Shown one piece after another: positions 1 to 64,000 of a stretch of DNA of 64,000 nucleotides; positions within the stretch are counted from its first letter, which is position 1; the number at the start of each line of letters is the position of its first letter. The notes under the pieces are model-generated. The model saw only the letters and a program-made list of their open reading frames with translations, was not told the DNA's origin and searched no databases. The stretch covers positions 2,104,571 to 2,168,570 of the forward strand of contig NZ_MTFE01000010.1 of NCBI RefSeq assembly GCF_001953305.1, given 5' to 3'. The translations under genes were made by a program, and so were the position numbers. This DNA is from Cnuella takakiae (lineage in GTDB: Bacteria; Bacteroidota; Bacteroidia; Chitinophagales; Chitinophagaceae).

Positions 1-557
1 GTTCCCCAACGGTAACTCTGATGCTGCAATCCAACCAGGTCAATCACCCGGTTTACTACCGTCATGGCCGCTTCTTCAATGGTTTTCGGCTTATTGTAAA
101 ACGAAGGCGTTGCGGGGCAAATGATGCCACCAGCCAGCGTCACCGTTTCCATATTGCGGATATGCACCAGGTTGTACGGCGTTTCGCGTACCACGAGGAT
201 CAGCTTCTTTCTTTCCTTCAGCATCACATCGGCGCTACGGGTTGTAAGATCATTGGAGATACCTCCAGCAATACGCCCCAGCGTACCCATTGAGCAGGGT
301 ACTACAATCAATGCATCGTACTGCGCTGAGCCCGAAGCAAAGGGCGCCAGGAAATCGTTGGTGTCGAAATAGCGGAAAGGAAAGTTTTGGTAAGATTCAT
401 CGCCCAACTCTGTTTGCCATACAAAACCTGCATTGCTGCTCATCACGATGCTCACCTCCTGTAGCTGTTCCTGCAACTGCACCAGTTTTTCCAACAACAG
501 CTTCGCATAGATCGATCCACTGGCACCGGTGATGGCTACGGCGATTTTCTTTTTCAT
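1..557 (-). CDS. ubiX: UbiX-type flavin prenyltransferase (3' end beyond window)
   Basis: Flavin prenyltransferase family: attaches a dimethylallyl group to reduced FMN, giving the prenyl-FMN cofactor of UbiD-type decarboxylases. The first 185 codons are visible and the end runs off the left edge. The N-terminus has the FMN-binding start ITGASGS (residues 9-15). VVPCSMGTLGRIAGG (about 85-99) and, further on, the RETPYNLVHIRNM segment are typical of UbiX. Upstream (575-582, read on the minus strand) a GCCGTTTG stretch could serve as the -7 promoter element. No ubiD partner is visible. The family call is confident; the pathway served (quinone or other decarboxylation) is inference. Confidence 0.9.
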   Translation of the reverse strand, partial: MKKKIAVAITGASGSIYAKLLLEKLVQLQEQLQEVSIVMSSNAGFVWQTELGDESYQNFPFRYFDTNDFLAPFASGSAQYDALIVVPCSMGTLGRIAGGISNDLTTRSADVMLKERKKLILVVRETPYNLVHIRNMETVTLAGGIICPATPSFYNKPKTIEEAAMTVVNRVIDLVGLQHQSYRWG

Positions 558-846
558 AGTAGTGGTTAAAAGTACAAACGGCGGGGGGAATGGTTGGCTT
601 TGTTTCACGCACGACGCAGCGGAGCCACGGCGCAACGGGGTTTCACGCAAAGGCGCTAAGGAGCAAAGACGCAAAATGAGGTGGCTCGCAAAGGCGCGAA
701 GACGCAAAGAAAAAATTCAAACCTTAATTGAGAAGAGTATTTCAATTCCTATCGTTGCGCCGTTGCTCCGCCGCGTCGTTGCGTGAAACACCCTTTGCGT
801 CTTTGCTCCTTAGCGCCTTTGCGAGCAATTCCCTTTGCGTGACAAT
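558..846. repeat. Spacer with an inverted pair of the 'gcaaaggcgc' dispersed repeat
   Basis: No gene. About 601-720 holds one copy of a dispersed repeat (core TTTCACGCAAAGGCGC, then AAGGAGCAAAGACGC), and about 752-841 holds the same repeat in reverse orientation. The two face each other and could form a long imperfect hairpin. Further inverted pairs of the same family lie at 3911-4109 and 6661-6945. Confidence 0.75.
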
Positions 847-869
847 AAAAAAGCCTCCCGGAGGAGGCT
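847..869 (-). terminator. Rho-independent terminator of the DPP-IV gene
   Basis: Stem AGCCTCC/GGAGGCT (852-858 with 863-869) and a 4-nt loop. On the minus strand it is followed by a run of T, only a few bases after the stop codon of the gene at 876-3044. Confidence 0.85.
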
Positions 870-875
870 CTTTAT

Positions 876-3044
876 TTAGAAGCTTTTCTTTTCGCTTTGT
901 ACCGGCACCGATACCCCCACCGGGCTGGGGTTATCGCGCAGGTTCTCGTAGATCCAGTTGGTCATCTTGTTCCAAAGGTGGAAGGAGGTATTGTCCGCCA
1001 TTCCGGAGATGCCGTGGTTCTTATTGGGATAGTATGCACTTTCAAAATCAATGTTCGACTTCACCAGCGAAGTAATCATCTGGGCGGCATTCTGGAAATG
1101 CACGTTGTCATCGGCTGTGCCGTGCACAATCAGGTATTTGCCTTTGATGAGGTGGGTAAAGTTGACAGGAGCTGTTTCGGCGTAGCCGGCAGCATTTTCC
1201 TGCGGTGTACGCATAAAGCGCTCGGTGTAGATATTGTCGTAAAATTTCCAGTTGGTAACAGGAGCAACGGCTACAGCTGCCTTGAACACATCGGCGCCCT
1301 TGGTGATGGCCATGGAGCTCATAAAACCACCGAAGCTCCAGCCCCAGTGACCGATGCGGTTGGCATCCACAAAAGGCTGTTTGGCCAGGTAGCGGGCGGC
1401 ATCCATCTGGTCTTCAATTTCCATCTGGCCGAGGCGCAGGTAGGTCTTCTTCTTGAACTCCTCGCCCCGGAAGCCAGTACCGGTATTATCTACGCTCACC
1501 ACAATCACGCCATTCTGTGCCAGCATCTGGTGCCACATGGAGGCGGCACCAAAGCGGTTGGCCACCTGCTGCGAGCCGGGGCCTCCGTAGTTGCAAAAGA
1601 GGATTGGGTATTTTTTATTGGGGTCAAAGTCGGCGGGTTTCAGCATCCAACCATTCAGCGTATCACCCTTGGTATTGGGTACGCGGATGAATTCCACCTT
1701 ACCCATGGCGTATTCGGAAAGCAAGGACTTCAGCTTTTTGTTCTCACCTGCTACCTTATTCTGCACTGCCACAATGCTGTTACCACTTTTTTTCAGGTCG
1801 TAAAGGGTCGTCGTTTGCGGGGTGTTGATGTTGGAGTAGTAGTCGTAGAACTGGGTAAAATCATTGTTGAGCTCCACGCGGTGCCAGCCGGTGCCATTGG
1901 TCAGCTGGGTTGTTTTCTTACCATCAAAGTCCGTAACAAAGAGGTTGCGGTCCATGGGGGTAGGGTAGGCAACGGTATAATACACCAGGCGGGTCGCCTC
2001 ATCTACGCCGTTTACCTCGGCAATATCGTATTTGCCCTTCGTGAGCTGAATTTTGGATTTGCCGTCGATGCTGTGGCGATACAACTGGTAATAGCCGTCC
2101 TTCTCCGAACCAAAGAGGATGTTTTTGCCATCTTTTAAAAACCACCAGTCATCGTTGATGTCCACATAATACTTGTTGGTTTCTTCATACAGGGGCTTGC
2201 TGGCGCCGGTAGCGGCTTCGGTGAGCAGGAGCTTCAGGTTGTTCTGGAGGCGGTTCATCCAGTACACCACCAGCTTGCTGTCGTCCTGTGTCCACTTGAT
2301 GCGGGGGATGTAGATATCGCCCTGCTGGAACTGTGCAGGCACCTGCTTGCCGGAAGCCACATCGTAGATATGGATGCTTACGTTGCTGTTGGCTTCACCT
2401 GCCTTGGGGTATTTGTAGCGGTAATCCTTATTATTGATGCTGTCGTAAATGGTCATGTTGAACTCCTTTACGCCGCTCTCGTCAAACTTGTAATAGGCGA
2501 TGTAGTTGCCTTTGGGGCTCCACTGGTAAGCCTGGCTGAAGGAGAATTCTTCTTCGTATACCCAGTCGGCATTGCCGTTGATGATGAAGTTCCACTTGCC
2601 ATCGGTGGTGATGGGGGTGGTTTTGGCAGAGGCGATGTCGTACACGTACAGGTTGTTGTCGAGTACATAAGCCACCTTGGTGCCATCGGGTGAAAAGCTG
2701 GGATGGAGCACCTTGCCTTCGTTGAGGCGGATGGATTTTTTAGTTGCTACATCATAGAGGTAAGCCGTGCTTTTGGAAGAGCGGCGGTAAATGGGTTCGC
2801 GGCCCGTGAAAAATAAGATGCGCTTCTTATCGGCGCTGGCAGCATAATCCTGGGTATTGATGGCTTTGCCCCCTTCGTCTTTAACGTCTTTGGCATCAAA
2901 GAGGGTTTCGGCAGGAGGCTCAAAACCCTGAACAAACTCGGGGCGAAAGGTGCCTTTTTTGTAAATGTCTTCGAGGGTGATCTTCTTGTTTTGTGCCAGC
3001 GTAAACAGCGGCACGAAGAAAAGGAGCATCCAGATGCTTCTCAT
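876..3044 (-). CDS. Prolyl dipeptidyl peptidase, DPP-IV type (peptidase family S9B)
   Basis: Secreted or periplasmic serine peptidase that releases Xaa-Pro dipeptides from peptide N-termini. 722 aa, the usual family length. A signal peptide (residues 1-18, ending in TLAQ) is followed by an eight-bladed beta-propeller region (to about 470) and an alpha/beta-hydrolase domain. The nucleophile is Ser570 in GWSFGGF; the remaining triad is an Asp in HGTADDNVH (645-646) and His677 in NKNHG. The propeller carries DWVYEEE, whose Glu pair holds the substrate N-terminus in DPP-IV, which argues against a plain prolyl oligopeptidase. It stands alone with its own terminator; a TACATTTA promoter-like element is at about 3070-3077. 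Confidence 0.93.
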   Translation of the reverse strand: MRSIWMLLFFVPLFTLAQNKKITLEDIYKKGTFRPEFVQGFEPPAETLFDAKDVKDEGGKAINTQDYAASADKKRILFFTGREPIYRRSSKSTAYLYDVATKKSIRLNEGKVLHPSFSPDGTKVAYVLDNNLYVYDIASAKTTPITTDGKWNFIINGNADWVYEEEFSFSQAYQWSPKGNYIAYYKFDESGVKEFNMTIYDSINNKDYRYKYPKAGEANSNVSIHIYDVASGKQVPAQFQQGDIYIPRIKWTQDDSKLVVYWMNRLQNNLKLLLTEAATGASKPLYEETNKYYVDINDDWWFLKDGKNILFGSEKDGYYQLYRHSIDGKSKIQLTKGKYDIAEVNGVDEATRLVYYTVAYPTPMDRNLFVTDFDGKKTTQLTNGTGWHRVELNNDFTQFYDYYSNINTPQTTTLYDLKKSGNSIVAVQNKVAGENKKLKSLLSEYAMGKVEFIRVPNTKGDTLNGWMLKPADFDPNKKYPILFCNYGGPGSQQVANRFGAASMWHQMLAQNGVIVVSVDNTGTGFRGEEFKKKTYLRLGQMEIEDQMDAARYLAKQPFVDANRIGHWGWSFGGFMSSMAITKGADVFKAAVAVAPVTNWKFYDNIYTERFMRTPQENAAGYAETAPVNFTHLIKGKYLIVHGTADDNVHFQNAAQMITSLVKSNIDFESAYYPNKNHGISGMADNTSFHLWNKMTNWIYENLRDNPSPVGVSVPVQSEKKSF

Positions 3045-3434
3045 GTGCTGGGAAAAATTTTGTGAGGGCTAAATGTAGGAAAAAGAGGGGGGATTGGGGG
3101 ATGGTGATTGGTTATTTGTGATTAGTGATTAGTGATTGGGTATTGGGTATTGGGTATTGGGTATTGGGTATTGGGTATTGGAATTTTACAAGGTACATAA
3201 TCAATGCACATTGCAGGTGCAACACCAAACACCAATACTGCCGGAAGTCGTATAAAAGCTGGTTCGTGTTTATTGCTTGCACGTTCACTCGAAGCGGTTT
3301 AGACAAATGCTTTACCCTTCCGCCCATTTTACCATTCCTCGCACCTGGTTCCTGCCAATCATTTAAAATCATAAAAGTCTGGGGTCCAGTGTTCCTATCA
3401 ATCCTTCTAAAATCCTGCAAATCACCGGTTCCTA
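3045..3434. repeat. Spacer with a 7-bp tandem repeat (GGGTATT)
   Basis: About 3138-3180 consists of six or so head-to-tail copies of GGGTATT, preceded by looser GATTAGT units (3118-3137). The length makes replication slippage likely. The rest of the spacer (3190-3430) shows no gene or recognisable element. Confidence 0.8.
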
Positions 3435-3833
3435 TTACTTGTTCTGGACTACCCTCCCCAACAATTTCTGGGCTCTTTCCGATAATGGCTGTACATAGCT
3501 GTCATCGTCGTGGGCGTAGGTGATATAGTTGCAATTGCCTTCCGATTTGCCGGGTGTAACAGCAAAAGGCGCCTCTAATAAAACAGTGCTGTCCTGGCGA
3601 AACCGGAGCAGTCCCAGAGCGGAACAGGTATCTTTTACATCATTCGTTTTACCATTTACCTGGCTACGCAGGATGTCAATACCTGTACTGTCCTGTGTGT
3701 CAAAGTACAGGGTATCTCCGCCATTATATACCAGGATGTCCACCCGGTTGGTTGTATTCAGAAACTTGTTGTAATTGTTGGGCTGCGTACAGGCAACAGC
3801 CAGCAGTAAAACGGCGGCGGCAAATGGTTTCAT
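3435..3833 (-). CDS. Small putative lipoprotein of unknown function
   Basis: 132 aa. I chose the start at 3833 because it opens on a lipoprotein signal (MKPFAAAVLLLAVAC, lipobox LAVAC with the acylated Cys at 15). The frame remains open to 3983, but the extension runs into repeat DNA and has no signal. The mature part is rich in Asp, Asn and Thr with two more cysteines (in DTCSALG and EGNCNYI), possibly a disulfide. It ends KLLGRVVQNK. A -7-like element (GGCTTTTG on the minus strand, 3865-3872) lies 32 bases upstream. I do not recognise the family; membrane anchoring is inference. Confidence 0.6.
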   Translation of the reverse strand: MKPFAAAVLLLAVACTQPNNYNKFLNTTNRVDILVYNGGDTLYFDTQDSTGIDILRSQVNGKTNDVKDTCSALGLLRFRQDSTVLLEAPFAVTPGKSEGNCNYITYAHDDDSYVQPLSERAQKLLGRVVQNK

Positions 3834-3910
3834 GTTGTGGTTGAAGGTTTGGCTGCTAAACTTACAAAAGCCGGGCCCGGCGTGCAAGTAGGGTTGCTTG
3901 CAACTATATT

Positions 3911-4109
3911 TCACGCAAAGGTGCCAAGGAGCAAAGAAGCAAAGTTTATTTGCTCGCAACGACGCAACGGAGCCACGGTGCAACGAATAAATAGAGAAAA
4001 CTTATTGGCTTTTCGTTCCATGTTTTACTCAACATGTAATCCATCTCTGCGCCTTTGCTCCTTAGCGCCTTTGCGTGAAACATCCGTGGCTCCGTTGCTT
4101 CGTTGCGTA
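3911..4109. repeat. Second inverted pair of the 'gcaaaggcgc' dispersed repeat
   Basis: A forward copy (about 3911-3986, TTTCACGCAAAGGTGCC onwards) and a reverse copy (about 4047-4109, ending GCGCCTTTGCGTGAAA and then GGCTCCGTTGC) enclose a 60-base core. Same family as 601-841 and 6661-6945. It ends just before the ccoI regulatory region. Confidence 0.75.
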
Positions 4110-4114
4110 AACCC

Positions 4115-4179
4115 TGACGAGGGTCACGCCCCACTTTGACACACCTCAGCTTTCCCCAACCCACTCCCCCGGACTTTTG
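4115..4179 (+). promoter_or_regulatory. ccoI promoter with two FNR/FixK-like dyads
   Basis: TGAC-GAGG-GTCA (4115-4126, perfect dyad) and TGAC-ACAC-CTCA (4137-4148, one mismatch) lie upstream of GACTTTTG (4172-4179), a Bacteroidota -7 element. Site centres are 55 and 33 bases upstream of the centre of the -7 element, exactly the two distances seen in front of ccoS. Transcription would start near 4183. The regulator class is inferred from the motif and from the known FNR/FixK control of cbb3 genes elsewhere. Confidence 0.6.
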
Positions 4180-4209
4180 TAGCCATTGAAACGACCAATC
4201 CTCCCCAAC

Positions 4210-6660
4210 ATGGAAGTACTAACCCCCATACCGCCTAAAAAGGCAGCACCCGCCCAGCCCAGGCAGGCTACTACCTGCTACCACTGTGGTGAAGCCTGCG
4301 ATCAGGCCATCCCCGAAGATGACCATTTCTTCTGCTGCAAAGGCTGCAAGTTCGTGTACAGCCTGCTCAAGGAAAACGGGATGTGCAACTACTATGAGCT
4401 GAGCAACACGCCGGGTATTAAGGTAAAAGGCAGGTTCTCTTCCGACCGCTTTGCTTACCTCGACAACGAAGAGGTGGTAAACAAACTCCTCAGCTTTACC
4501 GATGGAAAGGTGAGCCATGTAAACCTCTACCTGCCACAGATGCACTGTGCATCCTGCATCTGGCTGCTGGAAAACCTCCATGCCATTCAGCCTGGCATCC
4601 TGCAAAGCACCACCAACTTCGGACAGAAAGAAATCTTCATTGCCTACGACCCTGCCCAAACCTCCCTGCGCAAAGTGGTGGAGCTGCTGGCCTTCGTAGG
4701 TTATGAGCCTTATATCACGTTTAACGACGGTGAGCAAAAGCAACCCAAGAAGATCACCCGCAAGCAGTTTTACAAGATTGGTATTGCCGGTTTTGCCTTC
4801 AGCCAGATCATGATGATGTCCTTTCCCGAGTACTTTGCTTCGGGGCAGATTAGCGAGGCTTACCTACAGCGCATCTTTTCCTGGCTCAACCTGGTGCTGG
4901 CCCTGCCGGTTTTCTTTTATAGCGCTTCCGACTTCTTTGTATCCGCATATAAAGGCCTGCGGCAAAACTGGCTTAATATCGATGCACCCATTGCGCTTTC
5001 CATCGTAATGACCTTCAGCCGGAGCGTGTACGAGGTAGTGAGCGGTACCGGCCCGGGCTATTTCGATTCCATGTCGGGCATCGTGTTCTTTATGCTGGTG
5101 GGCCGGTGGTTCCAGAACAAAACCCACGATGCATTCTCCTTTGACCGCGACTATAAATCTTATTTCCCGCTGGGCGTAACCCGCATGGGTGAGGATGGGG
5201 GAGAGGAGGCAATCTCAATTTCCAATATCAAGGCCGGCGACCGCATCCTGGTACGCCACAACGAAATGGTTCCCGCCGACGGCATCATCCGCAATGGCGA
5301 GGGCAGCATCGACTACAGCTTTGTGTCGGGCGAGAACACGCCGGTGCATAAGCGGAAGGGCGAGCTGGTGTATGCCGGTGCCCGCCAATTGGGCGGCAGC
5401 CTGGAGCTGGAAGTGGTGAAAGCCGTTTCGCAGAGCTATATCACCCAACTGTGGAACAACAACGAAGGCATGGGAGCGGAGAAGAACAGGGACAAATCCT
5501 TTATCCATCCCTGGAGCCGCTATTTTACTGCAGCACTTTTTACCATCGCTGCAAGTGCCGGTATTTACTGGGCCATTGTAAACCCGGCCAATATCCTTCC
5601 TGCTGTCACTGCAGCACTGATCGTAGCCTGCCCTTGCTCGTTGCTCCTGTCAGCCACCTTTACGTTTGGCAACATGATGCGCATCTTTGGCAAACACAAG
5701 ATGTACCTCAAAAATGCATCGGTAATAGAGGGCCTTTCAAGGGTAAACCATATTGTTTTTGATAAAACTGGTACCCTTACCCATACCACCAAGGCACAGG
5801 TAAAATTCATTGGGCTCGCCCTCGGCCAGTACGAAAACAGCCTGGTGTACAGCGTTGCCAAACAAAGTGCGCATCCCCTGAGCCGCCTGTTGGCTGCCTA
5901 CCTGCTGGATGCGAACGCAAAGCCGTTGCCCGTTGCTGGTTTCCAGGAACTGGCAGGCAAGGGCGCTGAAGCCACCATCAATGGTGAACTCGTTCGCATC
6001 GGTTCTGCAGCCTTTGTTACCGGCACGGCCATGGAAAAGAAAGGTACCGGCCCTGAAGTGTATGTATCTATTGGTGGCAAACTGAAAGGACATTTTGCCA
6101 TAGCCAACAGTTACCGCGAGGGCGTGAAAGCCATGGTTGCCGACCTGGAGAAAAAGGGCTATCAATTGCACCTGCTTTCCGGCGATAATGCATCTGAAAA
6201 AAGCAATCTCCAGCAAATCTTTGGCACCGATACACCCATGCACTTCGGGCAAAGCCCACAAAGCAAGCTGGAATACATTGCCCTTTTGCAACAGGAACCA
6301 CAGGCTCGCGTACTGATGCTGGGTGATGGCCTCAACGATGCCGGTGCCCTCCGCCAGAGTGATGTGGGCGTGGCTGTGAGCGAGAACACCAGCCAGTTTA
6401 CCCCGGCTTCCGATGCCATTTTGGATAGTGCCAATGTGGGCAAGCTCCACCAGTTGCTCTCCTTTGCCAAAGCAGGTAAAAAGATTGTAACTGGCTCATT
6501 TATCCTGTCGATTCTCTACAACTGTGTGGGTTTAAGTTTTGCCACCACAGCCAATCTCTCGCCCATGGTAGCGGCCATCCTGATGCCTGCAAGCTCTATA
6601 TCGATCATCGTGTTCACGGCGCTGGCTGCGGCAGTAGCGGCCAGGCGGCGGGGGCTTTGA
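4210..6660 (+). CDS. ccoI: Copper-transporting P1B-type ATPase, CcoI/FixI type
   Basis: Heavy-metal P-type ATPase, in this context the copper exporter needed for assembling the cbb3 oxidase. 816 aa from ATG 4210; an in-frame TTG at 4186 is nearly on the predicted transcription start and is less likely. N-terminal Cys cluster C23-x2-C26 ... C42-C43-x2-C46 (the CcoI-type metal-binding domain), HMA-like MHCASC (111-116), eight expected membrane helices, the CPC metal site in IVACPCSLL (about 474-476), phosphorylation motif DKTGTLT (Asp518) and hinge GDGLNDAGAL. The first gene of the cbb3 locus, followed by repeats and ccoS. Confidence 0.93.
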   Translation: MEVLTPIPPKKAAPAQPRQATTCYHCGEACDQAIPEDDHFFCCKGCKFVYSLLKENGMCNYYELSNTPGIKVKGRFSSDRFAYLDNEEVVNKLLSFTDGKVSHVNLYLPQMHCASCIWLLENLHAIQPGILQSTTNFGQKEIFIAYDPAQTSLRKVVELLAFVGYEPYITFNDGEQKQPKKITRKQFYKIGIAGFAFSQIMMMSFPEYFASGQISEAYLQRIFSWLNLVLALPVFFYSASDFFVSAYKGLRQNWLNIDAPIALSIVMTFSRSVYEVVSGTGPGYFDSMSGIVFFMLVGRWFQNKTHDAFSFDRDYKSYFPLGVTRMGEDGGEEAISISNIKAGDRILVRHNEMVPADGIIRNGEGSIDYSFVSGENTPVHKRKGELVYAGARQLGGSLELEVVKAVSQSYITQLWNNNEGMGAEKNRDKSFIHPWSRYFTAALFTIAASAGIYWAIVNPANILPAVTAALIVACPCSLLLSATFTFGNMMRIFGKHKMYLKNASVIEGLSRVNHIVFDKTGTLTHTTKAQVKFIGLALGQYENSLVYSVAKQSAHPLSRLLAAYLLDANAKPLPVAGFQELAGKGAEATINGELVRIGSAAFVTGTAMEKKGTGPEVYVSIGGKLKGHFAIANSYREGVKAMVADLEKKGYQLHLLSGDNASEKSNLQQIFGTDTPMHFGQSPQSKLEYIALLQQEPQARVLMLGDGLNDAGALRQSDVGVAVSENTSQFTPASDAILDSANVGKLHQLLSFAKAGKKIVTGSFILSILYNCVGLSFATTANLSPMVAAILMPASSISIIVFTALAAAVAARRRGL

Positions 6661-6945
6661 GTTTCACGCAAAGGCGCGGCGGAGCCACGGCGAAACGAGG
6701 ATGTTTTCATTTAAGCGCCGTGCAAAGAAGGAATGTCATGCCGAACTTGTTTCGGCATCTCCTGCTTGATTCGTAAACTCCGAGATAAGAAGGGGATGCC
6801 GAAACAAGTTCGGCCTGACAAACCTCCGGCCTTTACCAAATCCTGCCATTTGAAATATTCTTTGCGTCTTTGCTCCTCCGCGCCTTTGCGTGAAAAACTC
6901 TGTGCGCCGTTGCTCCGTTGCGCCGTTGCGGGAAACAAACCGCGT
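6661..6945. repeat. Nested inverted repeats between ccoI and ccoS
   Basis: The outer pair is the 'gcaaaggcgc' repeat (6661-6700 forward, about 6859-6945 reverse). Inside it is a second, unrelated inverted pair: ATGCCGAACTTGTTTCGGCA near 6739 and its complement TGCCGAAACAAGTTCGGC near 6798-6815, about 25 bases each. The whole could fold into a cruciform-like structure. No coding sequence. Confidence 0.8.
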
Positions 6946-6962
6946 GAAAAACAACCCCTCCC

Positions 6963-7028
6963 GTGACCAGCTTCACCCATTTGTCTGACAATCGTCAGGT
7001 GCTGCCCACCCCCTCCAAAATACTTTTG
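6963..7028 (+). promoter_or_regulatory. ccoS-ccoNOQP promoter with two FNR/FixK-like dyads
   Basis: CTGAC-AATC-GTCAG (6985-6998) is a perfect dyad. A weaker one, TGAC-CAGC-TTCA (6964-6975), also reads GTGA-N6-TCAC. The -7 element TACTTTTG (7021-7028) matches TAnnTTTG exactly. Dyad centres are 33 and 55 bases upstream of the -7 centre, identical to ccoI. With the start near 7032, the sites sit at about -41 and -63, classic class II and class I activator positions. Confidence 0.65.
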
Positions 7029-7048
7029 ATCCATCAAATAAATCAGCC

Positions 7049-7213
7049 ATGAGCGCACTGGTAGTTCTAATCGTAGTCAGCATGATCGTCGCAGGAGGCT
7101 TCCTGGGGCTGTTCATCTTCTCGGTGAAAAAAGGCCAGTACGACGACGATTACACCCCCTCCGTACGGATGCTGTTCGACGACGGCGTTACCAATACAGA
7201 CAAGCAACCGTAA
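7049..7213 (+). CDS. ccoS: CcoS, cbb3 oxidase maturation protein
   Basis: 54 aa. A single N-terminal membrane helix (about residues 3-27, VVLIVVSMIVAGGFLGLFIF) is followed by a short charged tail starting KKGQYDDDYTPSVRMLFDD; the Gly-Gln-Tyr-Asp-Asp part is the CcoS signature. The protein is needed for cofactor insertion into cbb3 oxidase. It begins 17 bases after the predicted transcription start and is followed 41 bases later by ccoNO, so the two are very likely co-transcribed. Confidence 0.9.
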   Translation: MSALVVLIVVSMIVAGGFLGLFIFSVKKGQYDDDYTPSVRMLFDDGVTNTDKQP

Positions 7214-7254
7214 TCCAATCTATACCAAGCAACAAGCACAAAGCACTTCAAAGC

Positions 7255-9447
7255 ATGGAAACAATCAAACAAGGAAGTTTCGCCAAAGAGGTTCTGCAGC
7301 GGCCCCACACCGAAGGCAGGCGCGAGACATTTTATTACGACAACGCCATCGTGCGCAACTTCGCCGCGGCAACGGTCATCTGGGGCGTGGTGGGCATGCT
7401 GGCCGGTTTGTGGGCAGCCCTTCAACTGGTGCTCCCCGAAAGCCTGAACATCGGCCCCTGGTTCAACTTCGGCCGCCTGCGCCCGCTGCACACCAACGCC
7501 GTGATCTTCGCCTTCGTAGGCAATGGTATTTTCATGGGTTATTACTACTCTATCCAACGCCTGCTGAAAACCCGTATGTGGAGCGACCTGATGGGCAAGA
7601 TCCACTTCTGGGGCTGGCAGGCCATCATCGTAGCCGCCGCCATCACCCTGCCGTTAGGTTTTACTACTTCTAAAGAGTACGCCGAGCTGGAATGGCCCAT
7701 CGACATCGCCATTACCCTCATCTGGGTTGTATTTGGCTGGAACATGTTTGCCACCATCCTCAAGCGCCGCGAACGCCACCTCTATGTAGCCATCTGGTTT
7801 TACATTGCCACTTTTGTTACGGTTGCGGTACTGCACATCGTGAACTCGCTGGCGATCCCCGTAAGCTTCTTCAAAAGCTACTCCGCATTTGCCGGTGTGC
7901 AGGACGCGCTGGTGCAGTGGTGGTATGGTCACAACGCAGTAGCGTTTTTCCTCACCACACCTTACCTGGGCCTGATGTATTACTTCCTGCCCAAGGCTGC
8001 TAACCGCCCTGTATATTCTTACAAGCTTTCCATCATCCACTTCTGGTCCTTGATCTTTATCTATATCTGGGCCGGACCGCACCACCTGCTGTATACTGCA
8101 CTGCCCAACTGGGCGCAGTCGCTGGGTATCGTGTTCTCCTTTACCCTCATCTTCCCTTCATGGGGTGGTATGATCAACGGCCTGCTTACGCTGCGTGGTG
8201 CCTGGGATAAAGTGCGTGAAGACGTGATCCTGAAGTTTATGGTGGTAGCGGTTACCTGCTACGGTATGGCCACCTTCGAAGGGCCCATGCTGTCGCTGAA
8301 AAACATCAACGCCATCTCGCACTTCACAGACTGGACCATTGCCCACGTACACGTAGGCGGCCTTGGCTGGAACGGCTTCCTCACCTTTGGTATCCTGTAC
8401 TGGCTGGTACCCAAGATCTTCCGCACCGAGCTGTACTCGAAGAAGCTGGCCAACGTACATTTCTGGATCGGCACACTGGGTATCCTGTTCTATGCCATCC
8501 CCATGTATATCGCAGGCTTTATGCAGGCCTCCATGTGGAAGCAGTTTACCCCCAGCGGACAGCTGAAATACCAGTTCCTCGATACTGTAACCTTTATGAA
8601 GCCCTTCTACGCCACACGTGGCCTGGGTGGTGCGCTCTTCGTTGCCGGTGCCATCATCATGATGTACAACCTGTGGAAGACCGCCAAGCAAGGCAAACTG
8701 CTGGCCAACGAACAGGCTGAAGCGCCTGCCCTTGAAAAATATACTGCCCACAAAGGCGAGCATTGGCACCGTTGGGTAGAGCGCAAACCTACACCCATGC
8801 TGGTGGCTACCCTCATCGTGATCCTGATTGGTGGTGCTGTGGAAATGATCCCCACCTTCTTGGTGAAGTCAAACGTTCCCACCATCGCAAGCGTGAAGCC
8901 TTACACTCCGTTGGAACTGCAGGGTCGTGATATCTATGTACGCGAAGGTTGCTATACCTGTCATTCGCAGATGATCCGTCCGTTCCGTTCCGAAACCGAG
9001 CGGTACGGCGAATACTCCAAAGCCGGTGAGTTTGTGTACGACTTCCCGTTCCAGTGGGGCTCCAAGCGCACCGGTCCCGACCTGGCACGTGAAGGCGCCG
9101 GCAACAACCGCAAGAGCAATACCTGGCACTACAATCACCTCGATGATCCGCAGGCCATCTCAACCGGTTCCATTATGCCCGCTTACTCCTTCCTGATCGA
9201 CGCCAGGCTGGATACCGCCAGCACACCAGGTAAGATTAAAGCGATGCAAACCCTGGGAGTGCCTTATGCCAAAGGCTTCGAACTGGAGGCCAATAAGGAC
9301 CTGATGAAGCAGGCAAATGAAATCGCCAGCGATCTGAAGAAAAACAACATCAACGTTCCTGCCGACCGTGAAGTACTGGCCGTAATTGCCTACCTCCAGC
9401 GTCTGGGTACTGATATTGGCAATAATAAAACAGCGCAATTGAAATAG
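7255..9447 (+). CDS. ccoNO: Fused cbb3 cytochrome c oxidase subunits I and II (CcoNO)
   Basis: 730 aa: the catalytic heme-copper subunit CcoN (about residues 20-490, twelve expected helices, including the region GPHHLLYTALPNW) fused to the membrane-anchored cytochrome c subunit CcoO (about 500-730). The CcoO part has one heme c site, C566-Y-T-C569-H570, and downstream GPDLAREG and SIMPAYSFL with the Met that would be the axial ligand. In proteobacteria the two are separate genes; the fusion is common in Bacteroidota. It reduces O2 to water with high affinity and pumps protons in the inner membrane. The ATG at 7255 follows 41 bases after ccoS. Confidence 0.96.
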   Translation: METIKQGSFAKEVLQRPHTEGRRETFYYDNAIVRNFAAATVIWGVVGMLAGLWAALQLVLPESLNIGPWFNFGRLRPLHTNAVIFAFVGNGIFMGYYYSIQRLLKTRMWSDLMGKIHFWGWQAIIVAAAITLPLGFTTSKEYAELEWPIDIAITLIWVVFGWNMFATILKRRERHLYVAIWFYIATFVTVAVLHIVNSLAIPVSFFKSYSAFAGVQDALVQWWYGHNAVAFFLTTPYLGLMYYFLPKAANRPVYSYKLSIIHFWSLIFIYIWAGPHHLLYTALPNWAQSLGIVFSFTLIFPSWGGMINGLLTLRGAWDKVREDVILKFMVVAVTCYGMATFEGPMLSLKNINAISHFTDWTIAHVHVGGLGWNGFLTFGILYWLVPKIFRTELYSKKLANVHFWIGTLGILFYAIPMYIAGFMQASMWKQFTPSGQLKYQFLDTVTFMKPFYATRGLGGALFVAGAIIMMYNLWKTAKQGKLLANEQAEAPALEKYTAHKGEHWHRWVERKPTPMLVATLIVILIGGAVEMIPTFLVKSNVPTIASVKPYTPLELQGRDIYVREGCYTCHSQMIRPFRSETERYGEYSKAGEFVYDFPFQWGSKRTGPDLAREGAGNNRKSNTWHYNHLDDPQAISTGSIMPAYSFLIDARLDTASTPGKIKAMQTLGVPYAKGFELEANKDLMKQANEIASDLKKNNINVPADREVLAVIAYLQRLGTDIGNNKTAQLK

Positions 9448-9452
9448 TGAAA

Positions 9453-9550
9453 TGGATTGGGATTATTGATTATTGGATTATTAATTATTACTGCCTCAGT
9501 GTACACCCAATAATAAATAATGAATAATCAATAATCCTAATCACCAATAC
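9453..9550. repeat. Inverted pair of 'attattgattattgg' repeat between ccoNO and ccoQ
   Basis: ATTATTGATTATTGG and relatives (about 9459-9490) face their complement CCAATAATAAATAATG... (about 9508-9538). This is inside the cco operon, so the transcript would carry the hairpin between ccoNO and ccoQ. Related pairs lie at 14188-14270 and 55361-55441. Confidence 0.75.
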
Positions 9551-9575
9551 CCAATCACCAATCACCTCTCTCACC

Positions 9576-9773
9576 ATGCTCAAATACATCAAAGGATACG
9601 CTGCTTCCATTGAAGGCATCGACGTTTACCCGATGATCTCGCTGATGATCTTCTTCCTCTTTTTCGTAGGCGTACTGTACTACGTGAAGAAGATGGACAA
9701 GGGTTTTGTATCGGATATGAACAGCTTGCCGCTTGAAGGTGGCGAAGTAGCCAACACAAACGCACATTCCTAA
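9576..9773 (+). CDS. ccoQ: CcoQ-like small subunit of cbb3 oxidase
   Basis: 65 aa with one membrane helix (about residues 19-40, rich in Phe, Ile and Leu) followed by KKMDKGFVSDMNSLPLEGGE. Size, single helix and the position between ccoNO and ccoP match CcoQ/FixQ, which stabilises the oxidase complex. Sequence conservation in this family is low, so the call rests largely on context. The stop is 15 bases before ccoP. Confidence 0.8.
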   Translation: MLKYIKGYAASIEGIDVYPMISLMIFFLFFVGVLYYVKKMDKGFVSDMNSLPLEGGEVANTNAHS

Positions 9774-9788
9774 ACCGCCTGAACAATC

Positions 9789-10688
9789 ATGAGAACTGTA
9801 AATAAATCATTCATTGCCTTTGCCGCCGTGCTGATGAGTACACCCGCCTGGGCACAGGAGGCCGCTGGTGAAGCTGCCGATGCCGCAAAAAAGACCACCG
9901 AGTCCCTTGGCGCCGACCTCTTGTTTTGGAGCGTGGCATTTGCACTGCTCTTCCTGGTATTCTTTATGTTTACCGCTGTAATGCGTGCATCATCCATTGG
10001 TGCCGCAGAAGAAGCGGGTTTTGAAAACGAAGGCTGGTGGGCCCGGTTCGACCGGAAGTTTTTTACCAGGGCAATCCCGGTTGAAAAAGAAAAGGACCAC
10101 CTGCTCGATCACAATTACGATGGCATACAGGAACTGGACAACTCGCTGCCACCCTGGTGGAAGGCCGGTTTTTACATCACTGTTGTATTTGCCGTAGTGT
10201 ACCTGCTGCGTTTCCATGTATTGGGTATGGGCCCCGACCCCGAGCAGGAATACCAGACCGAAATGAAAATGGCCGCTGTTCAGATCGAAGAATACCTGGC
10301 CACATCAGGTGAGAAGATCGACGAGAAAAGCGTGACCATGGCCGATGCTGCCGGTATTGCCGAAGGCGCCAAGATCTTTGCCCAAAGCTGCCTGGCCTGT
10401 CATGGTGCCAAAGGCGAAGGTGGTGTAGGTCCCAACCTCACCGACAAGTTCTGGCTCCATGGAGGTGCAGTAAATGATGTATTCAAAACCATCAAATACG
10501 GTGTACCTGAAAAAGGCATGCAGGCATGGGAGAAAATGTTCTCACCCACACAACTGAAGAACCTGGCTTCTTATGTGAAGAGCCTGCAGGGTACCAACCC
10601 TCCGAATGGCAAGGCACCGCAGGGTGAGGAGTACAACGAAGCAGCTCCTGCTGCAAAAGCCGACAGTACTGCTGTGGCAATGAAATAG
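9789..10688 (+). CDS. ccoP: CcoP, cytochrome c subunit III of cbb3 oxidase (single heme)
   Basis: 299 aa. Cleavable signal peptide (residues 1-22, ending in AWA), a first helix (about 45-65), the CcoP N-terminal motif DGIQELDNSLPPWW (about 112-125) with a second helix, then one cytochrome c domain with the heme site C201-L-A-C204-H205 and GVGPNLTDKFWLHGG. Proteobacterial CcoP has two heme c groups; only one CxxCH is present here, which is usual in Bacteroidota. It feeds electrons to CcoNO. The tail is rich in Ala and Lys. A terminator follows. Confidence 0.92.
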   Translation: MRTVNKSFIAFAAVLMSTPAWAQEAAGEAADAAKKTTESLGADLLFWSVAFALLFLVFFMFTAVMRASSIGAAEEAGFENEGWWARFDRKFFTRAIPVEKEKDHLLDHNYDGIQELDNSLPPWWKAGFYITVVFAVVYLLRFHVLGMGPDPEQEYQTEMKMAAVQIEEYLATSGEKIDEKSVTMADAAGIAEGAKIFAQSCLACHGAKGEGGVGPNLTDKFWLHGGAVNDVFKTIKYGVPEKGMQAWEKMFSPTQLKNLASYVKSLQGTNPPNGKAPQGEEYNEAAPAAKADSTAVAMK

Positions 10689-10745
10689 TAAAGGATCTTT
10701 AAACCAAGAAGCCACAAAGGCTTGGAGGTTCACAGAAAAAGTAAG

Positions 10746-10774
10746 GCCCGGATGTATGTGCGTCCGGGCTTTTT
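10746..10774 (+). terminator. Terminator of the ccoS-NO-Q-P operon
   Basis: Stem GCCCGGA/TCCGGGC (10746-10752 with 10763-10769), 10-base loop, then five T. It lies 57 bases after the ccoP stop. Confidence 0.88.
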
Positions 10775-10800
10775 GTCGTATTAAATACATTTAAGGCAAA

Positions 10801-10875
10801 GCGTCATTGCGAGGCGCATCAGCTTCACTGTAATAACGAAGGCTTGCGCGCCGAAGCAATCTCCTGCCGCGGTAA
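10801..10875 (+). repeat. Left inverted repeat flanking the GIY-YIG gene
   Basis: Begins CGTCATTGCGAGGCGCATCA and runs through TTGCGCGCCGAAGCAATCTCC. Its reverse complement, with few differences over about 70 bases, is at 11562-11633. It resembles a widespread bacterial repeat that starts GTCATTGCGAGG and ends GAAGCAATC. Confidence 0.85.
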
Positions 10876-11049
10876 AACACCGATAGGCCGGCACTTTCAG
10901 CAAGGTATGGGGCATGCTGCAACGTACATCTATTATTCATTATTGCCCCTTACATTGACAAACCATCACGTTTGCCATAGTATCAAAACAGCGGTATTGC
11001 AGGCATGGGATGTTTGTATTAATTTATTTCCAGCCAAACCCCTCAAGCC

Positions 11050-11352
11050 ATGATCAAACAAGGCTGGGTATACATCCTTTCCTATACGCACCACACTGTA
11101 TTGTACACTGGCGTTACCAGCAACCTACGGCAGCGCATGGAGCAGCATCGAAGCCATTTGTATCCGTATTCTTTTACTGCCCGGTACAACTGCACCAAGC
11201 TCGTTTATTACTGCAAGTATGCCGATATACTGGAAGCGATTTGTGAGGAGAAAAGAATAAAGGGAGGTAGCAGGAAAGCAAAAGAGCTGCTGATAAACAT
11301 TAATAATCCAAAGTGGGTTGATTTATGGGAATTGCGTTTGAACAATCTTTAA
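11050..11352 (+). CDS. Single-domain GIY-YIG endonuclease
   Basis: 100 aa, a complete stand-alone GIY-YIG nuclease domain of the short UPF0213/YhbQ-like type. Visible motifs are the WVYIL strand (GIY position), YTGVT (YIG position), the conserved Arg in SNLRQRMEQH, the metal-binding Glu in the helix AICEEKRIKGGSR, and an Asn near NINNPKW. No regulatory or DNA-binding domain is attached. The gene lies alone between the cco operons, centred between two matching inverted repeats (10801-10875 and 11562-11633), so it may travel with them or act on them; that is inference. Biochemical substrates for this subfamily are poorly known. Confidence 0.88.
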   Translation: MIKQGWVYILSYTHHTVLYTGVTSNLRQRMEQHRSHLYPYSFTARYNCTKLVYYCKYADILEAICEEKRIKGGSRKAKELLININNPKWVDLWELRLNNL

Positions 11353-11561
11353 TACCAGAATAGTGAAGCAGAGTAATCGATGTCATAATTTTTCGATTGA
11401 ACGATGTGTAAAAACGCATACTGTTGATTCCTGCTTCCTGGTTACTCCTTTTGCCTCCTCAATGCGAAGCGCCCGTAATGGCTGGTTTTACGCAACAGTT
11501 TGCGGCGCTGAAGCAAAATCCAATTACTGCGGGTTAACACTTGTGCAGGTTTAGGGTACTA

Positions 11562-11633
11562 CAGCGGCTGGAGATTGCTTCGGCGCGCAAGATGGCTCCG
11601 TCTACAGTGAAACTGATGCGCCTCGCAATGACG
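11562..11633 (-). repeat. Right inverted repeat flanking the GIY-YIG gene
   Basis: Reverse-complement partner of 10801-10875, ending CGCCTCGCAATGACG. The 360-base spacer around it (11353-11712) has no gene. Confidence 0.85.
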
Positions 11634-11712
11634 GGACTTCCTCGGTTACTTCAGCCAGTGTGGGTAAAGGAAGTATACCCTTACCAAAATCATCTTTTCT
11701 CCTCCACCTAAT

Positions 11713-11755
11713 TGACGCTTGTCACCTCCAGCCCTTTTACCCCTTCGTTCCTTTG
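11713..11755 (+). promoter_or_regulatory. ccoG promoter with FNR/FixK-like dyad
   Basis: Perfect dyad TGAC-GCTT-GTCA (11713-11724) centred exactly 33 bases upstream of the centre of the -7-like element TTCCTTTG (11748-11755). Same motif and same spacing as in front of ccoS and ccoI. No second site at 55 bases is seen here. The predicted start (about 11759) lies 25 bases before the chosen ATG. Confidence 0.6.
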
Positions 11756-11783
11756 TAGCCTGGTATTTAGCCAACGAAAACCC

Positions 11784-13220
11784 ATGTACAACCACATTCC
11801 CGATAGCAAACAAAAGGCAGAAGAAAAGAAGGTCTATATCGACCAGGCCTTCCGTGATACCATTGCTACCGTTAACAAGGAAGGCAAACGCAACTTCCTC
11901 AACCCCAAGAAGCCCAAAGGAAAACTGTATAACCAGCGCACCATCGCTACCCTGGTATACCTCGTTGTGTTCTTTGGTTTGCCCTGGATAAAAGTGAATG
12001 GTTCGCCGCTTTTCCTTTTTAACGTTATGGAGCGTAAGTTCATTTTCTTTGGACAAATCTTCTGGCCACAGGACTTCTTCATCTTCGCCATTGGCTTCCT
12101 CACCTTCATGGTGTTCGTCATCGTGTTTACGGTGGTGTTTGGCCGGGTGTGGTGCGGGTGGGCCTGTCCGCAAACAGTGTTCATGGAGATGGTCTTCCGC
12201 AAGATCGAGTACTGGCTCGATGGCGACCAGGCAGCACAGCGACGACTGAAGGAAATGCCACTGAACGCCTACAAGTTCCGCAAGCGGGCTGTGAAGGTGG
12301 CGGTGTTCTTTGCCATCTCTTTCCTTATTGCGAATGTTGCTTTAGCCTATATCATCAGCATGGACCAGGTGCTGCTGATGATCCATGAAGGCATCGGTGC
12401 AAACAAAGGCACTTTTGCTGCCTTGCTGGGTTTTACTTCGGTATTCTTCTTTGTGTTCTACTGGTTTCGCGAGCAGGCCTGTATCGTGGTATGTCCCTAT
12501 GGTCGCCTGCAGGGCGTGCTGCTTGATCGTAAGACCATGGTAGTAGCCTACGACTATGTACGTGGCGAACCCCGCGGCAAACTCAAGAAGGCGGCAGCTG
12601 TTGAAGACAAAGGCGACTGTATTGATTGTATGGCTTGTGTGCATGTTTGTCCTACCGGGATCGATATCCGCAACGGTACCCAATTGGAGTGCGTGAACTG
12701 CACGGCCTGTATTGATGCCTGCAATGCTATCATGGAGCGGATCAACAAGCCCCTGGGCCTGATCCGTTATGATTCGGAAGAAAACATAGCGGAAAAGAAA
12801 CGTACCAAGTTCAACGGCCGCCTTGCAGCATACAGTGCAGTGTTGGTAGGTTTGATAGGTGTGCTGGCCTTCCTGCTCATCACCCGCGATGATGTAGATG
12901 CAACCGTGCTGCGTACACCGGGACAAATCTTCCAACAGCAACCCGATGGCCGCATCTCCAACCTTTATACCATCAAGCTGGCAAACAAGACCCGCAAAGA
13001 CCTGCCTGTAACCCTAAAGATCGAGAACCTGCAGGGTGAAGTTCAGGTGATTGGCAAACCCATTCTCGTGCCCGGCGAAAGCTATTACCAAACACCCTTT
13101 TTTGTAAAGGTGAACAAGGAACAAATAGCCCGCCGCAAAACCGAAATGGTGATCGGTGTATACGAAGGCGGGGAAAAAATCAAAACAGCGAAGACGACGT
13201 TTATGGGGCCGGGGTTTTAA
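11784..13220 (+). CDS. ccoG: CcoG, cbb3 oxidase accessory iron-sulfur protein
   Basis: 478 aa from ATG 11784; the frame is open upstream, but that part would lie before the predicted transcription start. CcoG/FixG/RdxA family, a membrane-bound polyferredoxin implicated in copper reduction for cbb3 assembly. Order: cytosolic N-terminus, helices, CGWACPQTVFME, more helices, EQACIVVCPYGRLQ, two ferredoxin clusters (C279-x2-C-x2-C-x3-CP and C303-x2-C-x2-C-x3-C), a further helix (about 350-370) and a C-terminal Ig-like domain typical of the family. Followed by a hairpin repeat and ccoH. Confidence 0.94.
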   Translation: MYNHIPDSKQKAEEKKVYIDQAFRDTIATVNKEGKRNFLNPKKPKGKLYNQRTIATLVYLVVFFGLPWIKVNGSPLFLFNVMERKFIFFGQIFWPQDFFIFAIGFLTFMVFVIVFTVVFGRVWCGWACPQTVFMEMVFRKIEYWLDGDQAAQRRLKEMPLNAYKFRKRAVKVAVFFAISFLIANVALAYIISMDQVLLMIHEGIGANKGTFAALLGFTSVFFFVFYWFREQACIVVCPYGRLQGVLLDRKTMVVAYDYVRGEPRGKLKKAAAVEDKGDCIDCMACVHVCPTGIDIRNGTQLECVNCTACIDACNAIMERINKPLGLIRYDSEENIAEKKRTKFNGRLAAYSAVLVGLIGVLAFLLITRDDVDATVLRTPGQIFQQQPDGRISNLYTIKLANKTRKDLPVTLKIENLQGEVQVIGKPILVPGESYYQTPFFVKVNKEQIARRKTEMVIGVYEGGEKIKTAKTTFMGPGF

Positions 13221-13224
13221 TTCA

Positions 13225-13332
13225 GTTGCCACAAAGACGCAAAGGCACGAAGTAACACCAAGACTAAAAAGAGGGAGCAAGTTCTTCCTCTTTTTCTTTG
13301 TGCTCCTACCTGTCTTAGTGTCTTTGTGGCAA
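13225..13332. repeat. Inverted repeat between ccoG and ccoH
   Basis: TTGCCACAAAGAC (13225-13237) and its exact complement GTCTTTGTGGCAA (13320-13332) enclose further partially complementary sequence (GAGGGAGCAAG with CTTCCTCTTTT). It starts 4 bases after the ccoG stop and may act as a transcript end or stabiliser. Confidence 0.8.
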
Positions 13333-13364
13333 AAAAAGCAGCTGATAAAAATCACCTCTAGCCT

Positions 13365-13407
13365 TCACTCCGCTCACCCGTCCTGCTTCCGGCTTGCTTC
13401 ACCTTTG
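13365..13407 (+). promoter_or_regulatory. ccoH promoter with a degenerate dyad
   Basis: -7-like element CACCTTTG (13400-13407) 25 bases before the ccoH ATG. Exactly 33 bases upstream of its centre lies TCAC-TCCG-CTCA (13365-13376), which matches TGAC-N4-GTCA at six of eight positions. The promoter is plausible; the operator is weak. Confidence 0.35.
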
Positions 13408-13432
13408 TATGGAAACGTAAAACCACTCCATC

Positions 13433-13873
13433 ATGAAGATAAGCTGGGGCTATAAGATCGCTGGCGTGTACCTGCTCTTTGTGGCGGGCATGCTTACCCT
13501 GGTGTACCGGGCTGTTAACGAGGACTACGACCTGGTAACCGAAGACTACTACGGTGCCGAAGTAAAATACCAAACCGTTATTGACCAGAAGAGCCGCGTG
13601 GCTGCATTATCAGCACCGCCCAGGGTAACTGTTGAAGGCCGCAAGCTGATTGTGCAACTCCCCGCCGAGTTCAACGGCAAGGCCACTACAGGCGAGCTCT
13701 ATCTCTATTGTCCTGCCGACGATGGCAATGACCTGCGCCGCAACTTCACGGTTTCCAATGCCGCTTTTGCCTTGCCTTTACCTGAAACCATCAAGGGTTT
13801 ATTTGAAGTAAAATTGAGCTGGCAACAGGGCGGACAAACCTATTTCCACGAACAAAAAGAATTCTTCAACTGA
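13433..13873 (+). CDS. ccoH: CcoH/FixH family cbb3 oxidase assembly protein
   Basis: 146 aa. One N-terminal helix (about residues 7-27, YKIAGVYLLFVAGMLTLVY), then EDYDLVTEDYYGAEVKYQ, the FixH signature region, and a periplasmic beta-rich domain. CcoH is a structural or assembly partner of the cbb3 complex. The stop TGA overlaps the next ATG by one base, so translation of the following gene is probably coupled. Confidence 0.88.
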   Translation: MKISWGYKIAGVYLLFVAGMLTLVYRAVNEDYDLVTEDYYGAEVKYQTVIDQKSRVAALSAPPRVTVEGRKLIVQLPAEFNGKATTGELYLYCPADDGNDLRRNFTVSNAAFALPLPETIKGLFEVKLSWQQGGQTYFHEQKEFFN

Positions 13874-14187
13874 TGAACGCACTATTGCTTCCCGCACGCC
13901 TCCGTTGGCTTTCGCTGGCGGCACTGGCTGTTGGTTTTGCCTTGTATTTTGCTACAGACTTTTCCCTTGGCGGCTCTTCGCCTCTTGCGCTGCTGCTAGC
14001 CATTGGAAGCGGCTGGCTGCTCCGTATCAAAGAACCCATCGGCGGCAACCTGCTGGTAGGCTTTGGCGGTGCCGCATTGCTGGTTTTTCCTTTCCTGTAT
14101 GAAGCACCGTATTGGTACAGCCTGCTGGCTTTGCCAATGGCGGTAGATGGTGGCCAGGGGTTGTGGCACTGGTGGAATGAAGGTTGA
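13873..14187 (+). CDS. Small membrane protein of the cco cluster, unknown function
   Basis: 104 aa with about three hydrophobic segments (residues 10-28, 36-50 and 58-95) and Trp-rich ends (SGWLLRIKEP, GLWHWWNEG). It overlaps ccoH by one base (TGATG) and is followed by the DsbD_2-type gene. I do not recognise a family. Its position suggests a role in oxidase assembly or copper handling; that is inference only. Confidence 0.65.
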   Translation: MNALLLPARLRWLSLAALAVGFALYFATDFSLGGSSPLALLLAIGSGWLLRIKEPIGGNLLVGFGGAALLVFPFLYEAPYWYSLLALPMAVDGGQGLWHWWNEG

Positions 14188-14265
14188 TTATTTATTACTG
14201 ATTATTGATTATTGGTTTGCTTCATCAAGGGAAGTAATCAATAATGAATAGTCAATACTCAAAGC
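14188..14265. repeat. Inverted pair of 'attattgattattgg' repeat
   Basis: TGATTATTGATTATTGG (about 14198-14215) faces AATCAATAATGAATAG (about 14236-14251). Same family as 9453-9550 and 55361-55441. It makes an in-frame ATG at 14244 look like a start, but that codon is part of the repeat. Confidence 0.7.
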
Positions 14266-14270
14266 ATAGA

Positions 14271-14987
14271 ATGACGCTTTCAGAAACAATAACCACCGCT
14301 TTCCTCATGGGTGCCGTTGGCAGCCTCCACTGCGTGGGGATGTGCGGCCCGTTAGCGCTGGCATTACCGCTGGGCCACCGCAGTAACAGCGGCAGGGTAG
14401 TAGGTGGCGTGTTGTACAACCTGGGCCGCATCACTACTTATAGTCTTTTGGGATTGGTATTGGGATTAGCTGGGCAAACCTTTATGTCTGGTAAAGTCCA
14501 GCAAGTGTTTTCCATGGTACTTGGTGCAGGTATCTTGTTGTACCTGTTGTTGCCAGTGAAATTAAAAGCTACTTCGGCGGTTTCGTCTGCTGCCAACAAA
14601 CCTTTTATACAATTGCGGCAAGCACTTGCTTCCCTGTTCCGTTCCAAAGCCTATACCTCGCATTACCTCGTTGGTGTGCTCAATGGCCTGCTGCCTTGCG
14701 GGCTTATTTATATGGCTGTGACTACGTCTTTTCTTACCGGCAGCGCTATCAAAGGCAGCCTGTTTATGGCCTCCTTTGGACTGGGTACCTTTCCTGCTAT
14801 GCTGGCTGTAGTATTCTTTGGCAACCTGGCCAACCAACAGGTGCGGTTGCAACTGCGGAAAGCGGTTCCTGTATTCCTGGGTATGATGGGTGTGCTACTG
14901 ATCCTGCGCGGGATGAACCTTGGGATTCCGTTTGTAAGCCCTGAGTTGCCGGACTTGGCTAAGGCAGATCCGGTGAGCTGCCACTAA
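14271..14987 (+). CDS. DsbD_2/SafE-type membrane protein (sulfite exporter TauE/SafE family annotation)
   Basis: 238 aa, about six helices. The hallmark is GSLHCVGMCGPLALALP (about residues 14-30), a paired-Cys helix typical of the DsbD_2 branch often found next to ccoI/ccoS and sometimes named CcoI-associated or CopZ/SafE-like. A second motif, NGLLPCGLIYMA (about 137-148), contains another helix Cys after Pro. These transmembrane thiols suggest electron or copper transfer across the membrane for oxidase assembly. I chose ATG 14271 because the upstream in-frame ATG (14244) lies in repeat DNA. Last gene of the cco locus. Confidence 0.82.
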   Translation: MTLSETITTAFLMGAVGSLHCVGMCGPLALALPLGHRSNSGRVVGGVLYNLGRITTYSLLGLVLGLAGQTFMSGKVQQVFSMVLGAGILLYLLLPVKLKATSAVSSAANKPFIQLRQALASLFRSKAYTSHYLVGVLNGLLPCGLIYMAVTTSFLTGSAIKGSLFMASFGLGTFPAMLAVVFFGNLANQQVRLQLRKAVPVFLGMMGVLLILRGMNLGIPFVSPELPDLAKADPVSCH

Positions 14988-16267
14988 GGGGATATGCGTT
15001 GGCCTTTTGTTGATTTGCTTAGTTTTTACATTTATTAAGCAAACAAGATTGAAGTTAAATCGGCATGCCTGCCTGTGCTTATCATAGCTGGTAAGTCAAT
15101 GGATGGCAGTATTGAACACCTGCAATTGTTATGCAGCCTTTCCGGGAAGCTTTGCTGTTGCTGTCATGCTTTTTGAAACCATCTTGTTGATCCTGTTAGT
15201 ACTGGAGTTTATTTCTCCTTTTACTTTATTGTAATTTCTGATACTTTTTACTCAGACATTTCACCTCATCGAATTCCTTTCATTGTTGCAGGTATTGATT
15301 TTTTACAAGGGTAGTAAAGTTTTTGGCTAACAAACGGAAGGAAAAAAAGTGTATTGCTTCCTCATTAGACTTTGGTCCTTTACACATTTCCATGTTCGCA
15401 CCTGCCTGCAGCTGGCAAACATCAGTTAATACCTATCATAAGAATAAGGCAAGGGAAATGTTAAGCCAGTACCCTTTGGTTGTGGAAAGGAAATGAGGCT
15501 ATAAGTAGACGATATAAATAAAATCTAAGATATTTTCTAAAACTGGAAACGAAATCACATCAGCGGAAGAGGAGCCACAGACGATAGACCACCTTTGAGC
15601 CCGTTGTCCATCGTCCCTTGTTTGTCCTCGTTTGTTCCACACCGTTCGCAATAATTTACACCGGTATTGGGTGTAAGCGCAGTTTTATAAACAAATGGAG
15701 CCGGTTCTCCATCTGGGTGCCTGGTTATTGGTTAACACCTGATTGCTGGAACGAAGCTGGTACAAATGAAACGGGTGCTAAAAGTCGCATATTTGTTATA
15801 GGATAATGTATCTAATATGTTGCAAATAGGTTTTGAGTAAAATATATATTCTGATTAGCTATAAATTATTAAAAATGCTATTGCATTTTTGGCAAAATAC
15901 AAACATCTTTATGCTTCATAGTTTTTGAGGCTCTGAACCAGTGCGTTCTCTTGGCTTCGTATTACAAATTTTTTCTGCTCTCATTTTTTCAAAAGGGTTG
16001 TTGTTAATCTCAGGCTTTAGCATGGAAGCCTGCCAGGATGCTTTTGTGTATGCTTACCCTTAGCAATATTCTGTATCGGAAGCCCATGGCTTGTATTGGA
16101 ATTGTGTTGATCAGCTGTAGGCTGTTATAAGCTTTTCTAATTACCAAAAGCTAATACAAAAATGAAACCTGCACCTACCTAAAAACAAACTTGCCTTTTA
16201 CAATTCCAGCCAGGCGTTAGCCGAAAAGCCTTAACAGAGTAGGTATTTAACATTTAATGATTGTAAC
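14988..16267. other. 1.28 kb AT-rich gap without recognisable gene
   Basis: No convincing reading frame on either strand; composition is clearly more AT-rich than the flanks. About 15568-15630 contains fragments of the 'gacgatagacc / gtccatcgtccc' repeat family also seen at 32240-32390 and 54175-54252. It could be decayed DNA or a long regulatory leader for the two unknown proteins that follow. Nothing in it could be assigned. Confidence 0.6.
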
Positions 16268-17749
16268 ATGTCATCTGTAACAGAAACCAATAAGGTTGCG
16301 GGCACACAAAGTTTTGCCAACCTTGACCTCTCCGATGTGCAAGCCCCCAACACTTCTGCGATTTTGGAAACCCTTCGGGCTCAGGCCGCACAAACACTTG
16401 CTGCTGCCCTGGGTGCCCAGCCACTTGTGAGCTTTGCCATTGGCGCAGGAGGCAATTTTCCTTACTACTACAAAGATCCTGCAAACCTCAACTTCAACAC
16501 GCTTACGTACAATTGGATCAATACCAACCTGCACGGCGGTACTGCTCCTGTACAACAGTCGACAGGATCCTTTTTTTCCAATCTTTTTATTTCCGTACTC
16601 TCAAAAGTTACCTATAAGCTCTCCACAGCCGATCAGGTGAAACTTAATGCAGCTACGAGTGCTGCACAGGATCAGCAGATGGCCCTGCTGACGCTTTGGA
16701 AAAGTACTTATGGCAGTTTTCCAAGCGGCAATGGTTCGCCCACAGATAATATATTGAATACCATTGTAACTACCTGGGCAACGAATCCGGGAATGACACT
16801 TTATAAATTGCGCAACTCCACCGACCTGAGCAACGACCTGCAAAATGCACCTGCTACTGGTTTGGCTATCATGCCTGTGGTTGCCAATTACCTGTATGCA
16901 TTAGGCGATAGCGTGTCGTTGCAGGATCAGGTAACCATGAACAACGCTTACCTGAACAATGCCAAAAGAGCTGTTCAAACGCCAACCGCGGATAACGGTG
17001 GCCTTTTGGGAAATGATTCCAAGTACTATCCTGCCTATACAGTGACTACTCCGCTTAATGATATCATCAACGGGCTCAAGGCTAGCGGCAACGATGCTAA
17101 AATCAGTATGCAGGTGAGCAATAGCAGCGAAAATCAGTTTTCTGTTTCTGTTGGTGGCAGCACTTCCTTTAAAATTCCCATTTTGGATTTCCTGACCATT
17201 GGCATTAACGGCAATGCCAACTACTTCCACGAGGAAATTGCTAATAGCAGCAATTCAGTTTCTATTGATATGACCTTTTCGGGATTAACCCTGGTGAACT
17301 ATGCACCGGCGGCTTACAATATGTCCACCGGGCAGAATTGGTTTTATATGCAGCCCATCATGGAGGCGATTGCCAACAAGGGACAAGATGTATCCGGCTT
17401 TCAGTTCAGCCCTGACCCCGGTGTGGACTTCGGACCCAACGGGCCCTTTGGAATTTTGCAAGGCGTGGCTATTTCAAATTATCCAAGCATGGTAATTACT
17501 GTAACAGGTTCCAATTACCAAAGCATTGCCAACACCTTCCAGCAAAGCAGTGATGTGATGATCTCTTTTCTTGGCATACCCCTGGGCCGAGTTTCGGAAA
17601 GCACCTACTCGCACAATGCGCAAACATCTGGATCCAATTCATCGGTAACTATCACCCTCAATCCGCCACCCGAATTGGTCGCAGGTACAAATACCACCTC
17701 CATGGGTTGGGTACTGGGGGTACAAACCAATTATCCTGCAGTTTCCTGA
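16268..17749 (+). CDS. Protein of unknown family, paralog A of a tandem pair
   Basis: 493 aa, no signal peptide and no strong membrane helix. Ser-, Asn- and Thr-rich, nearly Cys-free. The motif FPYYYKDPANLNFNTLTYNW (about residues 63-82) and a C-terminal block beginning FSGLTLVNYAPAAY (about 337) with GFQFSPDPGVDF and GPFGILQGVAIS are shared with the downstream gene; both proteins end in a GVQTNYPA-like sequence. The middle region (about 255-335, KISMQVSNSSENQFSVSVGG...) looks beta-rich. I cannot name the family. The two-domain layout (helical N-terminal half, beta-rich C-terminal half) is inferred from composition. Confidence 0.85.
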   Translation: MSSVTETNKVAGTQSFANLDLSDVQAPNTSAILETLRAQAAQTLAAALGAQPLVSFAIGAGGNFPYYYKDPANLNFNTLTYNWINTNLHGGTAPVQQSTGSFFSNLFISVLSKVTYKLSTADQVKLNAATSAAQDQQMALLTLWKSTYGSFPSGNGSPTDNILNTIVTTWATNPGMTLYKLRNSTDLSNDLQNAPATGLAIMPVVANYLYALGDSVSLQDQVTMNNAYLNNAKRAVQTPTADNGGLLGNDSKYYPAYTVTTPLNDIINGLKASGNDAKISMQVSNSSENQFSVSVGGSTSFKIPILDFLTIGINGNANYFHEEIANSSNSVSIDMTFSGLTLVNYAPAAYNMSTGQNWFYMQPIMEAIANKGQDVSGFQFSPDPGVDFGPNGPFGILQGVAISNYPSMVITVTGSNYQSIANTFQQSSDVMISFLGIPLGRVSESTYSHNAQTSGSNSSVTITLNPPPELVAGTNTTSMGWVLGVQTNYPAVS

Positions 17750-17774
17750 GTCCTTCTATTCCTCCATCTATATT

Positions 17775-17806
17775 CAACTGCCTGCAGCCATGCGGGCAGT
17801 TGGATT
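17775..17806 (+). terminator. Hairpin between the two unknown paralogs
   Basis: Stem CAACTGCC/GGCAGTTG (17775-17782 with 17795-17802) followed by GATTTT. It could attenuate read-through from paralog A to B, setting a ratio between the two proteins. Confidence 0.5.
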
Positions 17807-17822
17807 TTAAAACAGGCAAGTA

Positions 17823-19292
17823 GTGGTGAACCCTATCAGCCAACAGTTGGCAGCACTTTCCGCTTCTATCCTTGCCAATAGCAAGCCGGAACTTGCCAGC
17901 TTGCCCAAGAGCGCTGTTGTACAAATAAATGCGCCCGGATTAGGCGGCTCTTTTCTTCCTTTCAGCGCGGGCGGTTTGGGTCATTATCCATTTTATTACG
18001 AAAATCCAAACGACCTCAGTTTTGAAACCAATACTTATAACTGGATCAATTCCAACCTGAAGAACAACCTGCCGCCAATAAGGCAGGATGATGGGTATTT
18101 TACCAACTATTTTCTGCAAGTATTTAGTTGTTTGACTTATTACCTGAGCAGCGCCGACAGGCAAACCTTGCAAAATGCTAGCGCTGCAGCTTTTAATGAG
18201 CAGATGGAATTACTGCAGGAATGGGAAACTGTATTTGGCAGTATTCCTGCAGGTGGCGGACAACAGCCCATTGATACTGTGTTGGCAGTTATTTGCGGTA
18301 CCTGGGCCAAGCCGGCTATACAACCTGCAGCCTTACACAAGGCTGCCAACCTGCAGGCACTGCTCAACCAAATGCCTGAAAAAGCCGCATCCATTTTGCA
18401 GCCGCTCCAAAACTTTCTTACCGCCATTGATCCTGTTATTCCTTTAATCAACACAACTACCCGAAATTCCGGGTTAATCAAAAAAGTATTGGCTGCATTA
18501 AAAAGACCTTCCTTAGAAAATGGCGCAGTGCTGGCATCTGATCAAAAGTTGTATCCTGCTTACCGGGTTATGCCTGCGCTGCCTGCCCAGGTAGCAGCAT
18601 TAAATAGCGATGCCCAGTCAATTGAGCTTGATTTTTTGGTAAGCAGTATGGACAATGGTCAGGTACAGGTAAGTATGCAGGGCGCCAACCCTTTTCCAAT
18701 GGAGCTGCAGGAGTTGTTTGTTATTTGGAAAGAAGGGGTTGGAAACCTCTTTACCCAAATACTTTCTTTAGCGGGGGGCAGCCTGAAGGTTGAAGCGTCG
18801 TTTTCCGGGTTGTCGCAGGTAAATATAGAACCGGTAGTTTTCGATCCCGTTACGGGTAGCAACTGGTATTGGATTGATCCGATAGTGGAAGCAATCAACA
18901 ATACGGGAACCAATAAAACAGGCTTCCAGTTTGCTCCTGCTCCGGATGTGGATTTCACCGAAAAAGGCCCTTTTGGATATATATCGGCGCTGGCTATTTC
19001 CCGTGTTCCTACATTTCGGTTGTTTGCTCCGAATTCAGACTTGCAACCAGTTATATTAAACCCTTCGTTGAGCGGAGATGTATCGCTTTCTTTTTTGAAT
19101 GCCATGGGTGGAGAAAGTGCAAACCCTTATTTGCTTAAAAGTTATACCTGTCCCGTGGCAAATAGTAGCAGTACAAGCCCCATGTACGGTGGTATTGAAC
19201 TTGTTCCTTTGCAAAATGATACGCTGATGGGACCTGGGAGTGTAGCGTGGGTACATGGGGTGCAAACAAGTTTCCCAGCATCGGGTAACTGA
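17823..19292 (+). CDS. Protein of unknown family, paralog B of a tandem pair
   Basis: 489 aa from a GTG start (17823, or the adjacent GTG 17826); no in-frame ATG gives a better N-terminus. Shares with paralog A the order: short Ala/Leu-rich N-terminus, YPFYYENPNDLSFETNTYNW (about residues 54-73), a helical segment with EQMELLQEWETVFGSIPAGG, KLYPAYRV, FSGLSQVNIEPVVF (about 326), GFQFAPAPDVDF, KGPFGYISALAIS and the ending GVQTSFPASGN. Soluble by appearance, without secretion signal. The sequence has diverged strongly from A outside these motifs, which points to an old duplication rather than a recent one. Function unknown. Confidence 0.83.
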   Translation: MVNPISQQLAALSASILANSKPELASLPKSAVVQINAPGLGGSFLPFSAGGLGHYPFYYENPNDLSFETNTYNWINSNLKNNLPPIRQDDGYFTNYFLQVFSCLTYYLSSADRQTLQNASAAAFNEQMELLQEWETVFGSIPAGGGQQPIDTVLAVICGTWAKPAIQPAALHKAANLQALLNQMPEKAASILQPLQNFLTAIDPVIPLINTTTRNSGLIKKVLAALKRPSLENGAVLASDQKLYPAYRVMPALPAQVAALNSDAQSIELDFLVSSMDNGQVQVSMQGANPFPMELQELFVIWKEGVGNLFTQILSLAGGSLKVEASFSGLSQVNIEPVVFDPVTGSNWYWIDPIVEAINNTGTNKTGFQFAPAPDVDFTEKGPFGYISALAISRVPTFRLFAPNSDLQPVILNPSLSGDVSLSFLNAMGGESANPYLLKSYTCPVANSSSTSPMYGGIELVPLQNDTLMGPGSVAWVHGVQTSFPASGN

Positions 19293-19307
19293 AACCCAAG
19301 CAATCTA

Positions 19308-19346
19308 AACATTAAAGCCCCAGCAACTTGCAGGGGCTTTAATGTT
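19308..19346. terminator. Bidirectional terminator-like hairpin
   Basis: Stem AACATTAAAGCCCC/GGGGCTTTAATGTT with an 11-base loop. It lies just after paralog B (+) and downstream of the alpha-oxoamine synthase (-), so it could serve both. Confidence 0.8.
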
Positions 19347-19441
19347 ATTCTTCAATCTCTACTAAAGTGAAATGATTTGTTACCATTTCAAATTAGGTCT
19401 TGGCCATGCTTGCCTTGCAGCTTTTTCTCTCTGGTACAAGT

Positions 19442-20701
19442 TTATCGTGCATCCGCCATATCCGGGATGGCTTCTACCTTGTAGGCACCGGCATCCAGCT
19501 TGGCTTTTGTTTCGCTGAAAGCATTGAGGGTAGCCTCAATGTCGGCATCCGTATGGGTAGCTGTAGGAATAAGGCGGTAAATGATGTGTCCTTTAGGAAT
19601 TACGGGGTACACAACAATGGAGGCAAAGATGCCATAGTTCTCGCGGAGGTCCATGGCCATGGCCGTGGCTTCTTCCACGCCACCCTTCATGTATACGGGG
19701 GTAACCATGGTGTCGGTCTTACCAATGTCGAAACCACGCGCTTTCAAACCGGCCTGCAGCTTGAGTGCATTATCCCACAGCTTTTGACGCAGTTCGGGCA
19801 TGGAGCGCAGCATTTCCAGACGCTTGAGGTTGCCGATAACGATGGGCATGGGCAGGCTCTTTGCAAAAATCTGGCTGCGGATATTATAACGCACATAATC
19901 GATGATGGCACGGTCGCCGGCAACAAAAGCGCCGATGGAGGCCATCGATTTGGCGAACGTAGAGAAGTAAAGATCGATCTGGTCCTGTACCCCCTGGGCT
20001 TCACCTGCACCGGCGCCGGTAGCACCGAGGGTTCCAAAACCATGGGCATCGTCCACCAACAGGCGGAACTGGTATTTTTCTTTTAAGGCGCAAATTTCTT
20101 TCAGCTTGCCCTGGTCGCCGGCCATGCCAAACACGCCTTCGGTGATCACCAGGATACCGCCGGTTTTTTGTTTTTCAACCAGTGCGGTGGCGCGCTGCAT
20201 TTGCTTTTCGAAATCTTCGAGGTCGTTGTGCTTGAATACAAAACGGTGGCCGGCATGCATGCGCAGACCGTCGATGATGCAGGCGTGGCTTTCGCTGTCG
20301 TAAACGGCCACATCGTGGCGGCTGAGGAGTACGTCAACAATGGACACCATACCCTGGTAGCCGAAGTTGAGCAGGGCGGCGTCTTCCTTTTGTACAAAGG
20401 CTGCCAGTTCGCGTTCCAGCTGTTCGTGGTTGTTGGAGTTGCCACTCATCATGCGGGCACCCATGGGGTAAGCAAGGCCAAAGTTCTGCGCTCCCTCGGT
20501 ATCTGCCTTACGTACTTCGGGGTGGTTGGCGAGGCCCAGGTAGTTGTTCAGGCTCCATACCACTACATCCTTTCCCCGGAACTTCATCCGGCTGCTGATT
20601 TCGCCTTCCAGTTTGGGGAATGCAAAATAACCATGGGCACGCTCACGGTGCTGACCGAGCGGTCCGTAATTCTTCACCAGTCTTTCGAAGATATCTGCCA
20701 T
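19442..20701 (-). CDS. PLP-dependent alpha-oxoamine synthase (serine palmitoyltransferase / cysteate acyltransferase type)
   Basis: 419 aa. Fold type I PLP enzyme condensing an amino acid with an acyl-CoA or acyl-ACP. Visible motifs: NNYLGLANHPEVRKA near the N-terminus, GARMMSGNSNNHEQLE, cofactor Asp/His in LLVDDAHGFGTLGATG and the PLP lysine in STFAKSMASIGAF. The GARMMSG variant is unlike glycine C-acetyltransferase or BioF and is typical of the Bacteroidota branch thought to make sphingoid or sulfonolipid bases; which of the two is inference. A TATTTTTG element (20790-20797, minus strand) gives a leader of about 86 bases. No lipid partner gene is adjacent. Confidence 0.82.
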   Translation of the reverse strand: MADIFERLVKNYGPLGQHRERAHGYFAFPKLEGEISSRMKFRGKDVVVWSLNNYLGLANHPEVRKADTEGAQNFGLAYPMGARMMSGNSNNHEQLERELAAFVQKEDAALLNFGYQGMVSIVDVLLSRHDVAVYDSESHACIIDGLRMHAGHRFVFKHNDLEDFEKQMQRATALVEKQKTGGILVITEGVFGMAGDQGKLKEICALKEKYQFRLLVDDAHGFGTLGATGAGAGEAQGVQDQIDLYFSTFAKSMASIGAFVAGDRAIIDYVRYNIRSQIFAKSLPMPIVIGNLKRLEMLRSMPELRQKLWDNALKLQAGLKARGFDIGKTDTMVTPVYMKGGVEEATAMAMDLRENYGIFASIVVYPVIPKGHIIYRLIPTATHTDADIEATLNAFSETKAKLDAGAYKVEAIPDMADAR

Positions 20702-21086
20702 AAAGGGTTATGTTTTGTTTTATCCGGATCAGAAACCGACGACAGACCATTGAAGAGGGACGGCCGAATGCAGTTCCGGAAAATTGGCGCAAAAATAGGC
20801 TTTTCAGGGCAAAGGGTAGCGGGGCAGTATGTTTTAACAAGCAGGTTTCCTTACCGGAAAAAAAGCAAAGCAAGAAAAGTTAGAAAGGATTTGTGTGAAT
20901 ATTGTCATCATGATGATCGTTCCTGGATCATAATCGCTTTTTACTATGCTGCACGCAGTCAACCTGGCGATTTTGGCCTTTCCGCAAGACTTCCAGGTTA
21001 ATAATTCATAAAGTTTCCTTCCTCCGAATAACTATTCTCCATCCCATCGGGGCCTCCCCTTAATTTCGCGGCCTAAACTTTTGTAG
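20702..21086. promoter_or_regulatory. Divergent promoter region between the oxoamine synthase and pafA
   Basis: Minus-strand -7 element TATTTTTG at 20790-20797; plus-strand element AACTTTTG at 21076-21083, only three bases before the pafA ATG, so the pafA transcript may be leaderless. No gene is supported in the rest of the gap. Confidence 0.55.
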
Positions 21087-22736
21087 ATGAAACGTTTTTG
21101 CCGGCTGGTGGCTGCTTTGTTACTCGGTGCACCAGCTTTTGCCCAAACCGTACCTGCCAAACCCAAACTTGTTGTGGGCGTAGTGGTAGACCAGATGCGC
21201 TGGGATTATCTCTATCGCTACCAGGATCGCTACACTGCCAATGGCTTTAAGCGGATGCTGCGGGAGGGTACTACCTGCGAGAACACTTTTATTCCCTATA
21301 CTCCTACTTATACCGCACCGGGGCACGCCAGCGTTTATACAGGCTCGGTGCCTGCCCTGCACGGCATTGTAGGCAACAACTGGTACAATCGCGAACTGGG
21401 TCGTGGTGTGTATTGCACCGAGGATACCGTGGCGCAAACCGTTGGCAGTACCGGCCTTGCCGGAAAAATGTCGCCACGCAACATGTGGGCTTCCACCATT
21501 ACCGATGAAGTAAGGCTGGCTAATAATTTCAGGGGGAAAACCGTTGGTATTGCCTTAAAAGACCGGGGCGCCATCCTGCCAGCGGGGCATACGGCCAATG
21601 CGGCCTACTGGTACGAGAACGGCAATTTTATTTCCAGCAACTATTATATGCAGGAGCTGCCCGGATGGGTACAGCGTTTCAACGATCGCAAACTGGTGGA
21701 CCAGTACATGTCGCAGCCCTGGAAAACTTTGTATCCCATCGAAACCTATGTGCAAAGCACGGCCGACGACAAACCTTACGAAGGCAGGGTAGCGGGCAGT
21801 ACCACCTTCCTGCACCGGGTGGATACGCTTAAGGGAGGCCGTTATGAAGCATTTCGCACCACGCCTTATGGCAATACCTACACGGTAGAAATGGCCAAGG
21901 CCGCTATTGAAGGCGAAGCACTGGGTGCAGATGCAATTACTGATTTTCTGACGGTGAGTTTTTCTTCTCCCGATTACATTGGCCATGCATTTGGCCCCAA
22001 CAGCATTGAAGCAGAAGATGGTTTCCTGCGCCTCGACCAGGACCTTGCAGGCTTTCTCCAGTACCTCGATACCAAGGTAGGTAAAGGGCAGTACCTGCTC
22101 TTTCTAACCGCCGATCATGGTGCTGCCCATGTGCCCGGCTTTGCCGAAGAACACCACCTGCCTGCGGGTGTACGCAGCGCCGCTGGGCAGCGTGCCGTGT
22201 GGGACAAAACCCTTGAGCAGGCTTTTGGCGTGAAAGGCCTGGTGCTCACCCTTGCCAACGACCAGGTGTTTTTGAATAATACCTTGCTGCAACAAAACAA
22301 ACTGGATCGGCAGCAGGTAAAACAGGTGCTGATGCAGGCCATCCTGCAGGACCCCGCAATAGCCCGCGTTATTGACCTGGGAAATATTACCGGCAGTGCC
22401 CTGCCCAGCAAAGTGGAAATGATGGTAACCAACGGCTATAACCAGCGCCTGAGCGGCGATGTGCAGTACCTCTTCAAACCCCAATGGTTTGATGGTGGCA
22501 AAACCGGTACTACCCACGGCCTGTGGAATCCCTACGATAGCCATATTCCGTTGTTGTTTTTCGGCTGGCATATCAAGCCCGGTAAAGTAAACCGCGAAAC
22601 CTATATGACCGATATCGCACCCACGGTAGCTGCACTGTTGCAGGTGCAAATGCCCAATGCAGCAGTGGGACAGGTGATTGAGGAGGTGATACCCCCTGTC
22701 CCCCCGAAGGGGGAACTTAGGCCTAACAGGCCTTAG
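21087..22736 (+). CDS. pafA: PafA-type alkaline phosphatase
   Basis: 549 aa, alkaline phosphatase superfamily, phosphate-irrepressible PafA branch known from Elizabethkingia: a calcium-stimulated periplasmic phosphomonoesterase. Signal peptide at residues 1-19 (ending APAFA). First metal site Asp in VVVDQMRWDYLYRY; the nucleophile Thr is in YTAPGHASVYTG (Thr rather than Ser is the PafA mark) followed by GIVGNNWYNR. Metal ligands follow in SSPDYIGHAFGP and LTADHGAAHVPG and in the His of GTTHGLWNPYD. The last residues (PPVPPKGELRPNRP) are read from a repeat element, not conserved protein. Convergent with the next gene. Confidence 0.92.
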   Translation: MKRFCRLVAALLLGAPAFAQTVPAKPKLVVGVVVDQMRWDYLYRYQDRYTANGFKRMLREGTTCENTFIPYTPTYTAPGHASVYTGSVPALHGIVGNNWYNRELGRGVYCTEDTVAQTVGSTGLAGKMSPRNMWASTITDEVRLANNFRGKTVGIALKDRGAILPAGHTANAAYWYENGNFISSNYYMQELPGWVQRFNDRKLVDQYMSQPWKTLYPIETYVQSTADDKPYEGRVAGSTTFLHRVDTLKGGRYEAFRTTPYGNTYTVEMAKAAIEGEALGADAITDFLTVSFSSPDYIGHAFGPNSIEAEDGFLRLDQDLAGFLQYLDTKVGKGQYLLFLTADHGAAHVPGFAEEHHLPAGVRSAAGQRAVWDKTLEQAFGVKGLVLTLANDQVFLNNTLLQQNKLDRQQVKQVLMQAILQDPAIARVIDLGNITGSALPSKVEMMVTNGYNQRLSGDVQYLFKPQWFDGGKTGTTHGLWNPYDSHIPLLFFGWHIKPGKVNRETYMTDIAPTVAALLQVQMPNAAVGQVIEEVIPPVPPKGELRPNRP

Positions 22737-22739
22737 CAT

Positions 22740-22775
22740 AACAAAGCCACTCTATTGCAGGGTGGCTTTGTTGTT
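22740..22775 (+). terminator. Terminator of pafA
   Basis: Stem AACAAAGCCAC/GTGGCTTTGTT (22740-22750 with 22762-22772), 11-base loop, then a T-rich end, a few bases after the stop. Confidence 0.8.
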
Positions 22776-22829
22776 TGTTAAACATATTTCTTGCGTAGGT
22801 AGTCGCTGTTTACAATTGCAAGTTTTGAT

Positions 22830-22899
22830 AGGAACACGGATTTGACGGATGAAAAGGATATCCGTTTTGATCCGTTCCATCTGTCAAATCCGTGTTCCT
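22830..22899. repeat. Long imperfect hairpin with 'cacggatttgac' arms
   Basis: AGGAACACGGATTTGAC (22830-22846) and its exact complement (22883-22899) enclose a partly paired core with GGATATCCG. It resembles the 'cacagatgacacggat' repeats at 32205-32230 and 32403-32431. Confidence 0.8.
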
Positions 22900-22952
22900 A
22901 ATATTGAATTTTTGCTTTAAAAACATGAAGTGATCAAAGCAGCCACACCAAC

Positions 22953-23744
22953 CTAAGTTCCCCCTTCAGGGGGACAGGGGGTGTGAATTTTCTCCGTCAA
23001 ATTCTTCCAATACCTTTTGGGCATATGCTGCACATGCAGTTTGGTATTTTTCCGGGCACCAATGTTTACGCTTTTAAAATACTGTTGCCAAAGTGCCTGG
23101 TACATGGGCTCGGTAGGTTCGTAGGCTTGCGTAATGTCGCGGCCCTGACCGGTTGTTTCGTCAAACTGGATGGCTACCTGGCGCACCTCCTGCAAGTCGT
23201 AATAGATGCCGTATTTGCGGCGGGCATCATAAATCATCCAGCGCTGGTCGGCATATCGGGTGCGGAAATGATCGGAGATCAGCGGCAGTACATTGTAGTC
23301 GGGTTCAATCAGAGCATAAAACAAATCGTCGGCGGTTTTTTGAAACCGCACAAAAGCTTCCATCCGGTGCTTTTCCCGGTACACTTTCCTGGCGGTTTGG
23401 CCCAGGTAAATAACAGCCGGGTGGCTAAAGTCGTCTTCCATGGCGCCACCTGATGCAAAAGCATAGCGGATATAAGCCAGCAGGTGGCCTTCCATATCTT
23501 CCAGCCCGGAAAGAAAGGTGCGGTAAATGGCATCGCAGGCTGCCTTTGGAAGCACCCGTTCCAGTCCTTTCCAAACCCTGTCGCTGTGGGCACTTTCCAT
23601 ACGGGCATGGTGCACCGCACCAAAGAGGTGACCGGTGAAGCGGCTTTCGGGGCATATGCTGGCATCGTTGTACTTGTATTCGTACACATCAAACACAGCG
23701 CAGAGAAAGCCTTCCCAGGAACCGTCGTAGAGTACTGCTTGCAT
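22953..23744 (-). CDS. TIGR03915/DUF4130-type probable DNA metabolism protein
   Basis: 263 aa, matching in sequence and context the family linked to radical-SAM and uracil-DNA-glycosylase-like proteins. N-terminus QAVLYDGSWEGFLCAVFDVYE; ends with ISDHFRTRYADQRWMIYD and MPKRYWKNLTEK, the conserved C-terminal motifs of the family. The 10 residues after that (HTPCPPEGGT) come from a repeat element. It lies 111 bases downstream of the radical SAM gene on the same strand, the usual pairing. The reaction is not known; a role in DNA repair is inferred from family associations. Confidence 0.82.
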   Translation of the reverse strand: MQAVLYDGSWEGFLCAVFDVYEYKYNDASICPESRFTGHLFGAVHHARMESAHSDRVWKGLERVLPKAACDAIYRTFLSGLEDMEGHLLAYIRYAFASGGAMEDDFSHPAVIYLGQTARKVYREKHRMEAFVRFQKTADDLFYALIEPDYNVLPLISDHFRTRYADQRWMIYDARRKYGIYYDLQEVRQVAIQFDETTGQGRDITQAYEPTEPMYQALWQQYFKSVNIGARKNTKLHVQHMPKRYWKNLTEKIHTPCPPEGGT

Positions 23745-23749
23745 GAGGG

Positions 23750-23855
23750 GAGTTCAGGAGTTTCAGGGGTTTCAGAAGTTCAATGGGTTTAATGGGTTCA
23801 ATAAGTTGGAAGGCTGTTGTAACCTATCAAACCCATTGAACCTATTGAACCATCC
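23750..23855. repeat. Inverted pair of 'ttcaatgggtttaatgggttc' repeat
   Basis: CAATGGGTTTAATGGGTTCAA (about 23780-23800) faces its approximate complement CAAACCCATTGAACC... (about 23828-23850), with the preceding GTTTCAGGGGTTTCAG units. It sits between the DUF4130-type gene and the radical SAM gene. Confidence 0.75.
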
Positions 23856-25112
23856 TCAGAACAACGCCAACTGTGGCGTATAGTTCGGTGTGTATTTGCT
23901 GTGGCCGTGTTGCAGGATGGCGTTCTTGATCTGCTGCGGGCTATAGTCCTTACGCTGGAAATCGTCCACCTTAAGGTTGATGAACCACTTGGCGCGGTTG
24001 GTTGCAATGTTGAACTTCTTGAGGTGGTCCCAGGTGATCTTGCCATAGCGGCGCGCCTGCCAGATCTTCTGGGCTGATTGTACGCCTACACCCGGTATGC
24101 GTTTGAGCAATTCCAGGTCGGCGGTGTTTACATCCACAGGAAACTTATCGAGGTTGCGCAATGCCCAGCCCAGTTTAGGATCTACCTGCATATCCAGAAA
24201 AGGGTCTTCAGGAGTAATGATCTCGTCCACATGAAAACCATAGCTCCGCATCAGCCAGTCGGCCTGGTACAATCGGTTTTCGCGGATCATGGGCACGGGT
24301 GTGCCAATGGCCGGCAGGCGGTTGTCGTTTGAAATGGGCACATATCCCGAGTAGTACACCCTTTTCAGGTTCATGTTTTTGTAAAACGCATCCGATAATT
24401 TCAGGATTTGAAAATCACTTTCCGGCGTGGCGCCAATAACCAACTGGGTGCTTTGTCCGGCCGGGGCAAACAGGGGCGCTTTCTTTAGTACCTGCCGTTC
24501 TTCCTTGTTGGCAACGATCTCGTTTTTCAGGTAGACCATGGGCTTGATCATGTCTTCCTGCTTTTTGTCGGGGGCCAGCAGTTTAAGACCTTCCACGCTG
24601 GGCATTTCCAGATTTACACTCAGGCGGTCGGCGTACAGGCCGGCTTCGTGTATCAGCTCGTCGGAGGCGCCGGGAATGGCTTTAAGGTGGATATACCCGT
24701 TGAAGCGTTCTTCGGTACGCAGCTTTTTGGCAATACGCACCAGCCGCTCCATGGTGGTGTCGGGATCGGAGAAAATACCCGAAGAAAGAAACAGGCCTTC
24801 GATATAGTTGCGGCGGTAAAAGTTGATGGTAAGGTCCACTACTTCCTGCACCGTGAACGCGGCCCGTTTTACATCGTTGCTTTTGCGGCTTACGCAATAG
24901 GCGCAATCAAAAATGCAATGGTTGGTGAGTAAAATTTTAAGCAGCGATACGCAACGGCCGTCTTCGGTGTAGGCATGGCAAATACCCATGCCTTCGGCAT
25001 TGCCTAAACCGCCATTGTCATTCTTCCGTTTGCTGCCGCTCGAGGAACAGGAAACATCATATTTGGCCGCATCGGCCAAGATGGAAAGCTTTTCCAGAAT
25101 ACGTTGATTCAT
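23856..25112 (-). CDS. Putative DNA modification/repair radical SAM protein (TIGR03916 type)
   Basis: 418 aa. Radical SAM cluster motif C66-x3-C70-x2-C73 (CIFDCAYC), preceded by conserved-looking cysteines 22, 45 and 54. The core barrel ends near residue 310, and a helix-hairpin-helix DNA-binding motif follows (VNTADLELLKRIPGVGVQSA, about 325-345). This combination defines the family found beside TIGR03915 proteins, often with a UDG-like glycosylase. The glycosylase gene is not in the window. A TAAATTTG promoter element (25129-25136, minus strand) gives a leader of only about 13 bases. DNA repair is the family-level inference. Confidence 0.88.
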   Translation of the reverse strand: MNQRILEKLSILADAAKYDVSCSSSGSKRKNDNGGLGNAEGMGICHAYTEDGRCVSLLKILLTNHCIFDCAYCVSRKSNDVKRAAFTVQEVVDLTINFYRRNYIEGLFLSSGIFSDPDTTMERLVRIAKKLRTEERFNGYIHLKAIPGASDELIHEAGLYADRLSVNLEMPSVEGLKLLAPDKKQEDMIKPMVYLKNEIVANKEERQVLKKAPLFAPAGQSTQLVIGATPESDFQILKLSDAFYKNMNLKRVYYSGYVPISNDNRLPAIGTPVPMIRENRLYQADWLMRSYGFHVDEIITPEDPFLDMQVDPKLGWALRNLDKFPVDVNTADLELLKRIPGVGVQSAQKIWQARRYGKITWDHLKKFNIATNRAKWFINLKVDDFQRKDYSPQQIKNAILQHGHSKYTPNYTPQLALF

Positions 25113-25297
25113 GCGTTTTGTTGAGGCACAAATTTACTAATAAATGTAGCAAGGAGGTGTTAAGGGAAAAAGATAAGTACGCTGAATTTCAATAAATTGT
25201 GTTGAAGATAATTGGCAAATAATCCCTTTTATTTGAACAGGTTTACCCTCGTTTTTATGGAGGGCTGGATTGCCTTTAGGCCGTGTGCTTTTTTTAT

Positions 25298-26029
25298 TCA
25301 GTTGGTTTTAAACCCAACCAGTTCCTGCAGGTACTGCGCATTTTGTATGGCAGCACCCGAGGCGGTATTGTCAAAAAACACAAAGGCTTTCTGTGCACCC
25401 GAAACCCTGCCGGCCACTTTGCGGATATAGGGCTCAGTATAAGGTGAGTGGTACAGGTGCGGCACGCCATGCAGGCGGTAGTAGGCAGTGGTTTGTTGTT
25501 CGGGCAGGGTGTCGGGAAGGCCGGGGTAGGAGGTGCCCGATACTACGATGTTGTTCGCCTGCAGTTGTTCCCACACTTCGGGCTGCCACCAGCTTTCGTG
25601 GCGGAACTCCACCACATTGGTTACTTCCGGATTTAGGTGGCTGATGATATTAGCGAGGTTTTCTTCACTGAAAGCAAAGGAGGGCGGTGTTTGAAACAAT
25701 ACGGCACCCAGTTTTTCTGCCAAACCATACTGCAGCACTTTGTAAAAATCGGCTACCTCCGTATGTGCTTCCTTAAACTTTTTGTAGTGGGTAATGGTGC
25801 GTGGTGCTTTGGCTGCAAACCTAAATCCTTCCGGTGAGCGGCGGTGCCATCCCTGAAGGGTGGTCACCTGCGGAAAGCGATAAAAAGTAACATTCAGCTC
25901 CACGCAGTTGAAGTGCTGGCAATAATACTCAAACCATTTGCCTGTTGCCAATCCCTTCGGGTAGAACTTGTCTTTCCATTCTTTGTACGAAAACCCCGAA
26001 CACCCGATATGCCACTCTGTTTGCTGCAT
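25298..26029 (-). CDS. DUF72 (YecE-like) protein
   Basis: 243 aa, full-length TIM-barrel DUF72 protein. The N-terminus WHIGCSGFSYKEWKDKFYP is the family signature, followed by FEYYCQHFNCVELNVTFYRFP, then FAAKAPRTITHYKKF and VVEFRHESWW, all typical. It ends with FVFFDNTASGAAIQNAQYLQ. The biochemical role of the family is unknown. It is not part of an obvious operon; about 185 bases separate it from the radical SAM gene. Confidence 0.9.
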   Translation of the reverse strand: MQQTEWHIGCSGFSYKEWKDKFYPKGLATGKWFEYYCQHFNCVELNVTFYRFPQVTTLQGWHRRSPEGFRFAAKAPRTITHYKKFKEAHTEVADFYKVLQYGLAEKLGAVLFQTPPSFAFSEENLANIISHLNPEVTNVVEFRHESWWQPEVWEQLQANNIVVSGTSYPGLPDTLPEQQTTAYYRLHGVPHLYHSPYTEPYIRKVAGRVSGAQKAFVFFDNTASGAAIQNAQYLQELVGFKTN

Positions 26030-26098
26030 GTGGGCAGTTATGCAAAGCCTGTTCCGTTTGTGGTAAGAAGAGGGCCTGGACAGAATGCTGCGGTTGCA

Positions 26099-26512
26099 TT
26101 ACAGGTCTTCGGGCAGCCACAGATGCCTGATACATTTTGCCAACTCCACCAGCTTGTTGAAAGTATCGGGTTTGGTGATAAAGCAGTTGGCGCCCATATG
26201 GTAAGTGGCCTGGCGGTCGCGGTCCGAAGAAGAAGTGGTAAAGACAATGGTGGGTATGGACAGCAATTGTTCGCTGCTTTTTATTTCGCGCAATGCCTCG
26301 CGGCCATCTTTGCCGGGCATATTCAGGTCGATGAGAATCAGGGAAGGCAGGTTGCCCTCCATTGCGGTGGCTGCCAGGTATTGCATCAGGCGGTCGCCGT
26401 TTTCCATAAACACATGGTTAAGTCCATCACCACTGGCCTCAAAAGCATCCCTGATAATTTCCCGGTCATCGGCATCATCGTCAACAATAACTATGGTTTT
26501 ATTTAATTTCAT
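26099..26512 (-). CDS. Single-domain response regulator (CheY/Rcp1-like)
   Basis: 137 aa, receiver domain only. Acidic pocket D11-D12-D13, phospho-acceptor Asp62 in LILIDLNMPGKDG, switch Thr92/93, and Lys114 in FITKPDTF. No output domain. Starts 39 bases downstream of the stop of the six-PAS kinase on the same strand, so the two are presumably one operon and a cognate pair; the output must come through another protein. The length and the Rcp1-like spacing suit a phosphorelay or protein-protein output. Confidence 0.93.
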   Translation of the reverse strand: MKLNKTIVIVDDDADDREIIRDAFEASGDGLNHVFMENGDRLMQYLAATAMEGNLPSLILIDLNMPGKDGREALREIKSSEQLLSIPTIVFTTSSSDRDRQATYHMGANCFITKPDTFNKLVELAKCIRHLWLPEDL

Positions 26513-26551
26513 GAAGCTGCGTTTCGTTAACTCCTGTCTTTGTTCCAGGGC

Positions 26552-29500
26552 TTAGTTTTCTTCAGGGTCGGGAAGCAGGATGGTAAAACGGGCGCCTTCG
26601 CCGGGGCTGCCCGTAGCGAAGATGACACCGCCATGGTGCTCTACGATCTTTTTACAAATAGCCAGGCCAATACCCGAACCCTCGTATTCGGAACGGCCAT
26701 GAAGGCGTTGAAAAATCAGAAAGATTTTCCCGGCAAATTCATTTTCAAAACCTATACCATTATCCTGCAATACGATCTCGAGGTACCGGTCGGCCTTTTG
26801 CAACACGTACTCTTTTATTTCCGCCGGCAACAGGTAGCGGTGCGTGATCGTGATATGAGGGCGAACGCCATCGGTAACAAATTTCAGGGAGTTGGCAATC
26901 AGGTTTTGAAATAGTTGCCGGAACTGTGAAGGTACAATGCGGGCGACAGGCAAGCCATCGGATTCGATCACTGCGTTTTTCTGTTCAATTTTAAACTCCA
27001 GGGTTTGCAGGGTTTCTTCCAGCACCTGTTGGAGGCTACAGGATTCATAACTTTTATTGCCGGTAATCAGGGAAATTGACAAAAGATCGGAGATCATGGT
27101 TTGCATGCGCTGTGATGCATCAATGATCTTGGATAGATAGATCTTTCCGTCGTCACCCAGCTTGTCGCCCTGGGTAGCTGCCAGCCGGTCGCCAAAGGTA
27201 GATATCTTGCGCAACGGTTCTTTCAGGTCATGCGAAGCCACATAGGCAAACTCCTCCAGGCTGGCATTGGATTGCTTCAGCAGGAAAGAGTTTTGCAGCA
27301 GGGTGCGCTCCATGTCCTTGCGCTTTGAAATATCCAGGGCGGCACCAACAATCTGCTTGGGCCGGTCGGCATCGTCGGTAAGAAAAACCACTTCGCGAAC
27401 CAGGAACCACTGCCAGTTGCCGTTGCTGTGTTTGAGGCGGCATTCGTACTGGATCATCAGGTCTTTTTCCTGGATCTTTCGATTGCTGCCTTTTCTTTCG
27501 GGCACCAGGTCGAGGTCCTCGGGGTGATACAGCAGCTCGGTAACCTTATCGCCCATTGCCAGCACCTCTTCGGGGTTGTACCCCAGCATGAAATAAATTT
27601 CCCGGTTTACATACGCAAAGCTTGCGCTGGTAACATCATACACATAAAGGATGGTGGGCGATGCATCGGCAATGTTTTGAATGAATTGCTCCTGCTCCAT
27701 GATCTTCCGCGTGGCTTCCTTCTGGTCCGTTATGTCGAGCGAGATATTGAGCATGTGTTCCAGCCTGCCTTCCTCGTTGCGGTCGAAAGGCGTGGCATAG
27801 GTGTGAAACCAGCGGTAATTGCCCTGCGCATCTTTCATGCGGTAGGAAAACTCTGTGATGGCTTCCCTGCCTTCGCCATCAGGGCGGCTTTGCTCGTAGA
27901 TGTATTGCTTTTGCCTGATCACCGCTTCCAGGTCATCGGGATGCATGATGTTGCGGAAAAAATCGTTGCCCTCGGCCTGCGCCTGTTCGGGGGTAAAGCC
28001 CAGCAGGTTTTGTATGCCTTTGCTCACATAGGGATACTTGCCCGTCTGCACCTGGTAGGTAGCAATAATGGCCGGAGTGGCATCGGTAACTTTGCGCAGG
28101 AACATCTGGTTTTCGCGCAGCTCCTGTTGTACCCGCAGCTGTTCGGTTACATCCTGTGTGGTGCCCAACACTTTTACAGGGTCGCCATTTTCGTTGTACA
28201 GTATTTCTGCCTTGCGGTGCAGGATTTTCACCTTGCCCGAGTTCAGCACAACGCGGTGCACCTTATCATAGGGCACCCGGTTTTGTTTGCAGTATTCAAA
28301 ATAGGCCATCACCCCATCAAAGTCATCGGGGTGAATAAATTGTTGCCAATCCTGGTAAGAAATGGGTGTTGGAGTAACCGGCAGTTCGTAGATGTGAAAC
28401 ATCTCATCGCTCCAGTTGGCCATATCGGTACGCAGGTCAAGGGTCCAGTTGCCCAGTTTGGCCATGGTTTGAGCCTGCTGGTATAGCTTCTGGCTTTCCT
28501 GCAATTGTTCGATCAGCACCTGCCTTTCGGTGATATCCTGTGCCGAACCTATCATGCAAAGCGGTTTGCCCTTGTCATCCAGCTTTACCTGCCCTACGGA
28601 GTACACATATCTCACCGTGCCGTCCGTACGAATGATGCGGTGGATGTTCTCGCGGGTTTCTTTTTGATCCAGCACCTCCTGCATCAGTTGGAGGGCCTTT
28701 TCCCGGTCTTCGGGATGGATCAAGGAAAGGTAGCGCTCAAATGTGAATTCGTCCTTTTTGGGGTCGAGGCCATAAATACGGTAAATTTCTTCCGAAACAG
28801 ATAACTGGTTGGTCTGCATGTTCCAGTTAAAGTTGCCCAGGTGTGCCAGTTGCTCCGCCTGCTTATACATTTCTTCGCTGTACCGCAACTGCTCTATCAG
28901 GTTTTGCTTTTCTGTTATATCCTGCAGGGTGCCTACCACAAAGGTCGGCTTGCCATCGGTGTTGGAGATGATTTCGCCCTGCGACTGTACAATTTTGATC
29001 CTGCCATCAGGCATGATCATGCGGTAATAAAAAGAATAAGGCGTGAGGTTTTCCAAAGCCACCTGCATCAGTTGCTGCACTTTGGGCAGGTCATCCGGAT
29101 GCGTGAGGCCAAATATCTCAGTAGCCGTGAGCGGCGGAAGTGCCAGGTCAAGTTCGTAAATGCGGTACAACTCCTCCGACCACAGCACCAGGTCGGTTGC
29201 CAGGTCCCACTCGTAGTGGCCTATATGGGTAAGGGCCTCGGCCTGGCGGTAGCGTTTTTCGCTTTCGCGTAACCTTTCGGTAGCTTCCTTTTCCGCCTGT
29301 ATGTTCAGGATATTACCAATGATTTCGGTGGGCATACCATCTGCATCGCGGCGAAACACGCTAAAGTAATTGCGCATCCAGGTATAGCTGCCGTTGTGGG
29401 GTTTCATCCTGAACTCGAGGGTGCGCACTTCCGCATCGCGGGTCTGGCTGATATCGCGCAGAAACTGGAAGGTTGCCGGCAGGTCGTCGGGGTGAATGAT

Positions 29501-30169
29501 GTGCTCAAAAACACCGGTGCCCATTTTTTTAAAATCCTGGTTTGCAATACCAAAGAATTCCTCGGCCGTTTGGTTGGCAAAAAGAATGGAATAGGGGCGC
29601 AGGCTAAACAGGTAGATAATGCCCGGCGAAGTATTGGTGATTTTGCTGGTAAGGTAAGATTGCTCTTCTATCTTGTTGCGGAGCAGACCGGTATAGGTTT
29701 CAAAGGCAGCACCCTCATTTTGCATGGTAAAGAAATCGATCTCCTCTGCCAGCTGTAGTGCCTCGGACATGGAGTTGCAATACTGCGGTGCAAAATGGAG
29801 CATGGCCTGTTTGCGGATATAACCTACCTGGGTGATGTCCTGGCTGTCAATATTGCCCTGGTCGATATTGGGCAGTTGGTTGTTGCGCCAGCGTTCGCTG
29901 CTTATTCGTATAAAATCTGCTGCATCATCCTGCGCCAGCATGTCCAGCAGTTCCTCGGCCCCTTCCTGCACAATGGCTTTAAACTGCTCTACGGGCAGTC
30001 GCTCCAGAAACTTGAGCAGCGGCGTTTGCAGCTTGCGCGAGTATTCCAGTTGTACTTCGATAAAAGAATTTAGGTGGTGCTGCCGCAACCATGCGGCAAA
30101 ACCGGGTAAGGATTGCAGATGCTCCAGGCTAGTGATCGGCTTCAGGTTTAATTCCACGTTAAGGGGCAT
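26552..30169 (-). CDS. Multi-PAS sensor histidine kinase (six PAS domains)
   Basis: 1205 aa, no membrane segments, so a cytoplasmic sensor. The helical N-terminal domain (about 1-165, EDLLDMLAQDD-like acidic helices) is not a PAS. Then come six PAS/PAC units (about 175-305, 310-430, 435-555, 560-680, 690-825 and 830-960), each with an IHPDDL- or THPDDL-type loop and a closing DIT/DIS-x-(Q/R/K)K motif. The HisKA domain has the phospho-His980 in FAYVASHDLKEPLRK, and the HATPase domain has NLIANSLKF, DNGIGF and GSGIGLAICKK. Ligands of the PAS domains cannot be read from sequence. The response regulator is immediately downstream. Confidence 0.93.
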   Translation of the reverse strand: MPLNVELNLKPITSLEHLQSLPGFAAWLRQHHLNSFIEVQLEYSRKLQTPLLKFLERLPVEQFKAIVQEGAEELLDMLAQDDAADFIRISSERWRNNQLPNIDQGNIDSQDITQVGYIRKQAMLHFAPQYCNSMSEALQLAEEIDFFTMQNEGAAFETYTGLLRNKIEEQSYLTSKITNTSPGIIYLFSLRPYSILFANQTAEEFFGIANQDFKKMGTGVFEHIIHPDDLPATFQFLRDISQTRDAEVRTLEFRMKPHNGSYTWMRNYFSVFRRDADGMPTEIIGNILNIQAEKEATERLRESEKRYRQAEALTHIGHYEWDLATDLVLWSEELYRIYELDLALPPLTATEIFGLTHPDDLPKVQQLMQVALENLTPYSFYYRMIMPDGRIKIVQSQGEIISNTDGKPTFVVGTLQDITEKQNLIEQLRYSEEMYKQAEQLAHLGNFNWNMQTNQLSVSEEIYRIYGLDPKKDEFTFERYLSLIHPEDREKALQLMQEVLDQKETRENIHRIIRTDGTVRYVYSVGQVKLDDKGKPLCMIGSAQDITERQVLIEQLQESQKLYQQAQTMAKLGNWTLDLRTDMANWSDEMFHIYELPVTPTPISYQDWQQFIHPDDFDGVMAYFEYCKQNRVPYDKVHRVVLNSGKVKILHRKAEILYNENGDPVKVLGTTQDVTEQLRVQQELRENQMFLRKVTDATPAIIATYQVQTGKYPYVSKGIQNLLGFTPEQAQAEGNDFFRNIMHPDDLEAVIRQKQYIYEQSRPDGEGREAITEFSYRMKDAQGNYRWFHTYATPFDRNEEGRLEHMLNISLDITDQKEATRKIMEQEQFIQNIADASPTILYVYDVTSASFAYVNREIYFMLGYNPEEVLAMGDKVTELLYHPEDLDLVPERKGSNRKIQEKDLMIQYECRLKHSNGNWQWFLVREVVFLTDDADRPKQIVGAALDISKRKDMERTLLQNSFLLKQSNASLEEFAYVASHDLKEPLRKISTFGDRLAATQGDKLGDDGKIYLSKIIDASQRMQTMISDLLSISLITGNKSYESCSLQQVLEETLQTLEFKIEQKNAVIESDGLPVARIVPSQFRQLFQNLIANSLKFVTDGVRPHITITHRYLLPAEIKEYVLQKADRYLEIVLQDNGIGFENEFAGKIFLIFQRLHGRSEYEGSGIGLAICKKIVEHHGGVIFATGSPGEGARFTILLPDPEEN

Positions 30170-30279
30170 TTTTCCCTGCTATGGATGGCAAGGATCAGTC
30201 AGGGTTTCTGCGGCTAAAATACTAGAAATTCAGCAGGGCGGTGTATGAGGTTATCCCCCATGGTATAATGGCCACAAAA

Positions 30280-30312
30280 CAAAAAGGGACGGATTGCTGC
30301 CGTCCCTTTTTG
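30280..30312 (-). terminator. Terminator of the disordered-protein gene
   Basis: Perfect 13-bp stem CAAAAAGGGACGG/CCGTCCCTTTTTG with a 7-base loop, located directly after the stop at 30329 (minus strand). Confidence 0.85.
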
Positions 30313-30328
30313 CTGCCTGTGAAAACAG

Positions 30329-31036
30329 TTATGCGTCATTATCCCGCACCGGGCCCGAGTAGGGGTCTTCCTCGTTCTGGTCCTGGCGGTCGCTGCCCAG
30401 GCTATAGTATTTATTTTCTTCATCGCCCTGTCCCATGCTTTCGGTATTTGTTTCATCTACCTCACCGGGTATATCGAGGCCGGCACCGCTGCGGGTACCG
30501 CCAAAACTTTCCTCGTTGAGCGGCTCGCCGTCCAGGTCGGTGTTATCGAGGCTGGCCTGGCGCAGGTTGTTCTCATCGTCGGTGGGGCGGTAATAGCTGG
30601 CGTCTTCCAAAGCTGCCCGTTCATCGTCGCTTACATCAGCCTCGGTGCCTTCGCGCAGGCCCAGGTCATCGTCAGAGGTAGTTTGCGGTGCACCTTCATG
30701 TTCCGGCCTGCCGGCAAATTCGCCACCCATATCCTGGGGCTGACCTTCGGCGGCATTGGCGCCCTTGTTGCGGCTGTTGTCGTTGGTAAAACGCTGGCTC
30801 ACGCCGGTAAGGTTACGCGAGTTGGGCAGATTTTCCACATCAATGTCTTCCCTGGTAAAATCGTTTCGCTGGTCCATGATGTCTTCACGGGCAGGGTAGT
30901 GGGGGTAGCCCGGGAAATCCTGGTCGGTTTTTGCATCGGGCGATTGCTCCACCTCTTTACGGCTGTCCATAGCTTTCGATGGATCATTGTCGGGAATGCC
31001 GGAAGCATCCTTTTTATTGTTGTTGTCTGTTGCCAT
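30329..31036 (-). CDS. Acidic, intrinsically disordered protein beside dps
   Basis: 235 aa from ATG 31036 (MATDNNNKKDASG; an in-frame TTG upstream is less likely). Extremely hydrophilic: Asp, Glu, Asn, Gly, Arg and Gln dominate, almost no aliphatic clusters, no Cys. Conserved-looking islands are DFPGYPHYPAREDIM (about 40-54), NLTGVSQRF and the tail ENKYYSLGSDRQD. Such composition resembles hydrophilin-like protectants, but I know no named family. The neighbour upstream in transcription order is dps, separated by a terminator, which fits a stress role. Function is inference. Confidence 0.75.
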   Translation of the reverse strand: MATDNNNKKDASGIPDNDPSKAMDSRKEVEQSPDAKTDQDFPGYPHYPAREDIMDQRNDFTREDIDVENLPNSRNLTGVSQRFTNDNSRNKGANAAEGQPQDMGGEFAGRPEHEGAPQTTSDDDLGLREGTEADVSDDERAALEDASYYRPTDDENNLRQASLDNTDLDGEPLNEESFGGTRSGAGLDIPGEVDETNTESMGQGDEENKYYSLGSDRQDQNEEDPYSGPVRDNDA

Positions 31037-31075
31037 AACAAAGGGTTTTACTGAAGTATAAAAAAGCCGTACCAA

Positions 31076-31232
31076 ACCCCCACAAGGGGGAACTTAAGCC
31101 GGAGCGTCCGCTTTTGCAGCCAAATACATTGAACGCAAAATTGTTATAAACAACAACGCCCCTCTACTTAGGAGGGGCGTTGTTGTGGTTGGTATATCTG
31201 ACCTATGTACCCCCTGCAGGGGGATAGGGGGT
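31076..31232. repeat. Second pair of C-rich palindromic repeats around a terminator
   Basis: ACCCCCACAAGGGGGAACTTA (begins 31077) and ACCCCCTGCAGGGGGATAGG (begins 31208) are relatives of the repeats at 22691 and 22952. They bracket the dps terminator. Confidence 0.65.
31152..31184. terminator. Strong hairpin downstream of dps
   Basis: 13-bp stem AACAACGCCCCTC/GAGGGGCGTTGTT with a 7-base loop, about 60 bases past the dps stop. The T-run on the minus strand is short. Confidence 0.7.
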
Positions 31233-31246
31233 ATGGGCAAGTGGTA

Positions 31247-31720
31247 TTACTTCAGATACGACCCATACATCCAGATCATCTTTTCCTGCTGGCGTATATA
31301 ATCGCTCATCAGTGCCGATGTGCCTTCATCATTGGCCTCGCCTGCCAGGTGCAGGATATCACGTTCGGTGAGCAGCAAGGACTGGAAGCCTTCCACAATC
31401 AGCTGTACCGCCTGCTTGCCTTCCGAAACATTGATGGCTTCCTGAATGCTGGAGCGTTGAACGTACTCGGTAAAAGAGTGCGTAGGCGTATAACCCAGGG
31501 TAAGGATGCGCTCGGCCACTTCGTCCACTTTAATCAGCAGGTCGTTGTATAACTCTTCGAACTTGGCGTGGAGTTCGAAAAACTTTTCGCCGGTAATGTT
31601 CCAGTGAAAGCCGCGGGCATTGATATAAAATACCTGCAGATTGGCGAGCAGGATGTTCAGCCTGTCCGAAAGTTGTTGCGCCTGTTCGGTTACAATCCCT
31701 ATTTGGTTCGTTTGTGCCAT
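31247..31720 (-). CDS. dps: Dps family ferritin-like DNA-protection protein
   Basis: 157 aa, normal Dps length. Dodecameric miniferritin that oxidises and stores iron and shields DNA under oxidative or starvation stress. The intersubunit ferroxidase site is visible: His and Trp/Asn in ARGFHWNITGEKFFELH, then Asp/Glu in DEVAERILTLGYTP. The N-terminal tail is short and not very basic, so direct DNA binding may be weak. The start ATG at 31720 follows no clear SD sequence. Confidence 0.95.
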   Translation of the reverse strand: MAQTNQIGIVTEQAQQLSDRLNILLANLQVFYINARGFHWNITGEKFFELHAKFEELYNDLLIKVDEVAERILTLGYTPTHSFTEYVQRSSIQEAINVSEGKQAVQLIVEGFQSLLLTERDILHLAGEANDEGTSALMSDYIRQQEKMIWMYGSYLK

Positions 31721-31848
31721 GGTGTAATGATTTGCAATGATGCCATCAATTTCCGCACCATCAGCATCAAGAACCCTTGCCGTTTATACAACAGGAGCAG
31801 GGTAGATGCAACGTACTGCCTAACTTCCGGGTCAGAACGGAAAAACCA

Positions 31849-32190
31849 ATGCGTATTGTTTCCTGCTTATTGCTGCTGATCATGGTTTCGGCATTTACCT
31901 GTAACAAAGATTCCCGGATTGTGGCGGCCAAATCATTACCTACTTATACCTATGCGCAAACCCAGTGCGCCGATCCCTGGCCTACATCACCCAACGATTC
32001 GGTAACTGCCGGCAATGTGCGCCAGTACCTGAAAGAACGGGGCGTGGAAGTAAGTTTTGTATCAGTAAAGAAAACTTCAGAAGCCGCTACCTGCTTGGCC
32101 TGTACCTGTCCATCAGGTAAAACCATTTTTGTAGGTGCCTCTGATGAAGCTACGACGGTAAAACTGCTCAACCAGGTTGGGTTTAAATAG
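31849..32190 (+). CDS. Small exported protein of unknown function
   Basis: 113 aa from ATG 31849. The N-terminus MRIVSCLLLLIMVSAFTCNK is a signal sequence that could be a lipoprotein signal with Cys18, though Thr before the Cys is not ideal. The mature part holds a Cys-rich core (TCLACTCPSG, about 78-87) and ends SDEATTVKLLNQVGFK. No family recognised. The frame is open upstream to 31777, but that part has no signal. Gene order gives no hint. Confidence 0.65.
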   Translation: MRIVSCLLLLIMVSAFTCNKDSRIVAAKSLPTYTYAQTQCADPWPTSPNDSVTAGNVRQYLKERGVEVSFVSVKKTSEAATCLACTCPSGKTIFVGASDEATTVKLLNQVGFK

Positions 32191-32440
32191 CTTTACGGTG
32201 CTCACAGATGCCACAGATGACACGGATGGTTGGGGAAGACCTCGAACTACGGACGACAGACAACGGGTAATGCATTCCGAAGCCATTAGAATGTGAGTGA
32301 CTACGGACGACAGACTACGGACAACTGACTACGGTCCGTCCACCGTTGTCTCTTGTCCGTAGTCTGTCGTCCATTCTCCATAGTCCAACGTCCCACATTA
32401 AATTATCCGTGTTATCTGTGTCATCTGTGAGAACCAATTC
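32191..32440. repeat. Nested inverted repeats of two families
   Basis: Outer pair: CACAGATGCCACAGATGACA (32205 on) and its relative TTATCTGTGTCATCTGTG (to about 32430). Inner pair: CGGACGACAGACTACGGAC (about 32300) facing GTCCGTAGTCTGTCGTCC (about 32354-32371). No gene in this spacer. Confidence 0.8.
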
Positions 32441-32443
32441 CCA

Positions 32444-32479
32444 CAAAAGAAAAACCCCGCAATGCGGGGCTTTTCTTTT
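32444..32479. terminator. Bidirectional terminator before gdh
   Basis: Long stem AAAAGAAAAACCCCGC/GCGGGGCTTTTCTTTT with a 4-base AAT-type loop, between the convergent exported-protein gene and gdh; U-rich on both strands. Confidence 0.88.
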
Positions 32480-32539
32480 ATCCAAATATTCCGAACCATC
32501 GGCAACTGCCGAATTCCGAAATTGCAAATGTGAAATCCA

Positions 32540-33961
32540 CTAGGGGAAGATACCCAGTTCAACATAGGCATTGGCAACCTTGTTGATGGCTACAACGAAG
32601 GCGGCAGTGCGCATATCGGGCAGCTGGGGATTGGCCTTCCAGGTATCCATGATCTCGCGGGTTGCGGCAATCATGGTTTCTTCCAGTCCGCTGTATACCA
32701 GATCCACTTCATCGGGGCCGTGCATAATGAACTGGCGTTCTTTCTGGCTAACCTGCTTGCCACTCAGTTCCTCGATCTGTGCGAGGATATGGGTGTTCAT
32801 ATTTTCAGTAAAACGCTTTTCCATCCGGCCATAACGCACGTGGCTCAGGTTTTTCAACCACTCAAAGTAGGAAACAGTTACACCACCTGCGTTGAGGTAC
32901 ATATCGGGTACCACCAGGGTGCCTTTTTGTGCAAAGATTTCATCTGCCTCGGGGGTCAGGGGACCGTTTGCAGCTTCACCAATGATGCGGGCTTTAACAC
33001 GGGGAGCGTTCTCGCCATTGATCACGTTTTCCAGTGCTGCGGGCACCAGGATATCGCAATCATATTCCAATGCGTCGGTGTTCTTGGCAAAGTTTTGTGC
33101 ACCGGGGAAGTTCAGGATCGAACCGGTGGTTTTGCGGTGCTGGAATACGGCTTCAAAGTCGAGGCCTTCATCGTTCCAGATGGCGCCTTCGTACTCGGCG
33201 AGGGCGATGATTTTGGCACCTGCTTCCTGGAAGTACTTGGCCGTGTGGTAACCCACATTACCCAAGCCCTGAATGATCACCCGCTTGCCTTCAACACCGG
33301 GTGTAAGGCCAAGCTTCTGCATTACATCGGGCATATTACATACTTCGCGCAGGCCGTAAAACACACCCAGGCCGGTAGCTTCGCGGCGGCCGCGTACGCC
33401 ACCCTGGGTTACAGGTTTGCCGGTAACGCAACCAGCAGCGTCAATTTCGCCGGGGCGCAGGCTCTGGTAGGTGTCTACAATCCAGGCCATTTCGCGTTCG
33501 CCGGTACCGTAGTCAGGCGCCGGAACATCGGTGCCGGGACCGATGAAGTTTTTCTTCACCAGCTCGGCGGTATAACGGCGGGTAACTTTTTCCAGTTCGT
33601 ACACCGAGTACTTGCGGGGGTTGATTTTGATACCACCCTTACCACCGCCAAAAGGTACGTTCACAATGGCGCACTTGTAGGTCATCAGTGCGGCCAGTGC
33701 CATAACTTCATCCTGGTTTACCTCGGCGGCAAAGCGGATACCCCCTTTACAGGGCGTTTTGTGTTGGGAGTGCTGAACCCGGTATGCTTCAATTACTTCG
33801 ATGTGGCCATCGTCCATTTTCACGGGAAACTTCATGCGGTAAACCGCGTTGCAGGCTTTGATCTGCTCCAGGATACCCGGGTCCCACTTGGTGAATTTGG
33901 CGGCTTTGTCGAAGCTCTGGTTCACGCTTTCGTAAAAGCTGTAGTCTGTGCTGTGTGCCAT
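32540..33961 (-). CDS. gdhA: Glutamate dehydrogenase (Glu/Leu/Phe/Val dehydrogenase family)
   Basis: 473 aa. Interconverts glutamate and 2-oxoglutarate plus ammonia in the cytosol. N-terminal domain with substrate motifs [19 protein letters not shown] and [14 protein letters not shown] (catalytic Lys) and [15 protein letters not shown] (catalytic Asp). The Rossmann domain has [13 protein letters not shown] and ends its cofactor strand with EYEGA, which does not decide between NAD and NADP. About 30-40 residues longer than the common bacterial GluDH at the C-terminal side. It lies 32 bases from ccmD on the same strand, so co-transcription with the ccm genes is possible. Confidence 0.92.
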
Positions 33962-33993
33962 TTACAATCGTTTTCGTATGTTCCTCAAAATAA

Positions 33994-34212
33994 TTAACGG
34001 GTTTCTTGCTCGAGCCTGCTCACCTTGCGGTCGAGGCGTACGAGGTAGAGCACAATGCCAATGAAGATGGTGAGTATCACGGCCACTACTACATAAATCT
34101 TACCATTGCTGCGGAAGGTGTCGGCCATCTCCACGGTAGCGGAGGGTTGTTGGGCAAAAGACGCCAGTGTGGCAAGCATCAGTACTAGGAGCGAAAGGCA
34201 TTTATGCTTCAT
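33994..34212 (-). CDS. CcmD-like small membrane protein
   Basis: 72 aa: signal sequence or first helix (1-21, ending LASFAQ), a short linker, a central helix (about 38-59, IYVVVAVILTIFIGIVLYLVR) and a charged tail DRKVSRLEQETR. This matches the CcmD form used in Bacteroidota beside ccmC. CcmD assists release of heme-loaded CcmE in cytochrome c maturation. Its start overlaps the ccmC stop by 11 bases, a sign of translational coupling. Confidence 0.82.
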   Translation of the reverse strand: MKHKCLSLLVLMLATLASFAQQPSATVEMADTFRSNGKIYVVVAVILTIFIGIVLYLVRLDRKVSRLEQETR

Positions 34213-34915
34213 GCAGCAGGTTTTTTTCTTTGATCAATGTCATGCGCACCTTCAGGGTAGTGATCCACACACCCAGCAGGCTCCAGCCGATGATGGCCGG
34301 GTAAAATACCAGGCGCATGGTGGGCGCAAGGTCGCGGTAGTTAAGGCCCGGATTGCCGCCTTCGCCGCCTTCGCCACCGGGGTGCAGGCTGGGCAGCAGC
34401 CTCGGAATGATCCAGATGGAAGGGAACAGGAAGGCAAAGGCAAATACATTATATACCGCGCTGATGCGGGCTTTTTTGTCGAGGTCCTGGATAGAGTCGC
34501 GCAGTACCAGGTAAGCGCCATAGATGAGCAGGGCAATTGCAGCCCCAATCAGTTTTGGCTCCCGGGCAATGGCGGAAAAAGATTCAGAAGTGTCGAGGTT
34601 GGGGTCGGCCCAGGTATAAGCCGCCCAGATGGCGCCGGTGGCATAGCCCAGCACGCCAAACACGATGCCTGTTACCGCGTACTGTCGGGATAGGATGTCG
34701 GAGCGCAGGTTATTGTTGCGCAGGTATTTAATGGCGTGTACTACCGAGCAGGTAAACAGCACCATCATGGCAAACCACATGCAAACATGGAAGTAGAGGT
34801 TGCGGATGGTTTCCTGCAGCTGCGGCAGCCGCGGTACATTGTTCCACAACAGGCCGGCAACGATGGTATATACCAGCAAGGCTACCGCCAAAATTTTCCA
34901 CCAGCTTTTTTTCAT
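34202..34915 (-). CDS. ccmC: CcmC heme-handling protein (CcsA/CcmC family)
   Basis: 237 aa from ATG 34915 (MKKSWWKILAVALL). About six helices. Part of the system that delivers heme to the periplasm for cytochrome c, which the cbb3 oxidase in this window needs. The first heme-ligand His is likely in FHVCMWFAMM. The tryptophan-rich loop is present only in reduced form (GAIWAAYTWADPNLDTSE, no WWD triad). A long loop with GGEGGEGGNPG precedes the last helices. Promoter element TATTTTTG at 34953-34960 (minus strand). Confidence 0.82.
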   Translation of the reverse strand: MKKSWWKILAVALLVYTIVAGLLWNNVPRLPQLQETIRNLYFHVCMWFAMMVLFTCSVVHAIKYLRNNNLRSDILSRQYAVTGIVFGVLGYATGAIWAAYTWADPNLDTSESFSAIAREPKLIGAAIALLIYGAYLVLRDSIQDLDKKARISAVYNVFAFAFLFPSIWIIPRLLPSLHPGGEGGEGGNPGLNYRDLAPTMRLVFYPAIIGWSLLGVWITTLKVRMTLIKEKNLLHEA

Positions 34916-35119
34916 AATCCCGAATTTGCCTGCCCCCGTTTTGAGGGTGGCGCAAAAATACGGGAAGATGTTTACCAATAATTGTTAAGACAAATGGGCT
35001 AAAACACCCATTTAAAGCGAAAAAACCTAACGGTGAAGGTAAAACGATGGGTTTGTTGCAGGGTTGTTTAACAGGGCTGTGGGGCGGTTGAATGGACTGC
35101 AAGAAAGGTGGGGATAATT

Positions 35120-35216
35120 TAGATGATATTGGGTATTAGGAATTGGGTATTAGGTAGTTGCTCCATATCCTAATGTCGCAATATTTCAATACCTATTACC
35201 CAATTCCCAATACCAC
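35120..35216. repeat. Inverted pair of 'gggtattaggaattgggtatt' repeat
   Basis: TTGGGTATTAGGAATTGGGT (about 35129-35148) faces TACCCAATTCCCAATACC (about 35196-35213). It lies between ccmB and ccmC and is related in wording to the tandem GGGTATT array at 3138-3180. Confidence 0.75.
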
Positions 35217-35819
35217 TTAATCCTTCCACAAAAAAGGGAACAGGATGGTTGCCAGCACAATCACAAACAAGTCGATCACGCCCAGCAGGATCACTGTGGT
35301 GCCGATGGGCACGGGCTGGGAAGTAAAGAATGCATTGGATACCTGCATCAGCATGAGCAACTGTGGAATAATGAGCGGAAAGCCCAGGATGGCCATGATG
35401 GCCGCATTTTGCTGAGCCTTGGCGGCAATGGCCGCCAAAAAGGAAAATACCAGGCTCAGGCTCCAGCCACCCAGCAGGGCTACCCCTACAAAAGGCATGG
35501 TGCGCAGCAATGGGTTGCCAAAAAACAACATAAACAGAAACAGGCTTACGCCCGTCATCAGCAGCATCAGCAGGGAGTTGAACAGGAGTTTAGCCAGTAC
35601 AAAACTCTGTGCATTTACCAGCGACTGGTAATACAGCATACGGCCCCTGCTTTCCTGCAAAAAACTTTTGGCCACTGCGTTGATACAAACAAAAAGCTGG
35701 ATCACCCAAAACAGGCCGTTCCACACTGATTGTGATGGATTGGCAATGGCCATGTACAACACGAAAATGGTGGCACCTACATATAGCAGTACACCGTAAA
35801 ATGTATAAGACTGCCGCAT
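35217..35819 (-). CDS. ccmB: CcmB-like heme exporter protein; true start uncertain
   Basis: 200 aa if started at the only ATG, 35819, with six expected helices. CcmB is the membrane subunit of the CcmAB heme-handling transporter. The protein clearly begins earlier: the same frame continues upstream to 35879 and encodes SLRTIWSLFRKDLLLE immediately before MRQSYTFYGV, matching the conserved CcmB N-terminus, where this Met takes the place of the Trp of LEWRQ. No ATG, GTG or TTG is available before a stop lying in repeat DNA. Either a rare start codon (CTG at 35873) is used or the repeat has removed the start. No ccmA is seen here. Confidence 0.78.
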   Translation of the reverse strand: MRQSYTFYGVLLYVGATIFVLYMAIANPSQSVWNGLFWVIQLFVCINAVAKSFLQESRGRMLYYQSLVNAQSFVLAKLLFNSLLMLLMTGVSLFLFMLFFGNPLLRTMPFVGVALLGGWSLSLVFSFLAAIAAKAQQNAAIMAILGFPLIIPQLLMLMQVSNAFFTSQPVPIGTTVILLGVIDLFVIVLATILFPFLWKD

Positions 35820-35880
35820 TTCCAGCAGCAGGTCTTTACGAAACAGGGACCATATGGTTCTTAGGGAAGACAGAAGGTTT

Positions 35881-35970
35881 TAAGTTTTTAGTTTTTAGTT
35901 TTTCGTGGTTGCAATTTTCAAGCGACATGGTTGTGCCATAACAAGAAACTAAAAACCAGAAACCAAAAAC
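35881..35970. repeat. Inverted pair of 'gtttttagtttttag' repeat
   Basis: AAGTTTTTAGTTTTTAGTTT (35882 on) faces AACTAAAAACCAGAAACC (about 35946-35963). It abuts the unexplained N-terminus of ccmB and the end of tdk. Confidence 0.75.
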
Positions 35971-35972
35971 AG

Positions 35973-36551
35973 TTACTGAACAGCGCCATCCATTTTATAA
36001 CAATGCCGGCATCGCGGCTCGTACACGTCTTTCTCGCCCAGCATCACCTGGTCTTCATTCGGTATTTTGCGGTACGAGTAGTTGGCAATATTACCGCACT
36101 GCACACAGATGGCATGGAGCTTGGTTATATAATCAGCCTTAGCCAGCAGGAAAGGCATCTGTCCGAAGGGGTTGCCCTGGAAATCCATATCCAGGCCGGC
36201 AACAATTACCCGTACACCCCGGAAAGCCAGTTCGTCGCACACGTTGGCAATCTCACTATCGAAAAATTGTGCTTCGTCAATGCCTACCACGTCTACGTTC
36301 TGGGCCAGCAACAAAAGTTTCTGCGAATTGTCGATGGGCGTTGAGTGAACAGAGTTGGTGTTATGGGAAACAATCTTTACATCATCATAGCGGGTATCGG
36401 CCGTGGGTTTGAAGATTTCCACTTTGAGGTTGGCGATACGGGCTCTTTTGAGGCGGCGGATCAATTCTTCGGTTTTTCCGGAAAACATCGAGCCACAAAT
36501 AACTTCTATCCAGCCCCTTCGTTCTCCCGTGATATTGGGTTCGATAAACAT
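35973..36551 (-). CDS. tdk: Thymidine kinase
   Basis: 192 aa, type II thymidine kinase. Makes dTMP from thymidine in the salvage pathway. The P-loop [14 protein letters not shown] starts near residue 20; [11 protein letters not shown] (Walker B and catalytic Glu), a lasso region with [16 protein letters not shown], and the zinc-binding cysteines (C-x2-C there and C-x2-C in [10 protein letters not shown] near the end) are all present. The start [14 protein letters not shown] is natural for the Bacteroidota form. Confidence 0.95.
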
Positions 36552-36665
36552 TCGGAAAAATGTGCAACAGTTTGATAAAGCAAAACAGCGGGTATATGTA
36601 ATTTTATTCCACTTTTGCAGGAATAATTATTACCCAACGACAGCCGCCAAAAGTACTGGAAACAA

Positions 36666-37709
36666 ATGGAACGTGTACAGGAATTAATTGACAAATTGTG
36701 GAAACAAAACCAGCGGCAGGAAGGCCCCGAAAGCTTATTGGCAACCGTGCAACAACTGCAGGATGCACTGGCGGCAATGGTACGTACCGAGGCCCCAAAG
36801 GGTGCCGGCAAAGTGGCTGTTGTGCTGCCCCCCAAGCGTAGGATTGCCATGGTAGAAGTGTCTGCGCCCCAGCGCCCTGCCGAAAGGCCGGCACCTGCCA
36901 TTGCGGAAGCACAACCTGCGCCACCGGTGCAACCTGTGGCCCCTGTGCCGGAGCCGGAGCCTGTGGCCAGCCAGCCGGAAATTCCTGCACAGCACCTGCC
37001 TTTTGCCGGGGTGGAAACCAAGGCTGCACCGGAGATAAATACAATCCAACCTGCACCTGCCGAGCCCGCCTTCCAGGCCGGGGCATTGCCCGAGCCGACC
37101 CTTAGCCGGCAGCCGTATGCCCTGCATAAACCGCCGGTTCACGAGTTAGCGCATTCGCCTGCACCGGTGGCTTCACCCGTGCCGGTGGAACCTAAAATGC
37201 CAGAAATACCTCTGGTTTCGGAGCCAGTTCCTGTTCAGGAGCCGCCGGCAGTTGAGGAACCCAAGCCTGTACTGCCACCCGTAAGCGAGCCCCGCGAAGA
37301 GCGGGAAGTTTACCACCTCCATTTTGATATGCCCGAAGAGGCGCCAACCCTTACCCAGCAGTTTTCGCAGCAGCCTAAAGAACTGCACGAACTAATCGGG
37401 CAAAAGGGCGAAAGCCTCAACGACCGCCTGAAGCAAGATCGGCCTGAACTTGGTAATAAATTAAAGGAAACACCCATTCGCGACCTGCGCAAAGCCATTG
37501 GCCTCAACGATAAGTTTCTATTTATCAAGGAATTGTTCCGTGGCGATGAAGCGATGTACGAGCGGAGTATCAAAACCATCAACAACTTCCATATCCTGCC
37601 CGAAGCCGAGTATTGGATCAGCAGGGAACTGAAAGTGAAACTGGGATGGGACGATAGCAGCGATGCCGCACAATCGTTTTACCAGTTGGTGAAGCGGAGA
37701 TTTGCCTAA
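36666..37709 (+). CDS. Pro-rich linker protein with a conserved C-terminal domain, unknown function
   Basis: 347 aa. A short N-terminal helix (residues 1-40, coiled-coil-like VQELIDKLWKQNQRQEG), a long disordered Pro/Ala/Glu segment (about 60-225) and a compact C-terminal domain (about 240-347) containing SLNDRL, IRDLRKAIGLNDKFLFIKEL and NFHILPEAEYWISRELKVKLGW. The C-terminal domain looks conserved and helical; I recall similar tails in uncharacterised Bacteroidota proteins but no function. -7-like element CACTTTTG at 36610-36617. Divergent from tdk. Confidence 0.8.
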   Translation: MERVQELIDKLWKQNQRQEGPESLLATVQQLQDALAAMVRTEAPKGAGKVAVVLPPKRRIAMVEVSAPQRPAERPAPAIAEAQPAPPVQPVAPVPEPEPVASQPEIPAQHLPFAGVETKAAPEINTIQPAPAEPAFQAGALPEPTLSRQPYALHKPPVHELAHSPAPVASPVPVEPKMPEIPLVSEPVPVQEPPAVEEPKPVLPPVSEPREEREVYHLHFDMPEEAPTLTQQFSQQPKELHELIGQKGESLNDRLKQDRPELGNKLKETPIRDLRKAIGLNDKFLFIKELFRGDEAMYERSIKTINNFHILPEAEYWISRELKVKLGWDDSSDAAQSFYQLVKRRFA

Positions 37710-37762
37710 AATGATTTTGGATTTTGATTTCGGATTTCGGTGGTTTAGTAAATAGTTCTCTA

Positions 37763-39061
37763 TTAACTATTAAACTGCCTAAAGCTGGAATTCTGTTGCT
37801 TTTCCAGCTGCCTGATAAAATCCATGATTTTGCCCGTGGCGCCAGCGTTTTGGACCACGTAATTTTTTGCACCAGCCGAAGCCGCCTCCAGGGCGGCTTT
37901 GTTGTTGTTGAAATGCTGTACGAGCTGCTGCAGTTGATCGGACTGGGATACGCTGAATGCGCCACCGGCTTCGATCAATCCTTTGGCTTCGCGAAATTTC
38001 TGGTAGTTGGGCCCGATGATCACCGGCTTGCCCCAAACAGCCGCTTCCAGGGTGTTGTGAATGCCGCTTTTGCTGAACCCGCCGCCTACATAAGTAACCG
38101 TTGCAAGCGAGTAGAGTGCCGCCAGCATACCCATGGTGTTCACGATCATTACATTGCCGGGAGGGATCGTTCCCGTTGTGTCTGCCCTATTTACCCAATC
38201 GGAATAAAAAACGGCGCCTTCAAAGCGGGTACTCAGATTTTGCAGGTGTGCGGCATCCAGCTCGTGTGGGACAATCAAAAAGCAATGATCTGGAAATCTG
38301 ATAGCGGCTTCCTGCAGTAATGCCTCGTCGGCAGGCCAGGTGCTGCCCGCAACCAAACAAAACCGGTCATTGATAAACCGGCTAAAGACAGCTGCTTTTT
38401 GCAACAACTGGTCCCTTTCTGTTACAACCGCCATCACCCTGTCAAACCGGGTGTCGCTGCCAACGCTGCACTGGTTGATCCCGATGTTTCGGAGCAGTTG
38501 CACCGAGTTTTCGTCCTGCACAAATATGTGGGTAAAGCGCCTGAGGATGTTGCGGTAAAACCCGCCATAACCCCGGAAAAACAGTTGTCCCCTGCGGAAA
38601 ATGGCGGAAATGAGCAGGAGCGGAATGCCTTTGTCGGCAACCGCTTTAATATGATGGTGCCAAAAATCATACTTGGAAAAGATAACCAGCCTGGGATTTA
38701 CCAGTTTTATAAACCTTTCCGCGTTGAGCGCCGTGTCGAGTGGCAGGTAATAGCGGTAATGAACATGCGCATATTTGGCTGTGGCTTCATAACCACTGGG
38801 AGAGAAGAAGGTAACCAAAACCTTGTAGTGCGGATATGCCTTGCGCAAAGCTTCAATCACCGGTTTAGCCTGTTCAAATTCGCCCGTAGAAGCGCTGTGT
38901 ACCCACACCACCGGACTTTGGTTGGCGGCAAGCTCCCGCTCTATTTGTGCAAACTGGTCCTGCCTTCCCTTTACCCATGCAGCTGCCTTGGTGTTGCGGC
39001 CAGCAGCCAGTTGCAGTGCAGCATTGTACAAGTTGATAAAGGTATTGTAGAAAAAAAGCAA
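37763..39061 (-). CDS. waaA: Kdo transferase (WaaA/KdtA)
   Basis: 432 aa. Adds 3-deoxy-manno-octulosonic acid to the lipid A precursor at the inner face of the membrane. N-terminal membrane anchor (1-20), then VWVHSASTGEFEQAKP (substrate loop with the catalytic Glu), VTFFSPSGYE, YYLPLDT, FSKYDFWHHH, GSDTRFDRV and the C-terminal nucleotide-sugar region GGGFSKSGIHNTLEAAVWGKPVI. All are family landmarks in the right order. Promoter TACTTTTG (39085-39092, minus strand), back to back with the glycan operon promoter. Confidence 0.94.
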   Translation of the reverse strand: MLFFYNTFINLYNAALQLAAGRNTKAAAWVKGRQDQFAQIERELAANQSPVVWVHSASTGEFEQAKPVIEALRKAYPHYKVLVTFFSPSGYEATAKYAHVHYRYYLPLDTALNAERFIKLVNPRLVIFSKYDFWHHHIKAVADKGIPLLLISAIFRRGQLFFRGYGGFYRNILRRFTHIFVQDENSVQLLRNIGINQCSVGSDTRFDRVMAVVTERDQLLQKAAVFSRFINDRFCLVAGSTWPADEALLQEAAIRFPDHCFLIVPHELDAAHLQNLSTRFEGAVFYSDWVNRADTTGTIPPGNVMIVNTMGMLAALYSLATVTYVGGGFSKSGIHNTLEAAVWGKPVIIGPNYQKFREAKGLIEAGGAFSVSQSDQLQQLVQHFNNNKAALEAASAGAKNYVVQNAGATGKIMDFIRQLEKQQNSSFRQFNS

Positions 39062-39084
39062 GGGTAAGCGTTTTTGGCAGTGGG

Positions 39085-39129
39085 CAAAAGTAGCGTTGCC
39101 ACAGAAGCAAACCTATTTCTTTATTTTTG
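39085..39129. promoter_or_regulatory. Divergent promoters of waaA and the nucleotide-sugar operon
   Basis: Minus-strand -7 element TACTTTTG at 39085-39092 (waaA) and plus-strand TATTTTTG at 39122-39129 (DegT gene, about 30 bases of leader). Both match TAnnTTTG exactly. Confidence 0.6.
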
Positions 39130-39162
39130 CGCCTTCATTTTTACCTACCAATAATTTTTCGC

Positions 39163-40293
39163 ATGCGTGCAATACAGATGGTTGACTTAAAAGCACAGTA
39201 CCACAAGATCAAAGCAGAAGTGGATGCAGCCGTGCTGGGTGTTCTGGAAAGTTGTGCTTTTATCAATGGGCCCCATGTCGGGCGTTTTGCACAGGCACTG
39301 GCCCAATACCAGGATGCCAAACATGTGATTCCCTGTGCCAACGGTACCGATGCACTGCAAATAGCCATGATGGCGCTGGGCCTGGAGCCCGGCGATGAAG
39401 TGATCACACCTTCCTTTACCTATATCGCTACTACCGAGGTGATTGCCCTTTTGCGCCTCACCCCCGTGTTTGTGGATGTGGACCCTAAAACATTCTGTAT
39501 CGACCCTGCAGCTATTGAAAAGGCTATTACGCCCAAAACAAAAGCCATTGTGCCAGTGCACTTGTACGGCCAGGCCGCCGATATGGAGGCCATTATGGAC
39601 ATTGCCCGGCGCCACAACCTTTTTGTGATTGAGGACAATGCCCAGGCCATTGGCTGTGATATCTATTATGCTGATGGCTCGGTACGTAAGACCGGCTCTA
39701 TAGGCACGGTGGGCACCACTTCCTTTTTCCCTTCCAAAAACCTGGGCGGTTACGGCGATGGCGGTGCCATGGTTACCAACGACGATGCCGTTGCCGATAC
39801 CCTGCGAATGGTGGCCAACCACGGCCAGAAGGTGCGTTATTACCACGATATCGTAGGCTGCAACAGCCGCCTCGACACCATTCAGGCTGCCATTTTAGAA
39901 ATAAAACTGGCCCATTTAAACGATTATATTGATGCCCGTCGCCGGGTTGCCGATTACTACGACCAGGCCTTTGCTGGACTTCCTGGAGTGACCACGCCAT
40001 TCCGCAGCGAAAAAAGCCGGCACGTGTTCCATCAATACACCTTAATTTTAGAAGGTGTTGACAGGAATGGCTTACATGATTATCTTGCAACCCTCAATAT
40101 CCCTTCCATGATCTATTATCCGGTACCCGCGCACCGGCAACAAATGTTCGCCGCTTTCGGATCTTCCGAACAGCACCTGCCGGTTACCGATTGGTTGACA
40201 GAGCGAGTAATATCTCTGCCAATTCATACCGAGATGGATGATGAACAACTACAGCATATTACGTCAAGCGTAAGGAATTACTTAACCAAATAG
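39163..40293 (+). CDS. DegT/DnrJ/EryC1 family sugar aminotransferase
   Basis: 376 aa from ATG 39163 (MRAIQMVDLKAQY). PLP-dependent aminotransferase acting on keto nucleotide sugars. Motifs: CANGTDALQIAM, TPSFTYIATTEVI, VPVHLYGQAADME, EDNAQAIGCD (cofactor Asp), and the PLP lysine in TTSFFPSKNLGGYGDGG. The sequence resembles WbpE-type enzymes that aminate UDP-3-keto sugars; the exact substrate is inference. First gene of the nucleotide-sugar block, 7 bases before ugd. Confidence 0.88.
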   Translation: MRAIQMVDLKAQYHKIKAEVDAAVLGVLESCAFINGPHVGRFAQALAQYQDAKHVIPCANGTDALQIAMMALGLEPGDEVITPSFTYIATTEVIALLRLTPVFVDVDPKTFCIDPAAIEKAITPKTKAIVPVHLYGQAADMEAIMDIARRHNLFVIEDNAQAIGCDIYYADGSVRKTGSIGTVGTTSFFPSKNLGGYGDGGAMVTNDDAVADTLRMVANHGQKVRYYHDIVGCNSRLDTIQAAILEIKLAHLNDYIDARRRVADYYDQAFAGLPGVTTPFRSEKSRHVFHQYTLILEGVDRNGLHDYLATLNIPSMIYYPVPAHRQQMFAAFGSSEQHLPVTDWLTERVISLPIHTEMDDEQLQHITSSVRNYLTK

Positions 40294-40300
40294 AAACCAA

Positions 40301-41626
40301 ATGAAAATCGCTGTTGTTGGCACGGGATACGTGGGCCTGGTAACAGGTACCTGCCTTGCTGAAACCGGAAACACCGTTACCTGCGTGGATATTGATCAAC
40401 GCAAAGTGCAAAAACTCCAGTCTGGACAAATCACCATTTACGAGCCAGGACTGGAAAAACTTTTCGATCGTAACCTGAAAGAAGAGCGCCTGCTCTTCAC
40501 GACCTCCCTTGCTGATGGTATCAAAGACGCGGAAATCATCTTCCTTGCCCTGCCCACCCCTCCGGGTGCGGACGGATCTGCCGACCTGCGTTATGTGCTG
40601 GGTGTGGCAGACGATATTGGTAAACTGCTCCAGGACTATAAAGTTATCATCGATAAGAGCACCGTACCCGTTGGTACGGCCGAAAAGGTACATGCTGCCA
40701 TTGCCGCCAACTACAAAGGCGAGTTCGATGTAGTGTCCAACCCCGAGTTCCTGCGCGAAGGCGTGGCCGTGGACGACTTCATGAAGCCCGACCGGGTGGT
40801 GATTGGTACTACATCGGAACGTGCACAAAAGCTGCTCACCGAGCTTTATGCTCCCTATGTGCGCCAGGGTAACCCCTTGATTTTCATGGATGAGCGCTCG
40901 GCTGAACTGACCAAGTATGCCGCCAACTCCTTCCTGGCTACCAAAATTTCGTTCATGAACGAGATTGCGCAGCTTTGCGAAAGGCTGGGTGCTGATGTGG
41001 ATATGGTACGCCGCGGTATCGGCTCCGATGATCGTATTGGCAAGCGTTTTCTCTTCCCCGGTATTGGCTACGGCGGCTCCTGCTTTCCCAAGGATGTGCA
41101 GGCCCTGGTACATTCTTCGGGCGAGGCGGATTACGACTTTAAGATCCTCAATGCAGTGATGGAAGTGAATGAAACCCAAAAGCGCCACCTGGTAAGCAAA
41201 ATTAAAGCTTACTACGAAGGTGGGCTTACCGGTAAGCACTTTGCACTGTGGGGTTTGGCTTTCAAACCCAATACCGATGACATCCGTGAGGCACCAGCCC
41301 TGGAAATCATTGATGCGCTGGTGGAAGCAGGTGCTACCGTAACTGCTTTCGACCCTGAGGCAATGAACAATGTGCGCGGTGTAATTGGCGATAAGATCCA
41401 GTACGCCGAGACTACTTACGATGCACTGGAAGGCGCTGATGCGCTGATCATTGCAACGGAGTGGAACGAGTTCCGCACCCCTGATTTTGACAAAATACTG
41501 GCAACGCTGAAGGAGCCTGTGGTGTTTGACGGCCGTAACCTCTTTGAGGTGCAGCACATGTACGAAAAAGGCTTCCATTATGAAAGCATTGGCCGTCCGC
41601 TGATCCAACTCCCTAAAATAGTATAA
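40301..41626 (+). CDS. ugd: UDP-glucose 6-dehydrogenase
   Basis: 441 aa. Two-step NAD-dependent oxidation of UDP-glucose to UDP-glucuronate. Rossmann start [20 protein letters not shown], catalytic region [15 protein letters not shown], catalytic Cys in [16 protein letters not shown], and the C-terminal domain with [14 protein letters not shown]. Its stop overlaps the next ATG (TAATG), so product flow to the decarboxylase is built into the operon. Confidence 0.95.
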
Positions 41627-42606
41627 TGGCTAAACGTATCCTTATAACCGGTGGCGCAGGCTTCCTGGGTTCCCACCTGTGCGACCGGTTTATAGGAGAA
41701 GGGTATCATGTTATTGCTATGGACAACCTGATAACAGGTGACATGCGCAACATTGAGCACCTTTTATCCTTACCCAATTTCGAGTTCTACCACCACGATG
41801 TCACCAAGTTCATTCACCTGCCTGGTGAACTGGACTACATCCTGCACTTTGCCTCGCCGGCATCGCCCATCGACTACCTGAAGATTCCCATTCAGACCTT
41901 GAAGGTTGGTGCCATGGGCACACACAACTGTCTGGGTTTGGCAAAAGCCAAGCGGGCCCGCATCCTGGTGGCATCTACATCTGAAGTGTATGGCGATCCG
42001 CTGGTGCACCCGCAAACCGAAGAGTACTGGGGTAATGTAAACCCGGTAGGTCCGCGCGGTGTGTACGATGAAGCCAAACGCTATCTGGAAAGCATCACCA
42101 TGGCTTACCACAACTTCCATGGAGTGGAAACCCGCATCATCCGCATCTTTAACACCTATGGTCCGCGTATGCGGCTCAACGACGGCCGTGCACTACCCGC
42201 CTTTATCGGCCAGGCACTCCGTGGCGAAGACCTGACCGTGTTTGGCGATGGTTCGCAAACCCGCTCTTTCTGTTATGTGGACGACCTGGTAGATGGCATC
42301 TACCGCCTGCTGCTGAGCGATTACCACCTGCCGGTAAACATCGGTAACCCCAGCGAAATTTCGCTGCTGGACTTTGCCGAAGAGGTGCTGGCACTTACCG
42401 GTGGCGAGGTAGGTATCACCTTCAAACCCCTGCCGGCCGATGATCCCAAACAGCGCAAGCCCGATATCACCAAGGCTCGCGAGATCCTCGGTTGGGAACC
42501 CAAGGTGGGCCGCAAGGAAGGACTCCGGAGGACTTTTGAGTACTTCAAAACCCTGCCTTCCGAAGAGTGGAGCCGCCAGCCCAAAGAATTCGTTAGTATG
42601 AAATAA
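41626..42606 (+). CDS. uxs: UDP-glucuronate decarboxylase (UDP-xylose synthase)
   Basis: 326 aa, extended SDR. Makes UDP-xylose from UDP-glucuronate. [14 protein letters not shown] binds [19 protein letters not shown] and [20 protein letters not shown] are UXS hallmarks; catalytic Thr/Ser in STSEVYGDP and YxxxK in [11 protein letters not shown], plus the downstream [16 protein letters not shown]. One-base overlap with ugd. Confidence 0.93.
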
Positions 42607-42609
42607 TCT

Positions 42610-42650
42610 AAACCCTGTATGCGGGCACGAGCCTGTGTACAGGGTTTTTA
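42610..42650 (+). terminator. Terminator-like hairpin after uxs
   Basis: Stem AAACCCTGTA/TACAGGGTTT (42610-42619 with 42638-42647) with an 18-base loop and a T-run. It separates the first three glycan genes from the following three. Confidence 0.75.
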
Positions 42651-42698
42651 ATTACTCCTTAACCCTACACCCCTTGAAAACGCAATTGTTCGCCCCCT

Positions 42699-43988
42699 AT
42701 GTACCAAGCATTGTTGAATGGCAGGCAAAAGCTTGCTGTTATTGGCCTCGGCTATGTGGGGTTACCCATAGCCCTTGAATTTGCACGCAGGCTACCCGTC
42801 ATCGGGTTTGATATCGATCCCCAACGCATCCACCTCATGCAGCAGGGCATTGACCCCAGTAAGGAAATTGACCCCGAGGCTTTGCTGGAGTGCAATATCC
42901 AGTTTACCTGCAGCCAGGCCGACCTGAAAGCGGCCAGTTTCTACATCGTTGCCGTTCCCACCCCTGTAGATGAATGCAATCTCCCCGACCTAAGGCTGCT
43001 GAAAAAAGCTGCCGCCACCATTGGCCATTGTATTAAGAAGGGAGATTACGTAGTATTTGAATCCACCGTTTATCCCGGTTGTACAGAAGAAGTTTGCCTG
43101 CCTATTATTGAACAGATTTCAGGACTGCGTTGCGGTACCGATTTTAGTTTGGGCTATTCACCTGAACGGATCAACCCGGGCGATAAACGCCATACCCTTG
43201 CTAACATTACCAAAGTCGTATCGGCAAATAATGCTGAAGCAATGGAAGTTATTGCGCAGGTCTATGCACTGGTTGTAAAAGCGGGAGTACACAAAGTCAG
43301 CAGCATTAAAGTGGCAGAAGCGGCCAAGATCATTGAGAACACCCAGCGCGACCTCAACATCGCATTGATGAACGAACTGTCGATGATTTTTGACCGCATG
43401 GGTATTGATACCTACGAGGTGCTTGAAGCTGCCGGCACCAAGTGGAACTTTGTAAAGTTCAGTCCCGGCCTCGTAGGCGGTCACTGCATTGGCGTTGATC
43501 CCTATTATCTTACTTACAAGGCCAGCAAGTTAGGTTATAATTCAAAAGTGATCCTGGCAGGCCGTGATACCAATGATAATATGGCTGCCTACCTGGTGCG
43601 CAAACTGATACAACACATTATACGCAATGTAAAAGAGGTGAAAAGCGCAAGGGTATTGGTGATGGGCGCCACTTTCAAGGAAAACATTGCCGACATCCGG
43701 AATTCAAAAGTGGCTGATGTGGTAAAAGAACTGAAAGACTTTTCCCTGCAGGTAGATGTACTTGACCCCTATGCAAGTACCGATGCAGTACAGCAGGAGT
43801 ATGGCTTTGGCCTGGCTTCCGCTGCTGAAGGCTTGTATGATGCAGTAGTTATTTCTGTTGCGCATGAGCAGTATAATGTGCTTGACGATGCTTATTTTGC
43901 AGCCATCACCAACACCAACGCCCTGGTTGCTGATGTAAAAGGAATGTACCGGGGTAAAATAAAAAGCAGATCCTACTGGAGTTTTTAG
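42699..43988 (+). CDS. UDP-N-acetyl-hexosamine 6-dehydrogenase type (WbpA/WbpO/TviB-like)
   Basis: 429 aa nucleotide-sugar dehydrogenase of the branch that oxidises UDP-HexNAc to the uronic acid. VIGLGYVGLPIALEFARR binds NAD; VAVPTPVDE, FESTVYPGCTEE, GYSPERINPGD, catalytic Lys/Asn in VAEAAKIIENTQRDLNIALMNE (no more than family-level match) and the Cys in GGHCIGVDPYYL follow; the C-terminal domain starts MGATFKENIADIRNSK. These motifs separate it from ugd upstream. The exact sugar (GlcNAc, GalNAc or ManNAc) is not readable. Two bases before rmlC. Confidence 0.9.
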   Translation: MYQALLNGRQKLAVIGLGYVGLPIALEFARRLPVIGFDIDPQRIHLMQQGIDPSKEIDPEALLECNIQFTCSQADLKAASFYIVAVPTPVDECNLPDLRLLKKAAATIGHCIKKGDYVVFESTVYPGCTEEVCLPIIEQISGLRCGTDFSLGYSPERINPGDKRHTLANITKVVSANNAEAMEVIAQVYALVVKAGVHKVSSIKVAEAAKIIENTQRDLNIALMNELSMIFDRMGIDTYEVLEAAGTKWNFVKFSPGLVGGHCIGVDPYYLTYKASKLGYNSKVILAGRDTNDNMAAYLVRKLIQHIIRNVKEVKSARVLVMGATFKENIADIRNSKVADVVKELKDFSLQVDVLDPYASTDAVQQEYGFGLASAAEGLYDAVVISVAHEQYNVLDDAYFAAITNTNALVADVKGMYRGKIKSRSYWSF

Positions 43989-43990
43989 TT

Positions 43991-44545
43991 ATGCAATTTG
44001 AAACATGTCATATCCCCGGCCTGGTCATTGTAACGCCCAAAGTTTTCAGTGACAGCAGGGGCTTCTTTTTTGAAGCTTACAACCGCAAACCATTCGAAGA
44101 AGCCGGCATCACTGCCAACTTTGTACAAGACAACCAATCGCAATCAAGCTATGGCGTGATCCGTGGTTTGCATTTTCAACGCAACCCTTTTGCACAGTCC
44201 AAACTGGTGCGGGTATTACAGGGAACCATCCTGGATGTAGGAGTTGATATCCGCGAAGGCTCGCCAACTTTCGGCCAGCATTTTTCCATTGAGCTGTCTG
44301 CCGAAAACAAAAAGCAACTATTCCTCCCCGCAGGTTTTGCCCATGGCTTTTCGGTACTTAGCGAAACTGCCATTGTTGCCTACAAATGCGATAATTATTA
44401 CAGTAAAGAAAGCGAAGGCGGCATCCGTTATGATGATCCTGAGCTGGCTATAGACTGGAAAATCGATCCGGCAAAAGCCATTGTTTCCGGTAAGGATCTT
44501 GAACTGCCGCTGCTTTCCGAATCCTTTGCAAATTTCACCTACTAA
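43991..44545 (+). CDS. rfbC: dTDP-4-dehydrorhamnose 3,5-epimerase
   Basis: 184 aa cupin-fold enzyme of dTDP-L-rhamnose synthesis. SRGFFFEAYN, QDNQSQSSYGVIRGLHFQ (catalytic His), DVGVDIREGSPTFGQ and PAGFAHGFSVLSETAIVAYK are all family motifs. Followed 2 bases later by rfbD. The first two enzymes of the route (RfbA and RfbB) are not in this window, so they must be encoded elsewhere. Confidence 0.95.
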   Translation: MQFETCHIPGLVIVTPKVFSDSRGFFFEAYNRKPFEEAGITANFVQDNQSQSSYGVIRGLHFQRNPFAQSKLVRVLQGTILDVGVDIREGSPTFGQHFSIELSAENKKQLFLPAGFAHGFSVLSETAIVAYKCDNYYSKESEGGIRYDDPELAIDWKIDPAKAIVSGKDLELPLLSESFANFTY

Positions 44546-44547
44546 CC

Positions 44548-45411
44548 ATGAAGATTTTGATCACCGGCGGTGCCGGCCAACTGGGCCAGGCTTTCCAGCA
44601 ACTGGCTGCCGCACACCCTCACCATCAATTTATTTTTACCGACCGCACAGAACTCGACATCACCGATGAAGGCGCTGTAGATAAAATGCTGCGCGAAACA
44701 GGTGTTGAAGCCCTGGTAAACTGCGCTGCTTATACCGCTGTTGACAAAGCCGAGACCGATGTGGAGTTGGCTTATGCCATCAATGCTACAGCTGCCGGTG
44801 TGCTGGCCCGTGCCTGTGCCGCTACAGGTGTGCAACTGGTGCACGTTTCAACCGACTATGTTTTTAATGGTGCAGGCAAAGAACCCTACCGCGAAAACGA
44901 TCCGGTAAGCCCGGTGAGCGTGTATGGTGCCTCCAAGCAAATGGGCGAAGCCGAAGTGCTGGAGGCGAACAAAGATGCGGTGATCATCCGTACCTCCTGG
45001 GTGTATGCACCTTTTGCCAACAACTTTGTAAAAACCATGCTGCGCCTGATGCAGAGCCGCCCCGAGATCGGCGTAGTGGCCGACCAGTTTGGCTCGCCCA
45101 CCAATGCCCTTGACCTTGCAGCAGCCATTTTACAGGTGCTGGATAGCGGCACCAGGCAAGGTGGCATTTTCCACTTCAGCAACGAAGGCGTTATCAGCTG
45201 GTATGATTTCGCGCTGGCCATCAGGGACCTGAGCGGATTGGACTGCCAGGTAAAACCCCTCACCACTGCCGAATACCCTACTCCTGCAAAAAGGCCTGCC
45301 TACTCAGTGATGGACAAAACCAAGATCCAGGAAGTTTACGGCATAAGGCTAAAACCCTGGAAGGAGAGCCTGGCAGCATGCCTCGAACAACTGGCTACTG
45401 TCAAAGCCTGA
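44548..45411 (+). CDS. rfbD: dTDP-4-dehydrorhamnose reductase
   Basis: 287 aa SDR, last step of dTDP-L-rhamnose synthesis. [16 protein letters not shown] (NADPH site), DITDEGAV, NCAAYTAVDKAE, STDYVFNG with the catalytic Thr, and YGASKQMGEAEV with Tyr and Lys; then RTSWVYAPFANNFVKTM. Ends with the sequence RLKPWKESLAACL typical of RmlD. Followed by a strong terminator. Confidence 0.95.
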   Translation: MKILITGGAGQLGQAFQQLAAAHPHHQFIFTDRTELDITDEGAVDKMLRETGVEALVNCAAYTAVDKAETDVELAYAINATAAGVLARACAATGVQLVHVSTDYVFNGAGKEPYRENDPVSPVSVYGASKQMGEAEVLEANKDAVIIRTSWVYAPFANNFVKTMLRLMQSRPEIGVVADQFGSPTNALDLAAAILQVLDSGTRQGGIFHFSNEGVISWYDFALAIRDLSGLDCQVKPLTTAEYPTPAKRPAYSVMDKTKIQEVYGIRLKPWKESLAACLEQLATVKA

Positions 45412-45422
45412 TATTTTGTGAG

Positions 45423-45462
45423 AAAGGGAGCAGGGAAATTCAGGAAACCTGCTCCCTTTTTT
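45423..45462 (+). terminator. Terminator of the nucleotide-sugar operon
   Basis: 12-bp stem AAAGGGAGCAGG/CCTGCTCCCTTT (loop about 13 bases) followed by TTT, 11 bases after rfbD. Confidence 0.9.
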
Positions 45463-45569
45463 CTTTGTTGCTCTGTGGATCTTGGTCATGAACTGAGTTG
45501 GGTTGTCAGGGAAACTAAATGAAGGTACAAGCCTCAAATGTTCTATCTTGACCCTTCCTTACCACCCTT

Positions 45570-47195
45570 ATGAATCAAGCCTTTGATTTTTTCAGAAAAC
45601 TGCTGGATACTTCTGACTGGCCACCCCGTTGGCATTGCGGTAAGTGGACGGAATTTCATGGCTGGTTATACATCATCAGCGACCTGCTGATATGGTCGGC
45701 ATATTTTGCCATTCCGCTGATCATCCTGAAGTTTGTTTCGCGCCGTTCCAAGGCGCGTTTTGTAAGGGCTTATTTTTTATTTGCTGCGTTTATACTTGCC
45801 TGTGGTTCCACCCACCTGTTGGATGCCATTACTTTTTGGTACCCTGCCTATCGCCTCAATGCACTGGTGCGCCTTATCACTGGTGTCGTTAGCTGGGCTA
45901 CCGTTTTTTACATGATCCGCATCATGCCTGAGGCCATGACCCTCAAATCAAACGAGGAACTGGAAAAGGAGGTGCAGGAGCGGCGGAAAGTAGAATCCGA
46001 GTTGCGTTTTGCAAACCAGCAATTGGAAACCGCGCAAGCCATTGCCAACATGGGCAACTGGCAATGGGACATTGCAAGCGACAAGGTTACCTGGTCGGTA
46101 AAGTTGTACGAGATATTTGGCCAGGAAAAAGGTACGGAAATCAACTTCGAGTCTTACCTCCAGTACATTCACCCGGACGACCGCGACCGCGTGAGCAACC
46201 TGGTAAAGGAAGCCTTGCGCACCACGCATTTTCCCAGTTTTTACCACCGCATTCAACAAGACACAGGTCCGGAGAAAATCATCCTGGCCAAAGGAGAGGT
46301 GCTGGTGAATGAAGCCGGTCGGGTTATCGGAATGGTAGGTACCGCACAGGACGTAACCGACCAGCAAAAGGCGCAACAAGACCTCATAGAAAAGACCCAA
46401 GCACTGGAAGTCACCAACACCGAGTTGCAACGATTTGCATATGTGGCCTCCCACGACCTGCAGGAGCCGCTGCGCAAGATTCTCACTTTTGCTTCACTGC
46501 TGCAAAAAGAATCATTTGGTACTTTTGATGAACGCAGCGCCCTCTATATTCAGAAGATTGTACAGTCAACCGGAAGGATGCAGCACCTGATTGAAGACAT
46601 CCTCCAGTTTTCGAGCATTAAGGATAAAAAGCAAGGATTTATTCCCCTCGACCTGAATGCTGTTTTGCAGCAGGTTTTGTCCGATATGGAAGTGATGATT
46701 GAACAATCGGGCGCCGAGATTACCTGGAAAGACCTGCCCAAGGTGGAAGGCAATCCTTCGCAACTGGGCCAGCTGCTGCAAAACCTGCTGACCAATGCCA
46801 TTAAGTTTGTAAAACCCGGTGAAGCACCACGCATCGAAATTTTTTGCGAACAGTTGAACGCAGCAGCATTGGAACAAGATCCTTCTTTCCGGGCTTATTT
46901 GTCGGTATTGCAGGTAAGTGAGCCTTTGTGGCAACAAATAGACTTTGTGCTGGTGCATGTTCGCGATCATGGCATTGGCTTCGATATGGCCTACTACGAT
47001 AAGGTTTTTGAAATCTTCCAGCGCCTGCATCCTGGCCATGAGTACGGCGGCACAGGCATTGGACTGGCTATCTGCAAACGCATCATAGAAAACCACCACG
47101 GTTTTATTTCGGCTCAAAGCAAGGAAGGCCAAGGTGCCACCTTCTCTTTCCTTTTGCCCGTTTCGCAACGCCATTTCTCTTTAGCTGGTTTATGA
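45570..47195 (+). CDS. Histidine kinase with an ethylene-receptor-like N-terminal membrane domain
   Basis: 541 aa. The N-terminal three-helix domain (about residues 32-125) reproduces the ethylene-binding domain of plant ETR1 and cyanobacterial Etr1: ISDLLIWSAYFAIP gives Asp38, Tyr45, Ile48 and Pro49, and ILACGSTHLLDA gives the copper ligands Cys78 and His82. Spacing equals ETR1 (Asp25, Tyr32, Ile35, Pro36, Cys65, His69), including the 40-residue Asp-Cys distance. Then a coiled coil (about 125-155), one PAS/PAC (about 155-265), HisKA with His295 in FAYVASHDLQEPLRK, and HATPase with NLLTNAIKFV, DHGIGF and GGTGIGLAICKR. No receiver domain and no adjacent regulator gene. Ligand binding is inference. 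Confidence 0.9.
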   Translation: MNQAFDFFRKLLDTSDWPPRWHCGKWTEFHGWLYIISDLLIWSAYFAIPLIILKFVSRRSKARFVRAYFLFAAFILACGSTHLLDAITFWYPAYRLNALVRLITGVVSWATVFYMIRIMPEAMTLKSNEELEKEVQERRKVESELRFANQQLETAQAIANMGNWQWDIASDKVTWSVKLYEIFGQEKGTEINFESYLQYIHPDDRDRVSNLVKEALRTTHFPSFYHRIQQDTGPEKIILAKGEVLVNEAGRVIGMVGTAQDVTDQQKAQQDLIEKTQALEVTNTELQRFAYVASHDLQEPLRKILTFASLLQKESFGTFDERSALYIQKIVQSTGRMQHLIEDILQFSSIKDKKQGFIPLDLNAVLQQVLSDMEVMIEQSGAEITWKDLPKVEGNPSQLGQLLQNLLTNAIKFVKPGEAPRIEIFCEQLNAAALEQDPSFRAYLSVLQVSEPLWQQIDFVLVHVRDHGIGFDMAYYDKVFEIFQRLHPGHEYGGTGIGLAICKRIIENHHGFISAQSKEGQGATFSFLLPVSQRHFSLAGL

Positions 47196-47626
47196 AAAAG
47201 CGGGTCTTTATAAAAAAGCCATTTGTTCACTTCCGTTATATACACCCGAATTTTGAACAGTTAGTGGGGAAATCATTCAACAGTTGTTTGACTGCGGGCT
47301 GAATTAACCTGCGTTTTTTTTCAACATAATCTGTGCTTGTTCTTCTTTTACACACAGTTTTCCCACACCTTTCTGAATTTTCCTACACTGTATCGTATGC
47401 AGGCTGTGCAAGCCTTAAAGGCAGGCAGCATCATCAAAGTAGAAGCTACAAAGCTATTTTGATGATTCTAATGTTTGCGCTTCAGGTTGTTTGCCGTCCC
47501 CTGCAGACCTGAAGCAATGGATTTTATCAACCCCGCAGTTCTTTTCAAAGGCTCATCATTAAACCGATACAGCCGGGCAGTGGAACAATTTTTTATGTAC
47601 CCATCAACACATCAACATAGCGGTAC
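47196..47626. other. 431-base spacer before the second glycan block
   Basis: No reading frame, RNA gene or long repeat recognised. T-rich around 47310-47390, with three similar TTTT-x-CACA-like words (near 47345, 47361 and 47381) of unknown meaning. It presumably contains the promoter of the second glycan block; no clear TAnnTTTG element was found. Confidence 0.5.
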
Positions 47627-48745
47627 ATGAACAAAAAAATTCTGATCACCGGTGGTGCAGGCTTTATAGGCTCGCACCTTACCGATGAGTTGCTCGACAA
47701 AGGTTACCAAGTCCGGATCCTCGATAATCTTAGCGAACAGGTACATGGCCCCAATGCAGGCAGGCCCGAGTACCTGAACCCGGAGGCGGAGTTGATGGTA
47801 GGTGATGTACGCGACCCCGAGGCGGTGGCCAAAGCACTGAAAGGCGTAGATGCCGTGTACCACTATGCTGCCATGGTTGGCGTTGGGCAAAGCATGTACG
47901 AGATCAGGGAGTACACCGATGTAAACAATATGGGTACAGCCGTGCTGCTGGAAGCCCTGATCAAAAACCCCGTTGAAAAACTGGTGGTGGCCTCCAGCAT
48001 GAGCATTTATGGGGAAGGTTTGTACAAGGACTATGAAGGCAATATCCAGGCAGGCATGGAGCGCAAGCTCGACCAGCTGAAGCAGGGCCGCTGGGAAGTG
48101 TACGACAGCGAAGGCCGCGAGCTGAAGCCTTACCCTACACCCGAATCAAAAACACCCACCCTGTCATCGGTATATGCCCTCAGCAAGTACGACCAGGAGC
48201 GCCTCTGCCTGATGGTGGGCAAGGCCTACAATATTCCTACTGTTGCCCTGCGCTTTTTCAACGTGTACGGCACCCGCCAGTCGCTGAACAATCCCTACAC
48301 CGGGGTGCTGGCCATCTTTGCCTCGCGTTTCCTCAACAATAATGCACCGATGATCTTCGAGGACGGCATGCAGCAGCGCGACTTTGTGAGCGTGCTGGAC
48401 ATTGCCCTTGCTTCAAGGCTGGCCATGGAAGTACCAGCAGCTGCCGGTGAAGTATTCAATATTGGCAGCGGCAATGCATATACGGTGCGCGAAATTTCCG
48501 CCAAGCTGGCCAAGGTGCTGCGCAAAGACGATATCCAGGCTGATATCAACGGCAAGTACCGCGTAGGCGATATACGCCACTGCTTTTCCGATATTTCCAA
48601 AGCCCGGAAAATACTGGGTTACGAGCCGCAGGTTGCACTTGAAGACGGGCTGATGGAACTGGCCCTCTGGCTGGAAACCCAAACCGCCGAAGACCGTGTG
48701 AACGAAGCCAGCCGTGAACTGGCTGCACGCGGACTGACTGTTTAA
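47627..48745 (+). CDS. NAD-dependent sugar epimerase/dehydratase (dTDP-L-rhamnose 4-epimerase-like)
   Basis: 372 aa extended SDR. GGAGFIGSHLTDELLDKGY binds NAD; DVRDPEAVAKAL; VASSMSIYGEGLY with the catalytic Ser; SSVYALSKYDQERLC with Tyr and Lys; then RFFNVYGTRQSLNNPYTGV and DGMQQRDFVSVLDIA. The long insert around 140-180 and GEGLY resemble enzymes annotated as dTDP-L-rhamnose 4-epimerase, but the substrate is inferred. First gene of the second glycan block. Confidence 0.82.
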   Translation: MNKKILITGGAGFIGSHLTDELLDKGYQVRILDNLSEQVHGPNAGRPEYLNPEAELMVGDVRDPEAVAKALKGVDAVYHYAAMVGVGQSMYEIREYTDVNNMGTAVLLEALIKNPVEKLVVASSMSIYGEGLYKDYEGNIQAGMERKLDQLKQGRWEVYDSEGRELKPYPTPESKTPTLSSVYALSKYDQERLCLMVGKAYNIPTVALRFFNVYGTRQSLNNPYTGVLAIFASRFLNNNAPMIFEDGMQQRDFVSVLDIALASRLAMEVPAAAGEVFNIGSGNAYTVREISAKLAKVLRKDDIQADINGKYRVGDIRHCFSDISKARKILGYEPQVALEDGLMELALWLETQTAEDRVNEASRELAARGLTV

Positions 48746-48765
48746 CCCTTTAACCCCGAAGCAAG

Positions 48766-49902
48766 ATGAAAGATAATAGTAACAACAACAGGGCGGCAGG
48801 AGCTACTACTGGCAAGGAACCTTATGTACTGATTACAGGTGGTGCCGGCTTTGTGGGCGTGAACCTGGCGCACCGCCTGCTGCAACAGGGTAAAAGGGTG
48901 ATGGTGTTTGATAACCTGAGCCGCAAAGGCGTAGAGCAAAACCTGGAATGGCTGCAACAGCAACACGGCGATGCGCTGCAGGTAATGATTGCGGATATCC
49001 GTAACCGGGAGGCCGTGCAACAGGCAGTTGCCGGTGCGGAACAGGTATATCATTTTGCCGCACAGGTAGCGGTAACCACCAGCCTGGAAGATCCTTTTCA
49101 CGATTTTGAAGTAAACGCATTGGGTACCCTCAACCTGCTGGAAGCCATCCGGCATTCGGAGTCCAAACCCACCTTGTTGTTTACTTCTACCAATAAAGTT
49201 TACGGCGACCTAGAAGACATCGGCATGGCTGCCCGTGCTACCCGCTACGAACCCAAGGATGCTTACTACCGCGCCAATGGCATCAACGAGCTGCGCAACC
49301 TCGATTTCCACAGCCCCTATGGTTGTACCAAGGGTGTTGCCGATCAGTACATCCTCGATTATGCCCGCACTTTTGGTTTGAAGACCGTAGTGTTTCGCAT
49401 GAGCTGTATATACGGTCCGCACCAGTTTGGCACCGAAGACCAGGGCTGGGTTGCCCACTTCCTGATCCAGGCGCTAAAAGAAAAACCCATCACCCTGTAT
49501 GGTGATGGCAAACAGGTTAGGGATATCTTGTTTGTGGAGGACCTTGTGGATGCCTTCCTGCTGGCGCAGGAAAATATCGATACCATTTCAGGGCATGCCT
49601 TCAACATGGGCGGTGGCGTAAACAATACCGTGAGCCTGCTGGAACTTATTGATATGATCGGAACAGTGTCGGGTAAAAAGCCGCAGGTTTTCTTTGAAAC
49701 ATGGCGTCCCAGCGACCAGAAATACTATGTTTCCGACTTCAGCCGCTTTAGTGCTGCCACCGGCTGGGCGCCCCGTTATGGAACCCGCGAAGGCGTGCAG
49801 CTGCTGAGCGAATGGCTGCAGCAAAATGCCGTTGCACCTACTGTAAAGAAAAATGCCAAAACCATTGTGAACACCACCAACCTGGAGACCATCGATAAAT
49901 GA
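48766..49902 (+). CDS. CDP-paratose 2-epimerase-like SDR
   Basis: 378 aa. GGAGFVGVNLAHRLLQ near residue 25; DNLSRKGVEQNLEWL is the loop found in CDP-tyvelose/paratose epimerase (RfbE); FTSTNKVYGDLED; DFHSPYGCTKGVADQYILDY with catalytic Tyr and Lys; FRMSCIYGPHQFGTEDQGWV, again RfbE-like; GDGKQVRDILFVEDLVDAF. The preceding 20 residues are a low-complexity extension (NSNNNRAAGATTG). No CDP-sugar pathway genes are visible, so a related NDP-sugar may be the true substrate. Overlaps the next ATG by 4 bases. Confidence 0.82.
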   Translation: MKDNSNNNRAAGATTGKEPYVLITGGAGFVGVNLAHRLLQQGKRVMVFDNLSRKGVEQNLEWLQQQHGDALQVMIADIRNREAVQQAVAGAEQVYHFAAQVAVTTSLEDPFHDFEVNALGTLNLLEAIRHSESKPTLLFTSTNKVYGDLEDIGMAARATRYEPKDAYYRANGINELRNLDFHSPYGCTKGVADQYILDYARTFGLKTVVFRMSCIYGPHQFGTEDQGWVAHFLIQALKEKPITLYGDGKQVRDILFVEDLVDAFLLAQENIDTISGHAFNMGGGVNNTVSLLELIDMIGTVSGKKPQVFFETWRPSDQKYYVSDFSRFSAATGWAPRYGTREGVQLLSEWLQQNAVAPTVKKNAKTIVNTTNLETIDK

Positions 49903-50852
49903 GAGCCGCCGTTTTATCGCAACCCCGAACCATCAACTTACAGGAAGTAGACTTACCCCAAATCAAACCCGGCGAAGTACTGATCCGAGTAGAAGGATGT
50001 GGTGTGTGCTCCTCCAGCCTGCCCCTTTGGGAAGGCCGCGAGTGGTTTCAGTACCCCTCCGAACCCGGCTCGCCCGGCCATGAAGGCTGGGGCATTGTTG
50101 AAGCCGTAGGCTCCGATGTGCAAAAGGCCCGGGCCGGCGATCGGGTGGCTTTCCTTTCCTACCATGCCTACGCCGATTACGATGTGGCTGGTGAGGCTTC
50201 TTTTATCACCCTGCCCAAAGAGCTGGAAGGCCAGCCTTTCCCCGGCGAGCCGCTGGGGTGCGCCCTCAATATCTTTGAGCGCAGCGATGTAAAGGCGGGC
50301 GACACGGTTGCCATCATCGGTACGGGTTTTTTGGGAGCGCTGCTGTGCCAGCTGGCCAAGGAGCGCGGAGCCAAAGTGATCGCCGTTTCGCGCAGGGCCT
50401 TTTCGCTTGATTATGCCCGCCGCTTTGGTGCCGATGAAGTAGTGCCCTTAACCAGCACCTGGGAAACCGCCAACAAGATCGGTGAGATCACCCGCGGTGC
50501 CGGCTGCAGCCGGGTAATAGAAGCTACCGGCAAGCAGGAAGCCATCGACCTGGCAACAGAAATCGTTGCCGAGTACGGCCGCATCATCATTGCCGGCTAC
50601 CACCAGGACGGGCTCCGCCAGGTGAACCTCCAGAAATGGAACTGGAAGGCCATCGACGTCATCAATGCCCATGAACGCGACCCACGCAAATACCTCGATG
50701 GCATGGAGGCCGCAGTAGCTGCCGTGGTAAGTGGCCGCATCAACCCCGCTACGCTGTATACCGACAGCCTCTCGCTGGAGCAGCTGAATAAAGGCTTTGA
50801 ACTGACCGCCAACCGCCCGGAAGGCTTTATGAAGGCATTGATCAGGATGTAA
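49899..50852 (+). CDS. Medium-chain dehydrogenase (zinc-type alcohol dehydrogenase family)
   Basis: 317 aa, short for the family. N-terminal catalytic domain with VEGCGVCSSSLPLWEGREWF (catalytic zinc Cys), PGSPGHEGWGIV (His/Glu) and a Rossmann domain with VAIIGTGFLGALLCQLA (about 134-150). The four-Cys structural zinc lobe is missing. Likely oxidises or reduces a sugar or sugar-linked intermediate together with the Gfo/Idh/MocA enzyme that follows; this is inferred from context. Confidence 0.83.
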   Translation: MRAAVLSQPRTINLQEVDLPQIKPGEVLIRVEGCGVCSSSLPLWEGREWFQYPSEPGSPGHEGWGIVEAVGSDVQKARAGDRVAFLSYHAYADYDVAGEASFITLPKELEGQPFPGEPLGCALNIFERSDVKAGDTVAIIGTGFLGALLCQLAKERGAKVIAVSRRAFSLDYARRFGADEVVPLTSTWETANKIGEITRGAGCSRVIEATGKQEAIDLATEIVAEYGRIIIAGYHQDGLRQVNLQKWNWKAIDVINAHERDPRKYLDGMEAAVAAVVSGRINPATLYTDSLSLEQLNKGFELTANRPEGFMKALIRM

Positions 50853-50857
50853 TTATT

Positions 50858-50940
50858 TGAACCACGGAGACAGTTGCGGCACAGAGAAACACAGGAAAAC
50901 TGTGAAACGCTGTGTACTCCCTGTCTCCGTGGTTCCCCAA
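50858..50940. repeat. Inverted repeat inside the second glycan block
   Basis: AACCACGGAGACAG (50861-50874) faces CTGTCTCCGTGGTT (50921-50934), with partly paired core (CACAGAGAAACACAGG). It is transcribed between the dehydrogenase and oxidoreductase genes. Confidence 0.8.
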
Positions 50941-50956
50941 CCACCATACAACTAAG

Positions 50957-51955
50957 ATGGAAACCCTTTTACTGACAAAACCCAAGCTGGCCTTTGCCGG
51001 TGTTGGCTGGATCGGGAGGCACCGCATGCAGGCCGCCCTGGAAAGCGGTCTGGCTGATATAGCCCTGGTATCTGATCCTTCGGAAGCCTGTATCTTGGAA
51101 GCTTCCAAACTGGTACCGGATGCCGCTGCTGCGCACAGCTTTGATGCGGCCATCACCGAAGGCATTGATGGGGTAGTGATTGCCACGCCCAGTGCCCTTC
51201 ACCGCGACCAGTCGGTAGCTGCATTTGCAGCAGGTAAAGCTGTTTTTTGCCAAAAACCCTTGGGCCGCAACGCTGCTGAAGTGTGCGAGGTGGTGGAGGC
51301 CGCCGCCAAAGCCAACCGCCTCCTTGGTGCTGATTTCTCCTACCGGTACACCGCAGCTTTCCAGGCCATCCTGCCCATCCTACAATCAGGTGAGCTGGGT
51401 GATATCTTTCACGTGGACCTGAAGTTTCACAATGCCTATGGCCCCGACAAGCCCTGGTTTTTTGACAAACAACAATCGGGCGGCGGCTGTGTGCTTGACC
51501 TTGGTATCCATCTTGTGGACCTATTGCTGTATGCGCTCAATTTTCCTGAGGTGTCCAGCGTCCACAGTCAACTGTATGCAAAAGGTAAAAAGCTGTCGGG
51601 AGCCAATGAAGTGGAAGACTTTGCCAACGTGAGCATGCAACTGGCAACAGGCGCATCCGCGCAACTGGCATGCTCCTGGAACCTGCAGGCAGGATGTGAA
51701 GCTGTGATTGAGGCATCCTTTTATGGTACCAATGGTGGCGTAGCGCTGAAAAATATCGGCGGTTCGTTTTATGATTTCGATGCCTACCGGTTTTGGGGTA
51801 CCAAATGCGAAACCCTGGTATTGCCCCCCGACGAGTGGGGAGGCCGGGCCCTGGTGCGCTGGATCGAACAATTGGCCGGCAACCCCGCATTTGACCAACA
51901 GGCATACCAATTCATCCAATCGGCCGCTGTGCTGGATCGTATTTATGAACAATGA
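50957..51955 (+). CDS. Gfo/Idh/MocA family oxidoreductase
   Basis: 332 aa from ATG 50957. Sugar or cyclitol dehydrogenase fold: AFAGVGWIGRHRMQAALE for NAD; VVIATPSALHRDQSVAAFAAGKAVFCQKPLGRNAAE carries the catalytic EKP-like motif as QKPLG (Gln replaces Glu), and GGGCVLDLGIHLVDLLLY gives the conserved Asp-x3-His. Overlaps the next gene by 11 bases. It may alter the same sugar as the MDR enzyme upstream; inference. Confidence 0.88.
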   Translation: METLLLTKPKLAFAGVGWIGRHRMQAALESGLADIALVSDPSEACILEASKLVPDAAAAHSFDAAITEGIDGVVIATPSALHRDQSVAAFAAGKAVFCQKPLGRNAAEVCEVVEAAAKANRLLGADFSYRYTAAFQAILPILQSGELGDIFHVDLKFHNAYGPDKPWFFDKQQSGGGCVLDLGIHLVDLLLYALNFPEVSSVHSQLYAKGKKLSGANEVEDFANVSMQLATGASAQLACSWNLQAGCEAVIEASFYGTNGGVALKNIGGSFYDFDAYRFWGTKCETLVLPPDEWGGRALVRWIEQLAGNPAFDQQAYQFIQSAAVLDRIYEQ

Positions 51956-53045
51956 GCAAGCGATACCATTTTCTGTGCTGATGACGGCCGACACCGTTGG
52001 CGGCGTGTGGACCTATTGCATGGAGTTGTGCGCAAGCCTGTCACAGGTGACATTTCACCTGGTTACGGCCGGGGCACCTTTACAACCCGACCAGGTGAAA
52101 ACGGCGGCTTCGCTTTCCAACGTGGTGTTGTATGATACCTCCTACAAACTTGAGTGGATGGACGACCCCTGGCAGGACATCGATGCCTCCGGTGAATGGT
52201 TGTTGCAACTGGAACAGGAACTGCAACCCAACCTCGTGCACCTGAACAGCTTTGCCTATGCCGGTCTGCCTTTCAATGCACCCAAGCTGGTGGTAGCTCA
52301 TTCTGATGTTTTTTCCTGGTGGCAATCGGTGAAAGGAACCTTGCCGGGCCATGAATGGTCGGAGTATTTCAGCAGGGTAAAGCTGGGGTTGGAAAGTGCC
52401 GACCTGGTGGTAAGTCCAACAAGGGCTTCCCTGGCGTTGATGCAGCAACTTTTTGGGTTTGAAAATGAAACCCGGGTAGTGCACAATGGCCGTCATACGG
52501 TGATGTTTCATAACGGCATCAAACAGCCACAAGTAATGGCCATGGGCCGTATGTGGGACGAAGCCAAGAACCTGCACCTGGTGCTGGAGGCAGCCCCGCA
52601 TATGCAGTGCGGGGTAAAAATTGCCGGTGATCTGCATTTTGAAAATAATACCACCGACCTGGGTGGGCAGACTGTTCAATACCTGGGAAGGCTGTCGCCG
52701 GCTGCAGTAGCGGCTGAGTTGGCAACTACCTCGGTGTATGTATTGCCGGCACGCTACGAACCCTTTGGCTTATCGGCCCTGGAAGCAGCACTGAGCGGGT
52801 GCGCGCTGGTGTTGTCCAGCCTGCCTACCCTCCACGAACTGTGGGGTGATGCTGCCTTGTATGTAGACCCTGACGATGCCATCAGCCTGGCATGTGCCGT
52901 CAACGAGTTGGTATCGCATCCTGTTTTGTTGGACGCCATGGCAGCCAAGGCAAGGGAACGCGCCCTGCAGTTTTCGGCATACCAGATGGGTCAGGAATAT
53001 TTGTCCCTCTATCGAACCTTAACCAAGCAAGTAATACCGAACTGA
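51945..53045 (+). CDS. GT4-type glycosyltransferase
   Basis: 366 aa from ATG 51945, chosen because it overlaps the previous stop by only 11 bases and opens on MTADTVGGVWTYCMELC, the usual N-terminal GGV-loop of GT4 enzymes. The C-terminal Rossmann domain has VHNGRHTVMF, MGRMWDEAKNLHLVLEAA, YLGRLSPAAVAAEL and the donor-site EPFGLSALEAALSGCALV (Glu-x7-Glu). Retaining transferase in the cytosol; donor and acceptor unknown. Confidence 0.9.
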   Translation: MNNEQAIPFSVLMTADTVGGVWTYCMELCASLSQVTFHLVTAGAPLQPDQVKTAASLSNVVLYDTSYKLEWMDDPWQDIDASGEWLLQLEQELQPNLVHLNSFAYAGLPFNAPKLVVAHSDVFSWWQSVKGTLPGHEWSEYFSRVKLGLESADLVVSPTRASLALMQQLFGFENETRVVHNGRHTVMFHNGIKQPQVMAMGRMWDEAKNLHLVLEAAPHMQCGVKIAGDLHFENNTTDLGGQTVQYLGRLSPAAVAAELATTSVYVLPARYEPFGLSALEAALSGCALVLSSLPTLHELWGDAALYVDPDDAISLACAVNELVSHPVLLDAMAAKARERALQFSAYQMGQEYLSLYRTLTKQVIPN

Positions 53046-53049
53046 AACC

Positions 53050-54189
53050 ATGAAGATTATACTGTTTTACCATTCCCTGCTTTCCGACTGGAACCATGGC
53101 AACGCTCATTTTTTGCGGGGCGTGGTTACCGAATTGCTGGAAAGAGGAAATGAAGTGGTGGTGTACGAACCACAAAACAACTGGAGTCTTTCCAACCTGC
53201 TCAAAGATCATGGCGAGCAGGGCCTGGCCGATTTTAGCGCGTATTATCCTTTGCTGAAAACCAGTTTTTACGACCCTGCCACCATCAACCTGGAAGCAGT
53301 GTTGGCGGGCGCCGACTTGGTTATTGTACACGAATGGAATGAGCATGCCCTGGTTAAAGCCATTGGCGAACTCCGGACGAAAAAAGATTTTCGCTTACTC
53401 TTTCACGATACCCACCACCGTGCGGTTACGGAGCGCAGCAGCATGGCGCAGTACGACCTGTCGCACTACGATGGCGTGCTGGCATTCGGCAACGTGATCC
53501 GCGATATTTACCTGCAGGAAGGCTGGGCACAAAAAGCCTGGACCTGGCACGAAGCGGCTGATACCCGCATCTTTCATCCCCTCGTGGAAAAGGCCTACGA
53601 AGGCGACCTGGTATGGGTAGGCAACTGGGGCGATGACGAGCGAACCAAGGAACTGTTCGAATTCTTGATCAACCCTGTGAAAGAACTGGGCCTGAAGGCT
53701 ACCATCTATGGTGTGCGCTATCCCGATCATGCCCTTAAAGCCCTTGCTGATGCGGGCATCACCTATGGCGGCTGGCTGCCCAATTACAAGGCGCCTGAGG
53801 TTTTTGCCAAATACCGTTTTACCGTGCATGTGCCCCGCAGGCCCTACGTGGAAGCGCTGCCCGGTATTCCCACTATCCGGCCTTTTGAAGCCCTTGCCTG
53901 CGGCATCCCGCTCATTTCCGCGCCCTGGGAAGATGCCGAGGGTTTGTTTACACCCGGTGAAGACTTCCTGGTGGCCAACAACGGTGAGGAAATGAAAACC
54001 CAGATGCAGCAGCTGCTCACCGATCACGACCTGGTGCGCCGGCAAACCGTCCATGGCTTACAAACCATTCAAGACCGGCACACCTGTGCACACCGCGTAG
54101 ACCAGCTTTATGCTATTTGCCAGGAACTGCAGGTGGGCAATCTTGCAGCAGAACAAACAACTATTTTGACGATGGACGAGAGACCATAG
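53050..54189 (+). CDS. CgeB-like glycosyltransferase, paralog 1
   Basis: 379 aa, two-domain GT-B fold of the CgeB (spore-crust glycosylation) kind. N-terminal FYHSLLSDWNHGNAHFLRGVV, EVVVYEPQNNWS and DLVIVHEWNEH; C-terminal LVWVGNWGDDER, FTVHVPRRPYVEALPGIPTIRPFEALACGIPLIS and PGEDFLVANNGEEM. The APWEDAEGLF segment replaces DYWEGID of paralogs 2 and 3, so it is the most divergent. Starts 4 bases after the GT4 gene. The tail overlaps a repeat. Confidence 0.85.
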   Translation: MKIILFYHSLLSDWNHGNAHFLRGVVTELLERGNEVVVYEPQNNWSLSNLLKDHGEQGLADFSAYYPLLKTSFYDPATINLEAVLAGADLVIVHEWNEHALVKAIGELRTKKDFRLLFHDTHHRAVTERSSMAQYDLSHYDGVLAFGNVIRDIYLQEGWAQKAWTWHEAADTRIFHPLVEKAYEGDLVWVGNWGDDERTKELFEFLINPVKELGLKATIYGVRYPDHALKALADAGITYGGWLPNYKAPEVFAKYRFTVHVPRRPYVEALPGIPTIRPFEALACGIPLISAPWEDAEGLFTPGEDFLVANNGEEMKTQMQQLLTDHDLVRRQTVHGLQTIQDRHTCAHRVDQLYAICQELQVGNLAAEQTTILTMDERP

Positions 54190-54255
54190 ACCATGGTTGT
54201 CCGTCGTCTGTCGTCCGTTGTCTTTTCACTATGGTCCATCGTCTATCGTCCATAA
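54175..54255. repeat. Inverted pair of 'gacgatggac / gtccatcgtc' repeat
   Basis: GACGATGGACGAGAGACCAT (54171-54190) faces ATGGTCCATCGTCTATCGTCC (about 54231-54251), inner part CCGTCGTCTGTCGTCC. It spans the end of paralog 1 and the spacer before paralog 2. Confidence 0.78.
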
Positions 54256-54280
54256 ACTATTAACCCTCAACCCCCGCTCC

Positions 54281-55366
54281 ATGAAATTTGCATTCTTCGG
54301 CTCCAGCCTTGTATCGGCCTACTGGAATGGCGCCGCTACCTATTACCGCGGCATCATCAAGGCCATGCACCGACGCGGCCACCAGGTAATATTTTACGAA
54401 CCCGATGCGTATGACCGCCAAAAGAACCGCGATATCCCCGATCCGGAATATGCTACCGTAAAAGTGTATGCGCCAACGGAAGCTGCCGTATCCGAAGCTT
54501 TGGAAGACGCCCTCCACGCAGATGTGATTGTAAAAACCAGCGGGGTAGGGGTGTTTGACGAACTGCTGGAAAAAGAAGTACTCCAACTAAAGCTGAAAGG
54601 CAAATTCGTGATCTTCTGGGATGTGGATGCGCCTGCAACCCTCGACCGGGTGCAGTACGGCGATGAGGATTATTTCAAAGCACTGATCCCGCAGTACGAC
54701 CTGATCCTCACCTACGGAGGCGGCGACCCGGTGGTGAATGCCTATAAAAGCTTTGGTGCCCGCAAATGCGTACCCATTTACAATGCCCTCGACCCCGATA
54801 CCCATCACCCGGTGGAAAAGGAAGAACGCTTTGGTGCCGACCTGGCCTTCCTGGGCAACCGCCTGCCCGACCGCGAAAAGAGGGTAGAAGACTTTTTCCT
54901 GGCCGTGGCGGCTGCCATGCACGATCAACAGTTTATCCTGGGTGGAAATGGCTGGCAGGACAAACCCATGCCTGCCAACGTGCACTACTTGGGTCATGTA
55001 TTCACCCGCGATCACAATGCCCTGAACTGTTCGCCCAAGGCAGTACTCAATATCAGCCGCGACAGCATGGCCAAGTACGGTTTTTCGCCCGCCACCCGTG
55101 TGTTTGAAGCCGCCGGTGCCGGTGCCTGTATCATCACCGATTACTGGGAAGGCATTGACTTTTTCTTCGAGCCCGGTAAAGAAATACTGGTTGCCAAAAG
55201 CGGGGACGAGGTAAAAGAAATCCTCTCCGGTCTCAGCGATGAAAAAGCAAAAGCCATTGGCGATTCGGCCTTGCAAAAAGTACTGGCCAAACACACTTAC
55301 GACCAGCGGGCAGTGGAACTGGATGCATTGTTGCAAAAGGAACTGGCGCTGCCAGAAAATTATTGA
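54281..55366 (+). CDS. CgeB-like glycosyltransferase, paralog 2
   Basis: 361 aa from ATG 54281 (the frame is open to 54197 but only through repeat DNA). FFGSSLVSAYWNGAATYYRGI, KGKFVIFWDVDAPATLD, YDLILTYGGGDPVV, ADLAFLGNRLPDREKRVEDF, SPKAVLNISRDSMAKYGFSPATRVFEAAGAGACIITDYWEGID. It matches paralog 3 closely in order and motif. Probably a GT-B fold glycosyltransferase using a nucleotide sugar; acceptor unknown. Confidence 0.85.
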   Translation: MKFAFFGSSLVSAYWNGAATYYRGIIKAMHRRGHQVIFYEPDAYDRQKNRDIPDPEYATVKVYAPTEAAVSEALEDALHADVIVKTSGVGVFDELLEKEVLQLKLKGKFVIFWDVDAPATLDRVQYGDEDYFKALIPQYDLILTYGGGDPVVNAYKSFGARKCVPIYNALDPDTHHPVEKEERFGADLAFLGNRLPDREKRVEDFFLAVAAAMHDQQFILGGNGWQDKPMPANVHYLGHVFTRDHNALNCSPKAVLNISRDSMAKYGFSPATRVFEAAGAGACIITDYWEGIDFFFEPGKEILVAKSGDEVKEILSGLSDEKAKAIGDSALQKVLAKHTYDQRAVELDALLQKELALPENY

Positions 55367-55441
55367 TTATTGGATTATTGATTATTGGTCTTGCTATCAG
55401 CAGCTGTCTTTCCAATAATAAATAATTAATAATCAATAATC
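55361..55441. repeat. Inverted pair of 'attattgattattgg' repeat
   Basis: ATTATTGATTATTGGATTAT (about 55361 on) faces CCAATAATAAATAATTAATAAT (about 55412-55433). It overlaps the last codons of paralog 2 and again resembles 9453-9550 and 14188-14265. Confidence 0.78.
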
Positions 55442-55487
55442 TTTCACCCTCGTTCTCAACCTAACCCTCACCCTAAACCTAACAAAC

Positions 55488-56591
55488 TTGCAACCCCTCA
55501 ACATAGTCATCCTCGGCCTATCCATCACCTCCGCATGGGGTAATGGCCATGCCACTACCTTCCGCGGGCTGGTACGCGAGCTGCACCGCAATGGGCACCG
55601 CGTGAGTTTCCTCGAAAGGGACGTGCCCTGGTATGCTTCCAACCGCGACCTGCCCCAGCCGCCTTACTGTACCACTATTTTATACCAGGACCTCGAAGAA
55701 CTGAAATCCCGGTACGCATCGCTTGTGGGCTCGGCCGACCTGGTGATCGTTGGCTCCTACGTTCCCGAAGGTGTGGCCGTAGGACAGTGGGTGGTGGATA
55801 CAGCAGAAGGCGTCACGGCATTTTACGACATCGACACCCCAGTTACTTTGGCCAAACTGGAGCGGGAAGACTACGAGTACCTCCACCCGCACCTGATTGC
55901 GCAATACGACTTGTACCTGTCCTTTACCGGCGGGCCAACCCTGCAAAGGTTGGAGGATGTATTTGGCTCACCCATGGCGCGGGCATTTTACTGTTCCTTT
56001 GATCCGGAACTGTATTTCCCCGAAGCACAGCGCAACCAGTGGGACCTGGGTTACCTGGGTACCTATAGCGACGACCGCCAGCCGCCGCTGCAAAAGCTGA
56101 TGCTGGATGCAGCAGCGCAGTGGGAAACCGGCCGCTTTGTAGTGGCAGGCCCGCAATACCCGGCGAGCATCACATGGCCGCAAAATGTGCAGCGCATTGA
56201 GCACCTGCCGCCGGCACAACACCGCGCATTTTACAACAGCCAGCGTTTTACCCTCAATATCACCCGGGCCGATATGATCCGGGCGGGCTATTCGCCCAGC
56301 GTGCGCCTCTTTGAAGCGGCTGCCTGCGGCACACCCATCATCAGCGATTACTGGGAAGGCATCGACAGCATCTTCCAAATAGGTACGGAAATTTTAATCA
56401 GTCACTCGGCGCAGGACACCCTGCGCTACCTGAATGAAATTTCGGAGGAAGAACGCATCGCCATCGGTGAAAGCGGCCGCAAGAAAGTGCTGGCAGCCCA
56501 TACCGCCGCACACCGCGCAACAGAATTGGTAACTTATTACAACGAAGCATTATGCAGGAAGCAACAAGCCGTACCGGCGAAGGAGGTATAG
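55488..56591 (+). CDS. CgeB-like glycosyltransferase, paralog 3 (TTG start)
   Basis: 367 aa. No ATG fits; the frame opens on TTG 55488, giving a N-terminus (QPLNIVILGLSITSAWGNGH) aligned with the other two paralogs. ATTFRGLVRELHRNGHRVSF, DLVIVGSYVPEGV, GVTAFYDIDTPVTLAKL, DLGYLGTYSDDRQP, RAFYNSQRFTLNITRADMIRAGYSPSVRLFEAAACGTPIISDYWEGIDSIF (split here as family motifs). Its last 40 bases overlap the methyltransferase gene in another frame. Confidence 0.85.
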   Translation: MQPLNIVILGLSITSAWGNGHATTFRGLVRELHRNGHRVSFLERDVPWYASNRDLPQPPYCTTILYQDLEELKSRYASLVGSADLVIVGSYVPEGVAVGQWVVDTAEGVTAFYDIDTPVTLAKLEREDYEYLHPHLIAQYDLYLSFTGGPTLQRLEDVFGSPMARAFYCSFDPELYFPEAQRNQWDLGYLGTYSDDRQPPLQKLMLDAAAQWETGRFVVAGPQYPASITWPQNVQRIEHLPPAQHRAFYNSQRFTLNITRADMIRAGYSPSVRLFEAAACGTPIISDYWEGIDSIFQIGTEILISHSAQDTLRYLNEISEEERIAIGESGRKKVLAAHTAAHRATELVTYYNEALCRKQQAVPAKEV

Positions 56592-57391
56592 AAGAGCAGG
56601 TAAAAACATTAGGTCCCTGGTTTCACAACCTGCACCTGCCGGCTGGCGTGCAAACGGCACCGCACCATCCTTTTGGCGACTTCCCTTCCTTCAAGTGGAA
56701 GGACTTACAGGGAAGCATACCCGAAAACCTGGAAGGCTGGTCGGCACTGGATATTGGCTGCAATGCTGGCTTCTATACGTTCGAGCTGGCCAAGCGGGGC
56801 GCCCATGTGCTGGGTATCGACCTCGACCCGCACTACCTCAAACAGGCACAGTGGGCCGCACAGCAATTGGGCTTGGAACATAAAACAGAGTTCCGGCAAA
56901 TGCAGGTATACGACCTGGCCCACCTCGACCAGCGTTTTGACCTGATCATCTTCATGGGCGTATTTTACCACTTGCGATACCCGGTGCTGGCACTGGATAT
57001 TGTTACCCAAAAGCTGAACAAGTTGCTGGTCTTTCAAACCCTTACCATGCCCGGCGAGGAAGTGTACCCCGCACCACCTGATATGAGCATGGACGACCGG
57101 CAGGCTATGCTAGAGGAAGGTTGGCCCAAGATGGCCTTTATTGAACACAAGTTGGCAGGCGATGTTACCAACTGGTGGGCGCCCAACCATGCGGGTATCG
57201 AAGCCATGCTCCGTACCTGCGGTTTGAATATCATCAGCCATCCCGGTCACGAGATGTACCTGGCCGAGCCGGCATCGGACCGCAAAAGTGTGGTGAATGG
57301 TTGGAACGGGTCGGAGTACCTATCTGCAATTGGTAAAAACTGGAGCGAGGCCGCCAAAGCAAAAGTTGAGCATAAGCCGTTGGAAAGGTGA
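56552..57391 (+). CDS. SAM-dependent methyltransferase (TIGR04290-like)
   Basis: 279 aa class I methyltransferase. The N-terminal part EEQVKTLGPWFHNLHLPAGVQTAPHHPFGDFP with FHNL and the motif ALDIGCNAGFYTFELAKRGA (SAM site) match the family found in glycan-type gene cassettes. Then DLIIFMGVFYHLRYPVLALD and WWAPNHAGIEAMLRTCGL. It probably methylates a sugar or glycan; substrate inferred. It overlaps the previous gene by 40 bases, which indicates coupled translation. Last gene of the block. Confidence 0.85.
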   Translation: MQEATSRTGEGGIEEQVKTLGPWFHNLHLPAGVQTAPHHPFGDFPSFKWKDLQGSIPENLEGWSALDIGCNAGFYTFELAKRGAHVLGIDLDPHYLKQAQWAAQQLGLEHKTEFRQMQVYDLAHLDQRFDLIIFMGVFYHLRYPVLALDIVTQKLNKLLVFQTLTMPGEEVYPAPPDMSMDDRQAMLEEGWPKMAFIEHKLAGDVTNWWAPNHAGIEAMLRTCGLNIISHPGHEMYLAEPASDRKSVVNGWNGSEYLSAIGKNWSEAAKAKVEHKPLER

Positions 57392-57970
57392 GGGCGGGAG
57401 GAAAGTTACAGGATGCAGGATGCAAGTTGCAGGTTCCCGTTTGCCGGTAGCCGTTTGTTTATTTCCGGTTGCGGTTGGTTGTAGGCGGTTGGTTGCACCT
57501 AGGGAGCAATCATTTAAGTTAGCATAACAACCTGCATAGATTAGCGGCCCCTAATTAAAAAGCCCGTAGGACTTCAATGTAAATAGCCGCCGGTGCAACC
57601 GGCGGATGTAATTATCGATATCATTATATCAAACAACCCCGTAGGGGTTGAATCTCTCAGCATGGAAGGTTCAACCCCTACGGGGTTGTGCATTTGGAAT
57701 TCAGCCGACGCCTTGTTTCCCGCCGGTTACACCGGCGGCTATTCAGATTGAAGCCCTATGGGCTTTTTCCAACTTCAACTCCAGTCGAATTACCAAACAC
57801 TTAAACCCTAAACCCCTAACAACTCCCAACCTTTGACTCCAAACCCCTAACACTTAACTCCAAACTCCAACCTTCTGCCCCAAAAAACTAACACCTAACT
57901 CCAAACTCCTAACACCTAACGCTAAACGCCAAACTCTGGCCAACCAACTAAAAACCAAAAACTCAAATCC
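57392..57970. repeat. Nested palindromes downstream of the glycan block
   Basis: No gene in 579 bases. Centre: GTAGGGGTTGAA (57642 on) pairs with TTCAACCCCTAC (57668-57679); around it CCGCCGGTGCAACCGGCGG (about 57587-57605) pairs with CCGCCGGTTACACCGGCGG (about 57721-57739), and AAAGCCC...ACTTCAAT pairs with ATTGAAGCCC...GGGCTTTTT. From 57800 to 57960 there are degenerate 'aaacccctaac / aactccaaac' units. Confidence 0.82.
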
Positions 57971-58999
57971 TCACTTCATTTTCATCGACGACTCCCGGAT
58001 GATCAACTCCGTATCCAGCACCTTGTTCTGGAACTCGGTAACCGGTCTTTTGCTTTCAATCATCTGGATCAGCAGCTCGGTGGCCGATTGCCCGATTTCA
58101 AAGGCGGGCTGGCGCACCACGGTCAGGCTGGGGGCAAAGAGGTCGCCTACCTGGGTATTGGTAAAACCGGTAAAACCAATATGCCTTTGTGGGTTCAACC
58201 TTTTCAGCAACCCAAAACAGGTCATGGTGAGGCGGTCGCCGGCGGTGAAGATGGCATCGGGGCTGTTCTTGCCTTTGAATAGGCTGTTAAGGGCATCTTC
58301 CACTTCATCCTGTATCATGCCGCCGTGGGGGCAGTTGCGCAACAGGCTTTCTTCGAAAGGCAGGTGGTATTTGGCCAGTGCATCTTTATAACCTTCCAAC
58401 CTTTCGCGGGTAATGGAGAGGTGGGGCGAGGAGGTGAGGTGGGCAATACGGCGGTAACCCTGTTGCAACAGGTGCTCCGTTGCCTGGAAAGAACCGAGGT
58501 AGTTGTTGGCCACCACCGTATGGGTGATGATCTCCTGCGTCACCCGGTCGAAGAACACCATGGGAAGCCCTTTGTCGTGCAGTTCTTTCAAAAAGGATAG
58601 ATCAACTGACTCGCTCGACAGCGATACCAGCAGCCCGTCCACACCGCGTGCTGCCATGTGTTGGATGTTCACTTTTTCCCGTTCGCCTGACTCGTGGCTT
58701 TGGCTGATGGTAACGTGGTAGCCCCTGTTGTAGGCAATACTTTCAATGCCATTGATGGCCTGCGAAAAAAAGTTGTTGGCAATTTCGCTTACCACCACGC
58801 CCAGCGAGCGGGTGCGTCTTTCTTTCAAGGAAAGAGCAATGGGGTTGGGGCGGTAGTTGATTTTTTCTGCATATTCCAACACCTGCTTTTTGGTTTCGGC
58901 GCTGATCTCGAAACTGCCGCGCAGGGCCCTGGAAACCGTGGAGGTGGAGAGGTTCAGTGCTTTGGCGATGTCTTTGATGGTGGCGCTTTCAAACTTCAT
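57971..58999 (-). CDS. LacI-family transcriptional regulator
   Basis: 342 aa from ATG 58999. N-terminal helix-turn-helix IKDIAKALNLSTSTVSRALRG (about 8-28) and the hinge helix ending SLKERRTRSLGVVV; then a periplasmic-binding-protein-like ligand domain (about 60-342) with SEIANNFFSQAINGIES and FTGFTNTQVGDLFAPSLT. Binds a sugar or sugar acid and represses or activates the divergent kduD-kduI-susC genes, judged by position. A dyad at 59183-59206 is a possible operator. Confidence 0.92.
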   Translation of the reverse strand: MKFESATIKDIAKALNLSTSTVSRALRGSFEISAETKKQVLEYAEKINYRPNPIALSLKERRTRSLGVVVSEIANNFFSQAINGIESIAYNRGYHVTISQSHESGEREKVNIQHMAARGVDGLLVSLSSESVDLSFLKELHDKGLPMVFFDRVTQEIITHTVVANNYLGSFQATEHLLQQGYRRIAHLTSSPHLSITRERLEGYKDALAKYHLPFEESLLRNCPHGGMIQDEVEDALNSLFKGKNSPDAIFTAGDRLTMTCFGLLKRLNPQRHIGFTGFTNTQVGDLFAPSLTVVRQPAFEIGQSATELLIQMIESKRPVTEFQNKVLDTELIIRESSMKMK

Positions 59000-59182
59000 A
59001 TTGGAATTATAGCCTGCTAAAAATAGGGGGTTAAAAGTACCATTTTTTGTCCCGATGCAATGCACAAGGAGACATTAGCATGTTTCGAAGCTTTGTGGGG
59101 GCACAAACTGCGGCGGTTACCGCAAACAAAGGCTACACTGCCCAAGGCAACCACCAAAAAAACGAAAGGCAGCCAAAGCAAA

Positions 59183-59206
59183 GCAATCGTTATCGGCATC
59201 GTTTGC
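59183..59206. promoter_or_regulatory. Candidate LacI-type operator in the divergent spacer
   Basis: 24-base imperfect dyad with arms GCAAtCG and CGtTTGC around a central CG; 8 of 12 pairs match. A -7-like ATCGTTTG (59198-59205) overlaps it, so binding would block the kdu promoter. The rest of the spacer (59000-59314) has no convincing gene. Confidence 0.35.
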
Positions 59207-59314
59207 GTAAAAAAATAGCCGGCACCTTGCATGGCTGCACCCGAAATGGGGGTAGTCTTGCCAACGCTACGGGTAGGTACAGGATGGTTTAAAACCTACC
59301 CGCCGCTGCCATTT

Positions 59315-60088
59315 ATGACTGCCATTAATACTGCCTTGTTCGATCTGACAGGTAAAAAAGCGATTGTTACCGGTTGCAGCCGCGGCATTGGCCAGGCTAT
59401 GGCCGTTGGTCTTGCCGAAGCCGGCGCCGACATCATCGGCGTTAGTTCTTCCCTCCAACCAGATAGCGCAACCGAAAATGCGGTAAAGGCTACAGGCCGC
59501 CAGTTTTGGGGCTATGCCGCCAACCTCGAAGACCGCACCGACCTCTATTCCTTTCTCGAAAAAGTACAAACCGACCACCCCGCAATTGATATCCTGGTAA
59601 ACAATGCCGGTACCATCATGCGCGAACCCGCCGCCAGCCACAGCGATGCCTACTGGGACCGCGTGCTGGCCATCAACCTCGATGCACCTTTCCTGCTTTC
59701 CCGCGAAATTGGCCGCAGCATGATCGAAAGGGGCGGAGGCAAGATCATCTTCACCTGCTCCCTGCTTTCCTTCCAGGGAGGTATCAATGTGCCGGGATAT
59801 GCTGCCAGCAAGGGCGCTCTTTCCAGTTTGGTAAAAGCGCTGGCCAACGAATGGGCCGGCAAGGGTGTGAATGTAAACGGCATTGCACCCGGCTATATTT
59901 CCACCGATAATACCGAAGCCCTGCGCAACGACCCCTTGCGCAGCAAAAGCATCCTCGACCGCATCCCTGCCAATCGCTGGGGCGATCCCGAAGATTTTAA
60001 AGGGCCTACAGTTTTCCTGTGCTCCAAAGCCGCCGATTATGTTCACGGCACCATCCTCACCGTAGACGGTGGTTGGATGGGCAGGTAA
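59315..60088 (+). CDS. kduD: 2-dehydro-3-deoxy-D-gluconate 5-dehydrogenase
   Basis: 257 aa classical SDR from ATG 59315. Takes part in breakdown of unsaturated uronates by NAD-dependent reduction of 2,5-diketo-3-deoxygluconate. NAD site TGCSRGIGQAMAVGLAEAGAD, NNAGTIMREPAASH, VPGYAASKGALSSLVKAL with Tyr and Lys, and the C-terminal NRWGDPEDFKGPTVFLCSKA, all very close to KduD. Next to kduI (65 bases apart). Confidence 0.94.
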   Translation: MTAINTALFDLTGKKAIVTGCSRGIGQAMAVGLAEAGADIIGVSSSLQPDSATENAVKATGRQFWGYAANLEDRTDLYSFLEKVQTDHPAIDILVNNAGTIMREPAASHSDAYWDRVLAINLDAPFLLSREIGRSMIERGGGKIIFTCSLLSFQGGINVPGYAASKGALSSLVKALANEWAGKGVNVNGIAPGYISTDNTEALRNDPLRSKSILDRIPANRWGDPEDFKGPTVFLCSKAADYVHGTILTVDGGWMGR

Positions 60089-60153
60089 AAGCGGGTCTTT
60101 TACCGAAAACAAAATTTCCCCGCATCATTATCCACTAGTTTGCTTTTTCAATC

Positions 60154-60984
60154 ATGACCGAAATATTTGCTTGCAGCCCCCGTGAAGTAAAAGGAATGGA
60201 CACTGCCGCCCTGCGCGAATCCTTCCTGCTTGAAGATCTTTTTGCCCCCGCACAAATCCAGTTTACCTATACCCACTACGACCGCATGATTGTGGGCAGC
60301 GCCCTGCCTACCGATGCGCCCCTGACCCTGGGTAATTACGATCCCCTCAAGGCCCAGTACTTCCTGGAGCGTCGCGAGCTGGGTATCATCAACATTGGTG
60401 GCAAGGGTACTGTTACCGCCGATGGACAAACCTATGAGCTCAGTAAGCTCGATTGCCTTTACCTGGGCAAGGGCACTAAGGACGTACAGTTTGCCAGCGC
60501 CGATGCCGCCAACCCTGCAGCCTATTACCTCCTGTCGGCGCCCGCACATGCCGCTTACCCCAACACGCTGATGACCGCTGCCGGTGCTGCCCCCGTACAA
60601 CTGGGCACCGTTGCCACCAGCAACCAGCGCACCATTTACAAATACATCCATGAAGACGGTATTGCCAGCTGCCAGCTGGTGATGGGCCTCACCGTGCTGG
60701 AGCCCGGAAGCGTGTGGAACACCATGCCCGCGCATACCCACAACCGCCGCATGGAAGCCTACCTCTACTTCGACCTGGCTGCCGATAGCCGTGTCTTTCA
60801 CCTCATGGGACAGCCCTCCGAAACCCGTCACCTTGTTGTAGCCGACCGGCAGGCTATTGTTTGCCCGCCCTGGTCCATCCACTCGGGTTGCGGCACCGCT
60901 GCCTACTCCTTTATCTGGGGAATGGCCGGCGAGAACAAAGCCTTCACCGATATGGATCCCGTAACCTTCGAACAACTGCGTTAA
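60154..60984 (+). CDS. kduI: 5-dehydro-4-deoxy-D-glucuronate isomerase
   Basis: 276 aa cupin isomerase. Converts 4-deoxy-5-ketouronate (from pectin, alginate-like or glycosaminoglycan cleavage) to 2,5-diketo-3-deoxygluconate. N-terminal SPREVKGMDTAALRESFL, FTYTHYDRMIVGSALPT, ERRELGIINIGG, and the zinc site with WNTMPAHTHNRRMEAYLYFD (His-x-His-x5-Glu); also VCPPWSIHSGCG. The normal family length is 275-280. It ends 34 bases before susC. Confidence 0.96.
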   Translation: MTEIFACSPREVKGMDTAALRESFLLEDLFAPAQIQFTYTHYDRMIVGSALPTDAPLTLGNYDPLKAQYFLERRELGIINIGGKGTVTADGQTYELSKLDCLYLGKGTKDVQFASADAANPAAYYLLSAPAHAAYPNTLMTAAGAAPVQLGTVATSNQRTIYKYIHEDGIASCQLVMGLTVLEPGSVWNTMPAHTHNRRMEAYLYFDLAADSRVFHLMGQPSETRHLVVADRQAIVCPPWSIHSGCGTAAYSFIWGMAGENKAFTDMDPVTFEQLR

Positions 60985-61018
60985 TCCTTTTATTCTACAC
61001 TAAAACTGGGCTTGTTAT

Positions 61019-64000
61019 ATGAAGATGAGAGCATGTCTCACGCTATTGGTATGCCTATTCGGTACCATGGCATGGAGCCAGAACCGGCAGATTTCCGGCC
61101 GGATCCTTTCCGACAGCACCCGCGATGGCATTGCGGGCGCAACTGTTACCCTCAAGGGAACTAAAACCGCTACTGCCTCCGATGGCAATGGCAACTACCG
61201 GATCAGCATACCCGTAAATGGTTCGGCTACCCTCCAGTTCAGCTCGGTGGGTTATACGGCAAAAGAAGTAAGCGTAGGTACCAAAACCACGGTTGATGTA
61301 ACCCTTTCCGCAGCATCGGCCAGCACCATGGGCGATGTGGTGGTAATTGGCTACCAGGCCGTACGCCGAAAGGATGTTACCGGTTCGGTATCATCGGTTA
61401 CTGCAAAACAAATTAAAGACGTTCCCCTCGCCAGCGCGGCCCAGGCCATCCAGGGCCGCCTAGCCGGTGTGCAGGTGGTTAGCTCCGAAGGTGCGCCCGG
61501 TGCAGACATCATTGTCCGGGTTCGTGGTGGTAGCTCTATTACCCAGGACAATGCGCCCCTATACATCGTAGATGGTGTGCAGGTGGACAATGCCCTTTCG
61601 GTAATTGCCCCCCAGGACATCGCATCTATTGATGTGGCCAAAGACGCTTCCACTACTTCTATCTATGGTGCCCGTGGTGCCAACGGTGTGGTGTTCATCA
61701 CCACCAAGGGTGGCCGCTCGGGTAAAACACAGGTGGCTTATAACGGTACCTTCGGCTGGAGCCAGCTGCGCAACAAGATGGACGTGATGAGTCCCTACGA
61801 CTTCGTGATGTGGCAGTATGAGCGCAGCCGCGGATCGGTTGCCGACAGCACCGATTTTGCCCGTACCTATGGTACTACCTGGGATACACTTTCCAATTAC
61901 AAAAACATTGCAGGCATCAACTGGCAGGACCAGGTGTTTGGCCGCCGCGCCAATTTCCAGAACCACAACGTATCGATGAACGGTGGCAATGCCAACACTA
62001 CCTTCAGCCTGAGCCTCACCGCCAACAAAGAGCAGGGCATCCTGCTGGAGTCGGGCTTCGACCGCAAGATTGCCAACTTTAAGCTGGAGCACAAGCTGTC
62101 TGACAAGTTCCGCGTAGGTGTCAACATGCGCTACCTCGACCAGAACATCGCTGGCGCCGGTACCTCCAACAGCGGTTCGCGCACCACCAACCGCCTCCGT
62201 CACGCCATTACCTACCGTCCTTTTGAAATTGCAGCTGCCAACGGTGGTATCGACGATTTCGACGAAGCGTATTTCCTGGCTTCTTCCGGTGCCATCAACC
62301 CCGTGTTGCTCACCCGCGCCGAGTACCGCAACCAGAAGTCGCGTGCAGCTTACCTCACCGGCTTTATCAACGTAACGCCTTTCCGCAACGTGACCTTCCG
62401 TTCTACGGTTGGGTACGACAACACCAATATCCAGCAGGACCAGTTTTACAGCAAGATCACCAGCACGGCACGCAACTATGCTTCCCTGCCGGTGGCTTCC
62501 ATTGGCCAGCAGCAAAACAGCACGCTGAACAACTCTAACACCCTGCAGTATGCGCTGAATGATTTTAAAGGCAGCCACGACTTCAGCGTACTGGTTGGCC
62601 AGGAGATCGTAGAGCGCAAGGGCAACAGCAACTACGTGGAAACCCGTTTCTTCCCTGCTGATATCAGTTCGGAAAAAGCCCTTGCCAATATGGGTCTGGG
62701 TTCGGCGCCCACCGGCTCGCAGCAGCCCCTGCCCACATCGGGCATCAACGTGCCTTACCGTCTTGCTTCTTATTTCAGCCGCCTCAACTATAGCTTTGAA
62801 GACAAGTACCTGCTGAACCTGAACGTTCGTTCCGACCGCTCCAGCAAGTTCAACCCCACCAATGGCAACCTGGTATTCCCTTCGGGTTCTGTTGCCTGGC
62901 GTTTGTCGAAAGAGGCGTTCATGAAAAACCTGCCTTGGGTTTCGGATGCTAAAATCCGCTTTGGTTATGGCGCCGTGGGCAACGACCGCATCGGCGACCT
63001 GCTGTACATGCAACTGTATGGTGTAACCGGCCAGTATGCGTTCAACCACAGCATCGTTCCCGGCTTTGCACCTACCGCACTGGCCAACCCCGACCTGCGT
63101 TGGGAAACCAATATCACCCGCAACCTGGGTGCCGACCTGGCTTTCCTGCAGGGCCGTATCAGCCTGACAGTGGATGCGTATAAAAATACCGCCGACAACC
63201 TGCTGCTGGCATTTGCCATCCCGCCCACATCGGGTTACTCTTCGCAGATCCGCAACATGGGCGCTACCGAAAACCGTGGTTTGGAATTCCAGCTGAATGC
63301 CACCCCGGTACAGAATAAAGCCTTTACCTGGAACTCCAACTTCAACATCGCCTTCAACCAGAACAAGCTGGTAAGCCTGGGTGGTCCGCAGTCGCTCACC
63401 ATCTCTTCGGGATGGCAGGGCTCTGATGGTGTGGATGACTACCTGGTGGAAGTGGGCCGTCCCCTGGGCCTGATGTATGGTTTTGTAACCGATGGGTATT
63501 ATAAAGTGGAAGACTTCGACTACAACGCCACTACCCAAGCCTATACCCTCAAAACTGGTATCGCTTCCAATGGCGTTTATGGTACCCCGCAGCCCGGTAT
63601 GCTGAAGTGGAAAGACCTTGATGGCGACGGTCAGATCACTGCCGACAAAGACCGGAAGGTGATTGGCAATGCCAACGCCAAGTTCACCGGCGGCTGGAAC
63701 AACCAGTTCAGCTACCGCAACTTCGACGCGAGCATCTTCGTGAACTTCTCTGTAGGCAACGATATTTACAATGCCAACAAACTGGAATGGACCGATGGCG
63801 CATTCTCCAACCTGAACACGCTGTCGATCATGAAGAACCGCTTTACCAATATCAACGCCAACGGTCAAAGGGTTACCGACCCCACCGAGCTCACCAAGCT
63901 CAATGCCAATGCACAGATCTGGACCCCCGTGCGGGTACAGCGCTACTGGCTGCACTCCTGGGCTGTGGAAGACGGCTCTTACCTGCGCATCAACAACGTA
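61019..64000 (+). CDS. SusC/RagA-type TonB-dependent outer-membrane transporter (3' end beyond window)
   Basis: 994 codons visible, no stop yet. Signal peptide about 1-22 (MKMRACLTLLVCLFGTMAWS). Then a carboxypeptidase-regulatory-like domain (about 24-100, GRILSDSTRDGIAGATVTLKG), the SusC plug with GDVVVIGYQAVRRKDVTGS (20-residue signature start), VRVRGGSS, YIVDGV and ASTTSIYGARGANGV, followed by the beta-barrel. It imports oligosaccharides; together with kduD-kduI and LacI it forms the front of a polysaccharide locus aimed at uronate-containing glycans. A SusD partner should follow just past the right edge. Confidence 0.95.
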   Translation, partial: MKMRACLTLLVCLFGTMAWSQNRQISGRILSDSTRDGIAGATVTLKGTKTATASDGNGNYRISIPVNGSATLQFSSVGYTAKEVSVGTKTTVDVTLSAASASTMGDVVVIGYQAVRRKDVTGSVSSVTAKQIKDVPLASAAQAIQGRLAGVQVVSSEGAPGADIIVRVRGGSSITQDNAPLYIVDGVQVDNALSVIAPQDIASIDVAKDASTTSIYGARGANGVVFITTKGGRSGKTQVAYNGTFGWSQLRNKMDVMSPYDFVMWQYERSRGSVADSTDFARTYGTTWDTLSNYKNIAGINWQDQVFGRRANFQNHNVSMNGGNANTTFSLSLTANKEQGILLESGFDRKIANFKLEHKLSDKFRVGVNMRYLDQNIAGAGTSNSGSRTTNRLRHAITYRPFEIAAANGGIDDFDEAYFLASSGAINPVLLTRAEYRNQKSRAAYLTGFINVTPFRNVTFRSTVGYDNTNIQQDQFYSKITSTARNYASLPVASIGQQQNSTLNNSNTLQYALNDFKGSHDFSVLVGQEIVERKGNSNYVETRFFPADISSEKALANMGLGSAPTGSQQPLPTSGINVPYRLASYFSRLNYSFEDKYLLNLNVRSDRSSKFNPTNGNLVFPSGSVAWRLSKEAFMKNLPWVSDAKIRFGYGAVGNDRIGDLLYMQLYGVTGQYAFNHSIVPGFAPTALANPDLRWETNITRNLGADLAFLQGRISLTVDAYKNTADNLLLAFAIPPTSGYSSQIRNMGATENRGLEFQLNATPVQNKAFTWNSNFNIAFNQNKLVSLGGPQSLTISSGWQGSDGVDDYLVEVGRPLGLMYGFVTDGYYKVEDFDYNATTQAYTLKTGIASNGVYGTPQPGMLKWKDLDGDGQITADKDRKVIGNANAKFTGGWNNQFSYRNFDASIFVNFSVGNDIYNANKLEWTDGAFSNLNTLSIMKNRFTNINANGQRVTDPTELTKLNANAQIWTPVRVQRYWLHSWAVEDGSYLRINNV

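Follow-up and report, generated by a model that had tools for sequence, protein, structure and literature searches.

The histidine kinase encoded at positions 45570–47195 of the window (the whole 64,000-nt stretch of DNA that was analyzed, from the soil bacterium Cnuella takakiae; positions are on its forward strand unless noted) is probably a Cu(I)-dependent receptor for ethylene or a similar small olefin, signaling via an unlinked response regulator. The reading frame starts with ATG and is intact over 541 aa, and Pfam divides the product into an N-terminal ethylene-binding domain (EBD), a PAS_3 domain, HisKA, and HATPase_c. The EBD match (PF25487, ETR1_N; aa 30–124, positions 45657–45941) cannot be attributed to chance because it scores 112 bits (E = 1.7e-32), compared to a curated cut-off of 27 bits. 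The original prediction had named such an HMM alignment as a check on its proposal of an ethylene-binding domain, and this is the result of that check.

All seven ethylene-binding residues are present, and each is offset from its ETR1 equivalent by a constant 13 positions: D38 (ETR1 D25), Y45 (Y32), I48 (I35), P49 (P36), I75 (I62), C78 (C65), and H82 (H69). Six of these had been predicted, with the ETR1 spacing, and all six were found; I75 had not been listed. The ETR1 residue numbers come from what we take to be the Arabidopsis ETR1 sequence. They were cross-checked using AzoEtr1 (L107, Azospirillum brasilense Sp7), in which D35, C75, H79, and K98 align to the same columns as are named in the published work (PMC11819568). 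The copper of ETR1 has been placed at Asp25, Cys65, and His69 (PMC12643061), with one Cu per monomer (PMC6586836), and the corresponding D, C, and H are kept in all 15 of the closest EBD-PAS-HK kinases.

The anticipated three-helix layout also fits. AlphaFold2 predicts transmembrane helices at aa 29–58 (positions 45654–45743, with D38, Y45, I48, and P49), aa 65–87 (45762–45830, with I75, C78, H82, and a subfamily-specific D85), and aa 94–124 (45849–45941, with R101 where ETR1 has K91), and the hydropathy peaks agree. The model, built from 78 related sequences, shows these three long helices at the N terminus followed by a PAS-HK body of standard form (mean pLDDT 81.6, pTM 0.50; pLDDT about 65–85 in the three-helix region). 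Ahead of helix 1 is the motif WPPRWHCGKW (aa 17–26, 45618–45647), recognized from alignment of a Bacteroidota subfamily (the “RW” type, see below) across which W21, C23, G24, and W26 are almost invariant. The PAS_3 domain (aa 173–259, 46086–46346) has no recognized cofactor motif. The output parts are of bacterial type and all intact, with the phospho-acceptor His295 (in SHDLQEPLR) in the HisKA dimerization domain (aa 286–351, 46425–46622) and the N, G1, F, and G2 boxes in the HATPase_c catalytic domain (aa 394–532, 46749–47165). A Foldseek search of the PDB gave a meaningful match for the kinase part only, the core resembling the RpBphP2 bacteriophytochrome kinase (8f71; 36% identity, TMt 0.83), and a PDB sequence search with the EBD as query returned no matches.

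The functional assignment leans on homologs that have been studied experimentally. The first 130 aa of AzoEtr1 bind 14C-ethylene, variants C75A and D35A were constructed in the expectation that they would not bind, and Azospirillum cells without AzoEtr1 lose ethylene binding (PMC11819568). In Synechocystis, the SynEtr1 EBD binds ethylene and the protein signals by phosphorelay (PMC6682694). For both domains, ethylene binding was seen in yeast (PMC6682694, PMC11819568), which bears out the precedent on which the original prediction relied, a cyanobacterial Etr1 that binds ethylene. Its suggestion that copper and ethylene binding is conceivable for this kinase remains the best inference, drawn from the domain of these tested homologs.

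The closest parallel among characterized receptors is AzoEtr1, which has the same EBD-PAS-HisKA-HATPase layout, likewise lacks a receiver domain, and carries the full set of seven binding residues; it is similar in length (525 aa, vs. 541 aa for the window kinase), with 37.8% identity over the domain. It differs in carrying a PHG.C..W motif and Lys98, where the window kinase has PPRWHCGKW and Arg101, and in having an adjacent response-regulator gene (PMC11819568), of which there is none beside the window kinase. SynEtr1 (UirS/PixA) likewise has an N-terminal EBD with the seven residues, a C-terminal histidine kinase, and a response-regulator pathway; however, it also has a cyanobacteriochrome photosensor (PMC6682694), whereas the window kinase has PAS_3 only. 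Arabidopsis ETR1 and ERS1 match the window kinase in the residues that bind copper and ethylene and in how these are spaced, but have GAF in place of PAS and K91 in place of R101, are located in the ER, and act via CTR1. Other RW-type kinases of Bacteroidota (in Niastella, Pseudoflavitalea, Spirosoma, Mucilaginibacter, and Flavipsychrobacter; L027–L106) share PRWxCGxW, D85, the same ligands, and mostly R101, although many of them carry several PAS domains or have a response regulator next to them, whereas the window clade is orphan and located behind rmlD. EBD kinases are thus already known from cyanobacteria and proteobacteria, including one with the same layout, and the papers cited here also mention other bacterial phyla without detail, so the novelty is weaker than had been proposed. 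What is added here are the altered helix-2 and helix-3 residues of the subfamily, the orphan status, and a side clade without copper ligands (both described below).

Of 76 scorable relatives, 40 have a response-regulator gene, mostly single-domain and often overlapping, immediately 3′ of the kinase. Such a gene is absent from that position in the window and in the four nearest relatives, and the window kinase is an orphan. A search of the genome by similarity to the ~165-aa regulators beside three related kinases (L047, L049, L050) gave 52 matches, none outstanding, and the genome has many stand-alone response regulators. One of these many possible partners is in the window itself (L151, 137 aa; 26099–26512, reverse strand), and ranks fourth in the genome by similarity to regulators that accompany related EBD kinases.

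The neighboring genes hint that the kinase may influence polysaccharide at the cell surface, attachment, or biofilm. The kinase gene had been described as standing between two glycan-biosynthesis blocks, which holds for the window, but relatives share just the upstream block; the downstream one is specific to the window. The upstream sugar-nucleotide block (39163–45411; DegT aminotransferase, UDP-sugar dehydrogenase, NAD-epimerase/UXS-like, NDP-sugar dehydrogenase, rmlC, and rmlD) adjoins the kinase, with its gene order unchanged, in five genomes including the window (the others are L027, L028, L033, and L054), and is therefore an old neighbor within the window clade. In six cousins from Flavipsychrobacter/Taibaiella-type genomes (L051, L055, L056, L057, L062, L102), the EBD kinase is directly behind kdsA (KDO synthesis) or sdaA (serine deaminase); the distance to kdsA is 60–107 bp in L055, L062, and L102, and in L051 the kinase follows kdsA..kdsB-sdaA.

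One could go further and propose that the kinase specifically controls the adjoining sugar-nucleotide and surface-polysaccharide genes, a reading that is compatible with an ethylene receptor and that we regard as possible but doubtful. The rmlC-rmlD neighbor in five genomes and the kdsA neighbors of the cousins favor it, as does the fact that the Synechocystis and Azospirillum ethylene receptors alter surface, EPS, and biofilm; in Azospirillum, ethylene or disruption of AzoEtr1 lowers biofilm, EPS-like material, and root colonization (PMC11819568). However, a terminator-like hairpin (45420–45462; 15-bp stem, T-rich tail, −24.8 kcal/mol, z −4.5) is located between rmlD and the kinase, in L027 as well as in the window. 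Because it separates the kinase from the upstream block, the surface-glycan link, and with it the earlier idea that surface properties are a conceivable target, is suggestive only. Also, the syntenic block is wider than the sugar genes and takes in tdk and waaA, so simple vertical inheritance may explain the rml neighbor. Furthermore, rmlC-rmlD occur without the kinase in two genomes of the same genus, and the lack of conservation of the downstream glycan genes weighs on the same side. An rmlD-kinase operon was considered and is weakened by the intervening hairpin; a consensus promoter scan for the kinase found nothing above chance.

Comparison of 132 ethylene-binding domains places the kinase within a Bacteroidota type, here termed RW, that is defined by PRWxCGxW before helix 1. 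(One phylum locus, L119, has a misread frame and is disregarded in this comparison, in the covariation, and in the EBD tree, which is short, weakly supported, and used for close groupings only.) In RW domains the counterpart of ETR1 Lys91 is almost always Arg, and Asp85 lies three residues beyond the His ligand, at the place of ETR1 N72 on the side of helix 2 that faces the metal. Domains of the PHGxC..W type, found in cyanobacteria, proteobacteria, and some Bacteroidota, have Lys at the K91 place and varied residues at the 85 place. The replacement of the helix-3 Lys (ETR1 K91, AzoEtr1 K98) by Arg101 in the window kinase retains the charge, and this position covaries with D38: of 117 domains with intact Cys/His and D or E at 38, 115 have K or R at 101, compared to none of the five with N or S at 38 (Fisher p = 1e-7, ignoring kinship between sequences; the N/S38 cases come from at least three lineages). 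The covariation therefore supports the Asp25–Lys91 contact that has been modeled in the ethylene-binding domain (PMC11819568).

Five proteins (L005, L009, L015, L118, and L120) are natural double variants of this pair, in which Asp38 is replaced by Asn or Ser and the helix-3 Lys/Arg by Leu or Asp, with Cys and His retained. Separately, an EBD kinase gene on an Acaryochloris plasmid (L109), annotated as three adjoining pieces and possibly broken, has Gln at the Lys91 place.

With Arg101 replacing Lys91 and an additional Asp85 at the metal face, the domain could differ from ETR1 in its affinity or in the ligand it selects. It is thus fair to ask if the domain is a copper-holding sensor for some other small ligand (another olefin, acetylene, CO, or NO) or for Cu(I) itself, which we consider unlikely. 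Apart from the two subfamily-specific residues near the metal face, the case for this is that we know of no RW-subfamily EBD, and seemingly none from Bacteroidota, that has been assayed, and that a search of the genome for ACC deaminase found no match, so there is no independent hint of plant-ethylene biology. On the other hand, the kinase keeps all seven ethylene-binding residues, including those of the nonmetal hydrophobic pocket (I48, P49, and I75), and copper-response genes were not noticed beside the kinase among the relatives inspected. The original prediction would have copper supplied by a CcoI-type ATPase pathway, which proves unspecific, as the ATPase in the window falls below the Cu-ATPase cut-off and four other Cu-type P1B ATPases in the genome are above it. 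The gene in question is perhaps the heavy-metal P-type ATPase at 4186–6660, which is under both the Cu-ATPase and the heavy-metal ATPase cut-offs.

Within the EBD family there is a side clade of seven EBD-PAS-HisKA proteins (L007, L019, L020, L021, L022, L026, and L088; 336–365 aa) without a HATPase domain, an architecture confirmed by Pfam for five of the seven. In these proteins the helix-2 copper-ligand His is replaced, and sometimes the Cys too, so that ligand loss accompanies ATPase loss in 7/7, whereas the ATPase is kept in 87 of 89 complete ligand-intact proteins (Fisher p = 3e-9, with kinship between proteins ignored). The pattern suggests a link between copper ligands and kinase function across the family, with the window kinase on the functional side. 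One further protein (L076, 353 aa) has no detected ATPase but keeps the ligands, and is a possible intermediate. Because the side clade kept the fold while losing Cys/His, the fold can persist without copper, and the ETR1_N scaffold might by extension be a mere membrane anchor or dimerizer, with the true input coming through PAS or from a partner protein, but this is very improbable given that the ligand-less proteins also lack the ATPase domain, that the scorable HATPase-bearing proteins keep both ligands in 87/87, and that the window kinase retains ligands and ATPase domain alike.

Returning to a receptor for ethylene or a similar olefin, the protein would be a dimeric receptor histidine kinase in the inner membrane. 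By homology to the tested proteins, its three-helix N-terminal domain should hold Cu(I) through Cys78 and His82, with Asp38 helping, and should bind ethylene or a similar small olefin reversibly at this site. Binding would then shift the arrangement of helices 1 and 3 via the D38–R101 pair, and the shift would pass through a coiled linker and the PAS domain to the kinase. Phosphorylation of His295, and subsequently that of an unlinked stand-alone response regulator, would go up or down; output through a response regulator is what the experimentally tested homologs lead us to expect.

The window genome, which belongs to the Flavisolibacter group of the Chitinophagaceae, has one ETR1_N-type domain. 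Among 149 genomes of the Chitinophagaceae, 24 have an EBD (22 of them above the curated cut-off), as do 21 of 395 in the phylum sample; within the genus, 4 of 18 genomes carry a full-length ortholog of the kinase. Paracnuella aquatica has the closest named EBD match, 89% identical over the domain. Given these frequencies, the kinase is a patchy accessory trait, and its patchy presence within the genus indicates that its function is dispensable.

At its broadest, and we think this rather improbable, the RW domain would be a distinct version of the copper site (Asp85 beside the His ligand, and Arg101) with another ligand or affinity than the plant and cyanobacterial receptors, coupled in the window clade to surface-sugar genes; it may then be a widespread, unrecognized gas sense of soil Bacteroidota, with the ligand-less relatives as modulators. 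Regardless, the natural copper-site variants at D38, R101, and D85 could be used to probe signaling by the domain. Both plants and soil microbes produce ethylene, and functional ethylene receptors have been shown in one cyanobacterium and one alphaproteobacterium. If the kinases of this patchy set of soil and rhizosphere Bacteroidota are ethylene receptors, they would extend ethylene sensing to a dominant root-associated phylum.
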